DNA of 64,000 nt from positions 664,416 through 728,415 of the forward strand of contig JBBCGY010000001.1 in assembly GCA_037200005.1 (NCBI GenBank). Direction: 5' to 3'. Each line of letters starts with the position of its first letter. Within the stretch, counting starts at the first letter, position 1. The notes under the pieces were generated by a model, which worked only from the letters and a program-made list of their open reading frames with translations, searched no databases and was not told where the DNA came from. Position numbers and translations under genes: made by a program. Positions 1 through 64,000 of the stretch are shown here, in pieces. This stretch comes from Alphaproteobacteria bacterium. GTDB taxonomy: Bacteria > Pseudomonadota > Alphaproteobacteria > UBA9219 > RFNS01.

Positions 1-199
1 GCGCCGCTTCGCCGAACGTCGTCAAAATATGCCGCCAGATTTCCGCATGGCCGAGTTCTTCGATGGCGATATCCAGGATGGCGGCGGGCGAAGCGAACAG
101 GAACTGCAGCCGGTTGTCGTCCGCGACCGCGCCTTGCCACAGGCCGAGGAACAGTGCGGCGGGCAACAGCAGGACGATGATATTCCGAAGCCGGTTCAT
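1..199 (-). CDS. ABC transporter permease, N-terminal fragment
   Basis: Only the first 66 codons lie in the window; the gene runs off the left edge. The start is the ATG at 199-197, which overlaps the stop of the ATPase gene (ATGA). The peptide opens with a short basic stretch and one hydrophobic segment (about residues 6-22), followed by a periplasmic-looking stretch and the beginning of an I-L-T-T-F-G-E-A motif. That motif is typical of the region just before the second membrane segment in SsuC/TauC-type permeases. Placed after a binding protein and an SsuB/TauB-type ATPase, it should be the membrane subunit of a nitrate/sulfonate/taurine-type importer. The substrate cannot be read from the sequence. 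Confidence 0.8.
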   Translation of the reverse strand, partial: MNRLRNIIVLLLPAALFLGLWQGAVADDNRLQFLFASPAAILDIAIEELGHAEIWRHILTTFGEAA

Positions 200-960
200 G
201 CGGCGCTCCCGGCAATATTTCCAAGCGCCTGCCACAATCCGTGCATGATTTCGTCCATCGCTTCGTTGCGGTCGAGCGCGCCGTTGCCGCCGCTATCCGC
301 CAGGCGCAATTCCTTGAACAGGCGCGCGGGCTGGCGCGTCATCAGCAGAATCCGGTCGGCCAGGAAACACGCCTCCTCGACCGAGTGCGTGACGACCAGC
401 GCGCTGGCTTTGTTCGCGCGCACATAGGTTTTGACGAGATCGGCAAGCTCGCGCCGCGCCAGCACGTCGAGATTGCTCATCGGCTCGTCGAGCAGCAGCA
501 GGCGCGGCTGCAGCGCCAGCATGCGCGCCAGCAGCACACGCTGCCGCATGCCGCCCGAAAGCTGCGCCGGAGAATGACCGGCATAATCGCTAAGGCCGAC
601 TTGCGCAAGGGCGGCTGTGGCAGTCTCATGGGCTTCGCGTTTGCCGCGGCCCAGAAGTTCCGGCCCAAGCGCGACATTGGCGGCGGCGGAACGCCAGGGC
701 AGAAGGCGCGCGTTCTGCGCCAGATAGCCGAGCGCGGTGCCGGGCCGGGCGATTTCGGCCTCGATTGTTCCGCCGTCCGCCTTTTCTTGTCCCGCGAGGA
801 TGCGAAGCAAGGTGGTTTTGCCGCTGCCGCTCGCGCCGAGCAGACAGACGATTTCGCCAGGATTCAATGCAAGGGTGATGGAGTCGAGGATGGCCGCGGC
901 TTGGCCGTCATGCGCGCGGAATGTTTTGCTTATGTTTTTTGCGTGCAGTAACGGCGGCAT
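196..960 (-). CDS. ABC transporter ATP-binding protein, nitrate/sulfonate/taurine type
   Basis: This 254-residue cytoplasmic ATPase energises uptake by the neighbouring permease. Walker A (GASGSGKTT) is at about residues 42-50, the signature LSGGM at 134-138, Walker B with LLLLDEP at 154-160, and the switch histidine in VVTHSVEEA near 191. The length is normal for the SsuB/TauB/NrtD group, which the Q-loop region GYLAQNARLLPW also fits. The stop overlaps the permease start by 4 bases, so the two are probably translationally coupled. The binding-protein gene ends 17 bases upstream. Substrate unknown: members of this family carry sulfonates, nitrate, taurine or thiamine precursors. Confidence 0.92.
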   Translation of the reverse strand: MPPLLHAKNISKTFRAHDGQAAAILDSITLALNPGEIVCLLGASGSGKTTLLRILAGQEKADGGTIEAEIARPGTALGYLAQNARLLPWRSAAANVALGPELLGRGKREAHETATAALAQVGLSDYAGHSPAQLSGGMRQRVLLARMLALQPRLLLLDEPMSNLDVLARRELADLVKTYVRANKASALVVTHSVEEACFLADRILLMTRQPARLFKELRLADSGGNGALDRNEAMDEIMHGLWQALGNIAGSAA

Positions 961-977
961 GGAGATGGGGGCGAAAA

Positions 978-1958
978 CTATTTTTGCGCCTTGAGCGCGA
1001 AGCTGTTATCGACCGCGACTTCGGTGGCTTGCGGTTTCTTCAGTTCGCCGCTGTCGAGACGGGTTTTCAGCGACCGCTGCCAGAGGTCGCCAGCCACGGA
1101 AACCGAGCGCGGATAGATATCCATCGCCAACATTCTGTCCACGGCGGCCTTGATGACTTTCTCCGAAAGATTCGGATAAAGCTTTTTGCCGACATCATAT
1201 GAAGTCTGTGGGCTGCTATATATCAGGTCGACGGCCTGCTGCAGGCTGGCGACGACCTTCTGCACCGTCTCGGGATGAGATTTGATGTAATCCTCCGTCG
1301 TCGTGACGCCGGTGATGGCCTGCGGATCTGCCCAATCCGCGAGGTTCGCCACGACGCGATAGCCTTTGTCTTCGGTGACGGAGACGGTAGGCTCGATGTC
1401 GAAGGCAATATCGACCTTGTCCGTTTCCAAAAGCGGAATCTGGCCGCCGAACGGCGCCTGAACGATGGACAAATCCAGATTATGCGTGCGCTTAAGCTCG
1501 GTCAGGATCGTGTAAGTCGTCGAGGGTTCGGGAAAGGAGCTGACCCGCAGGCCGCCCAAATCTTCCGGTTTATCGATGCGCGGCACTTTGTCCTTGTTGG
1601 TCACGCCGCCAAGCGGAAGCTTGGTGATCATCATCGCGACGACTTTGCCGGGGCCGCCCTTGTCGTGGGAGATCGCGGTGAAGACCGGATCGCCCATGCC
1701 GAACTGCGCCGAGCCGCCGATGACGGCGGCGAAAATCTGGTCGTCATTGCCGGCGAACTTCAAATCGACGTCGAGGCCGTTCTTGGCGAAGATGCCTTCT
1801 TCCATCGCCACATAGAGCGGCATGTAGAGCAGGAATTTTTCCTTGCCGAATTGGGCGACGGTGATTTTTTCGAGCGGCGCGTCCGCGGCATGGGCTGGCG
1901 GCAGACTTAAGGGGAGAATAATAATCAGCAAAAAGACAAGCTGGCGAAGCGCGCGCAT
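978..1958 (-). CDS. ABC transporter substrate-binding protein (NMT1/SsuA-like)
   Basis: First gene of the import operon; encodes a periplasmic solute-binding protein of 326 residues. It has a Sec signal peptide of about 24 residues (basic MRALRQ start, long L/I core, cleavage near AHA-ADA). The mature part opens with EKITVAQFGKEKF and contains MPLYVAMEEGIFAKNGLDV, the classic opening of NMT1/THI5-like binding proteins (two-lobed class II fold). An in-frame TTG lies two codons upstream at 1964, but the ATG at 1958 has GGGGAG seven bases before it and is preferred. Family members bind sulfonates, nitrate, bicarbonate or pyrimidine precursors; the ligand here is unknown. Confidence 0.88.
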   Translation of the reverse strand: MRALRQLVFLLIIILPLSLPPAHAADAPLEKITVAQFGKEKFLLYMPLYVAMEEGIFAKNGLDVDLKFAGNDDQIFAAVIGGSAQFGMGDPVFTAISHDKGGPGKVVAMMITKLPLGGVTNKDKVPRIDKPEDLGGLRVSSFPEPSTTYTILTELKRTHNLDLSIVQAPFGGQIPLLETDKVDIAFDIEPTVSVTEDKGYRVVANLADWADPQAITGVTTTEDYIKSHPETVQKVVASLQQAVDLIYSSPQTSYDVGKKLYPNLSEKVIKAAVDRMLAMDIYPRSVSVAGDLWQRSLKTRLDSGELKKPQATEVAVDNSFALKAQK

Positions 1959-1990
1959 AGTCAAACTCCCCTAAAAGAACGAGATTGCTG

Positions 1991-2662
1991 TTACCCAAAC
2001 TCGCCCGGCGGCGGGTCGATGGGGATGTTGAGGTCTTCGAGCAGAAGCTCCTCGTTGGTCAGCTTCATCTGGCCGATGGTGAAATGCTCGTTCTCGTCGA
2101 GTTCCTGGTCGAACACGTCCATTTCCATCGGCGCGATCTTGATGTCGGTGCGGAACAGCGCGTTCTTGAACACCACGGTTCCGGTCAGCGTGAAAAGATT
2201 GTCGCGTCCGATGCCTTTATAAGTCACGGGCAGGAGCTTCTCGTTGACCTTCTGCTTTTCCTCGTCGGTGGCGTTCGGCAGCCACGAGACTTCCTCCGGC
2301 TTCTCGACGATGATGAAGCGGCCGAGCTGGCCGCGAACATAATGGAAAAAGAACTTGGCGTAGGGGATAACGGTCTTGCGGTCGAGCTTGATCGGCGCCT
2401 TGTCGTTCACGCGGTAGAGCGGCTCGTTGGTCCAGTTCATCAGATTGATGTCGTCCGGCTTATAGAGCATGTAGCGCTCGTTCGGCTCGGGCAATGTGGT
2501 GTCGGCCATGCCATAGAGCTTATAGTCCTCGTAGCAAGACATGCTGGCGGCGCGAACCCTGGTTTTTCCAACCGGCAGCTGATAGGGCGCGGCGGCGTTT
2601 ACTTCGGCCACGATGCGGTTCGCCTCGGCGGCGTCGAATTCAAGCCAGTCCATATAGATCAT
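1991..2662 (-). CDS. conserved hypothetical protein, about 223 residues
   Basis: I do not recognise a named family. The product is a soluble, acidic protein without signal peptide or membrane segment. It is rich in aromatic residues (MIYMDWLEF start, KFFFHYVRG in the middle) and ends in a proline-rich tail (IPIDPPPGEFG). The ATG at 2662 is chosen because GGGAG sits eight bases upstream; an in-frame ATG at 2695 would add 11 residues. It lies 27 bases upstream of the binding-protein start on the same strand, so it may be the first gene of the ABC operon. That placement is the only hint of function. Confidence 0.7.
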   Translation of the reverse strand: MIYMDWLEFDAAEANRIVAEVNAAAPYQLPVGKTRVRAASMSCYEDYKLYGMADTTLPEPNERYMLYKPDDINLMNWTNEPLYRVNDKAPIKLDRKTVIPYAKFFFHYVRGQLGRFIIVEKPEEVSWLPNATDEEKQKVNEKLLPVTYKGIGRDNLFTLTGTVVFKNALFRTDIKIAPMEMDVFDQELDENEHFTIGQMKLTNEELLLEDLNIPIDPPPGEFG

Positions 2663-2815
2663 TGTGCTTCTCCCATTTCTTTTATCCATAAACACTTCCG
2701 AGGGATTTGTCTAAGGCGTTTTTGCGTTGCGAAAGAGAGAGTTTTTCCGGTTTTCCGTAACGCTTCCTTAAATCCGGGCGGGTTATAGTCAAGCAAGGAG
2801 GCGTGCGAGTCGGCC

Positions 2816-3205
2816 ATGAAAAGAGGCTGGTTCAAAAGATGTAATGCGAGGCCGTTACTGGGCATCACGGCCATGGTTCTGCTTACGTTTGGCGCCGCCC
2901 ATGCTTCCACGGGTGACGTGCGCATCGAGCAACAATTCAGTGGTATTCCCGTTTTCGCTTTGGTCGATAAATTATGCGTTCATGCCGTCACGGTGTGCGG
3001 CCGCGAACTGCAGCCCCTCGGCGTCGAGGTGGGGGGCACCTTCACCGTCAGGATCGAAAATCACTATAAATCGACATATGAGTGCGCCATGATCGACGGC
3101 GTCGCGACCTGGGTTCCGACCACGGTCGAGGGGACGTGCAATTCGCCTCCCGTCGTCACTTTGCCCGCCAAATATGATGAAACCGACGCGTGGAATGTCG
3201 GCTGA
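2816..3205 (+). CDS. small secreted protein of unknown function
   Basis: Encodes 129 residues with a clear signal peptide: basic MKRGWFKRCNARP, hydrophobic core around residues 14-26, cleavage after GAAHA. The mature part is about 99 residues and has four cysteines (VDKLCVHAVTVCG, YECAM, GTCNSP), enough for two disulfides, which suits a periplasmic or secreted protein. No domain is recognised. A GGAGG lies about 17 bases before the ATG, further than usual, so the start is not certain. It converges with the lipoprotein gene, whose stop lies 3 bases beyond its own stop. Confidence 0.6.
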   Translation: MKRGWFKRCNARPLLGITAMVLLTFGAAHASTGDVRIEQQFSGIPVFALVDKLCVHAVTVCGRELQPLGVEVGGTFTVRIENHYKSTYECAMIDGVATWVPTTVEGTCNSPPVVTLPAKYDETDAWNVG

Positions 3206-3208
3206 TAT

Positions 3209-3730
3209 CTATAGGCCGTAGGATTGATTATAGCAGTAAGATACCACGCTCAATTCCCGTTCCTGCGGCGAATTGGGAATCGGCGTCTGTGATTGAGGCC
3301 ATCCGGCGCGGTACCAGGTTCCATAATAGATGTCATAGCATTCGACCGGCGCGACGCATGTGCCGGAGACGTCATTCGGCGAAGCGCATATGAAATTAAG
3401 TCCGGTCGGCCTCGTGCAGGCTGCCTTCTGGTCATTGACGCCGTAGATATTGACGTCATAAGAATTCGCGCATGCCACAAACTCCCTGCCGATATTCTTG
3501 CAGGTCAGGGAATCATAACTGACGCACGTCGCGCCGAAGGGTTCGGCTTGCCGGAAGAGGGATGTTCCATATATCGTGCCCGTGCCAGCCGGTATGCCTG
3601 GTCCGCTCGGTACGCCTGTGCTTCCCGACGGTCCCTGCTGGATGCCGCCACGGGTGTCACGGGTATCAATTCCGCAGGCGCTAAGCGCCAGAACGGCGGC
3701 GGCGGCGAAAGAGGCATTTATGGGCTTCAT
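3209..3730 (-). CDS. predicted cysteine-rich lipoprotein
   Basis: The open frame extends upstream to 3820, but the ATG at 3730 gives a perfect lipoprotein signal: basic MKP, hydrophobic core, lipobox LSAC with Cys20. The mature protein of about 154 residues begins with a Gly/Pro/Ser/Thr-rich linker (residues 30-55), typical of an anchored spacer. It then continues into a compact domain with at least eight cysteines and many tyrosines. I find no named family. Residue after the lipid-modified cysteine is Gly, which usually means outer-membrane sorting. It shares an AT-richer patch (3.2-4.1 kb) with its neighbours. Confidence 0.62.
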   Translation of the reverse strand: MKPINASFAAAAVLALSACGIDTRDTRGGIQQGPSGSTGVPSGPGIPAGTGTIYGTSLFRQAEPFGATCVSYDSLTCKNIGREFVACANSYDVNIYGVNDQKAACTRPTGLNFICASPNDVSGTCVAPVECYDIYYGTWYRAGWPQSQTPIPNSPQERELSVVSYCYNQSYGL

Positions 3731-3798
3731 ATCTATTTTCCTGAATCGTGGAGCGTTCCGAATATCTGTGGAACTGCCGTCTATCGATCCATTTAACT

Positions 3799-4023
3799 CT
3801 ATATTTTCTTCAGAAAGCAAGCCTTAAGCACCAGGTTTTTTACTTTCTCCGTACGGCATTCAACTTCTTCATCATTGGATGTGAGGCGAATATTCTTGAT
3901 AACCGTTCCTCTTTTGAGGGTCACGGAAGAGCCTTTTACGTTTAAATCCTTGATAAGCTGGACGGAGTCTCCCGTTTCAAGCTTGGTTCCGTTGCTATCT
4001 TTTACATCGATAGTGTCATTCAT
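3799..4023 (-). CDS. PhnA/YjdM C-terminal domain protein
   Basis: A 74-residue protein that matches the C-terminal domain of PhnA/YjdM along nearly its whole length. The conserved track is V-K-D-S-N-G, G-D-S-V-x-x-I-K-D-L, V-K-G-S-S, L-K-R-G-T and I-K-N-I-R-L. The N-terminal zinc ribbon of full-length PhnA (about 110 residues) is absent, so this is a stand-alone SH3-like beta-barrel domain. Despite the historical name alkylphosphonate utilisation protein, no enzyme activity follows from this domain. It has no operon partner; the lipoprotein start lies downstream on the same strand. Confidence 0.8.
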   Translation of the reverse strand: MNDTIDVKDSNGTKLETGDSVQLIKDLNVKGSSVTLKRGTVIKNIRLTSNDEEVECRTEKVKNLVLKACFLKKI

Positions 4024-4143
4024 AATTTATTTCCCAAGCATGGCGAATTGTGATGCTCTATTCGTAGGGGTTCATGTGGTTCTTAACAATAGAAACTTTA
4101 TGCCAATCACTTCGGATTCCTTCCTGAAACATCTTATCAAGCG

Positions 4144-4764
4144 ATGTGCCCCGCCATGACCATGCCCCTTCAAAAAGCCATTGCCCGGAAAGTTGCCGAC
4201 GGCGCGACGTTTCTTTCCGCATTAACCATGCTCGCTCTTGTGGGCATGATAAGCCTATGGTTGGTTATGCCGGTGATGGCTGAAAATCCCGACAACGATA
4301 ATCTGCCCGCCGCGATCAATGCGCAGGCTGGCGTTCCCTTGGCGAAAGTAGGAAGCGGCACCTACCGCAAATTCGGATTCTCCGTTTACCGGGCTTCGTT
4401 ATGGGCCCCCGGCGGTTCCTGGGACGCCGCCAAGCCCTATGCTCTGCGGCTGTCCTATGCGCGCAGCCTTTCTCGCGATACGCTGGTCGACGGGGTCATG
4501 GACGGCATCCGCGAGCAGAAAACCGCCAGCGAAGCCATGCTGGTTCGCTGGACGCAATCGATGAACCAGACTTTGCCTGCCGTCAGCGACGGCGACGAGA
4601 TCATCGGCCTGGCGCTTCCCGGCAAGGACTCCCTGCTATTCTACAATGGCAAGCAGATCATGCGGATCGAGGATAGCGATCTCAGCGCGGCTTTTTTCCG
4701 GGTATGGCTGGGCGAGCAAGCCGATGAATCGCTGCGCGATAAACTGCTGGGCCGCGATCAGTAG
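4144..4764 (+). CDS. chalcone isomerase-like secreted/anchored protein
   Basis: Encodes 206 residues with an N-terminal hydrophobic segment (about residues 25-46, signal peptide or anchor ending in VMA). The rest resembles the bacterial chalcone-isomerase-like family: G-x-G-T-Y-R-K-F-G-F-x-V-Y-x-A-S-L-W near residue 72, then LRLSYARSLSRD, and a C-terminal FYNGKQIMRIED followed by AFFRVWLGE. Bacterial members are not flavonoid enzymes; the fold is thought to bind fatty-acid-like ligands, which is knowledge of the fold rather than of this gene. Alternative ATGs exist at 4156 and 4162 and none has a strong ribosome site. It converges with ydbL, 3 bases apart. Confidence 0.8.
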   Translation: MCPAMTMPLQKAIARKVADGATFLSALTMLALVGMISLWLVMPVMAENPDNDNLPAAINAQAGVPLAKVGSGTYRKFGFSVYRASLWAPGGSWDAAKPYALRLSYARSLSRDTLVDGVMDGIREQKTASEAMLVRWTQSMNQTLPAVSDGDEIIGLALPGKDSLLFYNGKQIMRIEDSDLSAAFFRVWLGEQADESLRDKLLGRDQ

Positions 4765-4767
4765 TCG

Positions 4768-5094
4768 TTATCGCGTTTTCCAGCTGCCGTCGGAGCCTTG
4801 GTAGCGCGTGCCCGGCTCCAGCCCTTTGATAACCTGCACGGCGGCAAGTTTGGCGACGACATCGGCGGGCTGGCCGTTGTCCTTGGAAATGCGCTCATAT
4901 TCCTGCCGTCTTTTGGCGTTGACTTCGGCGGCCAGCGCATTGACTTCCGGGTCTTGCTTTAAGGCCGCGACATAGCCGTCGGCTTTCTCGCCGATCAGGC
5001 CGGTGCTGCGCGCTTGATGCAGATCGAGGGCGAAAGCGGGAGACGCCGCCAGCAAGCCGATCATGACCAGGAAAATCGAAAGCTGTTTTTGCAT
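4768..5094 (-). CDS. ydbL: YdbL family (DUF1318) periplasmic protein
   Basis: A 108-residue protein with a cleavable signal peptide (MQKQLSIFLVMIGLLAASPAFA). The mature domain has the DUF1318 pattern: L-x-x-A-R-x-x-G-L-I-G-E-x-x-D-G-Y, then V-N-x-K-R-x-x-x-Y-x-x-I-S, ending in the G-x-x-Y motif GTRYQGSDGSW. In E. coli YdbL is the periplasmic partner of the YdbH-YnbE intermembrane lipid bridge. Here it is the last gene of a ydbH-ynbE-ydbL series on the minus strand, 18 bases after ynbE, which supports the assignment. Confidence 0.9.
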   Translation of the reverse strand: MQKQLSIFLVMIGLLAASPAFALDLHQARSTGLIGEKADGYVAALKQDPEVNALAAEVNAKRRQEYERISKDNGQPADVVAKLAAVQVIKGLEPGTRYQGSDGSWKTR

Positions 5095-5112
5095 GGAAGC
5101 CTCGCGCTAAAA

Positions 5113-5301
5113 CTAAAAGATGTCTTTGTTCTTGGTGATCGTCGCCTGCACGTCTTTTTCGATCTCCACTTTGATGTGATGCTCGATATTGATGTTCAGA
5201 TTGATTTCGATCGGCTTTTCCGGCGCTTGCAATTGCACGGTCGGCGTGCAGGCCGCCGCCGCGAACATGGCGAGAAGAAGACAGGCGCTATGGTTTCGCA
5301 T
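5113..5301 (-). CDS. ynbE: YnbE-like outer-membrane lipoprotein
   Basis: A 62-residue lipoprotein: short basic start, hydrophobic core, and lipobox AAAC at residues 15-18. The mature part is a small beta-prone peptide (T-P-T-V-Q-L, then I-E-I-N-L-N-I-N-I, then H-H-I-K-V-E-I-E-K). Alternating hydrophobic residues are characteristic of YnbE, which polymerises by beta-strand augmentation onto YdbH. The start overlaps the 3' end of ydbH by 14 bases, indicating tight coupling. Size and context fit the family well. Confidence 0.88.
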   Translation of the reverse strand: MRNHSACLLLAMFAAAACTPTVQLQAPEKPIEINLNINIEHHIKVEIEKDVQATITKNKDIF

Positions 5302-6337
5302 TTCGACCCTGCTGCATGAGTTTTCCGGGATCAGACAAAGGGATCAGGCTTTGCTGGACGAAACTTAGCACATCGCCGGTCAAATGCACGTTCAATTTCA
5401 CGGCCCGTCCGTTATCGACGGCGGGGTTGCTGCCTTCCACCGTCAGCAATGCCGAAAGCTTGCCCTCTTTGTCGCTGTTCATGCCGATGGTCAGATACGA
5501 ATAATGCAGATCCTTGAGCACGTCGCGCACCAGCGCGATTTGCTCGTTGTCGCCCGGTATGACCTCGGGGGCAATAGCGATGGTTCCCGGCTGGATCGCT
5601 TGCAGTTTTCCTTCATCGACCAGGATCGCGCCATCGGCTTTCAAGGTGACCGGCAGCGCGCCGGAAACCAGACCTTGGGCGGAAGCCCGGTTGCCGGTCA
5701 ATTGCTGGAGCAGCGCGTCGAGCGATATTTTCTCGACCTGAAGATCGATCGTCAGGTCGCGCTTCTGGCCGCCGAGCGGCAGCGCCACGTCATGCGCCGA
5801 CACTTTGCCGCCATTCCATGGCATGGCCGCCCGGACGATGTTCAGGCGGGACTTTTCGGGCGCGGCGAATATTTGATCGACATTGAATTCCGCCTGCCAT
5901 GCATGGTCGGCGCTCGCCAGTTTTCCGTCCAGCGCGAGGCGCTCGGCGTCCGCCGTCAATGTCCCGCCGCCATTTAAGACCGCGATGGGCAATCCCAACC
6001 CTTCGATAACGATATCGGCGATCCGCCACTTTCCGCGCCACTGCCTGTAATCCGCGCCGGGCGCCCCCTCCAGCGCCAGATCGCGCGCCGCGACGGCGAT
6101 GCCCTGCGCTCCGAAGGCGATATCTTTGAGAGCGATGCCCGTCAGGCCCATGTCCGTCACGGTGAGCCGGGGATTCTGCAAGCCTCCGGCCTGAAGCATG
6201 GCCGCGAGCCTGCCGCCGACGAACGGCTTCCATGGCCATAGCATCGCCAGCGCGAGCAGCAGCGTGACCGCAACCGCGCAGACGATTAACAGGCGTTTGG
6301 CGAATTTAAGAAACCTCATCATGGAATTTTCTATCAT
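5288..6337 (-). CDS. YdbH-like intermembrane lipid-transport protein (short form)
   Basis: Encodes about 349 residues: a cytoplasmic N-terminus (MMRFLKFAKR), one membrane anchor (about residues 17-38), then a long periplasmic beta-rich region with repeated amphipathic strands. The C-terminal part (LTIDLQVEKISLDALLQQL, then GTIAIAPEVIPGD, then D-L-H-Y-S-Y-L) corresponds to the DctA-YdbH domain of YdbH. E. coli YdbH is about 880 residues, so this version is less than half that length, even though the anchor and C-terminus are both present. ATG 6337 has AAGG in register; in-frame ATGs at 6358 and 6322 are alternatives. ynbE and ydbL follow directly. Confidence 0.8.
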   Translation of the reverse strand: MIENSMMRFLKFAKRLLIVCAVAVTLLLALAMLWPWKPFVGGRLAAMLQAGGLQNPRLTVTDMGLTGIALKDIAFGAQGIAVAARDLALEGAPGADYRQWRGKWRIADIVIEGLGLPIAVLNGGGTLTADAERLALDGKLASADHAWQAEFNVDQIFAAPEKSRLNIVRAAMPWNGGKVSAHDVALPLGGQKRDLTIDLQVEKISLDALLQQLTGNRASAQGLVSGALPVTLKADGAILVDEGKLQAIQPGTIAIAPEVIPGDNEQIALVRDVLKDLHYSYLTIGMNSDKEGKLSALLTVEGSNPAVDNGRAVKLNVHLTGDVLSFVQQSLIPLSDPGKLMQQGRNAKP

Positions 6338-6417
6338 CAAAACCTTATGTTTTCCCATCTTTAATCTTGCATTTTATGCGCCCGCCATATGATCTGCGGT
6401 CGGAGGGCGGCGCGCTT

Positions 6418-7500
6418 ATGATCCGGGACAAAGACACCCATCTCGAATTTTATCTGACGTCCGGGGATGCCTGGGCGGCGATGGAGCGCGACTGCCTGGC
6501 CGCCGGGGAGTCGATCGAACTCGAACAATACATCCTGGCGAATGACGCGCTCGGTAATAGGTTTCTCGAAATTTTCGCCGAAAAAGCGAAGGCGGGGGTC
6601 AAGGTTTCACTGATGCTGGACACGGTGGGCAGCCGCGGCGTGCTGAATTCTCCCATCATAGAATCCATCCGCCGCCATGGCGGCAGGGTATTTTTCTACA
6701 ATCCCATCGCCTGGTGGAATATTTTCATGCCTTCGACCTGGTATCCCCGCAACCATACGAAAACCATGCTCATCGACTCGAAGGCCGCTTATACGGGCGG
6801 CGTATGTCTTGCGGAATTCATGAGGCCGTGGCGCGATACGCAGGTTCGTTTCACCGGACGGCTCGTCGATGACGTCAAGCGGGACTTTGCCTGCCTGTGG
6901 GACTGGGCGGCGAAGGGAAAGAGCTTGGTTCGTAAATGCGCCTCGCAGGGCAAGGGCTTGCTGCGCTATGGCGTGGGCGAGCCGCATTTGGGAATGAATC
7001 CGGTTTACCGGGAATTGCTGTCGGAAATTCGAAGAGCGGAGCGCCAAATCAGTCTGGTGACGCCATATTTCTTCCCGCCGTTGCGGCTGCGTAGAAGGCT
7101 GGGGGCGGCGGCGAGGCGAGGGGTGCAGGTTACGGTGATCATGGCGGAGGAAACCGACATATCTTTCGCCGGCCATATCGCTCAATCATATATTCCGTAT
7201 TTTCTGCGGCGCGGAATTCGCATCCTGCTTTATACTAAAAGCACGCTCCATGCCAAATATGCCGTCATCGACGACCGCTGGGCGACGGTCGGCAGCACCA
7301 ATCTCGATTATTTAAGCCTCCTTCATAATCGCGAGGCCAATATCGTCGCCACCGACGCGATTTTCATTGGCGAGCTGGCCCGGCATTTTCAAAACGATAG
7401 GGATGGCTGCGTCGAGGCGACGTGGGAATATCTGCGCCGCAAGCCATTGTGGCATCGCATCATCGGCCGTCTCGGGCGTCCGTTCAGAAAGCTGCTGTGA
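6418..7500 (+). CDS. phospholipase D-family protein, cardiolipin synthase-like
   Basis: A 360-residue enzyme with two HKD motifs. The first is HTKTMLIDSKAAYTGG (about residue 119) and the second is HAKYAVIDDRWATVGSTN (about residue 278), each followed by the usual downstream G-x-x-N or G-G. This is the layout of bacterial cardiolipin synthases, which join two phospholipids or transfer phosphatidyl groups. It lacks the N-terminal double membrane segment of ClsA, like ClsB. ATG 6418 is preferred because GGAGG lies about 12 bases upstream; the frame is open back to 6367. Its TGA overlaps the next ATG (TGATG). Confidence 0.88.
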   Translation: MIRDKDTHLEFYLTSGDAWAAMERDCLAAGESIELEQYILANDALGNRFLEIFAEKAKAGVKVSLMLDTVGSRGVLNSPIIESIRRHGGRVFFYNPIAWWNIFMPSTWYPRNHTKTMLIDSKAAYTGGVCLAEFMRPWRDTQVRFTGRLVDDVKRDFACLWDWAAKGKSLVRKCASQGKGLLRYGVGEPHLGMNPVYRELLSEIRRAERQISLVTPYFFPPLRLRRRLGAAARRGVQVTVIMAEETDISFAGHIAQSYIPYFLRRGIRILLYTKSTLHAKYAVIDDRWATVGSTNLDYLSLLHNREANIVATDAIFIGELARHFQNDRDGCVEATWEYLRRKPLWHRIIGRLGRPFRKLL

Positions 7501-8243
7501 TGAAAATCCTGTTCAGCAATATCGGCTATGCCAAAGGGATCGGCGGGACTCTGCTGGAGCATCTCACGCGGCTGGACCGGCATATATACACCGCGCCCAT
7601 CGTTCAGAAGCATGCGCTGGCGCAGCTGAAGACGATCATCGACGGCGAAAATCCCGATCTGTGCTGTTTCGTGGAGATCGACAAGGGGTCGTTCCATTCC
7701 GGCTATTTCAACCAGATCGCGCCTCTGATGGATGAGGATTACCGTTTTCACGATATCGCCGACAAATACGGCGCGAGCAGCCTATTGGGGCGGATGCCGC
7801 TGCATGCCGGAAAATGCAATGCCTTCCTGGCGAAAACGTCTTTTCCCTATGAGCGGCTTTATTTCACGCACGGCAATAAGCGGCTGATCTACCGGATCGC
7901 ATTGCCCGGCGATATCACGCTGTTTTTCGCCCATTTTTCGCTGCAGCGCAAAGTCCGGGAGAAGCAGTTCCGCGAAATCAACCGATTGCTCAAGGAAACC
8001 GCCGGCGAGATTATCATCATGGCGGATTTTAACATCCTCAACGGATTTTCGGAATTGTCGCCGCTGCTCGGCGGCACCGATCTGCATGTGCTGAATCTCG
8101 AAACCGAGCATACGTTCACATTCCACCGCAGCAAACTGGTTCTCGATCTTTGCCTGTGTTCGGCGAGCCTAGCCCGCCGCGCTACGCTCAAGGTCATTCA
8201 GCAGCCTTTTTCCGATCACGCCGCCTTGCTGCTGGATTATTAA
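7500..8243 (+). CDS. endonuclease/exonuclease/phosphatase (EEP) family protein
   Basis: A 247-residue protein of the DNase I/AP-endonuclease superfamily. Visible elements are an N-terminal L-F-S-N-I-G-Y, P-D-L-C-C-F-V-E-I-D near residue 58 (metal-binding Glu), I-I-I-M-A-D-F-N-I-L near residue 175 (the GDFN equivalent), and a C-terminal S-D-H-A-A-L (catalytic Asp-His). The hydrolysed bond could be in DNA, phosphoinositides or sphingomyelin-type lipids. Translational coupling to a phospholipase D-like gene by a one-base overlap hints at a lipid substrate, which is inference. No signal peptide is seen. Confidence 0.85.
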   Translation: MKILFSNIGYAKGIGGTLLEHLTRLDRHIYTAPIVQKHALAQLKTIIDGENPDLCCFVEIDKGSFHSGYFNQIAPLMDEDYRFHDIADKYGASSLLGRMPLHAGKCNAFLAKTSFPYERLYFTHGNKRLIYRIALPGDITLFFAHFSLQRKVREKQFREINRLLKETAGEIIIMADFNILNGFSELSPLLGGTDLHVLNLETEHTFTFHRSKLVLDLCLCSASLARRATLKVIQQPFSDHAALLLDY

Positions 8244-8281
8244 CCATTGCCGCATGCCCGGTTAGGCGATAAATTCCTCCC

Positions 8282-8752
8282 ATGAAAAACGGAAAGAAAC
8301 CGGCGGGAAAAACCACGTTGCTGGGCCGCACGTCGGCGATCCCCCATGCGCCCGAGGCCGCGCTGCTTGAGCGCGTGCCGAACCCTCATGCCGATACAAA
8401 TTATGTCGCGCGCTTCATCGCGCCGGAATTCACCTCGCTGTGCCCCGTGACCGGACAGCCGGATTTCGCGCATCTGGTCATCGATTATGTGCCCGCGAAA
8501 TGGCTGCTGGAGAGCAAATCGCTCAAGTTTTATCTGGCCTCATTCCGCAGCCACGGCGCGTTCCACGAGGATTGCACTGTGAGCATCGGCAAGCGTATCA
8601 TGGTGCTCGTGAAGCCGCGCTGGATCAGGGTCGGCGGCTATTGGTATCCGCGCGGCGGCATTCCGATCGATGTCTTCTGGCAGTCGGCAGCGCCGCCCAA
8701 GGGTATCTGGCTGCCGGAACAGGGCGTCGCGTCCTATCGGGGCCGGGGATAA
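8282..8752 (+). CDS. queF: NADPH-dependent 7-cyano-7-deazaguanine reductase
   Basis: QueF reduces the nitrile of preQ0 to the amine of preQ1 in queuosine biosynthesis, a four-electron NADPH reaction in the cytoplasm. The 156-residue length is the short unimodular type. The nucleophile Cys54 and Asp61 lie in [12 protein letters not shown]. The family motif E-S-K-S-L-K-x-Y-L at 77-85 and H-E-D-C at 95-98 are intact. No other queuosine gene is nearby, so it appears to stand alone, 38 bases after the EEP gene on the same strand. Confidence 0.96.
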
Positions 8753-8865
8753 GCTCGCGCCCTACCTGGACAATGATCGACTTTTTTAAGGCAGGGGCTT
8801 CCCAAATCCCCCGCAGAGAGATAACGTCCGTTTCCAGTATATATAATTATTAAGAGTGGTTCGTC

Positions 8866-10308
8866 ATGTTTCTCGGAATCGATATCGGAACGTCGGGTGT
8901 TAAGGCGGTCATAGTGTCCGCTACGGGGGCGGTGCTTGGGCAGGCGACTGTGCCTCTGTCCGTTTCGCGCCCGCAGGAGTTGTGGTCGGAGCAGGATGCC
9001 GGGGATTGGTGGACGGCGACCGAAGCCGCGGTTCTGGCCATCGCGCCCGAATTGCGCGCTACCGTCAAGGGCGTCGGCCTGGCCGGCCAGATGCATGGCG
9101 CGACCCTGCTCGGCGATGACGACAAACCGCTGCGTCCGGCGATCCTGTGGAATGACGGGCGCAGCTTTGCGGAATGCGAGGAGCTGGAACGGCTGGCGCC
9201 GCAGTCGCGCGCGATCACCGGCAATATTGCCATGCCCGGCTTTACCGCACCGAAGCTGTTATGGGTGCGCGCGCACGAACCCGCTATTTTCGCGCGTATC
9301 CGCAGCGTCCTTCTGCCCAAGGATTATGTGCGCCTATGCATGACGGGCGACAAGGCCTCGGACATGGCCGACAGCGCGGGAACGCTGTGGCTGGACGTCG
9401 CCGGGCGGCGCTGGAGCAAAACGATGCTTGACGCCTGCTGCCTGACCGAGGCGCATATGCCCTCTTTGCATGAAGGCACCGCCATCACCGGCACGCTCCG
9501 GCCTGAGATTGCCGCGCGTTGGGGGATGCAGCAGGTTCCGGTCGCGGCGGGTGGCGGCGACAATGCCGCCGGCGCAGCGGGGACCGGCGTCATCAGCGAT
9601 GGCGATGCGGCGCTTTCGCTCGGCACGTCAGGAGTCATTTTTGTCGCTACGAAAGATTTCAGACCCAATCCAGCGCGCGCGGTTCACGCTTTTTGTCACT
9701 CCCTGCCGAATATGTGGCACCAGATGTCGGTCCATCTTTCCGCTGCCTGCTGCCTGCACTGGGCGGCGCGGCAGATGGGGCTAGACGGGCACGTCCCCCT
9801 GCTCGCTTTGGCCGAGCAATGCGGCCCCGCCGCCGGGCCGGAATTGTTCCTGCCCTATCTCTCCGGCGAACGCACCCCCCATAACGACCCGCATGTGCGC
9901 GGCGCGTTCCTTGGCCTGAGCCATGAGACCGACCCCGCCCGCCTCGCCACCGCTGTGCTGGAAGGCGTCGCCTTCGCCCATGCGGACGGGCTGGATGCGC
10001 TGCGCGAGGCCGGAACGCGGGTCGAGACGCTGTCCGTCATCGGCGGCGGCGCTCGCTCGCTCCATTGGGGCAAGATTTTCGCCGCCGCGCTCGGCGTGCC
10101 GCTTGTCTATCTTGAAGGCGGCGATGTCGGCCCGGCGCTGGGCGCCGCGCGGCTCGCGCAGATAGCTGTCACCGGCGACAGCGCGGCCACGGTCTGCGCC
10201 CGCCCGCCCGTCAGTCATGTCATAGAGCCTGATCCCGTCCTCGCGGAACAGCTCGCCCCGAAACGTAACCGGTTCCGCTCCGCTTATGCCGCTATTCGTC
10301 AACTCTGA
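8866..10308 (+). CDS. xylB: xylulokinase
   Basis: Phosphorylates D-xylulose to xylulose 5-phosphate with ATP, feeding the pentose phosphate pathway. The 480 residues show the FGGY kinase layout: [12 protein letters not shown] at residues 4-15 (phosphate 1), the substrate motif [12 protein letters not shown] near 76, ILWND near 96, SLGTSGVIF near 247, and a C-terminal VIGGGARS adenosine-binding motif near 390. It is first in a three-gene xylose operon; xylA starts 11 bases after its stop. No xylose transporter or XylR lies in the window, so the sugar enters via a system encoded elsewhere. Confidence 0.96.
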
Positions 10309-10319
10309 AAGGAAAGTCT

Positions 10320-11633
10320 ATGTCTGCTGACTATTTCGCCTCGTTCGACACCATCCGCTATCAGGGGCCGGACGCGAAGGAAGACCTCGCCTATCGCTGG
10401 TACGACAAGGATAAGATCGTGCTCGGCAAGAGCATGGAAGATCACCTGCGCTTCGCGGTATGCTTCTGGCATACATTCTGCTGGCCGGGCAGCGACGTCT
10501 TCGGCGGCGGAACCTTCAACCGTCCATGGCACGCGGGGCCCAATGACGCCGAGAGCGCCAAGGCCAAGCGCGAGGCCGCGCTGGCCTTCATCGAAAAACT
10601 CGATCTGCCTTTCTATTGCTTCCACGATGTCGACGTAATGGCCGACGCGAATGACGTGGCCGCGTTCCGCCGCAGCTTTGCCGAAGCGGTCGATCATCTG
10701 GAAGCTCTGCAATCCAAGCATCGCCGCAAACTGCTGTGGGGCACGGCCAATCTGTTCAGCCATCCGCGCTATATGGCGGGCGCGTCGACCAATCCCGATC
10801 CGGAAGTCTTCGCCTGGGCGGCGATGCAGGTGCGCGACTGTATCGAGGCCACGCACCGCCTCGGCGGCGCGAATTACGTGCTGTGGGGCGGACGCGAGGG
10901 ATATGACACGCTTCTCAACACCGAGCTTGCCATCGAGCAGGAGAATTTCGGGCGGTTCCTCTCGCTGGTGGTCGAGCACAAGCACAAGATCGGCTTCAAG
11001 GGCATGATCCTGATCGAGCCGAAACCCCATGAGCCGACGAAGCATCAGTACGATTTCGACACCCAGACGGTTTATGGCTTCCTCAAGCGCTTCGGACTGG
11101 AAAAAGAGGTCAAGGTCAATATCGAAGCCAATCACGCCACGCTGTCGGGCCATACGTTCGAACATGAGATCGCCATGGCGCGCACGCTTGGCATCTTCGG
11201 CTCGATCGACGCCAACCGGGGCGACCCTCAGAACGGCTGGGACACCGACCAGTTTCCCAATTCGGTCGAGGAATTGACCCTCGCCATGCTGGAAATCATC
11301 CGCGCGGGCGGTTTCACCAGCGGCGGCTTCAACTTCGACGCCAAAGTCAGGCGTCAAAGCATTGACGCAGCTGACTTATTTCACGGCCATATCGGCGGCG
11401 TCGACATCATCGCGAAAGCCCTGCTGAAAGCGGCGGCGATCATCGAGGACGGGCGTCTCGACGCCTTCCGCAAGGAACGCTATGCGGGCTGGGGCGGCAA
11501 GCTCGGCCAGACGATCCGCGCTCCCGGAACGTCGCTCGCCGAGATCGCGGATACCGCCGTGAAAGGCAGCCTCGCGCCGAAGCCGGTTTCCGGCCGCCAG
11601 GAATGGCTGGAAAATCTGGTCAACCGGTTCTGA
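10320..11633 (+). CDS. xylA: xylose isomerase
   Basis: Interconverts D-xylose and D-xylulose. At 437 residues it is a class II (long) isomerase. Conserved blocks are in order: [10 protein letters not shown] near residue 102, [14 protein letters not shown] near 196, the metal-binding [11 protein letters not shown] near 236, [15 protein letters not shown] near 273, the acid cluster S-I-D-A-N-R-G-D near 300, and [10 protein letters not shown] near 339. GGAAAG lies six bases before the ATG. The final A of its TGA is the first base of the mutarotase ATG, so the two are coupled. Confidence 0.98.
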
Positions 11634-12532
11634 TGCTCGAACTGGAAGCGGGCGAGTACCGGCTGGTTCTGGATCCGGAGCGCGGCGGCTCGGTCGCCCG
11701 CTTCGACTGGCGCGGCGAAGCGCTGATGCGTCCGACATGCGGCCCTTCGATCGTTGATACGGCCTGTTTTCCGCTGGTTCCGTTCTCCAACCGGATCGCA
11801 CATGGACGGTTCGCGGCAAGCGGACGCCAAGTCGGGATCGCGCCCAACATGCCGGACAGTGATCATCCTCACCCGCTGCATGGATTCGGCTGGCTGACGG
11901 AATGGCAAGTCGTATCCCAGGATGCCTGCTCCGCCGCGCTGGAGCATGTCTATCCCGGCGGCGAATGGCCGTGGCCCTACCGGGCCGTCCAGTCTTTCAG
12001 CCTGCGGCCCGCGGGACTGACGATGACGCTCGCGCTCCAGAATCTGGCTGAATCGCCGATGCCCGCAGGTCTTGGTTTTCATCCTTATTTTCTCCGCGCG
12101 CCCGGCACGCTCTATCGCGGCCTCCATCGTGGCGAATGGCAGAACAGCGACGACTGCCTGCCGTTAGCGCTGGAGGAAAAAGCGCATCCCGCCGATTGGT
12201 GGGACGGACAGGCCATCGGCAGCCGCGCGGTGGATACGGTCTATACGGGCCGCGAGGGCGGGCTTCGGATCGAATGGCCCCGGCGCGGCATCGCCCTTGC
12301 TATCGAGCCGTCGGAAAATCTCGGCTTTACGGTCGTTTTCACGCCCCCCGGCGCGGAATATTTCTGCGTCGAGCCGGTGAGCCATATGACGGATGCCGTC
12401 AACAGCAGCCGCGGCGACAGCGGGCTGGCATGGCTCGAACCTTCCGCGTCCATGATCGCGCATATGACGCTGAGAGCGGAAGAGATAGATGGCGGCACCA
12501 AAAACCAGATGAATGCAGCGCCGGCTTTATAA
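11633..12532 (+). CDS. aldose 1-epimerase family protein (mutarotase)
   Basis: A 299-residue galactose-mutarotase-like protein that interconverts sugar anomers. The family's features are visible: E-R-G-G-S-V-A-R-F-D-W near residue 18, L-V-P-F-S-N-R-I near 48, H-P-L-H-G-F-G-W near 81 (catalytic-type histidine), G-F-H-P-Y-F near 146 (second histidine), and the C-terminal F-C-V-E-P-V-S-H with the catalytic glutamate. Translational coupling to xylA suggests it supplies the right xylose anomer to the isomerase. The start is set by the TGATG overlap. Confidence 0.92.
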   Translation: MLELEAGEYRLVLDPERGGSVARFDWRGEALMRPTCGPSIVDTACFPLVPFSNRIAHGRFAASGRQVGIAPNMPDSDHPHPLHGFGWLTEWQVVSQDACSAALEHVYPGGEWPWPYRAVQSFSLRPAGLTMTLALQNLAESPMPAGLGFHPYFLRAPGTLYRGLHRGEWQNSDDCLPLALEEKAHPADWWDGQAIGSRAVDTVYTGREGGLRIEWPRRGIALAIEPSENLGFTVVFTPPGAEYFCVEPVSHMTDAVNSSRGDSGLAWLEPSASMIAHMTLRAEEIDGGTKNQMNAAPAL

Positions 12533-12605
12533 TATGCGCGCTATCTCGTAAGGCGTTTTTTTTGGCGGCATCCAGAACGGCGTACAAAGCGAACGACATA
12601 CCCGC

Positions 12606-12938
12606 TTAGGCTTTTTTCTTTTTCGGGCGCGCCGCCTTGTGATGCTGAAAGATGCTGTGCAGCAGGCCGGGAAAGCGCCGCTCGATGTCGGCCTTGCGGA
12701 CGATGCTGATGACTTCGACACCCTTTTTCCTAGAACGGATAAGTCCCGCTTCGCGCAATACGCGATAATGGAAAGACAAGGTCGAGGCCGGAAGCTCGTC
12801 GCAGGCCGTGCCGCAATTCATGCCCGCGCAGCCCGCGAGCCGGAACAGAATCTTGCGCCGCATCGGGTCGGCCAGGGCATGCAGCACCTGGTCGAGCGTG
12901 ATGTCCTTCATAGCGGGGTGATGCAACGCTTTGGCCAT
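12606..12938 (-). CDS. ArsR-family transcriptional regulator
   Basis: A 110-residue winged-helix protein: ALADPMRRKILFRL near residue 21 begins the ArsR helix-turn-helix, and STLSFHYRVLREAGLI near 52 is the recognition helix with the family pattern S-x-H-x-x-x-L-x-x-A-G-L. Cysteines in LAGCAGMNCGTACDE lie in or next to the alpha-3 region where metal- or thiol-sensing members hold their ligands, so redox or metal sensing is possible but unproven. It is transcribed away from the RND operon, with the shared 141-base gap holding an inverted repeat, so it probably represses both. Confidence 0.9.
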   Translation of the reverse strand: MAKALHHPAMKDITLDQVLHALADPMRRKILFRLAGCAGMNCGTACDELPASTLSFHYRVLREAGLIRSRKKGVEVISIVRKADIERRFPGLLHSIFQHHKAARPKKKKA

Positions 12939-12951
12939 GGCCGCATGCTAG

Positions 12952-13003
12952 CACGATAAAGCCATCTTAACACAATAAAACCATATTTCAAGATTATTGA
13001 AAT
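12952..13003. promoter_or_regulatory. candidate ArsR operator region: direct and inverted repeats
   Basis: The gap between the ArsR gene and the RND operon holds a perfect inverted repeat at 12985-13003 (ATTTCAA, 5-base spacer, TTGAAAT), the form and AT-richness expected of an ArsR-family operator. Immediately before it lie two 14-base direct repeats, at 12952-12965 and 12971-12984, matching at 12 of 14 positions (CACRATAAARCCAT). A repressor bound here would cover both promoters. Assignment to this regulator rests on position alone. Confidence 0.5.
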
Positions 13004-13079
13004 TTTAGACGCCTGCGCTATCATGCGGCGCAAGACGGCGAAGCCTCGTTGTTCCCTCCCCGTTCCCCGGAAGTGCTCC

Positions 13080-16000
13080 ATGTGGATCGTGCGCGTAGCC
13101 TTGCAGCGGCCTTATACTTTCGTGGTATTGGCGCTGCTTCTCCTTATTGCCGGGCCGCTGACGATCCTGCGGACGCCGGTGGATATTTTCCCCAATATCG
13201 GCATTCCGGTGGTCGCCACCATATGGAGCTTCACCGGCCTGCCGCCCGATCAGATGGCGAACCGCATCACCGGCTCCTATGAGCGGGTGCTGACCATTAC
13301 CGTCAACGATATCGAGCATATAGAATCGCAATCGCTGGCCGGAATCGCGGTGGTCAAAACCTTCTTCCAGCCTACGGTGAAGATCGACATGGCTGTGGCG
13401 CAGACCACCGCCATCGCGCAGACCCTGCTGCGCTCGCTTCCGCCCGGCACCCACGCCGCCCTTCATTATGAGCTATAACGCCTCGAGCGTGCCGATCATG
13501 CAATTGGCGCTGTCGAGCGATACATTGTCGGAGCAGGAATTATTCGACGCCGGAAACAATATCATCCGCACCCAGCTCGCCACGGTGCAGGGCGCGGCGC
13601 TGCCTTACCCTTATGGCGGCAAGCAGCGCCAGATTCAGGTCGATCTCGACCAGCAGAAACTGCAGGCTTTCGGCCTTTCGGCTCAGGACGTCAATGAAGC
13701 CATCGGCAGGCAAAATCTCATTCTGCCCGCCGGCACGCAGAAAATCGGCGCCTATGAATATAACGTGAAGCTGAACGCCAGCCCGGCGCTGGCGGACGAA
13801 TTGAACGATCTGCCGATCAAGGCCGTGAACGGCACCCTCGTCTATGTCCGGGACGTCGCGCATGTGCGCGACGGATTCTCGCCGCAGACCAATATCGTGC
13901 GCGTCGACGGCAGACGGGCGGTGCTGATGACGGTGCTGAAGACGGGCGATTCCTCGACGCTCGATATCATCAACCGCGTCAAGGGCAAGCTCGAGCAGGT
14001 CAAGGCGAGCCTGCCGCCCGGACTCAATCTCGATATCATCGGCGACCAGTCGGTCTTCGTCAGCGCCGCCATCAGCGGCGTGATGCGTGAAGGCGCGATC
14101 GCGGCGGCCCTGACCGGCCTTATGATCCTGCTGTTCCTCGGCAGCTGGCGCAGCACCTTGATCATCACGGTGTCGATCCCGCTGTCGGTGCTGGCGTCGA
14201 TCATGGCGCTTTCCGCGCTCGGCGAGACCATCAACATCATGACGCTGGGCGGGCTTGCCTTGGCGGTCGGCATTCTGGTCGATGACGCGACCGTGGCCAT
14301 CGAAAACATCAACTGGCATCTCGAGCAAGGCAAGAAAGTCGAAGAGGCGATCCTGGACGGCGCGCATCAAATCGCGATTCCGGCGCTGGTCTCCACCTTA
14401 TGCATCTGCATCGTTTTCATCCCGATGTTTTTCCTGACCGGCGTCGCGCGCTATCTGTTCGTGCCGATGGCCGAGGCCGTCGTGTTCGCGATGCTGGCCT
14501 CGTATGTGCTGTCGCGGACCCTCGTGCCGACGATGGCGAAATATCTTCTGCGCGAGCATGAGGGCGAGCACGGCCAGGCGGCGAAGGAGAACGGCCATCT
14601 GCTGACCCGCTGGCAGCTTGCCTTCGAGCGCGGATTCGAGCGGATGCGCAGCGGCTACAGGGATATTCTCAGCGCCATCCTGTCGCATGGCGGCGCTTTC
14701 ATCATCGTCTTCCTCGGCTTTATTTTGCTTTCTCTGGCGGTGCTCGGCCCATGGCTCGGCTCGAATTTCTTTCCCTCCGTCGATGCCGGGCAGATCAAAC
14801 TGCATCTGCGCGCCCATACCGGCACGCGTGTCGAGGAAACCGCGGCGCTGTGCGACCATGTCGACACGGTCATCCGGCGCGTGATTCCGGCGCGCGACCT
14901 GGACAGCATCACGCACAATGTCGGCCTGCCCTATAGCGGCATCAACCTGACCTACAGCAATTCCGCGCCGATCGGCCCGGCGGACGCCGATCTTTATATT
15001 TCCCTGAAGCCAGGCCACAAGCCGACGGAGGACTATATCCATGATCTGCGCGTCGAGCTGGCGGAAAGCATGCCCGGCGTGACGTTCGTGTTCCTGCCCG
15101 CCGATATCGTCAGCCAGATTCTCAATTTCGGCCTGCCGTCGCCCATCGATGTGCAGATAACCGGCGCGAACGGAGCGGCCAATCTCGACTACGCGGCGAA
15201 GCTGCTCGACAAGATCAAGCGCGTGCCCGGCATCGTCGACAGCCGCATCCAGCAGGCGGTCGACGCGCCGGAATTCCGCGTCAAGGTCGACCGCAGCCGC
15301 GCCGAAGAGCTTGGCGTCGCGCAGCGCGACGTGGCGACCAATCTGCTGATCTCGCTGAGCGGCAGCTTCCAGACGTCGCCGACCTTCTGGCTCGATCCGA
15401 AGAGCGGCGTTCCCTATTCCATCGTCACCCAGACCCCGCAATACGATCTGTCCTCGCTGGACGATCTGCGCAATGTGCCGATCAGCGGCGGCGGCAAGCC
15501 GCAGATTCTAGGCGCTTTGGCGACCATCGAGCGGGGACAGGGACCCGCCGTGGTGTCGCATTACAACGCCCAGCCGGTCGTGGACATTTTCGCCTCGGTT
15601 CAGGGGCGCGATCTCGGCGGCATCGCCAAAGACGTGCGCGCGATCTTCAAGGACATGAAAGACGGCCTGCCGAAGGGCTCGAGGATCATGGCGCGGGGCC
15701 AGATGCAGACCATGGATGAATCATTCGCCGGTCTTTTCGCCGGACTTCTGGGCGCCATCGTGCTGGTTTATTTCCTCATCGTCGTGAATTTCCAGTCATG
15801 GCTCGACCCGTTCATCATCATCACCGCTCTGCCCGGCGCGATTGCCGGCATCGTATGGATGCTGTTCCTGACGCATACCTCGCTGTCGGTTCCGGCGTTG
15901 ACCGGCGCAATCATGTGCATGGGCGTGGCGACGGCGAACAGCATCCTGATCGTCAGCTTCGCGCGCGAGCGCATGACGCATGGCGACGACGCGCTGGCTG

Positions 16001-16242
16001 CCGCGCTGGAGGCCGGGTTTACCCGGCTGCGCCCGGTTTTGATGACGGCGCTGGCCATGATCATCGGCATGGTGCCGATGGCGCTGGGCCTCGGCGAAGG
16101 TGGCGAGCAGAACGCGCCGCTCGGTCGCGCCGTGATCGGCGGGCTGCTTTTCGCCACGGTCGCCACGCTGTTTTTCGTGCCCGCCGTTTTCAATCTGATC
16201 CATGGCCGCCGCCAGCGCGCCGCCAATCTTTCCCCACTCTGA
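13080..16242 (+). CDS. RND efflux transporter permease subunit (frameshifted)
   Basis: Inner-membrane proton-driven efflux pump of the HAE1/AcrB type, about 1,050 residues if restored. The first frame (from ATG 13080, GGAAG six bases upstream) carries TM1 and the first porter part, ending at 13478. The second frame carries the rest from about 13462 and begins S-Y-N-A-S-S-V-P-I, a conserved RND stretch. Deleting one C from the CCC at 13459-13461 fuses them into an uninterrupted family sequence. TM4 retains the proton-relay pair in ILVDDATVAIENI (two adjacent Asp). The adaptor and outer-membrane factor follow. The break is sequencing error or a recent mutation. Confidence 0.85.
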
Positions 16243-16255
16243 GCCGGAGATCGCC

Positions 16256-17446
16256 ATGAACAAATTTCCCGCGCAGGATTTCGAGCCACGCTCTCGCAAG
16301 CCCGGCTATCGCGCCGTGATCGCCGCGGCTGCCGCGATCCTGCTGATCGCCGGGATCGGCATCTTCATGCGCGTGCGCGAATCCGCCGCGCTCGACGACG
16401 AGACGCAGAAAGCCGCCATTCCCGCCGTCACCGTCATCAAGGCGCCGCGCGGCCCGGTGACGGAGGACATCGTTCTCCCTGGCAATGTTCAGGCATGGCA
16501 TGAAGCGCCGATTTTCGCCCGCACCAACGGCTACCTGAAAAGCTGGACCGCCGATATCGGCCGTTCAGTGAAAGAAGGCGATATCCTGGCCGAAATCGAC
16601 ACGCCCGAAGTCGACGCGCAGCTGCGCCAGGTCGAGGCCGATCTTGCCACGGCCCAGGCCAATGACAAGCTCGCGCAAAGCACGGCGCGGCGCTGGAACG
16701 ATTTGCTCAAGGCGAACGCGGTCTCCAAGCAGGACGCGGACGACAAGATCGGCGCAGCCGCCGCGAGCGCGGCGGCGCTGAATGCCGCCCAGGCCAATCT
16801 CGACCGCCTGCGGCAGCTGGAATCCTTTAAGCGCATCGTCGCGCCTTTCGACGGCGTCATCACCGCGCGCAACACCGACACGGGTGCGCTGATCAATGCG
16901 GGCGCGGGGCAGGAGCTTTTCCATATCGTCGAAACCGACAAGCTGCGCGTCTATGTCTCGATGCCGCAGCTTTACGTATCCTTCGTGACGCCCGACCTGA
17001 CGGCGGAACTGCGTTTCGCCGAGCATCCCGGAAAAATCTATGCCGCAAAACTCGCCCGCACCGCCGAAGCGCTCGATCCCGCCACGCGCACCCTTCTGGT
17101 GCAGTTGGAGGTCGACAATAAGGACGGTGAGCTTTTGCCCGGCGGCTATACGGAGGTGCATTTCAAATTGCCCTCGTCGAGCGAGACCGTGCGCCTGCCG
17201 GTGAACACCTTGCTGTTCCGGGGGGAGGGCATGCAGGTGGCGACGGTGGATCAGGATAATAAGGCCCTGCTCAAATCCATCGATATCGGGCGCGATTACG
17301 GCAAGGAAGTCGAAGTGAAGTCGGGCATTAGTCCCGACGAGCGGATCATCGTCAATCCCCCCGACTCTCTTGTCACCGGCCAGCCGGTGCGCATCGTGCA
17401 GCCGCAACAGCCGAAGCCGCCCGAACAGAATGGCGGCAAGCCATGA
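16256..17446 (+). CDS. RND efflux periplasmic adaptor (membrane fusion protein)
   Basis: Links the inner-membrane pump to the outer-membrane channel. From ATG 16256 (GGAG upstream) it has 396 residues: one N-terminal membrane anchor (about residues 22-42), a lipoyl half at EAPIFARTNGYLKSW, an alanine-rich alpha-hairpin (about 120-185), the second lipoyl half IVAPFDGVITARN near 200, then beta-barrel and membrane-proximal domains. It begins 13 bases after the permease stop and overlaps the outer-membrane gene by 4 bases. The end is proline/glutamine-rich. Confidence 0.93.
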   Translation: MNKFPAQDFEPRSRKPGYRAVIAAAAAILLIAGIGIFMRVRESAALDDETQKAAIPAVTVIKAPRGPVTEDIVLPGNVQAWHEAPIFARTNGYLKSWTADIGRSVKEGDILAEIDTPEVDAQLRQVEADLATAQANDKLAQSTARRWNDLLKANAVSKQDADDKIGAAAASAAALNAAQANLDRLRQLESFKRIVAPFDGVITARNTDTGALINAGAGQELFHIVETDKLRVYVSMPQLYVSFVTPDLTAELRFAEHPGKIYAAKLARTAEALDPATRTLLVQLEVDNKDGELLPGGYTEVHFKLPSSSETVRLPVNTLLFRGEGMQVATVDQDNKALLKSIDIGRDYGKEVEVKSGISPDERIIVNPPDSLVTGQPVRIVQPQQPKPPEQNGGKP

Positions 17447-18894
17447 GCGTCGCGAGCGCGGGCCTTGGGATTCTCTGCATGGGTGTGGGCATGGCGCTGG
17501 CGTCGTGCACGCTCGCGCCGGATTACGAGCCGCCGGCGATGCCCGCTCCCGCCGCCTATCGCGAGGCCGGCGACTGGATGCCCGCGCGGCCCGCCGACGA
17601 GACGCCGCGCGGGGCTTGGTGGCGCGCCTTCAACGATCCGGCGCTCGACGCGCTGCAGGATAAATCCGCGACGGCCAATCAAAGCCTGAAGGCCGCGCTG
17701 GCCCGTTACGACGGCGCGCGCGCCGCGGCGCAAGCGGCGCAATCCGCCTTCTTCCCTCTGATCGCCGGCAGCGCCGGGGCGTCGCGGCAGAAGCAATCCG
17801 GAAACACCGCCAATCGTCCGGGCGTCAAGATATTCAATGACTTCTCTGTGGACGCTAATCTTTCTTATGAAGTCGATTTGTGGGGACGGATTCGCAATGC
17901 CGTGGCGGCGGCCGAAGGCGAGGCAGAGGCGAGCAAGGCTGATCTCGCGGTCGCCACGCTCGATTTGCAGGCCGAGCTGGCGATGAATTACTTCACCCTG
18001 CGCGGCGATGACGCGCTCCTTGAAATTCTCGACAAGACGGTCGATGTCGACGCCAAGTCGCTCGATCTGCTGCAAAGGCGCCTCAAGGGCGGCATCACGA
18101 CGCAGGCCGATGTCGATCAGGCGGAAACCTTGCTCGAAAACGCCAAGGCGCAAGCCGCTGAATTCCGCCTGCATCGGGCGCAGACCGAACATGCCATCGC
18201 GGTGCTGATCGGCGAGATGCCGGGGGGCTTCAGCCATCCCGTCGCGCCGCTTGCCGGAGAGGCGGTTCCGGCCATCGATCCCGGCCTGCCCTCGACGTTG
18301 CTGGAGCGGCGGCCCGATATCGCCGCGGCGGAACGCCGGATGATGGCGGCCAACGCGGAAATCGGCGTGGCCCGCGCCGCCTGGTTCCCCGCCTTCGATC
18401 TGGGAGCCGCCTTCGGCGCGGCCAGCGCGGCGGCGGGCAACTGGCTCAGCGCGCCGAGCACTTTCTGGTCGCTCGGCCCCTCCGCCGCGATGACGCTGTT
18501 CGATGGCGGGCATATCGCCGCGCTGACGGATGAAGCGCGCGCGGCCTATGACGAAGCCGCTGCCGATTACCGCCAGACCGTTCTGATCGCCTATCGCGAA
18601 GTGGAGGATAATCTCGCCGCGCTGCGCCAGCTTGATATAGAAAGCCGCAGCCAGGAAGCCGCCAAGAATGCGGCGGAACGCCTATTGGCCCAGGAAAACA
18701 GCCTCTATCTCGGCGGCGCGGCGACGTATATCGATGTCGCCGTCGCGCAGAACGCCGCGCTGCAGGCGGAGATCGCTTTCGTCAATGTTCGCGTCCGCCG
18801 CCTCGCCGCCGCCATTCAGCTCGTCCGCGCCCTCGGCGGAGGATGGCAGGAGGAAAAATCGGCGCTTCCCATAGCCAGTCCCGGCAAGGATTAG
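17443..18894 (+). CDS. RND efflux outer-membrane lipoprotein, NodT family
   Basis: TolC-like channel of the tripartite pump, 483 residues. The signal ends in a lipobox LASC (Cys22) followed by TLAPDYEPPAMP, the hallmark start of NodT/OprM factors. Two TolC repeats are visible, with the conserved S-Y-E-V-D-L-W-G-R-I-R-N-A near residue 140 and its counterpart near 345 (FPAFDLGAAFG), plus LLERRPDIAAAERRM near 285. It is the last gene of the arsR-controlled operon and overlaps the adaptor by 4 bases. The sequence is intact, unlike the permease. Confidence 0.94.
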   Translation: MSVASAGLGILCMGVGMALASCTLAPDYEPPAMPAPAAYREAGDWMPARPADETPRGAWWRAFNDPALDALQDKSATANQSLKAALARYDGARAAAQAAQSAFFPLIAGSAGASRQKQSGNTANRPGVKIFNDFSVDANLSYEVDLWGRIRNAVAAAEGEAEASKADLAVATLDLQAELAMNYFTLRGDDALLEILDKTVDVDAKSLDLLQRRLKGGITTQADVDQAETLLENAKAQAAEFRLHRAQTEHAIAVLIGEMPGGFSHPVAPLAGEAVPAIDPGLPSTLLERRPDIAAAERRMMAANAEIGVARAAWFPAFDLGAAFGAASAAAGNWLSAPSTFWSLGPSAAMTLFDGGHIAALTDEARAAYDEAAADYRQTVLIAYREVEDNLAALRQLDIESRSQEAAKNAAERLLAQENSLYLGGAATYIDVAVAQNAALQAEIAFVNVRVRRLAAAIQLVRALGGGWQEEKSALPIASPGKD

Positions 18895-18943
18895 GGAAGC
18901 GATTGCGGCCATGCTGGATTCTGAAAGACCCTCAGGGCTGCTT

Positions 18944-19579
18944 TCAAGATGACGCGGCCTTGCTCAGAAGCCGCGCGGGAATGCCGACATAAATCCCTGG
19001 CGCGGCTATGTCGTAAGGCGCGACGCCGCCCGCGCCGAGCGTGATGCCGTCCGCTAGCGTCACGCGGTCAATCACCGTCGCGCCTGCGCCGATGAAATTA
19101 TAGGCGCCGATTTGCGCGCGGCCCGCGACCGTGGCGCGGACGGAGATATGGCTGAAAGCGCCGATGCGCGCCTCATGTTCGACGGCGGCGCCGGTATTGA
19201 CGATGCAGCCCTCGGCCACGGCGGCCATGGGGCCGATATGGGCGTGCTGCGCCACGAAGCAGCCCTCGGCCACCGTAGCGCCCACCCCGACGGTCGCGGT
19301 CGGCGCGATCAGCGTGGCGATGCGCCGTCCGCGCTGCCGGGCTTCGGCCATTTGCGCGGCGCGGCGCTGGCCGTCGCCGGAGGCAGGCATGGCGCGCCAG
19401 TCTCCGAAGCCGTCCCCTTCGGGCCACGCCGCTTGCACGGGATGGCCGAGAAAATTCTCCCCGGGCCGCGCCCGCGGGTCGACAAACAACAGCGCGCCGA
19501 ATCCGCAAGCCAGCGCGACATCCGCCACCGAGCGCGCATGGCCGCCGAACCCGATGATGATAAGACCAGGCAAAGACAT
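18944..19579 (-). CDS. NeuD/PglD-type sugar O- or N-acetyltransferase
   Basis: A 211-residue trimeric left-handed beta-helix acyltransferase. The N-terminal PglD-like nucleotide-sugar-binding fold begins with I-I-I-G-F-G-G-H-A-R-S, and hexapeptide repeats start near residue 95 (IAPTATVGVGATVAEGCFVA). The catalytic-type His lies in GAAVEHEARIGAFSHIS. It ends a cluster with a perosamine-synthetase-like aminotransferase, so it probably N-acetylates the amino sugar, as PerB does. ATG 19579 shares one base with the stop of the preceding glycosyltransferase. The exact sugar is inferred. Confidence 0.85.
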   Translation of the reverse strand: MSLPGLIIIGFGGHARSVADVALACGFGALLFVDPRARPGENFLGHPVQAAWPEGDGFGDWRAMPASGDGQRRAAQMAEARQRGRRIATLIAPTATVGVGATVAEGCFVAQHAHIGPMAAVAEGCIVNTGAAVEHEARIGAFSHISVRATVAGRAQIGAYNFIGAGATVIDRVTLADGITLGAGGVAPYDIAAPGIYVGIPARLLSKAASS

Positions 19580-21216
19580 CACGCCGCTCCTTTTGTTTCC
19601 GTTGCCGAGATCCTGTCCAGGATTTCGATATGGCTGTCGACGACATCGGTCCATCCGCGCCGCGCCAGTCTCTCGTAAACCGGTTTTTGCGCCGCCAGAA
19701 GCGCCTGCCTGTTCTTCAGCCCGGCTTCGATGCGATTCGCCATGTCACGCCAGTCATAAGGATCGAAGAATGTTCCGGCGGCTTCCAGCGCGGGATCGTC
19801 CAGCATTTCCAGCGTCACGGGGATGCGCGCCATCACCGCCGGCGTATCGACGGATAAGGCTTCGGTGAAGGTGAAGGGGCAGCCGCCTTCGCTCAGGCTG
19901 GGATTGACCGCGAGCTCGGCAAGCCTGTAGCAGGCGGCAAGCTCGGGCACGGTCAGGTCGTGCAAGCAGAGCACGTCGTTTTCGAGATGACGGTCGTGGA
20001 TGAAGGCCGCGACCTCGGGCATGCTGTATGGATTGCCGGTCAGGATGAGCTTATGGCCGATATAGCGCCTGCGCAGCAGGTGCTCATAGGCGCGCAGCAG
20101 CGAGAATATGTTTTTGTTGGGCCGGAATTGGCTTGCGTAGAATATAAAGCTGACCGAGCCGTTGCCGAAGTTCCGCGCATAGGCCGCGTTATTCGATTTG
20201 CGCATGGCTTGCAGCAGCCGCGCCTCGCAATAATTGCGGCTGGCGGCGGCGGCATCCGGCAGCCCCGTGACGGTTATCCATGAATCAAGCGTGAAGGGCG
20301 CGTGGGGCACGACATGGACTTTGGCCGGGTCTACATAATAATGCTCCACCAGCGTGCTCCATTTCACGGTCTCGCTATAGGTCGTAAAATGACTGCCGCC
20401 GCGGATGGCGGCTTCGATGTTGCGCACGCTTTCAAGAAAGCTGTCGCCGGTGGCATGGGCGAAGCCGACCGCGAAATCCGCCGTCACCACGTCGGGCACG
20501 CAGATCAGGCGCGGCGCCGCGATCGTGTTGAAGGCGGGCCAGAAGGCGGCCGGGCAGTACCAGGCCTTCACATGCCCAAGGCGGTTCGCCCGCGCCGCGA
20601 GCAGCGCGATCTCGGAATTGAGCGCGGCCTGGAACAGCCTGGGCGCTCCAGGCAGGTTTGGCATTCTGCCCAGAAATGAATGCAGGATCTGCTTGATGGG
20701 AGGCGGCTGGAATCGTCCGCGCGCGAGGCGAATCGCGGCCAGCGCGATCACGGACGCCAGGCCGATGAGCGCCGCCACCGCGAGCGCGAGGGCCAGCAAA
20801 GGAGACAGCGCCAGCAAAAGCGCCAGGAGCGCCGGCCAATGACGAATGCGGGCCAGGCCGTGCGCCGCCGCCCCGGAGGGCGCGAAGCCTTTCGGCCTGA
20901 AGCCCAACTTGCGGCGGAGTTTCGATGCCGCGTCGATGAGGGTGCGCGGCCCATGGCGTAGCGCCGTTATGAGATCGAGCAGAACCGGCCTGCCCGCTGG
21001 TGTCACGATGACGAATCTGTCGGGATCGATCCCCTCGCTTTCGCAAAGGTGCCGCAGTTTCTTTTTCAGCCATAGGGGGCAGGCCACCGTCCACTGGATG
21101 TCCTCATGCTTCTCCGCCGCGCGCAGAAATGCGGCAAGATGCCGGGCGAGGCCTTCGCTCCGCAGATCGGCGAGGGGGCTATAGCCCAGGAAAATGCCGT
21201 AATGTCTCACAGGCAT
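19579..21216 (-). CDS. glycosyltransferase (GT-B) with an internal hydrophobic segment
   Basis: A 545-residue GT4-like enzyme. The C-terminal half is typical: F-Y-A-S-Q-F-R-P-N-K-N near residue 365 (donor-binding start), L-I-L-T-G-N-P-Y-S-M-P-E, then N-P-S-L-S-E-G-G-C-P-F-T-F-T-E-A near 455, the E-x7-E-like retaining motif. The N-terminal half is interrupted by a long hydrophobic stretch at about residues 128-163, enough for one or two membrane passes, which is unusual inside a GT-B domain. ATG 21216 is preferred; the frame is open far upstream only as an overlap with the next gene. Acceptor and donor unknown, presumably O-chain assembly. Confidence 0.82.
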   Translation of the reverse strand: MPVRHYGIFLGYSPLADLRSEGLARHLAAFLRAAEKHEDIQWTVACPLWLKKKLRHLCESEGIDPDRFVIVTPAGRPVLLDLITALRHGPRTLIDAASKLRRKLGFRPKGFAPSGAAAHGLARIRHWPALLALLLALSPLLALALAVAALIGLASVIALAAIRLARGRFQPPPIKQILHSFLGRMPNLPGAPRLFQAALNSEIALLAARANRLGHVKAWYCPAAFWPAFNTIAAPRLICVPDVVTADFAVGFAHATGDSFLESVRNIEAAIRGGSHFTTYSETVKWSTLVEHYYVDPAKVHVVPHAPFTLDSWITVTGLPDAAAASRNYCEARLLQAMRKSNNAAYARNFGNGSVSFIFYASQFRPNKNIFSLLRAYEHLLRRRYIGHKLILTGNPYSMPEVAAFIHDRHLENDVLCLHDLTVPELAACYRLAELAVNPSLSEGGCPFTFTEALSVDTPAVMARIPVTLEMLDDPALEAAGTFFDPYDWRDMANRIEAGLKNRQALLAAQKPVYERLARRGWTDVVDSHIEILDRISATETKGAA

Positions 21217-23498
21217 GCGCGCACCGCCTTCCAGTAATGCCCGGCGAGACGCGTGACGCTTTGCATGTCGAGCGTCTCTTTGGCGGGTAGCCCGGCCCTC
21301 AGGCCGTTCGCCTCCCGCTCCATGCGTTTGAGCGCGCGCGCCATGCCGCGCGGATCGTGCGCGTCCATCCAGCCGAGATTGAGGCCGAACTGCGCGTCGA
21401 TTTCGCGCATGGGCGGATAGTCGCTGGACAAGGAGGGCACGCCGAGATGCGCGGCCTCGATCACGCTGAACGTGCCGTTGTCGATCCGGGCGGGATGCCA
21501 CAGAAACGCCGCGCCCGCCAGCATCCGCCGGTAGTGCCCGTCGGGCAGCTCGCCCATCCAGTGCAGCCGCTCGTCCAGGGTGGCGCAGCCGCGCGCAGCC
21601 GCCGCGGCTTGTTTCAGATGCGGCACGTCCATCTGCAGCAGCCTGTGCGTATTGACGCCGGTGACGCGGCAGTCGAGCTGTCCGTCCAGGACTTCATAAT
21701 ATTCCGCAAGGGCCAGCAGCGCATTCAGATGGTTCTTATGCGGCGCGGCATTCGTGGTCCACAGAAAATAGGGCCGCTCCGCCTGTTTCGCCGCCGTCGC
21801 TGGGCTGGCGTCGAAGGACGGCGCCAGTATCGGCACGCGCCGCAGCCTGAAAGGTTCGATGCCGGCATAGTTCAACGCGTCGCTTTCCGTGAAGCGGGTG
21901 GTGACCAGCACGCGCGCCGCCGCGCGCGCCGCGTTCAGATAAGGCTGGTCCGCGCCATGGGGCAGGATCGTCTCATAACGCTGAAGATAATCGTAGATCA
22001 TGCAGATATGGGGGCGCAGGGGCAGCAGGGGATATTGCAGCCTGTCGCTGATCGTGATCCACAGATCGCAATCGGCGAATTGCCGCATGCCGTCTTCGGG
22101 CACGATATAGCCGTCATGCGCCGCCGTTCCGTCATATCCGGCATAACACATGGCGCGCCGGGCGGCGGCGGCGTTCAAGTGACGCCATGTATAGGCGCGG
22201 CGCGAGATTCCGGGATGCAGATCCTTCCATTCATCGGCGGCGTAAATCGTGTCGTCGTCCAGATGCGCCAGAACGATGTCCGCATCCTCGCCGGCCTGGC
22301 GGCTGCCTTCATGCAGCGCCTGCGCCAGCAGCTTGGCGCCGCGCAGGCTGCCGCCGCGATAGCCAACGGGCACGATCACCGCGATGCGCTTGCGGCGCGC
22401 GCCGGCATACGGCGCGGCTTTGGCAAGCTCCAGCCCAGCCATGATACGCGCGAAGCCGTCGCGCCAAGCCGGTTCGCAGTTTTCCGCCTTCATCATTTCC
22501 AGCATGTGCGGCTGAGTCCGGCGGATGGCCTCGCTCAGTTTCTTGTCGCCCTTCAGTATGCGTTCGATCTTGCGCCGGGCCTCGGCGATATCGGCGCAGC
22601 GCCCCGGCTGGCCCATGCCGCCCAGGCGGTCGAGCATGCCGCCCGCCAGGAAAACCAGCGGCATGCCCGCGCGGACGGCCTCGAAAGGATGGTAATGAAT
22701 GTGGTTCGGCTCGGTCGAATGGTAATACATCACGGCGGCATCGCGCATATTCGCCTCATGCGCCGCGCGCGGCACGAAGCCCATGACCTTGGGATCGGGC
22801 ACCGGTACCGGCTGCGCGCCGCCGATGATGCAATCCATTCCCTGGAAATCCTCGACGAAGCGATCATAGATCGCCTTGTAATAGGGCGACGTTCCGATGC
22901 GCGGGCAGACGAAGAGAATCTTCTTTTTTTCGCCCGTCCAGCCGTCCCGCACGGCCGCGCCGCCGCCCAATCCCAAGGGCAGGAAGCAGAGCCTGGACTT
23001 CAGGAACGGCCCCTCGACTTCGGCCAGATGCTCATAGCTGGCGCCGAACCAGAATCTTCCGCCCAGCCGCTTCAGCGCTTCCATCGCATGAGGGCCGGTT
23101 GCGTCGGCAAGCGCCTGGGTATAGGAATGGCCCTTGGCGAGGCCGAAAGCGCGCAGGACCACGCTGCCCTCGAAGAAGCGCGCCGCCGCCATCAGCTGTC
23201 TCGGGAAAAAACCCATGATCGCGATCTGGAAATGGCGGTTGGCGATATCCCAGGCTTCTTGCGACGGTTCCCCGTACCAGTCTTGCGCGTTCAGCAAAGC
23301 GAGGTCCTGCGCCGGGATCGTCAGGGTTCGATCCGTCGCATGGTCGACGGTGGCCGAAAGATTGCCTTCGTCGTAAAGGAAGCTCTTCGGCGTGAAGACT
23401 TCCGTGACGCCAAGGGCGGCGAGCTGCTCGAGATCGAATTCGCGCAGCGTCGTATGGTTGAGCAGCCACATCGCGCGCGGCATTTTTCCGGAAGTCAT
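21207..23498 (-). CDS. large two-part glycosyltransferase family protein
   Basis: A 763-residue protein. The C-terminal half (from about residue 370, RKRIAVIVPVGYRGGSL) is a recognisable GT4: R-P-Y-F-L-W-T-T-N-A-A-P-H-K-N near 580 and W-H-P-A-R-I-D-N-G-T-F-S-V-I-E-A-A near 680. The N-terminal 360 residues are a second, divergent GT-B-like part with a Rossmann strand at KKKILFVCPRIGTSPYY and HYHPFEAVRAGMPLVFLAGG, which resembles a donor-site motif. It may therefore add two sugars or two linkages of a repeating unit, which is inference. It overlaps the ABC ATPase gene by 4 bases and the next glycosyltransferase by 10. Confidence 0.8.
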   Translation of the reverse strand: MTSGKMPRAMWLLNHTTLREFDLEQLAALGVTEVFTPKSFLYDEGNLSATVDHATDRTLTIPAQDLALLNAQDWYGEPSQEAWDIANRHFQIAIMGFFPRQLMAAARFFEGSVVLRAFGLAKGHSYTQALADATGPHAMEALKRLGGRFWFGASYEHLAEVEGPFLKSRLCFLPLGLGGGAAVRDGWTGEKKKILFVCPRIGTSPYYKAIYDRFVEDFQGMDCIIGGAQPVPVPDPKVMGFVPRAAHEANMRDAAVMYYHSTEPNHIHYHPFEAVRAGMPLVFLAGGMLDRLGGMGQPGRCADIAEARRKIERILKGDKKLSEAIRRTQPHMLEMMKAENCEPAWRDGFARIMAGLELAKAAPYAGARRKRIAVIVPVGYRGGSLRGAKLLAQALHEGSRQAGEDADIVLAHLDDDTIYAADEWKDLHPGISRRAYTWRHLNAAAARRAMCYAGYDGTAAHDGYIVPEDGMRQFADCDLWITISDRLQYPLLPLRPHICMIYDYLQRYETILPHGADQPYLNAARAAARVLVTTRFTESDALNYAGIEPFRLRRVPILAPSFDASPATAAKQAERPYFLWTTNAAPHKNHLNALLALAEYYEVLDGQLDCRVTGVNTHRLLQMDVPHLKQAAAAARGCATLDERLHWMGELPDGHYRRMLAGAAFLWHPARIDNGTFSVIEAAHLGVPSLSSDYPPMREIDAQFGLNLGWMDAHDPRGMARALKRMEREANGLRAGLPAKETLDMQSVTRLAGHYWKAVRACL

Positions 23499-24247
23499 GG
23501 CGGCAGCCCGTTCGCCGTCTTATAGGCCGCGATCGCCTGCTCCACCGGCCCGTCGAAAATCAGGCTGCCGTGATGGAAGACCAGGCCGCGCGTGCAGAGC
23601 GATGCCAGCGTGGCGAGATCGTGCGAAGCCAGCACCAGGATGTCGGACCGGGCGATCAGCTCGGCGATGCGCGCCTTGGCCTTCGCCATGAAACTCGCAT
23701 CGCCCGCGCCGATCACTTCGTCCAGCAGCAGAATGTCGCCGCCGACGGCAGTGGAGATGGCGAAGGCCAGCCGTACCTGCATGCCGGCCGAGTAGGTCTT
23801 CATCGGATAGTCGATAAATTCGCCAAGGCCCGCGAAATCCACGATCTCGGCCTCGCGCGCGCGCATATAGGCGGGCGTGTGGCCCAGCAGCAGGCCGCGG
23901 AACAGGATGTTCTCCCGCCCTGTCGCTTCCGGCTCGAAGCCGAGGCCGAGATCGAATAGCGCGCTGATCTTGCCGCTGACCTCCAGCCGCCCGCCGGAAA
24001 TGGGATACAGGCCGGCGACAGTTTTGAGGAAGGTGCTTTTGCCGGAGCCGTTATGCCCCATCAGGCCGACGCGCGCGCCCTGGCCGATCTCAAGGGTGAT
24101 GTCCTTCAGCGCGTGAATGTCGGCGATCCGGGGCGCCCGCCGTTTGCGGATCAGCCCGAGCATCAGGGACTTGATCGACCGCTCGCGGTAGGCGGTCGCG
24201 GCATAATGCAGATCGACGTTGCGGAGCTGGATGCGATTGGGATTCAT
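23495..24247 (-). CDS. polysaccharide ABC exporter ATP-binding protein (Wzt/KpsT-like)
   Basis: Powers export of a lipid-linked polysaccharide across the inner membrane. The 250 residues show the family start with IHALKDITLEI after a long N-terminal strand, Walker A GHNGSGKST near 78, the exporter-type E-N-I-L-F-R-G motif, signature YSAGMQVRLAF near 166, and Walker B DILLLDEVIGAGD near 190. It has no C-terminal carbohydrate-binding domain of the E. coli O9a Wzt type, so chain recognition, if any, lies elsewhere. The permease precedes it, overlapping by 4 bases. Confidence 0.92.
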   Translation of the reverse strand: MNPNRIQLRNVDLHYAATAYRERSIKSLMLGLIRKRRAPRIADIHALKDITLEIGQGARVGLMGHNGSGKSTFLKTVAGLYPISGGRLEVSGKISALFDLGLGFEPEATGRENILFRGLLLGHTPAYMRAREAEIVDFAGLGEFIDYPMKTYSAGMQVRLAFAISTAVGGDILLLDEVIGAGDASFMAKAKARIAELIARSDILVLASHDLATLASLCTRGLVFHHGSLIFDGPVEQAIAAYKTANGLPP

Positions 24248-25027
24248 ATGTAGAAAATGACCCTTCTTTCCGCTCTCGCGCCGACCGCGATGGCCAGAAG
24301 CGCCAGAATGCCCGCCGAAGCGATCACGAACGCGTAATTCTCCGGCGCCGGCCACATGCCGCTCAGCAAGGGCGCCCGGATGATTTGCAGAAGGTGATAG
24401 ACCGGGTTGAAATCCACCAGGGCGTCCATGCCGCCGCCGCGAAACAGCTTTGCCTCGAAATAAACCGGCGAAACAAACCATACGGCCTGCAGCACGAGGG
24501 TCAGGGCATGCGGCACGTCGCGGAATCTCGCGCCGAGATAGGCCAGCAAGGTCGCGAGGGGCCAGATCAGGATGGCGATGAGAGGATAGATCGCGAACGC
24601 GGCAAGCCAGCAAAGGCCGACATTCTGAGGCATCACGATCGCCGCCCAGGCGAACAGCGGCGCGCTGGCGAAAAGCAGAACGATCATGGCGGCGGTCACG
24701 GTCCGCAGGGTATAGATCGCCAGCGGATGCCTGCATTGCTTGATGTAGGCGTCGGCCATGACGAAGCTGGAGGCGCCGCCGATCGTCGAGGTCACGATGA
24801 AATCCCACACGACGATCCCGGACAGGATGTAGGGGCGCGTAAAGCGTGATGTCGGTTTTGAACAGCCGGCTGAAGACGAAGGCAAGCAACAGGGTCATGC
24901 CCAGCGGCTGCAGCAGCGACCAGAAAATGCCGATGAAGGAGCGCCGCCAGCGCGCGCGCAGATCCGCCAGCGCCAGATGCAGCCAGAAATGACGCGCGGC
25001 CCAAACGCCTTTGAAATATTCGGTCAT
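24244..25027 (-). CDS. polysaccharide ABC exporter permease (Wzm-like, frameshifted)
   Basis: ABC-2 type permease of about 260 residues if restored. The first frame, from ATG 25027, gives M-T-E-Y-F-K-G-V-W and LADLRARWRRSFIGIFWSLL, the conserved Wzm cytoplasmic helix, and then TM1. The remainder (Y-I-L-S-G-I-V-V-W-D-F onward, five more membrane segments, ending RRVIFYI) is in another frame and closes at 24244. Removing one base of the GGGG at 24832-24835 (CCCC in the coding strand) restores a normal family protein. The ATPase is intact, so loss of export would be a recent event if the shift is real. Confidence 0.82.
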
Positions 25028-26154
25028 GCGCAGGCCGCCAGGCTCTTTTGCGCGACGTCCTGGCGTAGCTGGTCGGCGAAGTAGCCGCGCACCGCGTCGC
25101 AGACGGTGTCGATATCCTTCTCCGTCAGCGCGGGATAGCTCGGCAGGTTCAGGCCATGCGCCGCGATCTTCTCGGCCACGGGGAAAGACTGGCCTGTCGC
25201 GCAATGCGGAAGGGTATGGGCCGGATGGAATACCGGACGCGTCTCCACGCCTTCCGCCTCCAGCCGTGCGCGCAAGCCGTCGCGATCCTGCGGCGTCCGC
25301 GCGGCGATCGAGCACATCCAGAAAGAATGGCGCGTATCCGGCAACTCGTCGTGGAAGGCGACGGGCAATCCCGCGAGCTTCTTGCGATAGCTGTTTGCGA
25401 TGACGCGCTTTTTCTCCAGGATCGCATCCGCCTGTTCCAGCTGCGCCAGGCCGATCGCGGCGCATATATTGGTCATGCGGTAATTATAGGCGACGATATC
25501 GTGCCAGTATTCGCGCTGCGGCGAGACGCCCTGCGTCTTTAAGTGATAAGCGCGCGCCGCCGCCGTTTCGTCGCGCATCACCACCATGCCGCCCTCGCCG
25601 GTGGTGATGGTCTTGTTGCCGAAGAAGCTGAACGTCGCGGCATCGCCGAATGTTCCGACATGGCGCCCTTTGTAGAGTGTGCCGAAAGCTTCCGCGCAAT
25701 CCTCGATCAGAAGCAGTTTGCGCCGGTTGCAGATATCGACGATCGCATCCATGTCGCAAGGCAAGCCGTAGAGCGGCACCGCCATGACGGCCTTCGTCCG
25801 GGGCGTGATCTTGCGCTCGATATCGGCGGGATCGATGTTCCAGCTGCTTTCCATGGACTCCGCGAAAACCGGCGTCGCGCCCGTCTGCATGATGGTGTTG
25901 ACCGAGGCGATATAGGTCAGCGTGGGAACGATCACCTCGTCTCCAGCCTTGATCCCCAGCGCGAGCATCGCAAGATGTAAGGCGGCGGTTCCGTTGACCA
26001 CGCTCGTGGCATGGGGCGCGCCGATATAATCGGCAAACCGGCGCTCAAATTTTCCTATGAATTCGCCGCGCGAGGAAATCCATGTCGAATCCAGGCATTG
26101 CAATACATATTCTTTTTCACGGCCTGTGAGATAGGGCTGATAAACAGGGATCAT
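25024..26154 (-). CDS. DegT/DnrJ/EryC1 aminotransferase, perosamine-synthetase-like
   Basis: PLP enzyme of 376 residues that converts a nucleotide-linked 4-keto-6-deoxy sugar to its 4-amino form, with glutamate as donor. The start motif I-P-V-Y-Q-P-Y-L-T-G-R-E and S-T-W-I-S-S-R-G-E-F match GDP-perosamine synthetases. The PLP lysine sits in FSFFGNKTITTGEGG near residue 180, and L-L-I-E-D-C-A-E-A near 150 holds the pyridine-nitrogen Asp. The frame is open to 26265, but the extra 37 residues translate a dispersed repeat, so ATG 26154 is chosen. First gene of the exporter cluster; no GDP-mannose dehydratase is present here. Confidence 0.9.
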   Translation of the reverse strand: MIPVYQPYLTGREKEYVLQCLDSTWISSRGEFIGKFERRFADYIGAPHATSVVNGTAALHLAMLALGIKAGDEVIVPTLTYIASVNTIMQTGATPVFAESMESSWNIDPADIERKITPRTKAVMAVPLYGLPCDMDAIVDICNRRKLLLIEDCAEAFGTLYKGRHVGTFGDAATFSFFGNKTITTGEGGMVVMRDETAAARAYHLKTQGVSPQREYWHDIVAYNYRMTNICAAIGLAQLEQADAILEKKRVIANSYRKKLAGLPVAFHDELPDTRHSFWMCSIAARTPQDRDGLRARLEAEGVETRPVFHPAHTLPHCATGQSFPVAEKIAAHGLNLPSYPALTEKDIDTVCDAVRGYFADQLRQDVAQKSLAACA

Positions 26155-26225
26155 TGCAGCAGTCTTTGTAATAACGAGAGATCTCTGCGCGTGCCTTGCC
26201 CGCAAGTCAGGATCGGACAAATGTA

Positions 26226-26300
26226 TGGCGGTGCGCGCAGTTTTGAGCGAACCGTCATCTGCCACGGTACCCAGCTATCAGGGAAAAATACAGGGAAATT
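26226..26300 (+). repeat. dispersed repeat, copy A
   Basis: About 75 bases that recur at 31237-31310 and, in part, at 32966-33010, all in the same orientation. The shared core is GCGGTGCGCGCAGTT, then GCGAACCGTCAT, then GCCAC, and finally CAGGGAAAAATACAGGGAAT. It lies in the 326-base gap between the aminotransferase start and the next gene. The rest of that gap (to 26480) holds an AT-rich patch with a TATATATGCTATATATG stretch at 26344-26360 but no convincing gene. It marks the left edge of the accessory region. Confidence 0.75.
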
Positions 26301-26480
26301 TGGAGAAATTGGCCGCCATTCCGGCATGGGGCTACGGGGATTATATATGCTATATATGTTTGCGCCTCGCATAATACCTCGCCGTCCGCTGTATTTTCCG
26401 CTTTACGGTAAGCGAGGCTGGCCTTAGGCTGGCGGCAGGCAAGGGTTTTCCTGCCCATGCCGAGTTCTTAAGGCTTCTGA

Positions 26481-27408
26481 ATGTTTCCAGATGTATTCTC
26501 TCCCAAGATCGCAGGCGTCTTGTCTCTGGTCGCCGTTTGTCTGGCGTTTACCCTTCTTGGCCCTATAGATGCATCGGCTGCACCGACAATTAAGCGCAGC
26601 GATACGGGCTCCGTGCAGAAGACATCCAAGCTGGAAGACCTGCTGTGCAATACTAATTTTGTCGTAGAGCTTCCAGCAGGCGAATCTTTACCCGTCTTCG
26701 ATATCCCCCTTTCGGCGGCTGAGAACGCTGCGTTCCATATTTCGGTATCTTCGGAAGCAATAACGGTCGCGGTTTTGTCCGGCCGCGTCAGCAGCGGCGA
26801 TGCCGCCGCCGGCGTCGGCGAGGCGTTGAGCTGGCCCATCGATTCTGCGACGCCGCGTACCGTCAGGTTCGATGTCGGACGTCTTATGGCTTCAAGCACG
26901 CCCGCGATTGACCAGCCCTCTGCGCATGAATCTTGCTCCCGTCGTTGCGGCGCAAGAATCCGATATGTTTTGGGGATTGGTTGAACCGGTGGGGATTAAT
27001 CTTCAAGCGCCTCTATCGCCGGCGATGGAATCGGCGCGTCGTGACATCTATGCAGTCCGGCCCTTATTCGCGCCCGCCGCGAAGCGCAGGGGGACACCGT
27101 CAATCTGGAAAAAATATTGCCAACGCTTTCCTGACTTCCTTATCCGCTCGCGATACCCGCACGGTCGGCGATCTTCTGGATCCGCCCATGTTTGCTAAGA
27201 AGGGCGCGAGAATGATTGGCAGGCTCTGCGTGGCCGCTTCGCGCAGCGTTTGACGCAAGGCAAATTGCCTGCTCGGCTTCGCGGCTATGATCTGGGGCCC
27301 GGTGCTGAGCATGCCTGGACGGTGACCGGCGGAAAATATCGCTTCATCTTGCGGATGAGCGGCCGAGATGGCGGCGTTCCCTTCGTGCAAAGCCTGGAGC
27401 AGCAGTGA
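26481..27408 (+). pseudogene. secreted protein of unknown function, multiply frameshifted
   Basis: Begins MFPDVFSPK with a signal peptide ending near ASA and a beta-rich segment (AITVAVLSGRVSSGD) that loosely recalls FecR-type domains. The frame then breaks: removing one base near 26901-26918 continues into R-M-N-L-A-P-V-V-A-A-Q-E-S-D-M-F-W-G. Further shifts are needed near 27089-27093 (GGGGG) and 27202-27204, after which K-N-D-W-Q-A-L-R-G-R-F runs to the stop at 27406. The stop overlaps the ATG of the outer-membrane barrel gene by one base, so the original gene was coupled to it. With three or more shifts in 930 bases it is either a decayed gene or a badly sequenced one. Confidence 0.6.
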
Positions 27409-28350
27409 TGCCTAAAAATATGAGAGCCGCTTCACGGCATGCCGGAGTTTCTCGTTTTCTCTTCATGTTCATCGGCGGCTTGTGCGCCATGGCGGCCACG
27501 GCTCACGCTGCGGACAATAATATCGCGGAGCGCATTGAGCAGGCGCGCTCCCCTCAATGCGCTCGACCTGACGCCGGAAGAATCCATGCTGACCGGCCAT
27601 GACGATCTTGTTGTGCTCCAAAAGCGCAAACTGTTTCAGATTAGCGCCAATACGCGCGAGACGTACACCACCAACGCTTTTCTCTCCGACGAACTCAAGC
27701 ATGACGATTTCGTTTTCGACGGCAATGTCGCGGCGCGCGCGGGCACGCGCATTGCTCAGCGCGTAGATGTGTTCGCTGAAACCAACCTCTTTACCTCTCA
27801 ATACGCTAAAAATCATCAATTGAGCTACAATGGATATGGTGGAGGCGTGGGCGCCGCGACCAGTGCAGGAAAATTCCAGTTTGGCCTTAACTATAGCGCG
27901 GCGAGCGTTTATGACTCTCACGGTTTCGATAAGCATAGCGTGACGCTGCACACTGTCACGCTGGGCGTCAGCCGCCCTTATGCTGTTTCTGCCAATGCCG
28001 CGATCGTGCCGCAACTGGCGGTCGAACGGACGATGAGCGATCCTTCGGCCTATGCGACATGGACCCAACGCGCGGCGCTGCTCGGGGTCTACGGCTTCAC
28101 GCCGGAGTTGACGGGGTCGGTAGGAACGGAATTGGCCTATCGCAATTATGATGATTATTTCGAAAGCGTGACCGGGGAAGCCCGCGAGGATATCGGTGTG
28201 CGAATAGCGGGCGCGGTGCGCTGGCAGCCGGTCAACTATGTCCAGCTTGCCGCCGAGATCGGTTTCGGCGCCAACGGCTCAACAATAAGCAGCAGCCGCT
28301 ACACGGGCTTTACCGCATCGCCGGGCGTAAGCCTCAACATTCGCTTCTAA
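27408..28350 (+). CDS. predicted outer-membrane beta-barrel protein (frameshifted)
   Basis: Starts MPKNMRAASRHAG with a signal peptide ending AATAHAA at about residue 30. The mature part (about 280 residues) has alternating amphipathic strands, tyrosine-rich turns, and the C-terminal pattern V-S-L-N-I-R-F, ending in phenylalanine as outer-membrane barrels do. The first 48 codons are in one frame and the rest in another; deleting one C from the CCCC at 27550-27553 joins them. It is coupled to the preceding secreted-protein gene and converges on the unknown gene at 28357. Ligand or partner unknown. Confidence 0.68.
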
Positions 28351-28356
28351 CGTCAG

Positions 28357-29860
28357 CTATGGCGGGCCGGCTATGATCACCATCACGCCGGTCTCTCCGG
28401 TATGGAGATTGAACTGCTGCGTAGTGGCGCCAGACGTGACGGTCGAGAGAATATCGATCTGTCCGGTGTTCGGCGTAAGACTGCCTTCGTTATTGGCATG
28501 AACGCTGAGTGTGATCTGTCCGGGATTGACCGCTGGAGCCAGAACCACGCCCGCATTCGTCAGGTTAAACGTATCCGTGTAGCGAAGCCCCGTATTGTCC
28601 GTAATGTTCAAGGTGATATTGTCGCCGTCCTGGACGCCGAAGTCGAAAATCCTGAACAACAGCGGCAGAATAAGCGTAACATTCGAGAAGCCGCCGCTCG
28701 AAACGCCGGGTGGGACGGGTTGCTGGTTGGGGCTGTGAAGAATATTAAACGCCATGCCATTGAGGATTGCCATTCGAATGGCCGGGTCGACATACGCAAG
28801 TTGCAAGTTTCCGTCGTCAATTCCGTTAAATGCGCCGGCGCGGCTTAGCATGGCCGCCATCTGCTGCGCGTTGGGCGAATTGAACTCACGGCCTCGCGAA
28901 TAGATATCCGACATCAGCGGATAAAGCCCGCCCATCGAGCCTTCTAGGCCCGCCGAACTGAGGCCATTGCCGCGCCGCGATACATTGGGCGCCGCATCGT
29001 AGCCGCTTGTTCCCGCACGGGCTGGCGTCCGGCCCTTGCGGCGCGTAATGCCATATCATCGAATCTTGATGCGTCGAGGTATAAACGAACACCGGCATAT
29101 CAAGATATTCTTCGTAGGTAAAAAGCGGGCCGTTATAGGGCGGTTCGGGGGAATCTTCCAGGTTGCCGTCCTGGGCGGCGGCGGCGGCGCGCGCTTCCTC
29201 ATAACCCGCATAGGCATCGGCCCTATCGATAGAATCGTTGGTTCGAATCCCTAAAACCTTCCTTTTAAAACTGGCCTGGTTCTCTTCTCTCAGGGCCTTG
29301 CTTTTATCGAGCATGCCCTGAAATGGCTTGATGAGAGCGGATTTTTCTTTTTGATCGATGGTCTTGACGGTGCCGGAAATTTCCGAATCTCCGGACGCCT
29401 CCAGCCCTGCCGGATCGAAACTTTCGTCCACATCAGAATCCGTGCCGCCGCCCGCGCCTTCAGCGCTGCCGCCCGAAGCGCCGCCGCCGCGGATGAACTT
29501 TATTTGCCTCTCCTCATCGACAGATCTAGCGGCATGTCTGTGCGCATTCGCTGTAACGTCCTGCTGAACCTGAAAAACCTGGATCTGCATTTCCTGCTGG
29601 ATCCGTCGCCGTTCGGCCTGTTGTTGCTGTTGTTGTCGGACCATGCCGTCGAAGATCGTCTGTGGCGTTGTGCCGCTGGCTGAAGCGGCGTTGGAATTCG
29701 CGCCCGCTCCCGTTGCTCCCGGAACGGGGGGAAGAGGATCCGTGGGAACCGGAAGGTTCGGGTTATATTGCGCCCATCCCGCTGTCGGCATGACGAAGAG
29801 CCCGAAGGCCAAAACTATTGCGAGGCTCAGGAAACCAGCGTGAGGATTGCGGGTGCGCAT
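28357..29860 (-). CDS. large secreted protein of unknown function (frameshifted)
   Basis: About 500 residues if restored. ATG 29860 gives a signal peptide (core around residues 12-22, cleavage after GWAQ). A Pro-rich linker, a glutamine-rich coiled-coil candidate (near residues 65-95) and a Gly/Ser-rich stretch follow. The C-terminal 110 residues (from G-G-F-S-N-V-T-L-I-L) look like an Ig-like or jelly-roll beta domain with the motif V-Q-D-G-D-N-I-T-L-N-I. The frame changes at the CCC at 29033-29035; removing one base joins both parts. It starts 4 bases after the stop of its upstream neighbour. No family recognised. Confidence 0.6.
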
Positions 29861-29864
29861 GGGA

Positions 29865-30950
29865 TCAATAACTCCGGCTGAGTTTTGCATAATCGCTGAT
29901 GACGATGTCGCTAAAGGGCGGGCTGTCTTTCTGCCCATCGGATGGCATGCGCAGCACTGTCAACAGACGGCTTGCGCCCGCCGTCGCCATCACAACCTCG
30001 ACCCCTTTGCCCTGCTTGTAGGCCGCCACAGGCTCAAACCCGCGCCGCAATTGCTGCGGGATGGCCGCGATCCACTCCGGAGGCACCGCCGTGCCGGGAG
30101 GGAAAAGCGCCCGCAATCCTTCGACATCACCTGCCGACGCTGCATGCTGGAACGCCCCGATTTTGTCCGCATAATACTCATGCTGCATCATCTGCTTCGT
30201 GGCCTGCTCCAAGGCGTCCGCACGCGCCAGAATTTTCGCCGCATCCTCGAGTGGCGCCTGATCAAAGGCCCATGGCTGGGAGTTCCGGCTTTCGGGTGGA
30301 TATAGTTTGGCGAACGCTTGGCTGGTCTGCTGGTAATACGCCATTAATGCCACGGGAAATTCCGACGATGCCAGCTTCTCTTGCTTGGCAAGCTTGCGAA
30401 GCGTCTGTCCGGACAATAGCGTAAAATGCTCGGGGATATTATTGCCGTCGGCCTGCGTTTTAAGGCCGAGCAGAGCGACGCCATCGACGAGAGGATTGTA
30501 GAACGCGACAATCGGCTGGGTTGACAAGCCATTGCCGACGAGGATGACGGCATGATCGAAGAACAGTCGCCATAAAGCTTCGGACTTGCCTTCGAAAGCC
30601 AAGGGCTTCAATCCATCGATAAATTTATCGCCAAGTTCCTTGCGCAGGCCCGCCGCGCCCTCTTGTCCCGCCATGCGGACTTGCAGGGCATACGCAGCCA
30701 CAACAGCAAATTTACTCGCTGCCGTATCCTTGGCCTCAAGCGTTCCCGCCTGCTTCGCTACGAAGTCTTCGACAGCCTTCGGATTGAATTCGTTGAGCTC
30801 ATCGACCGACGGCTTGCGCTTGCCGTGTTCCGCCGCTCCGGCGGGTATAGCCGTTAAAAGAACAAGAAGTGCGAAAGCGATCAGTTCCACGCCTGCCAAA
30901 CGCCAGCCGGAAAACCCACCGGAAAGCCAGCTGTGCAATTTATGGATCAT
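29865..30950 (-). CDS. exported protein of unknown function
   Basis: The frame is open to 31067, but ATG 30950 gives a sensible export signal: MIHKLHSWLSGG, then a hydrophobic core (about residues 18-36) ending in A-I-P-A-G-A-A. The mature part is about 325 residues, mostly alpha-helical with an even charge pattern and no cysteines. It contains LLSGQTLRKLAKQEKLA and a C-terminal beta-like stretch GVEVVMATAGASRLLTVLR. No domain is recognised. It is the first gene of a two-gene minus-strand operon with the secreted protein that follows. Confidence 0.62.
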   Translation of the reverse strand: MIHKLHSWLSGGFSGWRLAGVELIAFALLVLLTAIPAGAAEHGKRKPSVDELNEFNPKAVEDFVAKQAGTLEAKDTAASKFAVVAAYALQVRMAGQEGAAGLRKELGDKFIDGLKPLAFEGKSEALWRLFFDHAVILVGNGLSTQPIVAFYNPLVDGVALLGLKTQADGNNIPEHFTLLSGQTLRKLAKQEKLASSEFPVALMAYYQQTSQAFAKLYPPESRNSQPWAFDQAPLEDAAKILARADALEQATKQMMQHEYYADKIGAFQHAASAGDVEGLRALFPPGTAVPPEWIAAIPQQLRRGFEPVAAYKQGKGVEVVMATAGASRLLTVLRMPSDGQKDSPPFSDIVISDYAKLSRSY

Positions 30951-31199
30951 GATGTTCGCTCCGTTTTTACGCGCAAGTTTGATGGCAATAGTAATACCGT
31001 CTTTTGATGAGATACACTGGGATAAGGCGTGGCCTGTCTTATTGGATAATTTACGATTAAGCGCCAAGGCGAAATCCTATTATACGCTAGTGATACATCA
31101 GGCTTCTACATATATGGCAAGCACTCGCCAGATTATCTACGTTGGGCTGTAAGTGTCTAAAATTTAAAGAAGCCCGATATGTTTCAGATGTAACACAGA

Positions 31200-31225
31200 G
31201 GGGATAGTTCTAAAAAACTATCCCC
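31200..31225. repeat. perfect 10-bp stem-loop
   Basis: GGGGATAGTT, a 6-base loop, then AACTATCCCC. It lies 11 bases before repeat copy B. Neither strand has a T-run directly after it, so it is not an obvious terminator. It could be a recombination end or a protein-binding site linked to the repeat. Confidence 0.7.
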
Positions 31226-31236
31226 TTGATAACTAA

Positions 31237-31310
31237 GTGGCGGTGCGCGCAGTTCCGCGCGAACCGTCATCAGCCACAATACCCTGCTAACAGGGAAAAT
31301 ACAGGGAATT
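31237..31310 (+). repeat. dispersed repeat, copy B
   Basis: The most complete copy: GTGGCGGTGCGCGCAGTT, CCGCGCGAACCGTCATCA, GCCAC, then AACAGGGAAAATACAGGGAA. The bases leading into it (TGATAACTAAGTGGCGG, from 31227) match the sequence beside the 3' end of the tRNA-Arg gene (TGAGAACTGAGTGGCGG, from 34258) at 15 of 17 positions. That match suggests a link between this repeat and the tRNA flank. Confidence 0.75.
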
Positions 31311-31445
31311 TTTTGGCAGGAACAGTGAACAGAATCATGCATGCAAGGAATGTCCTGGCCAAATGGGATATAAAACAGCAAAGTTTTCTCTGCAAGGGAA
31401 ATTTCCTTGACATCGCGAGGCAGATGAATTATTGACAATCTTTAG

Positions 31446-31482
31446 AAGCCGCGCGCTCGGAAGTCCGGGCGGCGGCTTTTTT
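31446..31482 (+). terminator. factor-independent terminator
   Basis: AAGCCGC (31446-31452) pairs with GCGGCTT (31472-31478), with a GC-rich interior, followed by a run of six T ending at 31482. No clear gene lies directly upstream on this strand, so the terminator may belong to a lost gene or to a small transcript from the repeat region. Confidence 0.65.
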
Positions 31483-31520
31483 GTGCCCAAATCAACTCTC
31501 AGACATACAAGGAACATGGC

Positions 31521-32408
31521 ATGCAGCAGCACATTTATGGTGCAGGGCGTGATAATACTCGCCTGCGCAGAACTCGGTCTGATATCGTTCCGGGCCGCAA
31601 ATACGCCGAACCGTTATACCCTTCGCAATCAGAAAAGATTTCGAATCCTCTGAAGAAAGTGCGCAGTTTGCTGCAACTCAGGCGCCCGCTTCCTGCGCCA
31701 CGCTGCCCCATATTCTGGTCGTATTATTCTCCGAGAGCGAAGCACCTCTACTTGCAGAAAATGGCCAGGGCGGCTCTTCAAACCAATGAGCCATGGTTAT
31801 TGCGCCATAAGGCAGAGAAATTTGATTTTATTGGGCAGATCGCGGCCGGGAAAACATTGCTCGTCGGCGAGGGCAATCTCAGTTTCACGCTGAGTCTGGC
31901 TAAAGATGCCCGCATCAATCCGCTGCGCCTGACGTCCAGCACTTATGAAGTGTCCTCGGAGTTGTCGGACGAGGCGAAGGAGAATGCAAAGAGGCTTCGC
32001 AGCCTTGGCGCCCTGGTTCTTCATCACGTCGATGCAACGAGATTGTCGTCCATCTTCGAAGGATCGAAATTCGACAGCATTATTTTCCAGTTTCCTCATA
32101 CGGGAAGCAGAGAGCCGGCCGAAGGGCATAACCCGAACTTTATTCTGGTGAGAGATTTCCTCAGGAGTGCTGCGCGGCAATTGGAAAAGAGAGGGAAAGT
32201 CCTAATTTCGGCAGTTGATAGCCCGCATTACCGCGGCGCTTTCCAATTCGAAGAGGCGGCAAAGCTTTCCGGGTTTCTGCCGCCAGAATCCTATGCGTTT
32301 GATCCGGATAACTTCCAAGGCTATCATCACACTATGACACATCAGCCCGGCAGCGCTCTGGACGACCATGACGAATTTGCAACCTGGGTTTTTAGGCCGA
32401 AAGCCTGA
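31521..32408 (+). CDS. BMT5-like (DUF2431) Rossmann-fold methyltransferase
   Basis: A 295-residue protein. The core motif L-L-V-G-E-G-N-L-S-F-T-L near residue 113 is the SAM-binding loop of the BMT5/DUF2431 family. It continues with LTSSTYEVSSELSDEAKEN, the second strand, and IIFQFPHTGSREP near 189, the D/N-P-P-Y-like position. The founding eukaryotic member methylates uridine N3 in large-subunit rRNA; bacterial substrates are unknown. AAGGA sits seven bases before ATG 31521. An internal ATG at 31761 would remove a basic 80-residue leader not typical of the family. Overlaps the AlkB gene by 41 bases. Confidence 0.85.
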   Translation: MQQHIYGAGRDNTRLRRTRSDIVPGRKYAEPLYPSQSEKISNPLKKVRSLLQLRRPLPAPRCPIFWSYYSPRAKHLYLQKMARAALQTNEPWLLRHKAEKFDFIGQIAAGKTLLVGEGNLSFTLSLAKDARINPLRLTSSTYEVSSELSDEAKENAKRLRSLGALVLHHVDATRLSSIFEGSKFDSIIFQFPHTGSREPAEGHNPNFILVRDFLRSAARQLEKRGKVLISAVDSPHYRGAFQFEEAAKLSGFLPPESYAFDPDNFQGYHHTMTHQPGSALDDHDEFATWVFRPKA

Positions 32409-32967
32409 CGTGATTCCCGGCCTTTCACATTTGCCGGATTTCATCACCGGCGCGGAAGAGGCGGCCCTGCTGGATTCCGTCGATGCGCAGCCCTGGCTTA
32501 GCGATCTGAAGCGCAGGGTGCAGCATTACGGCTATCGGTACGACTACAAGGCGCGGGCCGTGACGCAAGACCTGTATCTCGGCCCGCTGCCGGACTGGCT
32601 GGCGGATTATGCCGCGCGCCTTCACCGTAACGGTACTTTCCCGACGGTTCCGGATCAGGTCATTGTGAACGAATACCAGCCCGGCCAAGGCATCGCGCCG
32701 CATATCGATTGTGTGCCCTGCTTTGCAGAAACGATCACCTCTTTGAGTCTCGGCAGCCCGTGTGTGATGAATTTTGCCCGGTCCGACACAGGCCAAAAAA
32801 CATCCCTGCTATTGGAGCCGCGAAGCCTGCTCATCCTTTCCGGCGAGGCCCGCTATCGCTGGACCCATGCCATAGCCGCCCGCAAGAGTGACAAATGGAA
32901 CGGTGCCTTCTTCGCGCGCGGACGGCGTGTGTCACTGACGTTCAGGAAGGTTTTGGCGGGGGCATGA
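32368..32967 (+). CDS. AlkB-like 2-oxoglutarate/Fe(II) dioxygenase
   Basis: A 199-residue protein of the AlkB family, which oxidatively removes methyl groups from nucleic-acid bases. The iron ligands H-x-D are in I-A-P-H-I-D near residue 112, the third histidine is in R-W-T-H-A-I near 168, and the 2-oxoglutarate arginine is in R-R-V-S-L-T-F-R near 188. V-N-E-Y-x-P-G-Q-G-I is also conserved. An alternative GTG start at 32410 would avoid the overlap with the methyltransferase gene. Its stop lies inside repeat copy C. Whether it repairs DNA or edits RNA cannot be read from the sequence. Confidence 0.9.
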   Translation: MTNLQPGFLGRKPDVIPGLSHLPDFITGAEEAALLDSVDAQPWLSDLKRRVQHYGYRYDYKARAVTQDLYLGPLPDWLADYAARLHRNGTFPTVPDQVIVNEYQPGQGIAPHIDCVPCFAETITSLSLGSPCVMNFARSDTGQKTSLLLEPRSLLILSGEARYRWTHAIAARKSDKWNGAFFARGRRVSLTFRKVLAGA

Positions 32968-33010
32968 GTGGCGGTGCGCGCAGTTCCGAGCGAACCATTA
33001 TTAGTCATTG
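32966..33010 (+). repeat. dispersed repeat, partial copy C
   Basis: Contains GAGTGGCGGTGCGCGCAGTT, then CCGAGCGAACC, then ATTATTAGTCATTG, that is, the first half of the repeat with a decaying second part. The CAGGGAAAATACAGGG half seen in copies A and B is missing. It begins on the last bases of the AlkB gene. Confidence 0.65.
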
Positions 33011-33013
33011 CTT

Positions 33014-34063
33014 CTAAGGCCAATAATAAAAATTGAGCCCGGGTTCCTTGGTTGGTTGTTTGGCAATTAACTCAATCTGGAAATTCTGGGGTACATTCTG
33101 CATTGGTGTATTCTGAGTAGGCGGAATAAATGTCATTTTCCCGCCATCTGCTTTTTCTTCATTTGAGAGCTTTCTGATATTATCGAGTATGGTTATAGAA
33201 ATAAGCGTTTCTGGCTTAATGCCAATTCTCATTCCTTGGATCGGCGTTTTTGTACTTACCCCAAGAAGACGTTTATAATTTCCTACATCGGTTAGGGTCC
33301 AGTCTCCCAGTGGTCGAATTTCAAAGGGGCCAGACGTTATGGGCCTAGGCTCTGTACGCTTAACGCGCAGGTTCTTTATTACGGCGTAATTACGGCCAGG
33401 AGATATGGGGGCGCTCTCAGCTTTAAGCTTGTTGATCGAACTGTCTTGGAGAACGCCGTGTTGTTCCATGACAGCATCGAAGCCATGAGCAGTAATTTCA
33501 TCAACATCAAATGAGGTCTCTGCCCCCTCTTCAATATGAATCACAGAACTTTTCTGCTTTCGCAATATACCGGACGGACGCTCGAAAGGAGATATTGGAT
33601 TAGGGGGCGCTGGCAGAGCAGGGGCTATAGGAAGAGGTTGTTTATATACTTTTGCTCCTTCAAAATTCGTATTCTCTGATTTGCCCCCGAAATAAGCACC
33701 CTTATTGTATCCGTATATTTCTGCGTTGGGCGCCTGAAAATTTTTGGTTTCGCTGCCGGGCGCAAAATAGAAAGCCGCATCTTCAGGGCTGGAATTATTA
33801 ATAGGCTGAGTATCTATATCTTTCTTTTCTGATGAGGTCCCCGATATATGCTGAGGCCCTTTTGTCAACTGCTCTACGAGAATTGAAACGCCGGGCCGTT
33901 CCCGAATATCAGGCCAGTTCCACCACCCCAACAGTAGCAGAACTACACAGATTATCGCTATTCCAGGAGCAGACCGCATGTGGTAAGTCGCCCACGTCCA
34001 CCATTTAGACGCTTGCTGCAATTCATCAGGCATCTCGAGCATATGCGACGGCAATGACGACAT
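33014..34063 (-). CDS. single-pass membrane protein of unknown function
   Basis: From ATG 34063 the product has 349 residues. There is a cytoplasmic part of about 30 residues, one membrane segment at about 32-49 (GIAIICVVLLLLGWWNW), and a long periplasmic part. The linker is Asn/Ser/Pro-rich with KGAYFGGKSENTNFEGAKV. The C-terminal 120 residues look like a folded beta domain (YAVIKNLRVKRTEPRPI onward), ending in L-N-F-Y-Y-W-P. It is AT-richer than its surroundings, consistent with recent acquisition. The frame extends to 34171 but without support. No family recognised. The 205 bases upstream to the tRNA gene hold nothing I can name. Confidence 0.62.
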   Translation of the reverse strand: MSSLPSHMLEMPDELQQASKWWTWATYHMRSAPGIAIICVVLLLLGWWNWPDIRERPGVSILVEQLTKGPQHISGTSSEKKDIDTQPINNSSPEDAAFYFAPGSETKNFQAPNAEIYGYNKGAYFGGKSENTNFEGAKVYKQPLPIAPALPAPPNPISPFERPSGILRKQKSSVIHIEEGAETSFDVDEITAHGFDAVMEQHGVLQDSSINKLKAESAPISPGRNYAVIKNLRVKRTEPRPITSGPFEIRPLGDWTLTDVGNYKRLLGVSTKTPIQGMRIGIKPETLISITILDNIRKLSNEEKADGGKMTFIPPTQNTPMQNVPQNFQIELIAKQPTKEPGLNFYYWP

Positions 34064-34268
34064 ATTATGAGTTATAGTGTAAATTGAAGCACATGCCAAT
34101 TTCTTCAAAACTGCGGACTCCCAAAACCGCCCGCAGAGAGAATCCGGCCTTCCGGCGCCAGGAAAGCCCATACCCCTCTCTCTGCAGTCCCTGCTTTTCA
34201 GAAAAACGCCGCGGATAGGCGGCGAAATCGGGGTGATTTCGGCAAACCGGCATGAGATGAGAACTGAG

Positions 34269-34345
<77 letters not shown>

Positions 34346-34391
34346 CGCAGGCGGGAGACTAAGGGATTGCCGCTATTTTGACCAGCGGCTT

Positions 34392-35114
34392 TTAGAGGTG
34401 ATGTTTTTTTGGTTTGCGCGCGGATTTATTGGCGCTCGGCGGCCTGGGCGAGGGCTGCTGTTCGGGATATTTGGCGGCAAAGGCGGCGCGGGCTTCCTTG
34501 ACGCTCTGAAAGAGTCCGATGTCGGTGGAGATATAATCTTCCACGCGCATTTTTCGCGGCAGGCGCTTGATCTGCGTCCCCCGGATGTCGAGAGAGCCGT
34601 CCACGCTTAAATAATCTCTGGGCAGATCGGTAACGCGGTGGCATCTGAAGAGATCGAGCGAGTCCGGGACGGTCATCCGGGGCGGCGGGTGAAGCGCGTC
34701 GTAATTCTTGCCGCCGCGACGGGGATCGGTGACGGAAATAATTTCGCAATGCTGGGCCGCGATACCGACGAACCAGTCATGCTGCTGGATAAGAGCCTTG
34801 ATAGAGGGGACATGGTCCCGCCCCGGATAGCGCTTATCGTTGCGGCCGTAGCATTCCGCGAGGCCATGGTCGCGCACTTCGACGATGACATGGGGCGTGC
34901 CGGATTTGTCTCGAAGCGAGAAATACTGCGCCGGGCTGGCGCCGTCGTCGTTTTGGGTGACGGCGGTGTTCATGGCCCGTTGCTCGGCGTCGAGAGCCCC
35001 CTTGTCCGCGAGGACGATCCAGGAATAGCCGCCTTCGCTCGCCAAATTTGGCGGCATGGCCGGCCGCCTGGTAAGGCTCGCTCCCGCTTTGCGCATTCTT
35101 TTCTTCGCTGCCAT
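34392..35114 (-). CDS. hypothetical protein with a leucine-rich-like stretch
   Basis: A 240-residue cytoplasmic protein from ATG 35114 (the open frame runs to 35177). The N-terminus is basic (MAAKKRMRKAG) and the C-terminal tail is Lys/Pro-rich (SARKPKKHHL). In the middle, GTPHVIVEVRDHGLAECYGR followed by N-D-K-R-Y-P-G-R-D resembles the P-H-x-T-x-E-V and G-x-x-N-x-x-P motifs seen in some phage-associated hypothetical proteins. SVDGSLDIRGTQIKRLP looks like one leucine-rich repeat turn. I cannot assign a function. It sits between the tRNA gene and the pilin genes. Confidence 0.6.
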   Translation of the reverse strand: MAAKKRMRKAGASLTRRPAMPPNLASEGGYSWIVLADKGALDAEQRAMNTAVTQNDDGASPAQYFSLRDKSGTPHVIVEVRDHGLAECYGRNDKRYPGRDHVPSIKALIQQHDWFVGIAAQHCEIISVTDPRRGGKNYDALHPPPRMTVPDSLDLFRCHRVTDLPRDYLSVDGSLDIRGTQIKRLPRKMRVEDYISTDIGLFQSVKEARAAFAAKYPEQQPSPRPPSANKSARKPKKHHL

Positions 35115-35172
35115 GGTGATGCTTGCGGGATGGAGGAAAGAAGGACTGAAACAGAAGGGCCTGAAACAGTTC

Positions 35173-35201
35173 CCCACCCGCCGCAGGACGGCGAGTGGGG
35201 T
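35173..35201. repeat. GC-rich stem-loop downstream of first pilin
   Basis: CCCCACCCGCCG, loop CAGGA, CGGCGAGTGGGG: a 12-bp stem with one mismatch. It is a near-copy of the stem-loop at 35456-35484 and belongs to the duplicated pilin unit. No T-run follows on the minus strand, so an mRNA-stabilising or processing role is as likely as termination. Confidence 0.7.
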
Positions 35202-35246
35202 TCTGGCGCGCCGCCACCATAGGCGGCGGGCGAGAAGAGGTAGCGG

Positions 35247-35432
35247 TTACGGCGCCTTCGCGTTGGCCGTCGCCAGATTGCCTGAGACTTTCGTGAAGGT
35301 CGTCGACAATTCCGGACCAAGGGTCAGCAGCACGGCGACAATCGCGACCGCGATCAGCGCCGCGATCAGGCCGTATTCAATCGCCGTTGCGCCTTCCTCG
35401 TCATGCATAAAACGTTTGATCAGCGTATTCAT
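35247..35432 (-). CDS. Flp/Fap-type pilin, copy 1
   Basis: A 61-residue type IVb pilin. The short leader MNTLIKRFMHDEEG precedes ATAIEYGLIAALIAVAIVAV, the hallmark Flp sequence: prepilin peptidase cleavage after Gly, Glu at position +5 and an adjacent Tyr, then the hydrophobic assembly helix. The C-terminus is short and ends NAKAP. GGGGG lies five bases before the ATG. It is about 90 percent identical to the second copy upstream. No cpaA/tadV prepilin peptidase or tad operon is in the window. Confidence 0.94.
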   Translation of the reverse strand: MNTLIKRFMHDEEGATAIEYGLIAALIAVAIVAVLLTLGPELSTTFTKVSGNLATANAKAP

Positions 35433-35455
35433 GTTTTCCCCCTACTTTTAGATTT

Positions 35456-35484
35456 CCCCACCCGCCGCAGGACGGCGGGTGGGG
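35456..35484. repeat. GC-rich stem-loop between the two pilin genes
   Basis: CCCCACCCGCCG, loop CAGGA, CGGCGGGTGGGG: a perfect 12-bp stem downstream of the second pilin gene and just upstream of the ribosome site of the first. Its position could let it modulate the ratio of the two pilins. Confidence 0.75.
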
Positions 35485-35538
35485 TTCTGGCGCCCGCCGC
35501 CATAAGCAGCGGGCGAGAAGAGATAGTAGACGAAACTC

Positions 35539-35724
35539 TTACGGCGCCTTGGCGTTGGCCGTCGCGAGATTGGTTGAGACTTTCGTGAAGGTCGTCGACA
35601 ATTGCGGGCCGAGGGTCAGCAGCACGGCGACAATCGCCACCGCGATCAAGGCCGCGATCAGGCCGTATTCGATCGCCGTTGCGCCGTCTTCATTGCGCAT
35701 AAAACGATTCATAATGTTACGCAT
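35539..35724 (-). CDS. Flp/Fap-type pilin, copy 2
   Basis: A 61-residue pilin with the same cleavage motif and assembly helix as copy 1 (EDG before ATAIEYGLIAALIAVAIVAV). It differs only in the leader (MRNIMNRFMRNEDG) and a few positions in the tail. A strong GGAGG lies five bases before the ATG, better than copy 1, so this is probably the more highly expressed copy. It is transcribed first, with copy 1 about 106 bases downstream. Recent tandem duplication is the simplest origin. Confidence 0.94.
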   Translation of the reverse strand: MRNIMNRFMRNEDGATAIEYGLIAALIAVAIVAVLLTLGPQLSTTFTKVSTNLATANAKAP

Positions 35725-35984
35725 TTAATCCTCCATGTTTAAAATAGGAACTCATCGCTCCACTAACGACATTACCCGACAGCCCTTAACGACAGGTAAA
35801 TGAACGGGTCTTTTTGCCAATGAAAACAATAGGTTGTTTCCAAAGTAGTGTTGAACTGGAATGGTTCGAATTTCGAAATATCTCGCTCTAAATGTATGTA
35901 AGACATGATTTTTCATTGTGTTATATAGCGTGGAAGCGATGCCCAAAAAGCAAATGGGGCGGATATGAGCAGGGGCTGAAGAAG

Positions 35985-36479
35985 ATGAGCGGCAGCAAGG
36001 CCGAAAGGTTAAAAGCCCAGAAAAGCGTGGCGCAGAATCGGCGCGCTTTGCATGAGTATGAGATTCTGGCGCGTTACGAGGCCGGGATCGTGCTGACCGG
36101 CACCGAGGTCAAATCGCTGCGACTCGGCCAGGCCAGCATTCAGGAGGCTTTCGCGGGCGACAAGGGCGGAGAAATCCACCTTTTCAACGCCTACATACCT
36201 GAGTATGCGCAGGCGGGACTGCATCTCCAGCACGAAACCCGCCGTCCCCGCCTTTTATTGTTGCATCAACGCGAGATCGACAAGCTTCTCGGCGGGGTGC
36301 GCAGGGAAGGCATGACCATCGTGCCGCTGGCGCTTTTCTTCAACGCGCGCGGCAAGGCCAAAGTCGAGTTGGGGCTGGCCAAGGGACGGAATAAGGGCGA
36401 CAAGCGCGCCGCGCTCAAGGAAAAAGATTGGGAGCGGGATAAGGCCCGGCTGCGCCGGGGACAGAAGTCGGAAATCTGA
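35985..36479 (+). CDS. smpB: SsrA-binding protein SmpB
   Basis: Binds tmRNA and brings it to stalled ribosomes for trans-translation. The 164 residues contain N-R-R-A-L-H-E-Y-E-I-L near 18, the family signature AGIVLTGTEVKSLR near 37, E-I-H-L-F-N-A-Y-I-P-E-Y near 66, and the basic C-terminal tail K-R-A-A-L-K-E-K-D-W that enters the decoding site. ATG 35985 with the start M-S-G-S-K-A-E is preferred; the frame is open to 35892. The ssrA gene itself is not in the window. Confidence 0.97.
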   Translation: MSGSKAERLKAQKSVAQNRRALHEYEILARYEAGIVLTGTEVKSLRLGQASIQEAFAGDKGGEIHLFNAYIPEYAQAGLHLQHETRRPRLLLLHQREIDKLLGGVRREGMTIVPLALFFNARGKAKVELGLAKGRNKGDKRAALKEKDWERDKARLRRGQKSEI

Positions 36480-36480
36480 A

Positions 36481-36672
36481 TCAGGACGGCGAGGGGTTGT
36501 TCTCGTGGCATGGTATTAGCTTGAGAGGCATGGGCGGCATACGACGCGGCGCGAACAGCGGCGGGCCGAGCGGAAACCGCTCCATCACCACATCCCGCAG
36601 TGGTTTATATGAACAGGCTGTGATCGCAATGGCAGCACTTGCCGCGAAAGCTATGATCCTATGTCCTTGCAT
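36481..36672 (-). CDS. small predicted lipoprotein
   Basis: A 63-residue peptide with a basic start (MQGHR), hydrophobic core and lipobox ITAC with Cys20. The mature part is 44 residues, proline-rich (FPLGPPLFAPRRMPPMPLKL). Its stop is one base after the smpB stop on the opposite strand. Supported only by the lipoprotein signal and its snug placement; it could be a chance frame. Confidence 0.45.
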   Translation of the reverse strand: MQGHRIIAFAASAAIAITACSYKPLRDVVMERFPLGPPLFAPRRMPPMPLKLIPCHENNPSPS

Positions 36673-36728
36673 GGCAATTCAGTCATCGGAAGCATTGTGA
36701 ACGGGCGGCCAGACTCGAAAATCATGGC

Positions 36729-36757
36729 CGGATGACAAGAAACATCCCTGTCATCCG
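36729..36757. repeat. 9-bp inverted repeat
   Basis: CGGATGACA, an 11-base loop, then TGTCATCCG, located just downstream of the NYN-domain gene on its strand. It could form the stem of a transcription end, but no T-run follows. Confidence 0.5.
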
Positions 36758-36780
36758 ACATCTGACATCCGTCTTCTGCC

Positions 36781-37440
36781 TTAAGCGACTTCTTCTTCCA
36801 TTTCCTGGCGCGCGGTGGCCAGATTTTGTGCCACTTCCTTGAGCGGCGGGCCTGACGGCGCTGAAGAAGGCTGTTGCTGCTGTTGCGGCGGGCTTCCTTG
36901 CTGGCCTGCGTCGCGGCTGCGCGAAATCATCGCCGCGAGATCCTGCAATTCGATGAAGTTGTCGGCCTGGCGGCGCAATTCGTCGGCGACCATCGGCGGC
37001 TGCGAGCGCATCGTGCTGACGACGCTGACCCGGACGCCCTTGCGCTGCACTGCTTCGACCAGGCGGCGGAAATCGCCGTCGCCGGAGAAGATGACGATAT
37101 GCTCGACCCGGTCGGACATTTCCATGACATCGATGGCAAGCTCGATATCCATGTTGCCCTTGATCTTGCGGCGGCCGAAGGCATCGGTGAATTCCTTGGT
37201 GGGCTTGGTCACCATCGTGTAACCATTATAATCCAGCCAATCCACGAGCGGACGGATCGGCGAGTATTCTTCGTTTTCGACCAGCGCGGTGTAATAGAAG
37301 GCGCGCACCAGACGGCCCTTGTTGGCGAAAAGTTCGAGCAAGCGACGATAGTCGATGTCGAAGCCAAGACCGCGTGCGGCAGCATAAAGGTTGGCGCCGT
37401 CGATAAAGACCGCCATCCGTTCTTCTTTATAGAAAATCAT
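36781..37440 (-). CDS. NYN-domain (LabA/DUF88-like) putative ribonuclease
   Basis: A 219-residue protein with a PIN-like NYN nuclease fold: A-V-F-I-D-G-A-N-L-Y near residue 9 (first acidic residue), K-G-N-M-D-I-E-L-A-I-D near 105, and F-S-G-D-G-D-F near 125, which together supply the metal-binding aspartates. The C-terminal 50 residues are a Gln/Pro-rich tail. GAGAGG precedes ATG 37440. Family members are predicted RNases, but no target can be inferred. It is divergent from rpoZ, an arrangement I recall from related alphaproteobacteria. Confidence 0.88.
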   Translation of the reverse strand: MIFYKEERMAVFIDGANLYAAARGLGFDIDYRRLLELFANKGRLVRAFYYTALVENEEYSPIRPLVDWLDYNGYTMVTKPTKEFTDAFGRRKIKGNMDIELAIDVMEMSDRVEHIVIFSGDGDFRRLVEAVQRKGVRVSVVSTMRSQPPMVADELRRQADNFIELQDLAAMISRSRDAGQQGSPPQQQQQPSSAPSGPPLKEVAQNLATARQEMEEEVA

Positions 37441-37479
37441 AAGACCTCTCGTAATCAATGACACGGACTAGAATACCAA

Positions 37480-37519
37480 TTCCATCCAAGTCGAATCAAA
37501 ATATCCAATTCGGATGGAA
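37480..37519. promoter_or_regulatory. inverted repeat between the NYN gene and rpoZ
   Basis: TTCCATCC (37480-37487) and GGATGGAA (37512-37519) with a 24-base spacer, in the 294-base divergent gap. It might be a regulatory site for either gene; no regulator can be named. Confidence 0.35.
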
Positions 37520-37734
37520 CAAGCAAGCGACTCGTACCCAAAACATGCAGGCGAAACAATCGCCGAATTCTTCCATGTCGGAATAATCGGCTTTTTGAAA
37601 GCGCATGAGTCAAAAAAGCTTTACATTTTTCCTGCATTCCGGCTAGCATGTCCGCTTGTGCAAAAACTTCAATGGTTAAGAAGTTTGTCCTATTTGGTTC
37701 TCCCTCGTCAGCGATTTCACCAGAGGTTTAGATT

Positions 37735-38154
37735 ATGGCGCGCGTTACTGTCGAAGATTGCATCGTGCAAGTCCCCAACCGTTTCGACCTTGTCATGGTA
37801 GCAGGCGAGCGCGCTCGCGCCATTGCTTCGGGCGCGGTGCTGCAGGTCGATCGCGACCGCGATAAAAATCCGGTGGTTGCTTTGCGCGAGATCGCAGAGC
37901 GGAAGCTCGATCTTGATGGCCTGCAGGAATCCCTGGTCAAGGGCTTGCAGCGGCGCATCGAACCGGATCGTCCGGAAGAAGAAGTGGTCGAACTCATGGT
38001 CGGCGAACAGCAGCAGTGGGTTACCGGCAAGGACGAAGACGAAGCCGCCGAGGAATTCGGTGAATTCGACGAGGAAGCGGAAGGCGAAGTTGAAGCCGCC
38101 AAAGCAGCCGAAGGCGACGCCGCTTTTGAAGACGCCAATACGGACGGCGTATAA
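37735..38154 (+). CDS. rpoZ: RNA polymerase omega subunit
   Basis: Small RNA polymerase subunit that assists assembly and, in many bacteria, forms part of a ppGpp-binding site. The 139 residues begin MARVTVEDC, followed by the conserved V[15 protein letters not shown] and N-P-V-V-A-L-R-E-I. The C-terminal third is a long acidic, low-complexity tail (from about residue 98), common in alphaproteobacterial omega. A RelA/SpoT-domain gene follows 89 bases downstream, where the full-length rsh would usually be expected. Confidence 0.97.
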
Positions 38155-38243
38155 TCAACCGGTTGTTTGTATGAGGAAGCATGCCGCGGGATTCGGCGCG
38201 ATATAAGAAAAAAACGGCAAGTCCTGGACAGGGTATGTGACCA

Positions 38244-39674
38244 ATGTCCGGCCGGGAAGAATCTCACGCTTATCCTTTCCGCTCCGATCCGCTTCACCCT
38301 TACTTTCCCCACGCGGCAATTCTTGAAATTACCGGTCTGAGCGGCGGCGCATCCGTGGGCCGGTTATTTGACGTTTGCCGGGATCAAGGCGCCGATCTTG
38401 AATTGGTGCGCGCCGCGGCGCGTCTTGCTTCTGAAATGTTCGACGCGGGACATCGGAGCGACGCGCTGCCGGTTCATCCGCGGGAGATCGCCATCGGCGT
38501 GGCCGCGCTCGATCTCGATCCCCGCACGCCGACGCGGGCCGAAAGCACGGTTGCCGCGCTGTTCGAGCAAATCGTCGCCCGCAGGCCGGAAACGGCGGAT
38601 GAAATCGGACGGCGGCTTCGCGCGAATCTGACGGCGGCTGCAGGCGGCTTATCCCTTGAACGGTCGGATGCCATCGATACGGCGCTCGATATTGCCGGAC
38701 AGGTTGCGCGCGCGGGGCAACTTTCACGCCAGACTGCCGGAAATGAAGTTTCGCTCCTTCTATTAAGGAATATACAGGAAACGGTTTTGTCCCTGCCGAG
38801 CGAGAGCGTGGCGCCGATCAGAATTGCCGCGACCATGCGGCGTCTCCAAATACTTCCCCGCGCGGGAAGCGCGGAACAAGAGGCTCTTTTGACTGCCGCC
38901 GAGAGGCTCGATATGCCGCTTGCCGCGGATATCGGCTGGTCTCAGGCTCATGATGCGATCCAGGATTCTATCTTCCAGCGGCGCGCCCCGAACGCCCGGC
39001 ATGAAATCATCCAGCAGGTTGAGGCGCGCATGGGATCCGGCTTTTATGAAAATGGAGAGCGGATTATCAGCGAGGGGACCCAGTATATCGAAAAGCTTAT
39101 CAGGGAAGGCGCCGGACCGGATGTCGAAGTGCAGGGACGGCTCAAGCAGCCGGGCGCCATTGCCGGGAAAATGACGCGCAAGGCAATTCCTATCGAAAAA
39201 ATGACCGATTTTCTCGGTTTTCGCATCATCGTGCCCGGCAACGATCCGGCGGATTGCCGCCTGATCGCAGAAATTTTGAAGCAGCGCTTTATTTTTGATG
39301 ACGAGCATACCCGGAACTATTTCAAGAAAGACGATCCCAGGACATCCAAGCCTTACCAGGCGCTGCATCATGTCGGCACGCCATGCGAAACGGCGGATGG
39401 CGTGGAGCCGCCAGCGAGCCTGCGCGGAAAAATGATGGAATTCCAGATCAGGACCGAAACCACGCATTATAACGCCGAAGTCGGCAATGCCTCTCATCGC
39501 GGCTATAAGGAGGATCTCCCTTTGCCGGCTTCGCTGCGCCGGAGGATCGAAAGCATTCGCGAATCTCTGGCGTTGCGGACTGTGGATGCGGGCTTCGAAT
39601 CCGGCATCATGCCCATACGACCCGCTTCGGACGGAGCTGTATCGCGGCCGCCGGCCCTGCGTTACGGATCGTAA
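38244..39674 (+). CDS. divergent RelA/SpoT-domain protein (RSH-like, no active hydrolase)
   Basis: A 476-residue protein. Residues about 276-425 are a RelA/SpoT synthetase-like domain: V-Q-G-R-L-K-Q-P (298-303), T-D-F-L-G-F-R (321-327), Y-Q-A-L-H (371-375), E-F-Q-I-R-T (399-404) and AEVGNASHRGYK (411-422), each aligning with the catalytic blocks of the rsh gene at 48126. The N-terminal 240 residues look like a decayed HD domain: the H-D-x-x-E-D motif is absent, but RLDMPLAADIGWSQAHDAI echoes the RSH linker. TGS and ACT domains are missing. It may make (p)ppGpp or a related nucleotide without degrading it. Directly follows rpoZ. Confidence 0.8.
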   Translation: MSGREESHAYPFRSDPLHPYFPHAAILEITGLSGGASVGRLFDVCRDQGADLELVRAAARLASEMFDAGHRSDALPVHPREIAIGVAALDLDPRTPTRAESTVAALFEQIVARRPETADEIGRRLRANLTAAAGGLSLERSDAIDTALDIAGQVARAGQLSRQTAGNEVSLLLLRNIQETVLSLPSESVAPIRIAATMRRLQILPRAGSAEQEALLTAAERLDMPLAADIGWSQAHDAIQDSIFQRRAPNARHEIIQQVEARMGSGFYENGERIISEGTQYIEKLIREGAGPDVEVQGRLKQPGAIAGKMTRKAIPIEKMTDFLGFRIIVPGNDPADCRLIAEILKQRFIFDDEHTRNYFKKDDPRTSKPYQALHHVGTPCETADGVEPPASLRGKMMEFQIRTETTHYNAEVGNASHRGYKEDLPLPASLRRRIESIRESLALRTVDAGFESGIMPIRPASDGAVSRPPALRYGS

Positions 39675-39741
39675 AAAAACGGCTGACCGGCGCGCTGGCC
39701 GGTGATAGAAGGAGGGGTACAACCCTTTTGCTGGATTTGTA

Positions 39742-40890
39742 ATGCCGCTTTTTCCGTCTTTGCTTGATTTCGAACGCCCGCTGGCCGGGCGGAGAATATT
39801 TGTCACCGGACATACCGGTTTTACCGGCGGCTGGGCGTGCCTATGGCTGAAATCGATCGGCGCGGAGGTTGCAGGGCTGGCATTGCGGCCTGCGACAAAT
39901 CCTGCCCTTTATGACGCGCTCGGACTAAGTGAAGGCATGCAGTCCGTCATGGGCGATATCTGCGATGCCGGTCTTGTCGCCAAGACGATGGGTGATTTTC
40001 AGCCGGAAATCGTTTTGCATCTGGCGGCGCAGCCTCTGGTGCGCCGATCTTACCGCGAGCCGGTCGCGACGTTTCTCGTCAACGCCATCGGCACGGCCCA
40101 TGTTCTGGAAGCGGCGCGATTGACACCTTCGGTCAAGGCTGCCGTCTGCATCACGACGGATAAGGTCTACAAAAATAATGAAGAGTCGAAATCTTTTCGG
40201 GAGAGCGATCCTTTAGGCGGTAAGGATCCCTACAGCGCCTCCAAGGCTGCGGCGGAAATGGTCATCGACAGCTATGCCGCCTCGTTCGGCAAGACGGACG
40301 GATCGGGTCTTGCGATCGCCACCGCGCGCGGCGGCAATATCATCGGTGGCGGCGACTGGTCCGAAGACCGGCTCATACCCGATTATGTGCGCGCCGTGAT
40401 TAATGACGGCAAATTGACCCTGCGTTATCCGCAAGCGACGCGCCCTTGGCAGCATGTGCTTGCGCTGGTGCAGGGCTATATCATGCTGATGGCGGGATTG
40501 CTGCAAGCGCCGGAGCGCCATGCAAGAGCTTGGAATCTTGGGCCGCTCGATCCGCAGGCTTATAGCGTTCGCCAAGTTCTGGAGATTATCGGACAAATAT
40601 GGAAGGCTCCGAAGCTTGAATTCATGGAAAATCCTCTGGCCGAGGCGCAAACGCTGGCTCTCGACAGTTCCCTTGCTCGCGAGGTTCTGGGATGGAATCC
40701 GGCATGGGACACGCGCCGGATGATTGCCGAAACCGCCGCATGGTATAAGGGTTATTATAAAGACCCGAAAAGCACTCACGATCTTACCCTCGGCCAAATC
40801 GAAACATGGCGCGCCGGTTTAATGCAAGGCGTGCCCGCGCCGGCCGGAATCGCGGATCCTATAGCGGAGGGCGTTCGGAAGATCGGATAG
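39742..40890 (+). CDS. rfbG: CDP-glucose 4,6-dehydratase
   Basis: Converts CDP-glucose to CDP-4-keto-6-deoxyglucose with tightly bound NAD. It has 382 residues: the extended-SDR nucleotide motif V-T-G-H-T-G-F-T-G-G-W near residue 20, the family-typical L-H-L-A-A-Q-P-L-V-R-R-S-Y near 93, T-T-D-K-V-Y-K-N near 136, the catalytic D-P-Y-S-A-S-K near 160, and ARGGNIIGGGDWSEDRLIPD near 195. The matching cytidylyltransferase lies three genes downstream, which fixes the nucleotide as CDP. Confidence 0.94.
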   Translation: MPLFPSLLDFERPLAGRRIFVTGHTGFTGGWACLWLKSIGAEVAGLALRPATNPALYDALGLSEGMQSVMGDICDAGLVAKTMGDFQPEIVLHLAAQPLVRRSYREPVATFLVNAIGTAHVLEAARLTPSVKAAVCITTDKVYKNNEESKSFRESDPLGGKDPYSASKAAAEMVIDSYAASFGKTDGSGLAIATARGGNIIGGGDWSEDRLIPDYVRAVINDGKLTLRYPQATRPWQHVLALVQGYIMLMAGLLQAPERHARAWNLGPLDPQAYSVRQVLEIIGQIWKAPKLEFMENPLAEAQTLALDSSLAREVLGWNPAWDTRRMIAETAAWYKGYYKDPKSTHDLTLGQIETWRAGLMQGVPAPAGIADPIAEGVRKIG

Positions 40891-40925
40891 ATGCGTTAGG
40901 GCCAAGGGACTCCGGGAGGGTCGTC

Positions 40926-41474
40926 ATGAAAATTCATTCTCATGCGCTGAAAGATGCGAAACTTATCGAGTGCAGGGGGTTTTCCGACAACCGCGGGCAA
41001 TTCACGCGCATTTTCTGCAGCGATACGATGATGCAAGAGATGGGGCTGTCCAAGCCGCTTAAGCATATCAATCATTCTTTTACGGCGCGTCAAGGCACGA
41101 TAAGAGGGCTTCGTTATCAAACGGCCCCCGCGCTGGAGGCGAAAGTGGTGCGCTGTATCCGGGGCCGTGTTTTCGACGTGATGATCGATCTGCGCAAAGG
41201 TTCGGAAACTTTCCTCAAGACGCAGACGACGGAAATCTCGCGCGCAAACAATCTCGCGGTCTATGTGCCGGAAGGTTTCGCCCATGGGTTCCAGTCGCTC
41301 GAAGACGAGACCGAGGTTATTTACATGACAACGGCGGCGTATAATAAAGAATGCGAGAGATCGGTGCGCTACAGCGATCCGCTTTTTTCCATTCAATGGC
41401 CGTTGCCGGTCGCGGAAATATCGGAGCATGACGATGCTATTCCCTTTTTAAGCGAGAATTTCGAAGGGATATAG
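40926..41474 (+). CDS. dTDP-4-dehydrorhamnose 3,5-epimerase-like (RfbC/cupin) protein
   Basis: A 182-residue RmlC-type cupin that would epimerise the 4-keto-6-deoxy sugar made by the dehydratase. Family marks are F-S-D-N-R-G-Q-F near residue 20, NHSFTARQGTIRGLRYQ near 53 (catalytic-type histidine region), V-R-C-I-R-G-R-V-F-D-V near 78, and Y-V-P-E-G-F-A-H-G-F near 118 (second histidine). The R-x-L-H-x-Q of true RmlC reads R-L-R-Y-Q, so the active-site histidine there is replaced and the chemistry may be partial, such as C3 or C5 only. ATG 40926 follows GGGAGG. Confidence 0.86.
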   Translation: MKIHSHALKDAKLIECRGFSDNRGQFTRIFCSDTMMQEMGLSKPLKHINHSFTARQGTIRGLRYQTAPALEAKVVRCIRGRVFDVMIDLRKGSETFLKTQTTEISRANNLAVYVPEGFAHGFQSLEDETEVIYMTTAAYNKECERSVRYSDPLFSIQWPLPVAEISEHDDAIPFLSENFEGI

Positions 41475-41484
41475 AGGTAAAGCT

Positions 41485-42408
41485 TTGCGGATTCTTTTGA
41501 CCGGCGCGCGCGGCTTTATCGGCTCGCGATTTCTGCTCTTGCTGAAACGGCAAGGCGTGGAATCTATTCTGGCGCTTGGCCGTCATCCTGTCGATGCGGA
41601 CCGGGGTGTCGAGAATATCATCCTGCCGGATCTCACGCTTGAATCCGTTGGCGCGGCCCTGAAGGATAAGCGGTTCGACGGCGTGGTTCATCTGGCGGCG
41701 GCGGGCGTGCATCCCGCCGACCGCAATCCCGAAACCCTGACGGCGATCAATAGCGTGCTGCCGGGTTCCCTGGTTTCTATCGCCGCGTCCTGTGGCTCCA
41801 GGGCTTTCGTGATGGCGGGAAGCAGCGCCGAATATCGCCAGCTTGCCGAGCCGCGAGGGCTTCGGGAAGACGATCCTCTGGAGACCTCCAAGCTGTACGG
41901 CGCGACGAAAGCGGCGGGGGGTATTCTCGCGCTCGCGCATGGCGCGACGGCGGGAATCGGCGTCGGCGTGCTGCGGCTTTTTAACGCCTTCGGTCCCGGC
42001 GAAGCGCCGCACCGGCTGTTGCCTGCGCTTTTCCGGCATTTGTCGTCCGGTAATCGAGTGCCGCTTTCGCCGGGCGCCCAAATCCGGGATTTCGTGTATG
42101 TGGACGATATTTGCGCGGCGCTATGGGCGGCGCTTGAGGCTTTAGCCGAACAGCGCATGCCCAGCGGCGCGTATAATGTCGCGACGGGGCGGGAATGCAG
42201 CGTGGCCGATTTCTCCCGCCTGGTCGCCAGGAGCCTGGGGATGGGAGAGGAAATGCTAGATTTTGGCGCTATGCCGATGCGGCCCGATGATTTACCCTAT
42301 CTAGTCGGTGATTCCTCCGCTCTTGAGAAGCATTGCGGCTGGAAACCGGCATGGACGCTGGAGCGCGGCATTGACGAGGCCGTTGCGGCATTGAAAAGGA
42401 AAGGCTAA
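41485..42408 (+). CDS. NAD-dependent epimerase/dehydratase family reductase
   Basis: A 307-residue extended SDR: G-A-R-G-F-I-G-S-R-F near residue 8, G-V-V-H-L-A-A-A-G-V near 69, a catalytic triad with S-S-A-E-Y (near 113) and K-L-Y-G-A-T-K (near 136), and L-R-L-F-N-A-F-G-P near 162. The start codon is TTG at 41485, with AGAGG seven bases upstream; no in-frame ATG gives the full nucleotide motif. In context it probably reduces C4 of the CDP-linked keto sugar to finish a 6-deoxyhexose. Confidence 0.86.
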   Translation: MRILLTGARGFIGSRFLLLLKRQGVESILALGRHPVDADRGVENIILPDLTLESVGAALKDKRFDGVVHLAAAGVHPADRNPETLTAINSVLPGSLVSIAASCGSRAFVMAGSSAEYRQLAEPRGLREDDPLETSKLYGATKAAGGILALAHGATAGIGVGVLRLFNAFGPGEAPHRLLPALFRHLSSGNRVPLSPGAQIRDFVYVDDICAALWAALEALAEQRMPSGAYNVATGRECSVADFSRLVARSLGMGEEMLDFGAMPMRPDDLPYLVGDSSALEKHCGWKPAWTLERGIDEAVAALKRKG

Positions 42409-42415
42409 GACGAGT

Positions 42416-43450
42416 ATGCCCATGCCGATGAAAGATATTCTTGCCCCCTATCAAGCCGCTGATCTGCCGTCTCCGGTGTCGAATTCCGTTCCCGCCGAAC
42501 TGCCGCTGATTTCCATAACGATTCCCGTTCTTAACGAAGCGGATAATCTCGACGCGCTATATGACAGGCTGGTCAAGCTGTCGGAAAAGATGGCCGACCG
42601 CTGCCGCCTGGAATTCATTTTTACCGACAACCATTCGGATGACGCGACGTGGCAGAAGCTCGGCGCGCTGGCGGTTGACGATGCCCGTGTCCGGGCGATA
42701 CGTTTTTCAAAGAATTTCGGGTTCCAGCGCTCGATCCTGGCGAATTACTTCCATACGTCCGGCAGCGCGGTCATGCAGATTGATGCCGACCTTCAGGACC
42801 CTCCGGAAATGCTGGAGAAGTTTTTCGACCTTTGGCGGCAGGGCTATCATGTCGTCTATGGGGTGCGCCGCAAGCGCCGGGAGGGGCGCGCCTTAACCGC
42901 CCTTCGGAAAATCGGCTACTGGATTATCGACAAGATCGGCGAATATCCCATTCCCCAGGACGCGGGCGACTTCCGGCTGATCGACCGCAAGGTTATCGAG
43001 GCGCTCAAAAAATACCGTTCGTCCAATCCCTATCTGCGCGGCATGATCGCGGGCATGGGCTTCCGGCAGACCGGCGTGCCCTATGAGCGCAGCGCCCGCG
43101 TGGCGGGACAAAGCAAATTCAGCCTTTTCCAGCTGGTGAGCCTGGGGCTGGCCGGGGTTTTCAATCATTCCGTCGTGCCTTTGCGGCTCGCGACTTACGC
43201 CGGAGCGTTTCTGGTGAGCTTAAGCGTGCTCGGCACGCTTTATTACGTGGTGCTGAAGATGCTGGAGCCCGATTTGCCGCAGGGACTTGCCAGCATTCAT
43301 ATTCTGATGCTGTTCGGGATCGGATTCCAGTCGCTGCTGCTGGGCATTCTCGGCGAGTATCTTCTCCGCATATACGTTATCTTGCGCGCCGAGCCGGTGG
43401 CCATCATCGAGCAAAGCCTCAATTTCCAGCCCGAAGAACTGAAACTATGA
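42416..43450 (+). CDS. family 2 glycosyltransferase with C-terminal membrane segments (DPM1/GtrB-like)
   Basis: A 344-residue GT-A enzyme: L-I-S-I-T-I-P-V-L-N-E-A-D-N-L near residue 30, F-I-F-T-D-N-H-S-D-D near 61, and the D-x-D-equivalent M-Q-I-D-A-D-L-Q-D-P-P-E near 118. R-R-K-R-R-E-G-R and G-D-F-R-L-I-D are typical of GtrB/ArnC. Two membrane segments lie at about 236-260 and 275-315. Such enzymes transfer a sugar to polyprenyl phosphate at the inner membrane. It overlaps the next gene by 4 bases. Confidence 0.92.
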   Translation: MPMPMKDILAPYQAADLPSPVSNSVPAELPLISITIPVLNEADNLDALYDRLVKLSEKMADRCRLEFIFTDNHSDDATWQKLGALAVDDARVRAIRFSKNFGFQRSILANYFHTSGSAVMQIDADLQDPPEMLEKFFDLWRQGYHVVYGVRRKRREGRALTALRKIGYWIIDKIGEYPIPQDAGDFRLIDRKVIEALKKYRSSNPYLRGMIAGMGFRQTGVPYERSARVAGQSKFSLFQLVSLGLAGVFNHSVVPLRLATYAGAFLVSLSVLGTLYYVVLKMLEPDLPQGLASIHILMLFGIGFQSLLLGILGEYLLRIYVILRAEPVAIIEQSLNFQPEELKL

Positions 43451-44220
43451 AAGCAGTCATACTCGCAGGCGGTCTCGGCACGCGCATCGCCGAGGAATCC
43501 GACCAGAGGCCCAAGCCCATGGTCGAGGTCGGCGGCAGGCCGCTGCTGTGGCACATCATGAAAAGCTATAGCCATCACGGCATCAAGGATTTCGTGATCT
43601 GCCTCGGCTATAAAGGTTATGTCATCAAGGAATTCTTTTTTAATTACTATCGCCATACAGCCGACCTCGCGATCGATCTGAAATCCGGCGAGCATCGCGT
43701 CATCAATTCCCAGGCCGAAGACTGGACGGTCACGCTGATCGATACCGGCGAGGAAACCATGACCGGCGGGCGGCTGAAGCGGGCGGCGGCGCATCTCGGC
43801 AAGGAAACTTTCTGCCTGACCTACGGCGACGGGCTGTCCGACATCGACATTACCGCGGAGATCGCGTTCCACAAAAAACACGGTAGATCGGCGACCGTCG
43901 CCGCCGTGCAGCCGCCGGGGCGTTTCGGCGTGCTCAATATCGACCCCAGCAACCATGTGATGAGTTTCGAGGAGAAGCCCAGCAACGAGATCGGCTGGAT
44001 CAATGGCGGATTTTTCGTCCTTGAGCCCGATGTCATCAATTATATCGAGGGCGACCGCACATCCTGGGAGCAGGAACCGCTGGCCAGGCTGGCCAAGGAC
44101 GGCAAGCTCGCGGCATTCCATCATCGCGGCTTCTGGCAGCCCTGCGACACGCTGCGCGACAAGCGCGCGCTCGAAAAACTATGGGAAAAAGGCGATGCGC
44201 CCTGGTGCGTCTGGAAATGA
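43447..44220 (+). CDS. rfbF: glucose-1-phosphate cytidylyltransferase
   Basis: Makes CDP-glucose from CTP and glucose 1-phosphate. The 257 residues show M-K-A-V-I-L-A-G-G-L-G-T-R at the start, Q-R-P-K-P-M-V-E-V-G-G-R-P near 20, the family-specific CLGYKGYVIKEFFFNYYRHT near 55, T-Y-G-D-G-L-S-D near 125, and F-E-E-K-P near 177. It supplies the substrate for RfbG upstream. Start and stop overlap neighbours by 4 bases on both sides. Confidence 0.96.
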   Translation: MKAVILAGGLGTRIAEESDQRPKPMVEVGGRPLLWHIMKSYSHHGIKDFVICLGYKGYVIKEFFFNYYRHTADLAIDLKSGEHRVINSQAEDWTVTLIDTGEETMTGGRLKRAAAHLGKETFCLTYGDGLSDIDITAEIAFHKKHGRSATVAAVQPPGRFGVLNIDPSNHVMSFEEKPSNEIGWINGGFFVLEPDVINYIEGDRTSWEQEPLARLAKDGKLAAFHHRGFWQPCDTLRDKRALEKLWEKGDAPWCVWK

Positions 44221-45243
44221 CCGGCGTTCCAGGAACCGATAAGAGGCGGCGCGGACGCTGGCTTCAGCAATCCGTCGGCATCGCCATCTCCATTGGCTGC
44301 CTTGCTTTTATTTTTTACCGCATAGACCTGAATGAGCTTAAGAGCGCGCTTCTGCAATTCAGGTGGCAGTTTCTGTTTCTCGGCCTGGCGGCGCTGGCTT
44401 TCGACTATGGCATGCGCGTCCGGCGCTGGACGCTGATGCTGCGCGCGGGCGGCGCGGATATCGCGACCGGGCAATGCGCCGCGCCGTTTCTCGGCTCGAT
44501 TGCGCTCAATAATGTGCTGCCGTTCCGCGCCGGGGGACGTCATCCGCGCGCTTGTCTTCCCGCTGGCCATCGGGGTGCGCCGCACGACCGCCACCGCCAG
44601 CATGATGCTGGAGCGGCTGATCGATCTCGTCAGTCTGCTGGTATGCCTCGGCCTTGGCATGGCCTTAAGCCCGGAGCTTCATCTGCCGGACTGGCTGAAG
44701 GAAACGCTTCCGCCGCTTGCCATTCTCGCGGGAATGTCGATAGCGGGCATCGTGATTTTTCATCGCCCCGTCGCTTCGCTGATCGCGCGCCTGTCCCTGA
44801 TGGCGTCCGCCCGCGAGCAGGCTCGTATAGCGAAAGCGCTCGATGTCGGCCAGGAAATCATCGAGGGGTTGGGCGCGATGTCCCATCCGCGCTCGCTGGC
44901 GCAGGTCTTGCTGTTGTCCTTGCTGGTCTGGGCAGGCGAGGCCGGGCTCTTTTACGCCTTGATGGTGGGACTCAATCTCGACGCAGGCCCGGTTGCCGCG
45001 CTGATGATCATGGCGATCACGACCCTGTCGACTTTGGTGCCATCGTCGCCCGGCTATGTCGGCCCTTTCCATCTTGCCGCCTTTTCCGGAATCGCGATGA
45101 TCGGAGGCAGTTCCGCGCAGGGCGCGAGCTTTGCCATCCTGGCGCATTTAAGTTTGTGGGTGCCGACGACGCTGGCGGGCGCGGCGGCGATTCTTACCCA
45201 TCCGCAATTGTTCAAACGCGCGCCCGCTCCCGTTGGCGCCTAA
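44217..45243 (+). CDS. lysylphosphatidylglycerol-synthase-TM/YbhN-like membrane protein (frameshifted)
   Basis: About 341 residues if restored, with six or seven membrane segments. The family pattern F-D-Y-G-M-R-V-R-R-W near residue 62, then F-L-G-S-I-A-L-N-N-V-L-P-F-R-A-G near 95, continues in a second frame as D-V-I-R-A-L-V-F and MLERLIDLVSLLV. The glycine/proline motif S-S-P-G-Y-V-G-P-F near 277 is also present. Removing one G from the GGGGG at 44532-44536 joins both parts. Members in sugar clusters are suspected lipid-linked-sugar flippases, which is unproven. ATG overlaps the rfbF stop. Confidence 0.82.
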
Positions 45244-45264
45244 TTCCAGCATCGTGATAGAAGC

Positions 45265-46600
45265 ATGACATCCCAAACAGACATTCAGAATGTTTTCGAC
45301 GCCGTGATCGTGGGCGCGGGCTTTACCGGCCTTACGGCGGCGCTGCGCCTCGCGCGCGCCGGAAAGAAGGTGCTGGTTCTCGAAAAGGACGCGACGCCGG
45401 GCGGCCTCGCGGGCACGTTCCAGTTCCGCAACGGCGTGACGATCGAGAAATTCTATCACCACTGGTTCAACAACGACGAATATGTGCCGAGCCTCGCCAG
45501 GGAGCTGGGCGTCGAGGATCAGATCGTCACGCTGCCCTCGCGCACCGGGATGTATTTCAACAAGCGCCACTGGAAGCTCTCGACGCCGCTCGATCTGCTG
45601 CGCTTTACGCCGCTGCCTTTCATCGACCGCATCCGCCTCGGCCTGCTGGTGTTCCTGGTGCGCATGGTGAAGGACTGGAAAAACCATCGAGCATCTCAGC
45701 ATCCGCGAATGGCTGGAGCCGCTATGCGGAAAGAATGTCTATAAGGTGGTATGGCAGCCGCTGATCGACGCCAAATTCTCGGTCTACGCCGAAGCCATCA
45801 ACGCCGTCTGGTTTTGGAAGAAGCTGGTTTTGCGCGGCAGCACGCGCGACAAAAAGGGCGGCGAGCAGCTGGCTTATTTCAAAGGCGGCTTCGGGAAACT
45901 GGCCGATGCGATGGCCGAGGAGGTCGTCAAGGCGGGCGGCGAGATACGCTATAACGCGCCGGTGACGGGCGTCGAGGCGCAGGCCCGCCAAATTGTCTCG
46001 CTTGCGACGCCGCAGGGCGCGGCGCGAGGCAGGCAATTCCTGTTCACGCCGGCTTTTCCGATCATTGCCGACATGTTTGAAGGTGTGGCCGATCCGGCAT
46101 GGCTGCAAAAACTGCGCCGGGTGAAATATCTCGGGAACATCTGTCTCGTGCTCCAGTTGAAGAAGAGCCTGTCCGAGACTTACTGGCTGAATGTCAATGA
46201 TCCCGGCTTTCCGTTCGTCGGCGTGATCGAGCACACCAATTTCGATCTGCCGGAAAATTACGGCGGTAACCGGATCGTCTTTATTTCGCGCTATATCGCC
46301 GTCGAGGACCCGATCTGGAATTACGATGACGAAAAATATCTCTCCATGGCGCTCGAGCATCTGCAGCGCATGTTCCCCGATCTCGACCGTTCCTGGATCG
46401 TCGATTTCCATATCTGGCGCGCCGAATATGCCCAGCCAGTGACCGAGCGGAACTACTCGGCCTATGTGCCGGGCCAGGATACGCCCTTCGACAACGTGCA
46501 AATCTATACGATGGCGCAAATCTATCCCGAAGACCGCGGCACCAACTACGCCATCCGCGAGGGCCGCGTGGCGGCGGAGAGCATTTTGAAGCGGCTATGA
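45265..46600 (+). CDS. FAD-dependent amine-oxidase/protoporphyrinogen-oxidase-like protein (frameshifted)
   Basis: About 444 residues if restored. The N-terminus has D-A-V-I-V-G-A-G-F-T-G-L-T-A-A-L near residue 12 (FAD Rossmann motif), then V-L-E-K-D-A-T-P-G-G-L-A-G-T. The second frame resumes as I-E-H-L-S-I-R-E-W-L and contains YFKGGFGKLADAMAEE and a C-terminal N-Y-A-I-R-E-G-R-V-A-A-E-S. Deleting one A of the AAAAA at 45679-45683 joins them. Such oxidoreductases often occur in polysaccharide clusters; possible roles are oxidation or mutase chemistry on a sugar or polyprenol. Confidence 0.8.
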
Positions 46601-47532
46601 AGCGGTTAAAAGACAGCACCATCGGCATCATCGGCGCCGGAGCCATCGGCGGCTTTTATGCGGGCCAATTCCACCGGGTCGCGCCGGATTCGGTGCGCAT
46701 GCTGGCGCGGGGCGAGCGGCTTGCCCGGTTGCGCGGGCATGGGCTTGATGTCAACGGTCGGCACTATGAATTCAAAACCATCGATACGGACTCCGCTGGC
46801 GAAGCTGTCGATCTTTTGATCGTGGCGGTCAAGGACCGGCATCTGGACGATGCGATACAAGAGATGGGATCGGCGCTCGGCCCGGAGACGATCATTCTTT
46901 CCCTTATGAATGGCGTCGATAGCGAGGAAAGAATTCGCGCGGTTTATCCGAGTCATCATGTTCTTTATGGAATCTGCGTCGGGATTAGCGCGGTTCGCGC
47001 CGGACATTCCATTACGGCGCAGATAACCGGCAAGCTTATGTTCGGCGAAGCCAGAAACATTCCTGAGTCCGAACAGGTTGGGTTCGTCAGGGGTCTGTTC
47101 TCGGAGGCGGGCATCGCCCACGAAGTTCCGGAAGATATGATCAAGACGATATGGTGGAAATTCATGGTCAATGTCGGCATCAATCCGCTGTCGGCGATCC
47201 TGCGCGCGCCCTATGGCGTGTTTCAGCGGCCTGGAGAAGCGCGGACGCTGATGCTTGATGGAATGCGCGAAGTCGTCGGCATTGCGAGGGCAAAAGGCAT
47301 TCCTCTTGACGATGCCAATATTGATGAGTGGTGCAGGCTCCTGGATGGCATTTCATCGCCCACAGGCAAAACCTCGATGTATCAGGATGTCGAGGCCGGG
47401 CGGGAGACCGAGATCGGGATGCTGAGCGGCAAAGTACAGGCGCTGGGCCGGGAATCGAATATCCCCACGCCCATCAACGACATGTATTTGAGGCTTATCC
47501 GGTGCCTGGAACCCGCAGGCCGCGATCTCTAG
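46597..47532 (+). CDS. 2-dehydropantoate 2-reductase family protein
   Basis: A 311-residue member of the PanE/ApbA family: G-I-I-G-A-G-A-I-G-G-F-Y near residue 10 (NADPH motif), V-D-L-L-I-V-A-V-K near 71, and M-N-G-V-D-S-E-E near 107. The conserved lysine is in TIWWKFMVNVGINPLSAI near 187, and S-S-P-T-G-K-T-S-M-Y-Q-D near 253 is also conserved. True PanE reduces ketopantoate for pantothenate; placed at the end of a sugar cluster, with a 4-base overlap, this copy may act on another keto substrate. I leave the gene name open for that reason. Confidence 0.85.
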   Translation: MKRLKDSTIGIIGAGAIGGFYAGQFHRVAPDSVRMLARGERLARLRGHGLDVNGRHYEFKTIDTDSAGEAVDLLIVAVKDRHLDDAIQEMGSALGPETIILSLMNGVDSEERIRAVYPSHHVLYGICVGISAVRAGHSITAQITGKLMFGEARNIPESEQVGFVRGLFSEAGIAHEVPEDMIKTIWWKFMVNVGINPLSAILRAPYGVFQRPGEARTLMLDGMREVVGIARAKGIPLDDANIDEWCRLLDGISSPTGKTSMYQDVEAGRETEIGMLSGKVQALGRESNIPTPINDMYLRLIRCLEPAGRDL

Positions 47533-48041
47533 GGTCTGTAGACCAGTTTGATCCGGTTCGGGCGATGGCCGGGTTTGGGCGCGGCGCGGAAGCCGGATTT
47601 TTCCAGAACGCGCAAGGAGGCATGGTTGCCGGGCAGGCATTCCGCGATGATCGTATGATCCGGCAGGGCGTCCGCAAGCATTCCTGTCACGGCGGCTACG
47701 GCCCGGCTCGCGGCTCCCCGGCCCCAGAAAGCGGTTCCGATCCAATAGCCGATTTCGATCTCTTCGGGATCGGCGGTCAGATGGACGCCCAATTGCCCCA
47801 TCAGAACATCGCCGGAAAAAATGCCGTAAACGCGGTCTTGATCGCCCGCGTTTCTTCCGATCCAATCATCGATGACCCGCCGTTCGACCGGATAGGAAAG
47901 GAAAGAGATGATACCGGCAATGGCCGGGTCGTTGGTCAGCGCATGGAGGGCGGGCGCGTTCTGCTCCTGCAGCAGCGCGAGCCGTATAGGGGCCGCCGGA
48001 ATGCTGGCCGGACATTTGAGCAACGGCGCGTCGGGGTTCAT
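47529..48041 (-). CDS. GNAT family N-acetyltransferase (RimJ/RimL-like)
   Basis: A 170-residue acyltransferase. I-R-L-A-L-L-Q-E-Q-N-A-P-A-L near residue 19 opens the fold. I-E-I-G-Y-W-I-G near 95, followed by W-G-R-G-A-A-S-R-A near 107, is motif A, which binds acetyl-CoA. A final N-H-A-S-L-R-V-L-E-K-S-G-F near 146 is the typical RimJ/L motif. Targets in this group include ribosomal proteins, other N-termini and small amines, so the substrate is open. It converges with the PanE-like gene, overlapping it by 4 bases. Confidence 0.88.
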   Translation of the reverse strand: MNPDAPLLKCPASIPAAPIRLALLQEQNAPALHALTNDPAIAGIISFLSYPVERRVIDDWIGRNAGDQDRVYGIFSGDVLMGQLGVHLTADPEEIEIGYWIGTAFWGRGAASRAVAAVTGMLADALPDHTIIAECLPGNHASLRVLEKSGFRAAPKPGHRPNRIKLVYRP

Positions 48042-48125
48042 GAAGGGGTCCGGCTATCAATAATTGTAAAGGATTTTGCCATTATGATGTATAATCTCCG
48101 GCAAATAAACATCGACCCATGACCC

Positions 48126-50372
48126 ATGCCTCCTGACGACCACACCGCCGCGCCGCCTGCCGTAACGGAAGAGGTGCATCCCGCCGCCAAGCCGAAGCGT
48201 CCCGCGCGCTTGATGCGGCAGTATGAGCTGGTCGAGCGGGTCAAGGCTTACGACCCGAAAATCGACGAGGATTTGCTCAACCGCGCTTACGTCTTCGCGA
48301 TGAAGGCGCATGGCACGCAGACCAGGGCTTCGGGCGATCCGTATTTCTCCCACCCGCTCGAAGTCGCGGGCATCCTCACCGACATGAAGATGGACACGGC
48401 GACGATCGCCACCGCGCTGCTCCACGACACGGTGGAAGACACGCTGGCCTCGCTCGAAGAAATCCAGAAAAAATTCGGCCCCGAGATCGCCAAGCTGGTC
48501 GACGGCGTGACCAAGCTGTCGCGCATCGAGTTCCAGAACGATCAGGCCAAGCAGGCGGAGAATTTCCGCAAGCTGGTTCTCGCGATGTCGGAAGATATCC
48601 GCGTGCTGCTGGTCAAGCTTGCCGACCGGCTGCACAATATGCGGACGCTGCATCATCTGCCCGATCCGGAAAAGCGCCGCCGCATCGCGCGCGAGACGAT
48701 GGAAATCTACGCGCCGCTCGCCGAGCGCATCGGCATCGAGCAGATGCAGGACGAGCTCGAGGATCTGGCCTTCGCCGAACTGAACACCGACGCCCGCGCC
48801 GGGATCATCGCACGGCTCGGCTATCTGCGCAGCGAGGGCGGCGACGTCGTCAGCAAGATCATCGCCGAACTGAAATCGGCGCTCAAGCAGGGCGGCATCC
48901 AGGCGTCGATCTCCGGGCGCGAGAAAACCCCTTACTCGATCTGGCGCAAGATGCAGCGCAAGAACGTCACCTTCGAGCAGCTTTCCGACATCATGGCGTT
49001 CCGCGTCGTCGTCGAGAATGTCGAGCAGTGCTATCAGTCGCTGGGCGTGATCCACAGCCGCTATCCGGTGGTGCCGGGGCGTTTCAAGGATTATATCTCG
49101 ACGCCCAAGCCCAACCATTATCAAAGCCTGCATACCAGCATCATCGGCCCCGAGCGCCAGCGCATCGAGGTGCAGATCAGGACGCAGCAGATGCATGAGG
49201 TCGCCGAACTCGGCGTCGCCGCCCACTGGGCCTACAAATCCGACGCCCAGCGCAACGAAGGCAAGCAGTATCGCTGGCTGCGCGAGCTGGTCGATATTCT
49301 CGAACAGGCGCAGAAGCCCGAAGAATTTCTCGAACACACCAAGCTCGAACTGTTCCGCGACCAGGTTTTCTGCTTCTCGCCCAAGGGCGATTTGATCGCG
49401 CTGCCGCGCGGCGCGACGCCGGTCGATTTCGCCTATGCGGTGCATAGCCAGCTCGGCGATACCTGCGTCGGGTCCAAGGTCAATGGCCGCATGGTGCCGC
49501 TGCGCACCGCGCTGCATAACGGCGATCAGGTCGATATCGTCACGCAAAAGGGTTCATTGCCGTCGCCGCAATGGGAGCGGTTCGTCGTCACCGGCAAGGC
49601 GCGGGCGCGGATCAGGAAATTCGTCCGTACCCAGCAGCGCACGGAATATGTCGCGCTCGGCAAGGGCATGATCGAGCGCGCCTTCAAGCAGGAGGGGCTG
49701 GATTTCAGCGAAAAGCTGCTCGATCCCATTCTCAAGAAATTCCAGGCGCAGACCGTCGAAGATCTCTACGCCAATGTCGGCGCGTCGCTGCAGCCGGTGC
49801 GCGACATTCTGACTTCGGCAGTGCCGGGCCACAAGGCGAAACAGCAGGCCGAGCGCGCCGATCCCATCAGGGTCGCGTCGCGCACGAAATGGAAGGATGC
49901 CAGAGCCCATGGCGACCAGCCGCTGACATTGCGCGGCCTGATCCCCGGCATGGCGGTGCATTATGCGGGCTGCTGCCATCCGATACCGGGCGATCCCATC
50001 GTCGGCATCGTCACCACCGGCAAGGGCGTGACGGTTCATACCTCCGACTGCGAGACATTGGAAAGCTTCGCGGGCATGCCGGAACGTTGGATCGACGTGG
50101 CGTGGGACGACGGTCACGGCAAGGAAGCGCAGATGGTCGGGCGGCTCACGGTGGTGATCTTCAACCAGCCGAACAGCCTGAGCGCGATGACCACGATCAT
50201 CGGCAAGGCGGGCGGCAATATCATCAATTTCAAGATCGTCAACCGCACGGTGGATTTCTTCGACATCCTGGTCGATGTCGAAGTGCGCGACGTGAAGCAC
50301 CTGACGCTCATCATCGCGGCCTTGCGCGCCAGCGCGGCGATCAGTTCGGTGGATCGGGCTAAGGGACGCTAA
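48126..50372 (+). CDS. rsh: bifunctional (p)ppGpp synthetase/hydrolase (Rel/SpoT homologue)
   Basis: Makes and degrades the alarmone (p)ppGpp. The 748 residues hold, in order: the HD hydrolase domain (S-H-P-L-E-V-A near 75, [10 protein letters not shown] near 96), the synthetase domain ([10 protein letters not shown] near 261, S-D-I-M-A-F-R near 287, Y-Q-S-L-H near 330, E-V-Q-I-R-T near 345), a TGS domain (from about 408), and a C-terminal ACT domain (about 670-745). All catalytic blocks are intact. It lies 10 kb from rpoZ, separated from it by the CDP-sugar cluster. Confidence 0.97.
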
Positions 50373-50893
50373 ATCTGCTCAATCTCCAGCGTCACCGCCG
50401 CGGCATGCATGATGGCGGCGATGCGGACGGCGTCCTGCACCATTTCGGCGCTGGCACCCTTGCCTAGAACTTCACGCTCATGCGCTTCCATGCACATGCC
50501 GCAGCCATTGATCGCCGAGACCGCGAGCGCCCATAACTCGAAATCGAGCTTGTCGACGCCGGGATTGGCGATGCCGCTCATGCGCAGGCGGGCGGGCATG
50601 GTGCGGTAGGTTTCGTTGCCGACCAGATGCGTGAAGCGGTAATAGATATTGTTCATGCCCATGATCGAGGCGGCGAGCTTGGCCGCCGTGACGGCTTCCG
50701 CCGAAAGGTGCGGCGCGGCTTCGGCGATGACGGCTTGCAAAAGCTGGGCGTTGCGGCAGGCCGCCGCGCTCGCCACCGCCGTGCCCCATAATTGCTGCGG
50801 CGTCAGGCTGGTGATCGTGCCGAACGAGCCGAGATTGAGCCGCGTATCCTTGGCGTAATCCGGGAGAAGCGATTTGATGGTTTCGATGGACAT
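50369..50893 (-). CDS. ahpD: alkylhydroperoxidase AhpD-like carboxymuconolactone decarboxylase family protein
   Basis: A 174-residue AhpD, the adaptor that reduces AhpC in species lacking AhpF. The C-x-x-C centre sits in [11 protein letters not shown] near residue 131, with the proton-relay histidine seven residues after the first cysteine. The upstream frame is open to 51031, but ATG 50893 gives the normal AhpD start ([20 protein letters not shown]). ahpC precedes it by 89 bases on the same strand, the classical pairing. The stop overlaps that of rsh by 4 bases. Confidence 0.93.
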
Positions 50894-50982
50894 GGGACTC
50901 AAGCGACAGAAGGCAGGGGAGGGAAGGCGGGGAAGGCAACGGGGGACAAAGAGCTTCTTCATCCCCCGCCTTGTTTTCTGAA

Positions 50983-51522
50983 TCAGGCCGCGTTGAGCGT
51001 GTCCTGGCCCTTCTGCCAGTTGCAGGGGCAAAGCTCGTCGGTTTGCAGCGCGTCGAGAACGCGCAGCACTTCCTGGGTGTTGCGGCCGACGCTGAGGTCG
51101 GTCACGTCGACGAAGCGGATGATGCCGTCCGGATCGACGATGAAGGTCGCGCGCATCGACACGCCGACATTCTTGTCGAGAACGCCGAGTTCCGCGCTCA
51201 GTTCACGCTTGATGTCCGACAGCATCGGGAAGGTCAGGTTCTTGAGATCGGGATGGTTGTTGCGCCAGGCGAGATGCACGAATTCGCTGTCCACCGAGAT
51301 GCCGAGCAGCTGCGCGCCGCGGTCGGTGAAATCCTTGTCGAGCTTGCCGAAGGCGGCGATCTCGGTCGGGCAGACGAAAGTGAAATCCTTCGGCCAGAAG
51401 AAGGCGACCAGCCACTTGCCCTTATAGCTGTCGTTGGTCACGTCCTTGAAGGCGGTTTTGGGATCGGTGCTGATCACCGAGGTCATATTGAAGGAAGGAA
51501 ATTTGTCGCCGATCGTCAACAT
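50983..51522 (-). CDS. ahpC: peroxiredoxin AhpC
   Basis: Two-Cys peroxiredoxin of 179 residues that reduces hydrogen peroxide and organic hydroperoxides. The peroxidatic cysteine is in F-T-F-V-C-P-T-E-I near residue 52. The C-terminal C-P-C-N-W near 167 supplies the resolving cysteine region in the actinobacterial/AhpD-dependent style, which agrees with ahpD next door. ATG 51522 ([11 protein letters not shown]) is chosen over the open frame to 51546. A MarR-type regulator gene lies upstream on the same strand, 151 bases away. Confidence 0.95.
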
Positions 51523-51673
51523 GAAGAAGCTCCTGCTATAGGCCATGCCGCCTGATTGCGGCGCAGCATGGTTATAGGCCAGGAAAGGATATTTGCCAAG
51601 AAGTTTTTAGAATGGTTCTAATCGTGGCCTGATCGTTCGAGCGCAGCGAGAACGTGAATCAGCCCGCCAAAAA

Positions 51674-52165
51674 TTAATCTAATCCTTCGTCCTGCTCGCC
51701 GGTATAGCGGATCGCGTCGGTCCATCGGCGCTCCAGCTTGCGCAGTAGGCGGTAGGATGACTCGAATTCGGTCAAATCCACCCCGGCGCGCAGCATGGGT
51801 TCGGCCAGCGATGCGTCGAATTTCTGCAGATGCTCCAAGACCCGCTTGCCCTTGTCGGAAAGCTTGAGCCTCGCCAGCCGTTTATCGCGGGTGGCGGCCT
51901 GGCGCGCGACATAGCCGCATTCGACCAGCTGCTTGAGGTTATAGGAGGCGTTGGAGCCGAGATAATAGCCGCGCTCGATCAGGTCGCGCACCGATATTTC
52001 CTCAAGTCCGATATTGCTGAGCATCATCACCTGAACAGGTGAGATGTCATGCACGTCGATTCGCGCCATTTCCAGGCGCACGACGTCGAGATAACGCCGG
52101 TGCATCCGCTCAATGAGGCGCGGCAAATCATGGGGGCTGATAGAGGCGGGATGGGATTCGGTCAC
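51674..52165 (-). CDS. MarR-family winged-helix regulator
   Basis: A 163-residue MarR-like protein. The winged helix is at about residues 45-110: I-S-V-R-D-L-I-E-R-G-Y-Y-L-G-S-N-A then S-Y-N-L-K-Q-L-V-E-C-G-Y-V (recognition helix), then the wing T-R-D-K-R-L-A-R-L-K-L-S. Dimerisation helices flank it. A single cysteine in V-E-C-G-Y could be a redox sensor, and its place upstream of ahpC-ahpD would suit that, but this is inference. Divergent from the TPR lipoprotein gene. Confidence 0.88.
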   Translation of the reverse strand: MTESHPASISPHDLPRLIERMHRRYLDVVRLEMARIDVHDISPVQVMMLSNIGLEEISVRDLIERGYYLGSNASYNLKQLVECGYVARQAATRDKRLARLKLSDKGKRVLEHLQKFDASLAEPMLRAGVDLTEFESSYRLLRKLERRWTDAIRYTGEQDEGLD

Positions 52166-52198
52166 GCCCCCTAGAAGAGCAGAAAATAGGCTAAGGAA

Positions 52199-52227
52199 TT
52201 GTTAATGTATCGATCCTCAGTTATGAT
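52199..52227 (+). promoter_or_regulatory. candidate sigma-70-type promoter for the TPR lipoprotein gene
   Basis: TTGTTA (52199-52204) and TATGAT (52222-52227) are separated by exactly 17 bases. Transcription would start near 52234, leaving a leader of about 30 bases before ATG 52263. Each hexamer matches consensus at four or five of six positions. Confidence 0.5.
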
Positions 52228-52262
52228 TGATTCCGGTTTTTCTCCTTTACAGGACGATCATC

Positions 52263-53723
52263 ATGCGCCGATCCTTATGCTCCGCCTTGCTTGTTGCCGC
52301 GCTGCTCGGCGGATGCGTCCAGGGGGAGCAGCAGTCCCAGGCGCAAGAGGAGGTTCCGCTTGACCGCGGCGCCGTCGTGCGCCTCGCCGACAAAATGCGC
52401 GAGCAGGGCGATTTGGGGATGGCGGCGGAATTTTACCAGCGCGCTATCGCTTTGTCGCCCGGCGACGCGAAAGCTTATATAGGCATGGCCTCGCTTTACG
52501 AGCAAAAAGGCATGACCGAAGAAGCCGACCGGTATTATCTTGAAGCCATCAAAAACAGCGGCAGCGACATGGAAGCGCGGCGCGGCTACGCGCGCCTCTT
52601 GATGGCGCAGAAGCAATATTCGACGGCTATCGAGCAGTATCGCGCGATTTTATCGCGCGACGGCGGCGATGCAAAAGCCTTGAACGGACTCGGCGTCGCG
52701 CTCGACCAGACCGGCGAGCATAAGGCGGCGCAGGAACAATATCGCCGCGCATTGCAGCGCGACTCCGGCAATATGATGGCGCTCAATAATCTGGGGCTGT
52801 CGCTGATCATGACCGGGGATTATCAGGCGGCCATCGCGCAGCTTTCTCCCGCGGCAGACGCGCTCAAGGCGACGCCTAATCTCCGGCAAAATCTCGCTCT
52901 CGCTTATGTCATGACCGGACAGGACGGCAAGGCTTCGGCGCTGCTGCGCCGCGATCTCGGCCCGGCCGAAGCCGAGCGCATCATGGCCGAACTCCGCCAG
53001 AAACAGCGGATTGTCCGGGCCGCTCCCGTCCCGGCGGCGCGTCCGGCTCCCGCGCCCGCTCCAGCCCCCGTTTCCGCCGCCTCCATCCCACCAGCGCAGC
53101 AGGAGGACGATGAAGAGGAAGAGGACGAAAAACCCGTGCCGCCGCCGAAATCCGTTTCCCAGGGCACGTCGGTTTCTAATCTTGGAAAACATGCCGTTCC
53201 CGCGCCAGTCAAAACTGCCGCCGCGCCTAAATCTCTTCCTGCTCCCGAACCGAAACCCGCGCCCGTAGTTCCCGTCATCGCAGCGGTTCCGCCGCCGCCA
53301 CCTCTTGTGGCCGCGGCAATTTTGCCCGCGCCTTCCCGAACGGTAGACATTCCCCCGCCGCCGACCCCTTCCGCGCTGAAAACCGTCCTTGCCGCGCCTG
53401 CGGCAGCCGTCGCTCCGGTTGCTCCAGCGGTGCCAGCTGCTCCCCCGGCTGCGCCGTCCATCGCCAAGTCGCCGCCGCCAGTGCTGCGTGCCGTGCTCGG
53501 CCCTTATCCGACCGGAATCATGGCATCGGCTTCCGCGGCTTCGATGCAGGAAAGACTGTCCCGCTATCTGCCTCGTCGCCCGATCGTCAATGCCGCGACC
53601 GAATTGACGGATAGCGATTTGCCGCAATTCGTCGTCTATGTTTACGGCTTCAAGGATCAGGACGAGGCGAAGGATTTCTGCTCCGGCGCCAAGCGCAAAG
53701 ACTATAAATGCGAGGTGAGGTAG
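52263..53723 (+). CDS. TPR-repeat lipoprotein, TadD-like, with proline/alanine-rich linker
   Basis: A 486-residue lipoprotein: lipobox LGGC (Cys17), then about five TPR units (residues 40-240) with repeats such as GDLGMAAEFYQRAIALSPGD and MMALNNLGLSLIMTGDYQAA. The Pro/Ala-rich linker (about 255-420) includes an acidic run of Asp and Glu near 280. The last 35 residues (L-P-Q-F-V-V-Y-V-Y-G-F, then F-C-S-G-A-K) resemble a SPOR-like peptidoglycan-binding fold. TadD proteins have this start and TPR set and serve Flp pilus assembly, so a link to the pilins at 35 kb is plausible. GGAC precedes the ATG weakly. Confidence 0.82.
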   Translation: MRRSLCSALLVAALLGGCVQGEQQSQAQEEVPLDRGAVVRLADKMREQGDLGMAAEFYQRAIALSPGDAKAYIGMASLYEQKGMTEEADRYYLEAIKNSGSDMEARRGYARLLMAQKQYSTAIEQYRAILSRDGGDAKALNGLGVALDQTGEHKAAQEQYRRALQRDSGNMMALNNLGLSLIMTGDYQAAIAQLSPAADALKATPNLRQNLALAYVMTGQDGKASALLRRDLGPAEAERIMAELRQKQRIVRAAPVPAARPAPAPAPAPVSAASIPPAQQEDDEEEEDEKPVPPPKSVSQGTSVSNLGKHAVPAPVKTAAAPKSLPAPEPKPAPVVPVIAAVPPPPPLVAAAILPAPSRTVDIPPPPTPSALKTVLAAPAAAVAPVAPAVPAAPPAAPSIAKSPPPVLRAVLGPYPTGIMASASAASMQERLSRYLPRRPIVNAATELTDSDLPQFVVYVYGFKDQDEAKDFCSGAKRKDYKCEVR

Positions 53724-53726
53724 ATC

Positions 53727-54170
53727 ATGCAAAATTGGATTGCCGTCGAATTCGAGCCGGGTGTAACGATTCTGGATTCCAGAAGGGCCATGGAAAAAGC
53801 TCTTGAGCCGTTGCGCGGCAAGCTTGCCGGCCTCAGCATCGAAACAATCACTGATGGGGGCGATATTGAACCGTCGTTTTTCATCGTTGGCTTCGACGCC
53901 GATGCGGACGCTGCCCGGACGGTCAAAGCGAGATTGAACGCTCTGCCATCCGCGCCGGATGTGTCGGAAACTTCAGGCCCGGCCTCCGGGGCGGATGCCG
54001 CGGCGTCAAAAGCCGGGCGCGCTATAGAGGCCGAGATGCGCCGGGCGGCTGGGCTGGATGTGGCAAGAGCGGAGAAAGCGGGCATTCCCGTCGCGACCCA
54101 GCATGCGGTAAGGCTTGCGGCGGCGCTTCGCCGTTCCGATAAAAGGACGGATTTGAAGAACGAGCCTTAG
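53727..54170 (+). CDS. hypothetical protein, 147 residues
   Basis: Follows the TPR lipoprotein by 3 bases and is probably co-transcribed. It has no signal peptide. The first 75 residues could form a small alpha/beta domain (M-Q-N-W-I-A-V-E-F-E-P-G-V start, FFIVGFDADADAARTVKARL). The second half is alanine-rich and helical (AIEAEMRRAAGLDVARAEKA). No family recognised. Its stop overlaps that of the ferredoxin gene on the other strand by 4 bases. Confidence 0.6.
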   Translation: MQNWIAVEFEPGVTILDSRRAMEKALEPLRGKLAGLSIETITDGGDIEPSFFIVGFDADADAARTVKARLNALPSAPDVSETSGPASGADAAASKAGRAIEAEMRRAAGLDVARAEKAGIPVATQHAVRLAAALRRSDKRTDLKNEP

Positions 54171-54502
54171 GTCTTAGGGCTATCCTCAGGCTTCAGCATC
54201 AGCCGTTCGACGCGCCCGCCGCGGCGGACATGGACATCGAGGATTTCGTCGATATCGGCTTCGGTCTTGGGGCTGTACCAGACGCCTTCGGGATACAGCA
54301 CGATGCAGGGGCCAAGCTCGCAGCGGTCGAGGCAGCCCGCGCCGTTGACCCGGATGCCCTTAAGGCCGAGTTCCTTGGCGCGGGATTTCATATAATTGCG
54401 TAGCTTCTCCGCGCCCTTGTCGGCGCAGCAGCCGCGCTTATGGCCGGGCGGGCGCTGATTGGTGCAGCAGAAGATATGGGTGCGGAAATAAAGATCGGTC
54501 AT
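54167..54502 (-). CDS. thioredoxin-like [2Fe-2S] ferredoxin
   Basis: A 111-residue protein of the clostridial/shethna-type thioredoxin-like ferredoxins. Cluster cysteines are in T-H-I-F-C-C-T-N-Q-R near residue 11, K-R-G-C-C-A near 24, and G-C-L-D-R-C-E-L-G-P near 57, then V-W-Y-S-P near 74. Such proteins are electron carriers of uncertain partners. ATG 54502 gives the normal start (MTDLYFRTHIF). It is divergent from tsaD, 46 bases away. Confidence 0.9.
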   Translation of the reverse strand: MTDLYFRTHIFCCTNQRPPGHKRGCCADKGAEKLRNYMKSRAKELGLKGIRVNGAGCLDRCELGPCIVLYPEGVWYSPKTEADIDEILDVHVRRGGRVERLMLKPEDSPKT

Positions 54503-54548
54503 GAATCGATTATAGACGGCATGGCGGATTTTCGGTAGTGGCTTGAGC

Positions 54549-55589
54549 ATGATCATCCTCGGTATTGAAACCAGTTGCGACGAGACGGCGGTCGGCATCG
54601 TTTCCGAAGATCGCCGCATTCTGGCGAACAGGATCGCGAGCCAGGCGGCGACGCATCAGGCCTATGGCGGCGTGGTGCCGGAGATCGCGGCGCGGGCGCA
54701 TTTGCAGCATCTCGATCATGTCGTTCTCGGCGCGCTGGATGATGCCGGTCTCGGCTGGAGCGATATCGGCGGCATCGCCGCGACCTGCGGCCCCGGCCTG
54801 ATCGGCGGCGTGATGGTCGGCGCGATGTTCGGCAAGGCCGTCGCGGCGGCGCGCAAGCTCCCCTTCGCCGCCGTCAATCATCTCGAAGCGCATGCCTTGA
54901 CGGCCCGTCTGACCGACGATGTTCCATTCCCTTATGTGCTGCTGCTGGTGTCCGGCGGCCATTGCCAGTTGCTGCTGGTGCGCGGCGTGGGCGATTACCG
55001 GCTGCTCGGCGGCACGATCGACGACGCGGCGGGCGAGTGCTTCGACAAGGCGGCGAAACTGCTGGGCCTGCCTTATCCCGGCGGTCCGGCTATCGCGGCG
55101 CTGGCCGAGCAGGGCGATCCGCGCCGCTTTGCGCTGCCGCGGCCCTTGATGGATCAAGACAATTGCGATTTCTCCTTTTCCGGGCTGAAAACCGCCGTGC
55201 GGCGGCTGGTCGAACGCGAAGACAAGCCGGAGGGAACGAATTTTCGAGCCGACGTGGCCGCGAGCCTGCAGGAAACCATCGCGCATATCCTGGCCGGCAA
55301 GACCGCCCGCGCCCTTGCGCTCGCCGCGCATGAAAAGCCAACCACGCTGGTGGCGGCGGGCGGCGTCGCGGCGAACAAGGTTTTGCGCCTGGCGCTGGCG
55401 AAGACCGCCGCGCAATCTTCGCTGCCGCTTGTCGTGCCGCCGCCCGCGCTATGCACCGATAACGGCGTCATGATCGCCTGGACGGGTGTCGAGCGGTTGC
55501 GGCTCGGCCTGAGCGACGGTTTCGACGCCCCCGCCCGCCCGCGATGGCCGCTTGCCGAATTGGTGAAAGTTGCTAAGACTTCAGCATGA
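54549..55589 (+). CDS. tsaD: tRNA N6-adenosine threonylcarbamoyltransferase
   Basis: Transfers the threonylcarbamoyl group to A37 of ANN-reading tRNAs, with TsaB and TsaE. The 346 residues start M-I-I-L-G-I-E-T-S-C-D-E-T-A-V. They carry the metal-binding H-L-E-A-H near 110, V-S-G-G-H-C-Q near 134 and L-V-A-A-G-G-V-A-A-N-K near 270. ATG 54549 is chosen over an upstream TTG at 54543. The stop overlaps gpsA by 4 bases, a common neighbourhood in alphaproteobacteria. Confidence 0.97.
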   Translation: MIILGIETSCDETAVGIVSEDRRILANRIASQAATHQAYGGVVPEIAARAHLQHLDHVVLGALDDAGLGWSDIGGIAATCGPGLIGGVMVGAMFGKAVAAARKLPFAAVNHLEAHALTARLTDDVPFPYVLLLVSGGHCQLLLVRGVGDYRLLGGTIDDAAGECFDKAAKLLGLPYPGGPAIAALAEQGDPRRFALPRPLMDQDNCDFSFSGLKTAVRRLVEREDKPEGTNFRADVAASLQETIAHILAGKTARALALAAHEKPTTLVAAGGVAANKVLRLALAKTAAQSSLPLVVPPPALCTDNGVMIAWTGVERLRLGLSDGFDAPARPRWPLAELVKVAKTSA

Positions 55590-56587
55590 CTGAATCGTCC
55601 TACAATCATTTCGGTATCGTCGGCGGCGGCGCGTGGGGCGTGGCGCTCGGCATCGCGCTGTTGCGCGCCGGGCGGCACGTCACGCTGTGGGCGCGTTCGG
55701 AAGAAGTCGTGGCCGTCATCAACACGCGGCACGAAAATCCGGCCTATCTGCCGGGCATTCCGCTCGATCACGCGCTGTTCGCCACCACCGACCGCGCGGC
55801 GCTGCAGGAATGCGACGTTTTGCTGCTGACGCCTCCGGCGCAGCATCTGCGCGGCGTGACGGCGAGCCTTTTCCCGCGTCCGGAAACGCCGCTGATTATC
55901 GGCAGCAAGGGGATCGAGCAGGGCACCCTTATGCTGATGAGCGAGGTGGTCGCCGCCGTCCTGCCGCAGCACCCCATCGGCGTGCTGTCGGGGCCGACTT
56001 TCGCCGCCGAAGTGGCGCGGGGCTTGCCCGCCGCCGTGACGCTGGCGATGCGGGATCAGGATATCGGCAAGCAGTTGATTCAGGCGATGGGCAGCCGTTC
56101 ATTGAGGCCTTATCTTTCCGACGACATTGCCGGAACCCAGATCGGCGGCGCGGTCAAGAACGTCCTCGCCATCGCCTGCGGCATCGTCGAGGGCCGGGGT
56201 TTCGGCGACAATGCCCGCGCCGCCATCATGACCAGGGGATTGAGCGAGCTTACGCGCCTGGGCCGCGCCCTGGGCGGCAAGATGGAAACCTTCATGGGGC
56301 TGTCGGGGATGGGCGATCTGGTCCTGACCTGCGCCGGCGCGCAATCGCGCAACATGTCGCTCGGCTACGCGCTGGGGCAGGGGCGCGCGCTCGATGATAT
56401 TCTGGCCGAGCGCAGAAGCGTGGCCGAAGGCGTCTCCACCGCTTCCGCCGCCGTGGCGCGCGCGGCGGCTCACGGCGTCGAACTGCCGATTTGCGCGGCG
56501 GTCGACCGGATTCTCAATCAGGGCGCGGCGATCGAGGATGAAATCAGCGCTTTGCTCACGCGGCCTTTAAGGAATGAAGGCGCTTGA
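55586..56587 (+). CDS. gpsA: NAD(P)-dependent glycerol-3-phosphate dehydrogenase
   Basis: Reduces dihydroxyacetone phosphate to sn-glycerol 3-phosphate for phospholipid synthesis. The 333 residues have G-I-V-G-G-G-A-W-G-V-A-L near residue 9, R-H-E-N-P-A-Y-L-P-G near 50, G-S-K-G-I-E near 107, GPTFAAEVARGLPAA near 136 and the catalytic lysine in G-G-A-V-K-N-V-L-A-I-A near 188. It is coupled to tsaD upstream and lies 2 bases before the EVE-domain gene. Confidence 0.97.
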   Translation: MTESSYNHFGIVGGGAWGVALGIALLRAGRHVTLWARSEEVVAVINTRHENPAYLPGIPLDHALFATTDRAALQECDVLLLTPPAQHLRGVTASLFPRPETPLIIGSKGIEQGTLMLMSEVVAAVLPQHPIGVLSGPTFAAEVARGLPAAVTLAMRDQDIGKQLIQAMGSRSLRPYLSDDIAGTQIGGAVKNVLAIACGIVEGRGFGDNARAAIMTRGLSELTRLGRALGGKMETFMGLSGMGDLVLTCAGAQSRNMSLGYALGQGRALDDILAERRSVAEGVSTASAAVARAAAHGVELPICAAVDRILNQGAAIEDEISALLTRPLRNEGA

Positions 56588-56589
56588 AT

Positions 56590-57000
56590 ATGGCTTTCTG
56601 GCTGATGAAATCGGAGCCTTCCGCCTATTCCTGGCCGCAATTCGTCAAGGATAAGCGCACAGCCTGGAGCGGCGTGCGCAACCATCAGGCGGCGAATAAT
56701 CTTCGCGCCATGAAAGCCGGAGACCAGGCTTTATTCTACCATTCCAACGAGGGCGTGGAGATCGTCGGGCTGATGCGGATCGTCAAGACCGCTTATCCGG
56801 ATCCATCTGACGCAAGCGGCAAATTCGTCATGGTGGATGTCGCGCCGGTGCGGGCGCTTAAAAAGCCCGTCACGCTCGTGGCGATCAAGGCTGATCCCAT
56901 CCTCAAATCCATGGCGATGGTGAAGCAATCGCGCCTTTCGGTTTCTCCGGTTACGGAGAAAGAATGGCGGAGAGTGCAGGAACTGGCCGGGGCGGATTAG
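56590..57000 (+). CDS. EVE-domain protein
   Basis: A 136-residue PUA-like fold. M-A-F-W-L-M-K-S-E-P near the start, W-S-G-V-R-N-H-Q-A-A-N-N-L near 30, G-D-Q-A-L-F-Y-H-S-N near 47 and G-L-M-R-I-V near 62 are the family's conserved blocks, which line the pocket that binds modified bases in related EVE domains. Role in bacteria is uncertain, with modified DNA or RNA binding proposed. It follows gpsA directly and overlaps the IcmG-like gene on the other strand by 4 bases. Confidence 0.93.
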   Translation: MAFWLMKSEPSAYSWPQFVKDKRTAWSGVRNHQAANNLRAMKAGDQALFYHSNEGVEIVGLMRIVKTAYPDPSDASGKFVMVDVAPVRALKKPVTLVAIKADPILKSMAMVKQSRLSVSPVTEKEWRRVQELAGAD

Positions 57001-58346
57001 CGCACCTGCGCCTTGCTTCCCTCGACCACCCAGGCGCCATCGACATTGGTGATGGATTTGATCTTGCCAAGGCCGGGCACGGTCTCGCCGACTTGAACCT
57101 GCCTGAATTCGGCGCTGGTATCGGAGCTGGCAAGCCATGCGCTGTCAGGCGTCGCGGCGCGCAATACCCAGCCTGAAGCCACGAGCTTCTTGGTGGCGGG
57201 CTTGGCAATCGGGCTGGCCTGGACAACCTTCTTTTCCGCGCTGGCGGGTTCTTTATGCGCCGTCTTTTTTGTCACATGCATTTTTTCCGGTTTTGCAGCG
57301 GTGGCATGTTTTTTGGCAACGGGTTTGACGGCCGGTTTGGCGGCTACGGCGGCGTCCGGATTAAGCACGAGCCCGGCCACGACGCTCTCTTCCTTAGGAA
57401 CGACGGCAGCCGGCACGACGGCGGATTTTTTCTTCAGTGTCGCAATTTTTTCGTTGAGCGACGCGACTTCCTGCTTCAGTCCGGCAACCTGTTTTTCAAG
57501 CGCTTGCTTTTCCAGGGCCGCCTCGGCCAGCGCCGGATCGGGCTTGTGAGACGTCGGAACGGGCGCGGCCAGCGCCATGGCCTCGACTTCGGGGCGGGGC
57601 GCGGCGACCGGCACGGAAGGCGCGGTATCCGGGGCTATTGGCGCCGGCATGGCGACAATCGGTGCGGGGGGAACCGCGGACGGCAATTGAACGTCCTCGA
57701 TCACCGGAGCAACATGCGCGGGCGCTGCGGGAGGGATGTGCCCAAGGTCGGCAATCGCTACGGGAACCGGAGCGGGTACCGTCGCCGCAGGCGGCTCGGG
57801 TATGACTGCCGGAGCCGAGGGTAAAGCTTCTTGAGCTTGCTGCGAAGCCGCGCCGATCGGCGGTACGGCGGCAGATGCCGTAACGTCAGGCATGGGAGCT
57901 TCGGGAATTGCAGGTTTAACCGGCAATTGATCGATTGGCGCAGGCGCTGCGGGAGGAATTGCCGGTATGGCGGCGGCCGTTGTCACCGCTTCCTCACTCG
58001 CCGCGGCAGTTTCGGAGGTTTGTTGCGGTTCTGTCTGGGGCGCCGTCAACGACATGCCGTTCATGCCGAATTGCCAATAGGCGAAGCCGCCGCCGCCCGC
58101 CAGCACGAAGAGAAGCAAGACCGGAAGAATCCAGCCGCCGCGGCTTTTTTTCGCCGCCGGCTGATCTTCCTCTTCCGCCTCTGCTGCCGTCTCTACCGGC
58201 GGGTCTTCAAAATCGTCGGTCGGCGCGGCCTGGTCTTCCCAGTTTTGACCGCCCGCCTCGCCATAAGAAGCGCCGCCGTGTTCGCCCTGAGGCGCATAAT
58301 CGGCTTCGTGCGTTTCATAGTCGCGCTGATCATTCATCTCAGTCAA
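56997..58346 (-). CDS. icmG: type IVB secretion protein IcmG/DotF-like
   Basis: A 449-residue protein with an acidic cytoplasmic N-terminus (1-65), one membrane segment (71-92), a very long Pro/Ala-rich periplasmic linker (about 100-270) and a short coiled coil (273-306). A C-terminal domain of 60 residues (390-449) begins G-W-V-L-R-A-A-T-P-D-S-A-W and includes VQVGETVPGLGKIKSI. That domain and the topology match DotF/IcmG, an inner-membrane part of the Dot/Icm core complex. Legionella DotF is near 270 residues, so the linker is expanded. Third in the order icmK-icmE-icmG, 33 bases after icmE. Confidence 0.75.
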   Translation of the reverse strand: MTEMNDQRDYETHEADYAPQGEHGGASYGEAGGQNWEDQAAPTDDFEDPPVETAAEAEEEDQPAAKKSRGGWILPVLLLFVLAGGGGFAYWQFGMNGMSLTAPQTEPQQTSETAAASEEAVTTAAAIPAIPPAAPAPIDQLPVKPAIPEAPMPDVTASAAVPPIGAASQQAQEALPSAPAVIPEPPAATVPAPVPVAIADLGHIPPAAPAHVAPVIEDVQLPSAVPPAPIVAMPAPIAPDTAPSVPVAAPRPEVEAMALAAPVPTSHKPDPALAEAALEKQALEKQVAGLKQEVASLNEKIATLKKKSAVVPAAVVPKEESVVAGLVLNPDAAVAAKPAVKPVAKKHATAAKPEKMHVTKKTAHKEPASAEKKVVQASPIAKPATKKLVASGWVLRAATPDSAWLASSDTSAEFRQVQVGETVPGLGKIKSITNVDGAWVVEGSKAQVR

Positions 58347-58379
58347 ACTCCATTATTGATGGCCGGAAAAGACTCTACG

Positions 58380-59858
58380 CTACCGGTATCCATAACCAGG
58401 CGTAGTCGGTCGACCGGTGGGGGCATAAGACGCCGGAGGAATAAAACCTGCGCCGACTGTTCCCTGGCTGCCGCCGGTTTGGGCCGTGACAGGGTATAAG
58501 GGCGCCTGGGACCTTGTATCCGCCGATTCCGGCATGCCCCCGCCCGGCCTCGGCGCGTTCCCGCCGGCAAAGGTAGGGCGGCCGCCGTCTTCCTTGACCG
58601 AAGTCGTGAAGAATAATCCCATGGGCGTGCCTACTTCGACGCGCACGAGAACCTTGGTGGCATTGGCTTCGCTCTTTAAGAAACTGGCGACGCTTTCTCC
58701 TGCCGCTCCCATGCCGGCATAAAGGCCGTCTTTAATGCCGGTCCTGGCCTGATCGACGACAATGCCGTTCTGGGTGACGGTCGTCGAGGTCGGCTTCTGG
58801 CCAAGCGATTGGCCGAGTTCGGCAATGAAAGCGCCTGCCGCCGGCAAGGCGACGCGCGCGATATAGCGATGATCGACTTCGGTCGCGAGGGCCCCGAGAG
58901 TCGTGTCGGGATCAAGCGCGAGCGTGCTGATCGAATAATCCTTACCCTTCAGCGTAGCCAGATTAAAGGTCAGCACCAGATAATCATCCACCACTTTGAA
59001 GCTGCCGATCGCCCGCGCTCCTGATAGCGGTCCCGACAATATTTGAGCCAAAATGGGCCCCGGAACGTCGGAATTGGCTTCGGTGAGAAGCTGGGCGTAA
59101 GCAACTGCCCCCGCCGAGATGAACGCCTTGGGCGTTACGGTAGCGGTCATAGCTGGAGAAGCCTGGGATGCAGAGCCCGCTGGGGCATAAAAATTACCGC
59201 CGCCGCCGTCACCACCTGCCGCGCCTCCGGGGCCGGTCTTCTTGTCTTTATCTTCTTTTCCGGAGATCGTGGACATGCCCTTGGGTTTCCACAGTTCGAT
59301 CATCTGGCCCATCTGCGCCGACATGGCCGTGCTGATTCTTTCCAGGCGCTGCTGATCTTGTTGCACGCTGACCTGCTGGTTTTGCGTCTGCTGCTGCTGC
59401 AAGACCTGGATTTGCCTGCGTTGCTCCTCTTTCTGCTTTTCAAGTTCGGCGCGGAACTGGATAAGCGGATCGTTCTCCTTATGGCTCTCAACCGTAATGC
59501 CGCTGGGCAGAGGGGTCGGAATAGCGCTGCCGCCGATCTGTGCCTGTTCCTTGATGCGCTGTTGGTTGGCCTGGGCTTGGGCTTCGATGAAAGCCGGCGA
59601 AGCCTTGCCGCCGGGAGCTTCTTTAAGCTCCGGCACCGCGGCAACTCTGGAAGCGCCGATTTCGGGGGTGGGGGTAAAAAAGCCTATTAATCCGGCAACG
59701 ATAGCGCCTACGCCGATCATCAGCACCAGAAGCTTGAACAACGGCTTCGTGCGCCACGCTTCGGCGATATTGGAGGCGAACTGTCCGCGTTTCTGATCCG
59801 GCTCGCCTAAATCTTCGAATTCGGGCGGCTGGTCGAAATGGTCGTTGTCATCAATCAT
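58380..59858 (-). CDS. icmE: type IVB secretion protein IcmE/DotG-like (VirB10 homologue)
   Basis: A 492-residue protein from ATG 59858: cytoplasmic N-terminus, membrane segment at about 41-61, and a Gln-rich coiled-coil region (about 130-190). Its C-terminal VirB10-like domain (about 245-440) contains GAVAYAQLLTEANSDVPGPI, then G-A-R-A-I-G-S-F, and STLALDPDTTLGALATEVDH, the key blocks of DotG. It forms the channel spanning the envelope of the Dot/Icm machine. Unlike Legionella DotG it lacks the long pentapeptide repeats, as in IncI plasmid TraO-type versions. Overlaps icmK by 8 bases. Confidence 0.85.
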   Translation of the reverse strand: MIDDNDHFDQPPEFEDLGEPDQKRGQFASNIAEAWRTKPLFKLLVLMIGVGAIVAGLIGFFTPTPEIGASRVAAVPELKEAPGGKASPAFIEAQAQANQQRIKEQAQIGGSAIPTPLPSGITVESHKENDPLIQFRAELEKQKEEQRRQIQVLQQQQTQNQQVSVQQDQQRLERISTAMSAQMGQMIELWKPKGMSTISGKEDKDKKTGPGGAAGGDGGGGNFYAPAGSASQASPAMTATVTPKAFISAGAVAYAQLLTEANSDVPGPILAQILSGPLSGARAIGSFKVVDDYLVLTFNLATLKGKDYSISTLALDPDTTLGALATEVDHRYIARVALPAAGAFIAELGQSLGQKPTSTTVTQNGIVVDQARTGIKDGLYAGMGAAGESVASFLKSEANATKVLVRVEVGTPMGLFFTTSVKEDGGRPTFAGGNAPRPGGGMPESADTRSQAPLYPVTAQTGGSQGTVGAGFIPPASYAPTGRPTTPGYGYR

Positions 59859-60846
59859 TGTCTTCTTCCTTGGCAAGCCGCGCCCGCACCATAACCCCGG
59901 CATCCGACATCAGCAGCACGGGCGCGCTGCCGACTTGATAAACCGTCATCCCGTCAGACGAAGACACGCTCGCATCCCAAGCTGGCGAAAGCAGGCTCAG
60001 AGGGGTGCGGACGTAAACTTTATTATCATACTGCCAAGCCGTCGTGCGGCGATCGACGCCGACGACATGCATTTTTTTCGCGCCCGGCGGCGGTGAATTG
60101 TCCAGGAACATCATGCTTCTTTCATCGCCCGCCGATAGAACCGCGGTTTGGTTGATGATAGGCATTTTTGCGTTAGGGCCATATTTCGGCACCCGGGCGT
60201 CATAGCGCCAATGCAAGCTTGCGGTGCCGCTGGACAAGCGGAAAATGATCGGTGTCGACAGGCCGACGAGCACGACCGACAGATTGCCGTAGCCATAACG
60301 CGTCATGGGGACAATGCGCGCTATATGAGACCCTTTGTCGGTCGTCTGTATTTCGTAGCTGCCGGCAATGCCCATGTCGGCGATGGGCCAGGGCATTCCC
60401 GTGGAATCCACGAAAGTGAGGGTCGAGACATAGCCGACGGCAAGGTCGATTTGCGGAGGCTCTATCCCGGGGTCGAGCGACAATGTATAGGTCTTGATCT
60501 CGCCCTTGGGCAGCCCCGCCGCCGGCGGCAACGATGCCTCCTGGATGACTTCCAGGCGACGCATGAACTCCCTGATCTGATCGGGGGTCAGCGGCATCAT
60601 GCCGGCCATGATATTCTCGAATATCTGTTGTTTCATTTGCGCGGCTTCCGCAGCCTTGGCTTCATCGGCCTGGGCTTGCGCTGACGCCCGCACGGCGGCT
60701 TCGTTCGCGGCATTCATAAGCTCGGACGGATCTTCAAGCGCCGCAGGCGACGGCGGCGGCGGCACGTTGCTCGCGGGACCAGCTGCCCAGACGGGCGCTC
60801 CCATAAGCAAGGTCAGGCCGACCGACAGGAATAATCGCATGAACAT
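59851..60846 (-). CDS. icmK: type IVB secretion outer-membrane core protein IcmK/DotH-like
   Basis: A 331-residue exported protein with a signal peptide ending near VWA. A helical region follows, with M-M-P-L-T-P-D-Q-I-R-E-F near residue 80. The DotH core then has YTLSLDPGIEPPQIDLAVG near 118, S-T-L-T-F-V-D-S-T-G-M-P-W-P-I near 142 and YGYGNLSVVLVGLSTPI near 185. DotH joins DotC and DotD in the outer-membrane ring. No lipoprotein partners lie in the window. First gene of the three; the 96 bases upstream show no clear promoter. Confidence 0.86.
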   Translation of the reverse strand: MFMRLFLSVGLTLLMGAPVWAAGPASNVPPPPSPAALEDPSELMNAANEAAVRASAQAQADEAKAAEAAQMKQQIFENIMAGMMPLTPDQIREFMRRLEVIQEASLPPAAGLPKGEIKTYTLSLDPGIEPPQIDLAVGYVSTLTFVDSTGMPWPIADMGIAGSYEIQTTDKGSHIARIVPMTRYGYGNLSVVLVGLSTPIIFRLSSGTASLHWRYDARVPKYGPNAKMPIINQTAVLSAGDERSMMFLDNSPPPGAKKMHVVGVDRRTTAWQYDNKVYVRTPLSLLSPAWDASVSSSDGMTVYQVGSAPVLLMSDAGVMVRARLAKEEDND

Positions 60847-60942
60847 GTTGACTCCGTGACCCGGACCATAACCAGCTTACTTTATTGATCGAGCGAATTT
60901 ACGGTCACCGATAGCATCATGAGGGGATGCTATTTGATCGCG

Positions 60943-61989
60943 CTATGCTCTAAAGGCACCATAAACGGAATATGTAAAGTCTTTCCGAATCGCCCTCATT
61001 ACACTTTTATAGTCGTCGCCTTTAAAGGAGTTAAGCTTTTTACGCCGTCTTCGGCAATAAAAAACTGTGGGTGATGCAAGCAAACTCATATAGCGCGGCC
61101 AAAGGTTAAGAGTTGTAAACCTTATTGATGCCTTGCGGACGGTTTTTTCGGGCAGCGCCGCCGCCAATTCCAGGAATTTGGCGACCGGCACCATTTCCGC
61201 GCGCACGGTAGGGTCGATGCCGGTTTTAGCGAGTGCAGCCACGCCAGTCTCGCCGAGGGCGCTTTTCAGCATTTTGCGGCGCTGGCCGAAAGCGAGCGCG
61301 GTGACGCGCTCAAGAGATTCCAGAAGTCCGTCATCGGGAGCGTCCGGCCTCGGCTGGAAATGCAGCACCGACGAAGCGACCTTGGGAGGGGGTGTAAAGG
61401 CTCGCGGGGGCAAATCCATAAGTTTCTGCACTTTGCAGCACGCTTGCGCGATGACCGACAGGCGTCCGTAGGTTTTGCCGCCCGGCGCGGCGGTAATGCG
61501 ATCCGCGACCTCGCGCTGGAACATAAGCGTCATATGCTCATAGGCGCGATGGTTGCGCAGCCAGCCGATCAATAATTCGGTTCCGATGTTATAGGGCAGA
61601 TTGGCGATGATGGCGCGCGGCGCGGGAGCAAGCGCGGCAGTGTCGGTTTTCAGGGCGTCGCCCTCGATTATGCGCAATCTTCCGGCCGAAGCCGCCGCCA
61701 GCTCTTCAAGCGCCGCTATGCAGCGCCGGTCGCGCTCGATCGCCGTGACGCTCGCGGCCTCGCTTTCCAGAATGGCGCGGGTCAGGCCGCCCGGCCCCGG
61801 CCCGATTTCCACGACATGAACGCCGTCGAGATTGCCCGCCAGCCGCACGATTTTCCGGGTGATATTGAGGTCGAGCAGGAAATGCTGCCCCAGCCCTTTT
61901 TTAGCCGCCAGCCCATGCCGCGCGATGATTTCTCGAAGCGGAGGAAGGGGTTGCGGCTGGTTTTTAGATTCGGATGTCAATATAGGCAT
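60943..61989 (-). CDS. rsmA: 16S rRNA dimethyladenosine transferase (with an anomalous C-terminal tail)
   Basis: Dimethylates A1518 and A1519 near the 3' end of 16S rRNA. Key blocks are G-Q-H-F-L-L-D near residue 36, V-V-E-I-G-P-G-P-G-G-L-T near 59 (SAM site), I-I-A-N-L-P-Y-N-I-G near 127 (catalytic N-L-P-Y) and P-R-A-F-T-P-P-P-K-V near 196. The encoded length, 348, is about 60 more than usual. Taking one base from the six-T run at 61143-61148 would end the protein at 61122 after L-P-E-K-P-S-A-R-H-Q, a normal length. The tail is therefore probably an artefact or a mutation. It overlaps surA by 26 bases. Confidence 0.92.
   Translation of the reverse strand: MPILTSESKNQPQPLPPLREIIARHGLAAKKGLGQHFLLDLNITRKIVRLAGNLDGVHVVEIGPGPGGLTRAILESEAASVTAIERDRRCIAALEELAAASAGRLRIIEGDALKTDTAALAPAPRAIIANLPYNIGTELLIGWLRNHRAYEHMTLMFQREVADRITAAPGGKTYGRLSVIAQACCKVQKLMDLPPRAFTPPPKVASSVLHFQPRPDAPDDGLLESLERVTALAFGQRRKMLKSALGETGVAALAKTGIDPTVRAEMVPVAKFLELAAALPEKTVRKASIRFTTLNLWPRYMSLLASPTVFYCRRRRKKLNSFKGDDYKSVMRAIRKDFTYSVYGAFRA
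61037..61063. repeat. inverted repeat within the anomalous rsmA tail
   Basis: TTTTTA-C-GCCG, a 4-base loop (TCTT), CGGC-AA-TAAAAA. If rsmA really ends at 61122, this lies in the intergenic stretch between rsmA and icmK (60847-61121) and could be the rsmA transcription end. That stretch is AT-richer than the genes on either side. Confidence 0.45.
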
Positions 61990-63229
61990 TCCGCTTCAAA
62001 TCGCGGAGCAAACGGCGGGCGAGATTTTCCAGACGTTCGGTGCCGATGCTGTTGACGATGGTCGAGCGCCCGGTGTCGCCCTGTTCGGTGCGTTCGCATA
62101 CGACGAACAAGCCCGCCGCCGTGCCGGTGGGGACGGGCTGTCCGGCCTCGCCCACTTTCTGGGTTCTGGCGATTTCGGCCAGCCAGGGCGGCATGTCGGC
62201 GACCGGCTTATCCTCCAGTTCCTGGTAGCGCCAGCCGTTCGAGCCGTCGAAACGCTTCGCCAGCTCGCCGCAGCCGTGAATCGTATCGCGCATTTTTTCC
62301 GCTTCGGCCAAGGCGGCGGCGCGATCCCGCGTCGCCGTGACCGGCAGCGTGAGTTGCGCGATCTTGACCTTGGCGGCGGGATCGCCGCCGCCCTCGATCC
62401 GCCGCTCGTCGCGGACGGCGATGATATGGTAGCCTTTCGCGCTTTTAATCGGCCCCAGGAGATCGCCTTTCTTGCCTTCGCCGAGCGCGCGATCGATTTC
62501 GGGCGCCAGCATGCCTTGCCTTACCCAGCCGATTTCGCCGCCCTGCATCGCTCCCGGGCCTTGCGAAAACTGCCGCGCGATGGCGCCGAAAGCGCCGCTC
62601 TGCCTGATTTGCGCGAAAAGCTTGTCCGCGAAATCGCGCACCGCGCTCTCCTGCTCCGGATCGTCGACGGGGAGAAAAATCTCGTTGACGAAATATTCCT
62701 GCTTTCCGGCGTTGGCGCGGATGCGCCCCAGCGCTTCCTCGACCTCGTCGTCGCCGACCTCGACGCGCGGACGCAGCTGCCGCTGCACCAACTTGATCCA
62801 GCCGATATTGGCGCGCGCCTGATTTTCTATCGTCTCGGGCGGCACACCCCGCGCGGCGAGGAATGCCCGCATGTCGCCGCCGGGGACGTTGTTGCTCGCG
62901 GCGATATTGCTGAGCGCCTGATCGATATCCTGCTGGCTGACGGAAATCTGCTGCCGCCGCGTTTCCTGGAGCTGAATTTGCTCGTCGATCAGGTTGCGCA
63001 TGACCTGAGGCATGATGCGATTGCGGTTTTCCGGACTATCGGCCATGCCTGAAGATATAAGCGCCAGCAGATAACGCGCGCGGATGTCGCTGGTCGTGAT
63101 GGCGGAGTCATTGACGACGACGGCGATTTTTTCTTCATCGGCGGCGGCGGCCGCGGCAGGCGCCGCCGGTTCCGCGGCAAGCGCGGGAAAAGCGAGCAGA
63201 AGAAGAAGCGCAGGCAGGGCAAATTTCAT
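61964..63229 (-). CDS. surA: periplasmic chaperone/peptidyl-prolyl isomerase SurA
   Basis: Escorts outer-membrane proteins through the periplasm. From ATG 63229 it has 421 residues: signal peptide (MKFALPALLLLLAFPALAAE), SurA N-domain (V-V-N-D-S-A-I-T-T-S-D-I-R-A-R near 37), then two parvulin-type units. The first is clear: EYFVNEIFLPVDDPEQE near 175 and G-A-M-Q-G-G-E-I-G-W-V near 225, then L-L-G-P-I-K-S-A-K-G-Y-H-I near 258. The second is degenerate. It begins 52 bases after lptG ends. Confidence 0.93.
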   Translation of the reverse strand: MKFALPALLLLLAFPALAAEPAAPAAAAAADEEKIAVVVNDSAITTSDIRARYLLALISSGMADSPENRNRIMPQVMRNLIDEQIQLQETRRQQISVSQQDIDQALSNIAASNNVPGGDMRAFLAARGVPPETIENQARANIGWIKLVQRQLRPRVEVGDDEVEEALGRIRANAGKQEYFVNEIFLPVDDPEQESAVRDFADKLFAQIRQSGAFGAIARQFSQGPGAMQGGEIGWVRQGMLAPEIDRALGEGKKGDLLGPIKSAKGYHIIAVRDERRIEGGGDPAAKVKIAQLTLPVTATRDRAAALAEAEKMRDTIHGCGELAKRFDGSNGWRYQELEDKPVADMPPWLAEIARTQKVGEAGQPVPTGTAAGLFVVCERTEQGDTGRSTIVNSIGTERLENLARRLLRDLKRNAYIDIRI

Positions 63230-63281
63230 GGCAATTCCAGGTCGCGGGTTGGCGGCATGATAAGCGGCGGCTGCGCCGGTA

Positions 63282-64000
63282 TCAACCATCTTCAAGATAA
63301 AGCAGGGCCGCCGCCCCGGAAGCCAGGCAAATGAGCGGCGTGGCCCAGGCGGCCAGGGCGACCGGCAGGGTCTGCGTGGTGCCGAGCGCCACGAGAACGC
63401 TGTTAAGGGCGAAGGCGAAGCTGCCGACCGTCACGCCCGCAAAAGCGAGCGCGAGCGTTCCGCCGCGCCGGACGAGCCGCAGGGAAAACGCCGCCGCGAA
63501 GAAAGCCATCGCCATGAGCATCCAGGGCTGGGCGAGAAGTCCCTGAAACTCCATCTGGTGGCGCAGGGCGGGCAGGCCGATGGCTTGCAGCGCGTTGATG
63601 AATTGCGGCAACTGCCAGAAGGAGATGGTGTTGGGCGCGGCCATGCTTTCCTGAATCTTCTGCAGCGTCAGATCGGTCGGAATCCGGAATTCCGGCAAAA
63701 GCTGCGCCTGCTCGTGGTTCTGGTTGAACCAGGCATTCTCGATAATCCACGAATTGTCCTTCAGCACCGCGTTGGCGGCGTCGATCCGGCCGATATAGCT
63801 GTTGTCCTTGTCATAGACGATGACCATCAGCGGGCGCAGCGTCAGCGGTTCCAGCGTCACGTAGTCCGCATGGAGCAGATATTCATAAGTCGTGGATTTC
63901 TGCCGCAGCCACAGCCCGGCGCCCGTCAGCTCCAATGTGGGCAGGCGGTACAGATAACTCGATTCCATTTCCCAGTAGCGGGCGATCATCCGCGCGCCGA
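63282..64000 (-). CDS. lptG: LPS export permease LptG, C-terminal part
   Basis: At least 239 residues of the C-terminal half; the frame is open to the window edge. A periplasmic beta-jellyroll part (Y-E-Y-L-L-H-A-D-Y-V, then IVYDKDNSYIGRID) is followed by three membrane segments, with the conserved M-A-M-A-F-F-A-A-A-F-S-L-R near residue 155 and W-A-T-P-L-I-C-L near the end. LptG pairs with LptF and the ATPase LptB to extract LPS from the inner membrane. lptD, often found next to surA, is absent between the two. Confidence 0.92.
   Translation of the reverse strand, partial: GARMIARYWEMESSYLYRLPTLELTGAGLWLRQKSTTYEYLLHADYVTLEPLTLRPLMVIVYDKDNSYIGRIDAANAVLKDNSWIIENAWFNQNHEQAQLLPEFRIPTDLTLQKIQESMAAPNTISFWQLPQFINALQAIGLPALRHQMEFQGLLAQPWMLMAMAFFAAAFSLRLVRRGGTLALAFAGVTVGSFAFALNSVLVALGTTQTLPVALAAWATPLICLASGAAALLYLEDG

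Follow-up and report, generated by a model that had tools for sequence, protein, structure and literature searches.

A divergent RelA/SpoT paralog between rpoZ and rsh in an alphaproteobacterial order is a probable hydrolase-dead, synthetase-only enzyme

Why does an alphaproteobacterial genome with a complete bifunctional Rsh carry a second RelA/SpoT-type gene directly behind rpoZ? In the 64,000-nucleotide stretch of DNA that we analyzed (the window), an open reading frame of 476 amino acids without stops (38,244–39,674, plus strand) follows rpoZ, which encodes the omega subunit (37,735–38,154, plus strand), at a distance of 90 nt, an operon-like position. A sequence-only reading had described its product as a second RelA/SpoT-fold protein, and the domain evidence bears this out: Pfam RelA_SpoT (PF04607) matches residues 298–424 with an E-value of 6.4e-18 and 65.5 bits, against a curated cut-off of 27, which places the protein in the RSH superfamily by its SYNTH domain. 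TIGR00691 spans residues 224–424, and PDB Rel/RelA sequences align to residues 165–425. The canonical bifunctional rsh, recognized by its HD, SYNTH, TGS, AH/RIS, and ACT domain matches, lies downstream on the same strand (48,126–50,372). Besides paralog and rsh, the source genome has no RelA_SpoT gene, and the sole HD_4 domain found in it is that of Rsh.

The TGS and ACT domains had been described as gone from the paralog, and they are truly absent. Pfam models for HD, TGS, and ACT find no match in it, and no C-terminus is hidden behind a frameshift, as nothing in the window corresponds to the C-terminal half of a relative in genome G001. The TGS, helical/RIS, and ACT domains of bifunctional Rel[HS] enzymes are accordingly missing, and the next gene begins 68 nt past the stop codon. 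The window protein is the most truncated copy of its family, relatives having intact frames of 603–730 amino acids.

An AF2 model of the window paralog has a mean pLDDT of 79.6, with core blocks above 90, residues 41–410 mostly well above the mean, and low confidence at both ends. The comparison with Rel synthetase structures that had been proposed as a check returned a two-domain Rel fold, residues 34–420 superimposing on Bacillus subtilis Rel with a VIA-align Z-score of 27.8 (r.m.s.d. is 4.7 over 329 aligned positions), an outcome that is not wholly independent and was favored by the model input, since Rsh was among its 28 aligned sequences. The allele of a second genome (G008) was also modeled as a two-domain Rel (Z-score 26.1). 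Residues 46–249 match a small alarmone hydrolase (Z-score 14.5) and the MESH1 fold, and the second half matches RelQ (Z-score 12.9), CapRel (Z-score 10.3), and the RelP fold. Matches to PDE and polymerase folds were set aside as generic HD and nucleotidyltransferase folds.

The hydrolase half (residues about 34–250; 38,343–38,993, plus strand) is by its predicted fold, which matches the small alarmone hydrolases, a degenerate HD domain and no new domain. Its HD residues are replaced: the Rsh motif LLHDTVEDT reads ALFEQIVAR in the paralog, and a second Rsh stretch of 11 residues is represented by RIAATMRRLQI. In the alignment to RelSeq, His-77 is exchanged for Glu, Asp-78 for Gln, Glu-81 for Ala, Asp-82 for Arg, Asp-144 for Ala, and Asn-148 for Arg. 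The only HD residue left is the first histidine, equivalent to His-53 and embedded in a VHP sequence, so that the HD motif of bifunctional Rel[HS] enzymes, which serves Mn2+ binding and hydrolysis (His-53, His-77, Asp-78, Glu-81, Asp-82, and Asp-144), is not found. This agrees with the earlier claim of a dead hydrolase half. His-77 is retained in none of the ten family members described below, each of which has lost the hydrolase site.

In the SYNTH (pyrophosphokinase) half (residues about 250–424; 38,991–39,515, plus strand), every synthetase landmark named beforehand is present: Gly-298-Arg-299-Leu-Lys-301, Asp-322-Phe-Leu-Gly-Phe-Arg-327, Tyr-371-Gln-Ala-Leu-His-375, Glu-399-Phe-Gln-401-Ile-Arg, and Ala-Ser-His-418-Arg. 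In RelSeq, Arg-241 and Arg-269 sandwich ATP, Asp-264 and Glu-323 are catalytic, Tyr-308 stacks the guanine, and Asn-306 is a key residue of the guanine pocket (PMC7983052). The ATP-sandwiching and catalytic residues correspond to Arg-299, Arg-327, Asp-322, and Glu-399 of the window paralog. A putative ATP/Mg2+ donor site, formed by Arg-299, Lys-301, Lys-309, Asp-322, and Arg-327 (RelSeq Arg-241, Lys-243, Lys-251, Asp-264, and Arg-269; 39,135–39,230, plus strand), is kept in at least nine of the ten members. A putative acceptor loop and second Mg2+ ligand comprise Tyr-371, His-375, Glu-399, Gln-401, His-418, and Lys-422 (39,354–39,509, plus strand), which align to RelSeq Tyr-308, His-312, Glu-323, Gln-325, His-342, and Lys-346, the last two approximately. 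The spacing R-x-K-x3-(S/A)-x3-K-x2-R is that of the FaRel2 ATP site (Arg-64, Lys-66, Ser-70, Lys-74, and Arg-77). On the acceptor side, the Asn-306 position is not occupied by asparagine, Lys-297 is replaced by Arg, and Ser-247 by Ala. The position of the RXKD/EXDD motif, which excerpts of PMC3153485 tie to GTP or GDP preference (EXDD to GDP), reads HTRN and thus conforms to neither form.

Paralogs of this hydrolase-dead type occur in 10 of 33 genomes of the order. Where rpoZ and rsh lie on the same contig (25 genomes), 8 have a co-oriented RSH paralog between them (G000, G001, G003, G005, G007, G008, G011, and G025), always preceded by rpoZ on the same strand; in the other 17 the slot is a short gap of about 160–610 nt. 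The relative in G001 (730 amino acids, 40–42% identity to the window paralog) and that in G003 (639 amino acids, about 30%) lie directly upstream of rsh, and some slot copies end only 6–33 nt before it. The other two members, from G013 and G019, genomes that share a genus, are highly diverged as well and lie in a second slot, between holA and purN (L114, 3,485–5,296; L115, 2,749–4,701). PF04607 matches all 10 members at an E-value of 0.01 or better, 3 of them below its cut-off, and TGS gives a weak match in one relative. A single clade for all ten is not rejected by an AU test (p = 0.207) on a tree with very long branches.

Searches with a ten-member profile returned no further copy in the 33 genomes of the order; no further copy of this type (f1) was found in 385 genomes of the class, nor in 398 genomes of the phylum with the N-terminal profile of the type. 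The family is hypervariable and, within the range searched, confined to one order. Second matches in four genomes of the class were unconvincing or ambiguous: a fragment pair in G181, a 366-residue frame in G291, a weak match in G356, and, in G249, a 462-residue frame on a 6.3-kb contig. A phage or plasmid origin was considered and dropped, as tblastn against phage and plasmid collections gave, among the matches listed, only RSH-type proteins of less than 30% identity, many of them unannotated.

The interval between rpoZ and rsh varies in cargo among genomes, holding polysaccharide genes in the window (39,742–48,041) and marC in G007 and G008. Because of this variation it may be an insertion hotspot. 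In the window, paralog and rsh lie about 8 kb apart, with polysaccharide genes, several others, and a GNAT acetyltransferase gene in between. By domain matches and slot comparison, the surface-polysaccharide and neighboring genes (39,742–47,532, plus strand) comprise a sugar dehydratase, rfbC, an epimerase, a GT2 glycosyltransferase, a nucleotidyltransferase, a membrane protein, the halves of an FAD oxidoreductase, and a reductase-like frame; none of these occupies the slot of G001 or G003. The FAD-dependent oxidoreductase (45,265–46,600) is split into frames at 45,265–45,744 and 45,746–46,600 with complementary Pfam Amino_oxidase matches (1–119 and 151–442), which points to a frameshift from sequencing error or to a pseudogene. 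The multi-pass membrane protein of the block (44,181–45,257 and 44,500–45,243) seems to change frame near 44,500, possibly a second frameshift. In G005, an additional 459-residue frame without a Pfam match lies between paralog and rsh (L067, 6,199–7,578).

The eight slot copies share on average only 28% identity in SYNTH (22–43%) and 18% in the pseudo-HD region, whereas the Rsh proteins of the order are 78% identical in both HD and SYNTH; family members and these Rsh proteins share on average 21% (HD) and 34% (SYNTH). This divergence is selective. Among the columns invariant in Rsh, at least nine of the ten members keep 13 of 51 in SYNTH, mostly ATP, Mg2+, or catalytic residues, and 1 of 57 in HD (Fisher p = 2.6e-4, indicative only, since the sequences are related). 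Thirteen columns are kept in at least seven of the eight slot copies, all of them invariant or nearly so in Rsh. In RelSeq numbering, Arg-241, Lys-243, Asp-264, Tyr-308, His-342, and Lys-346 are retained in all ten members and Lys-251, Arg-269, Glu-323, and His-312 in nine, and on the acceptor side Lys-297 is kept in six and Asn-306 in five. Between the window paralog and that of G001, dN is 0.64 and dS 1.87, the latter near saturation, giving a dN/dS of about 0.34; for Rsh of the same two genomes, dN is 0.12. We take these values to indicate a fast-evolving protein whose chemistry is under constraint, rather than simple decay.

Two genomes of one genus, G007 and G008, suggest that slot copies may also be exchanged. 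Their Rsh and MarC proteins are 97.2 and 96.6% identical, and the DNA flanking the paralog, which lies between rpoZ and marC (L074 and L075), is 82–88% identical. This similarity breaks off 7 nt short of the start codon of the paralog and resumes 15 nt after the stop. The paralogs themselves have no DNA similarity and 23% amino acid identity in a forced alignment; with blastp, the G007 protein scores 20 bits against that of G008 and 60–65 bits against those of G005 and G013. Since orthologs that had split as recently as the flanks should be nearest relatives, the slot looks like a case in which one allele was replaced by another through its flanks, and this is the simplest reading. Rapid divergence in place is less likely. 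Neutral change alone, at a dS of about 0.7, could lower identity almost to this level, but the catalytic residues would then not be expected to survive; the AU test against a G007/G008 pairing gives only p = 0.06.

The combination of a dead HD domain with a SYNTH domain is already known, from RelA and, by description, from rickRel[hS] and partly RshB. RelA[hS] of beta- and gammaproteobacteria is likewise a descendant of long RSHs in which HD has become a pseudo-domain and SYNTH is monofunctional, and it coexists with a hydrolase-competent RSH; Escherichia coli RelA, our control as a known hydrolase-dead synthetase, has the same dead HD and intact SYNTH pattern as the window paralog. Unlike the window paralog, RelA retains every domain from TGS to ACT, as well as the guanine pocket, and is encoded at another place in the genome; its ribosome-responsive C-terminal domains and EXDD motif have no equivalent in the window copy. 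The family described here is far more divergent, has a lost or altered C-terminus, and occurs in an order of alphaproteobacteria, where most copies occupy the rpoZ–rsh slot. In a SYNTH tree with very long branches, E. coli RelA groups with SpoT (support 90/79), apart from the paralogs. The likely parent of the family is the alphaproteobacterial bifunctional Rel/Rsh, with which it shares the two-domain N-terminal fold and the chromosomal neighborhood, but not the HD motif.

Second, more divergent Rel copies in one genome are also known as RshA–RshD (Atkinson 2011, PMC3153485); according to excerpts of that survey they come from other phyla or classes, the HD of RshB has diverged too, and the excerpts report no allele replacement and treat long RSHs as conserved core genes with a low propensity for horizontal transfer. 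The survey also describes rickRel[hS], a group of Rickettsiales and thus alphaproteobacterial, as a synthetase whose HD is very divergent. The small synthetases and their toxic relatives (RelP, RelQ, FaRel2, and CapRel) share the SYNTH core and its catalytic residues, but are without the HD-type N-terminal domain that the window paralog has, and toxSAS enzymes are neutralized by antitoxins or a pseudo-zinc-finger domain (pZFD); no such neutralizer is seen for the window paralog, and no partner gene is common to the slots. What appears new is the restriction of the family to one order, its divergence, and the apparent exchange at the rpoZ–rsh slot; we found no earlier report of the rpoZ–rsh paralog family in the open-access literature searched, a result that proves little.

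On balance, with somewhat better than even confidence, we read the window paralog as a hydrolase-dead, monofunctional ATP-dependent pyrophosphokinase working beside Rsh and most likely making (p)ppGpp. Of the three options raised at the outset (a synthetase-only enzyme, a maker of a different product, an inactive modulator), the synthetase-only option is the best supported, as ten highly divergent members retain the donor and Mg2+ sites and have all lost the hydrolase site. We infer activity, product, and control as follows. ATP would be bound between Arg-299 and Arg-327, with Mg2+ held by Asp-322 and Glu-399 and the acceptor base stacked on Tyr-371; the pyrophosphate would be transferred to a 3'-OH group, probably that of GDP or GTP, to give (p)ppGpp, and the bifunctional Rsh, whose HD_4 hydrolase domain is the single one detected in the genome, would remove the product. 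As TGS, AH/RIS, and ACT are absent, sensing of amino acid starvation through ribosome and tRNA is not expected of the window copy, which resembles truncated N-terminal fragments of RelA; such fragments are constitutively active. The changes at Asn-306, Lys-297, and Ser-247 and the HTRN sequence argue against this reading, as does the missing C-terminal half, with which the window copy may be decaying. The omega protein begins MARVTVEDC in the source genome (37,735–37,760), with similar starts in all eight slot-carrying genomes, and contains the MAR motif linked in other bacteria to a ppGpp site of RNA polymerase; the link between paralog and this site that was raised beforehand is one of gene neighborhood.

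A different product, as in the second option, keeps some appeal although it ranks below the synthetase-only option: another acceptor is possible since half of the members, the window copy without Asn-306 among them, have an altered guanine pocket. The paralog would then be a pyrophosphokinase acting on the tRNA 3'-CCA, as FaRel2 and CapRel do, or on ATP/ADP, as FaRel and Tas1 do, and would act, under control in cis, to arrest growth or to counter phage, its sensor and inhibitor being the fast-evolving pseudo-HD and C-terminus. The nearly constant donor site beside a variable acceptor pocket would suit such an enzyme, and the family recalls defense genes in its patchy occurrence, its extreme divergence, and the apparent replacement of genes at a fixed slot. 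We nevertheless regard it as unlikely, given the absence of a common partner gene, the few nucleotides between some copies and rsh, a sequence and fold nearer to long Rel than to SAS/toxSAS (Z-scores 27.8 versus 10.3 for CapRel), and the location of the window copy outside any defense-gene neighborhood. PADLOC assigns PDC-S33 to seven of ten members, a match that is uninformative because ordinary Rsh matches it more strongly.

More improbable is a pseudo-RSH without catalysis of its own, whose role would be to modulate Rsh, e.g. by hetero-oligomerizing with it or titrating it. Co-orientation with rsh, the dead HD, and the altered acceptor pocket are compatible with such a role, but a structural modulator would have no need of the six residues retained in every member or of Glu-323, and conservation would be expected at interaction surfaces; the selective retention of catalytic residues disfavors the inactive option. 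Slightly less likely still is a functionless, decaying tandem duplicate of rsh, of which the window copy in particular would be a truncated remnant. The missing C-terminal half, fast evolution, several relatives without the paralog, and two apparently frameshifted neighboring genes would fit decay, against which stand the uninterrupted frames in window and relatives, the kept catalytic columns, and the dN/dS ratio.

Beyond the synthetase-only reading of the window copy, we consider it conceivable, though rather doubtful, that the hydrolase-dead long RSHs of the order form a hypervariable, exchangeable set, with a constant donor site, a diversifying acceptor pocket, pseudo-HD, and C-terminus, and genes swapped at the rpoZ–rsh slot because their products or triggers (e.g. 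phage) differ, the neighboring Rsh serving as safety hydrolase. Taken together, synthetase chemistry is kept in a long-RSH paralog that adjoins the core copy but evolves as accessory genes do and, to all appearance, is also replaced as they are. If active, these proteins would add a further case, besides RelA and SpoT, in which synthesis and hydrolysis were split after duplication, and would amount to a natural set of synthetase-only enzymes that agree in the donor site and differ in the acceptor site, from which the determinants of alarmone specificity could be learned.
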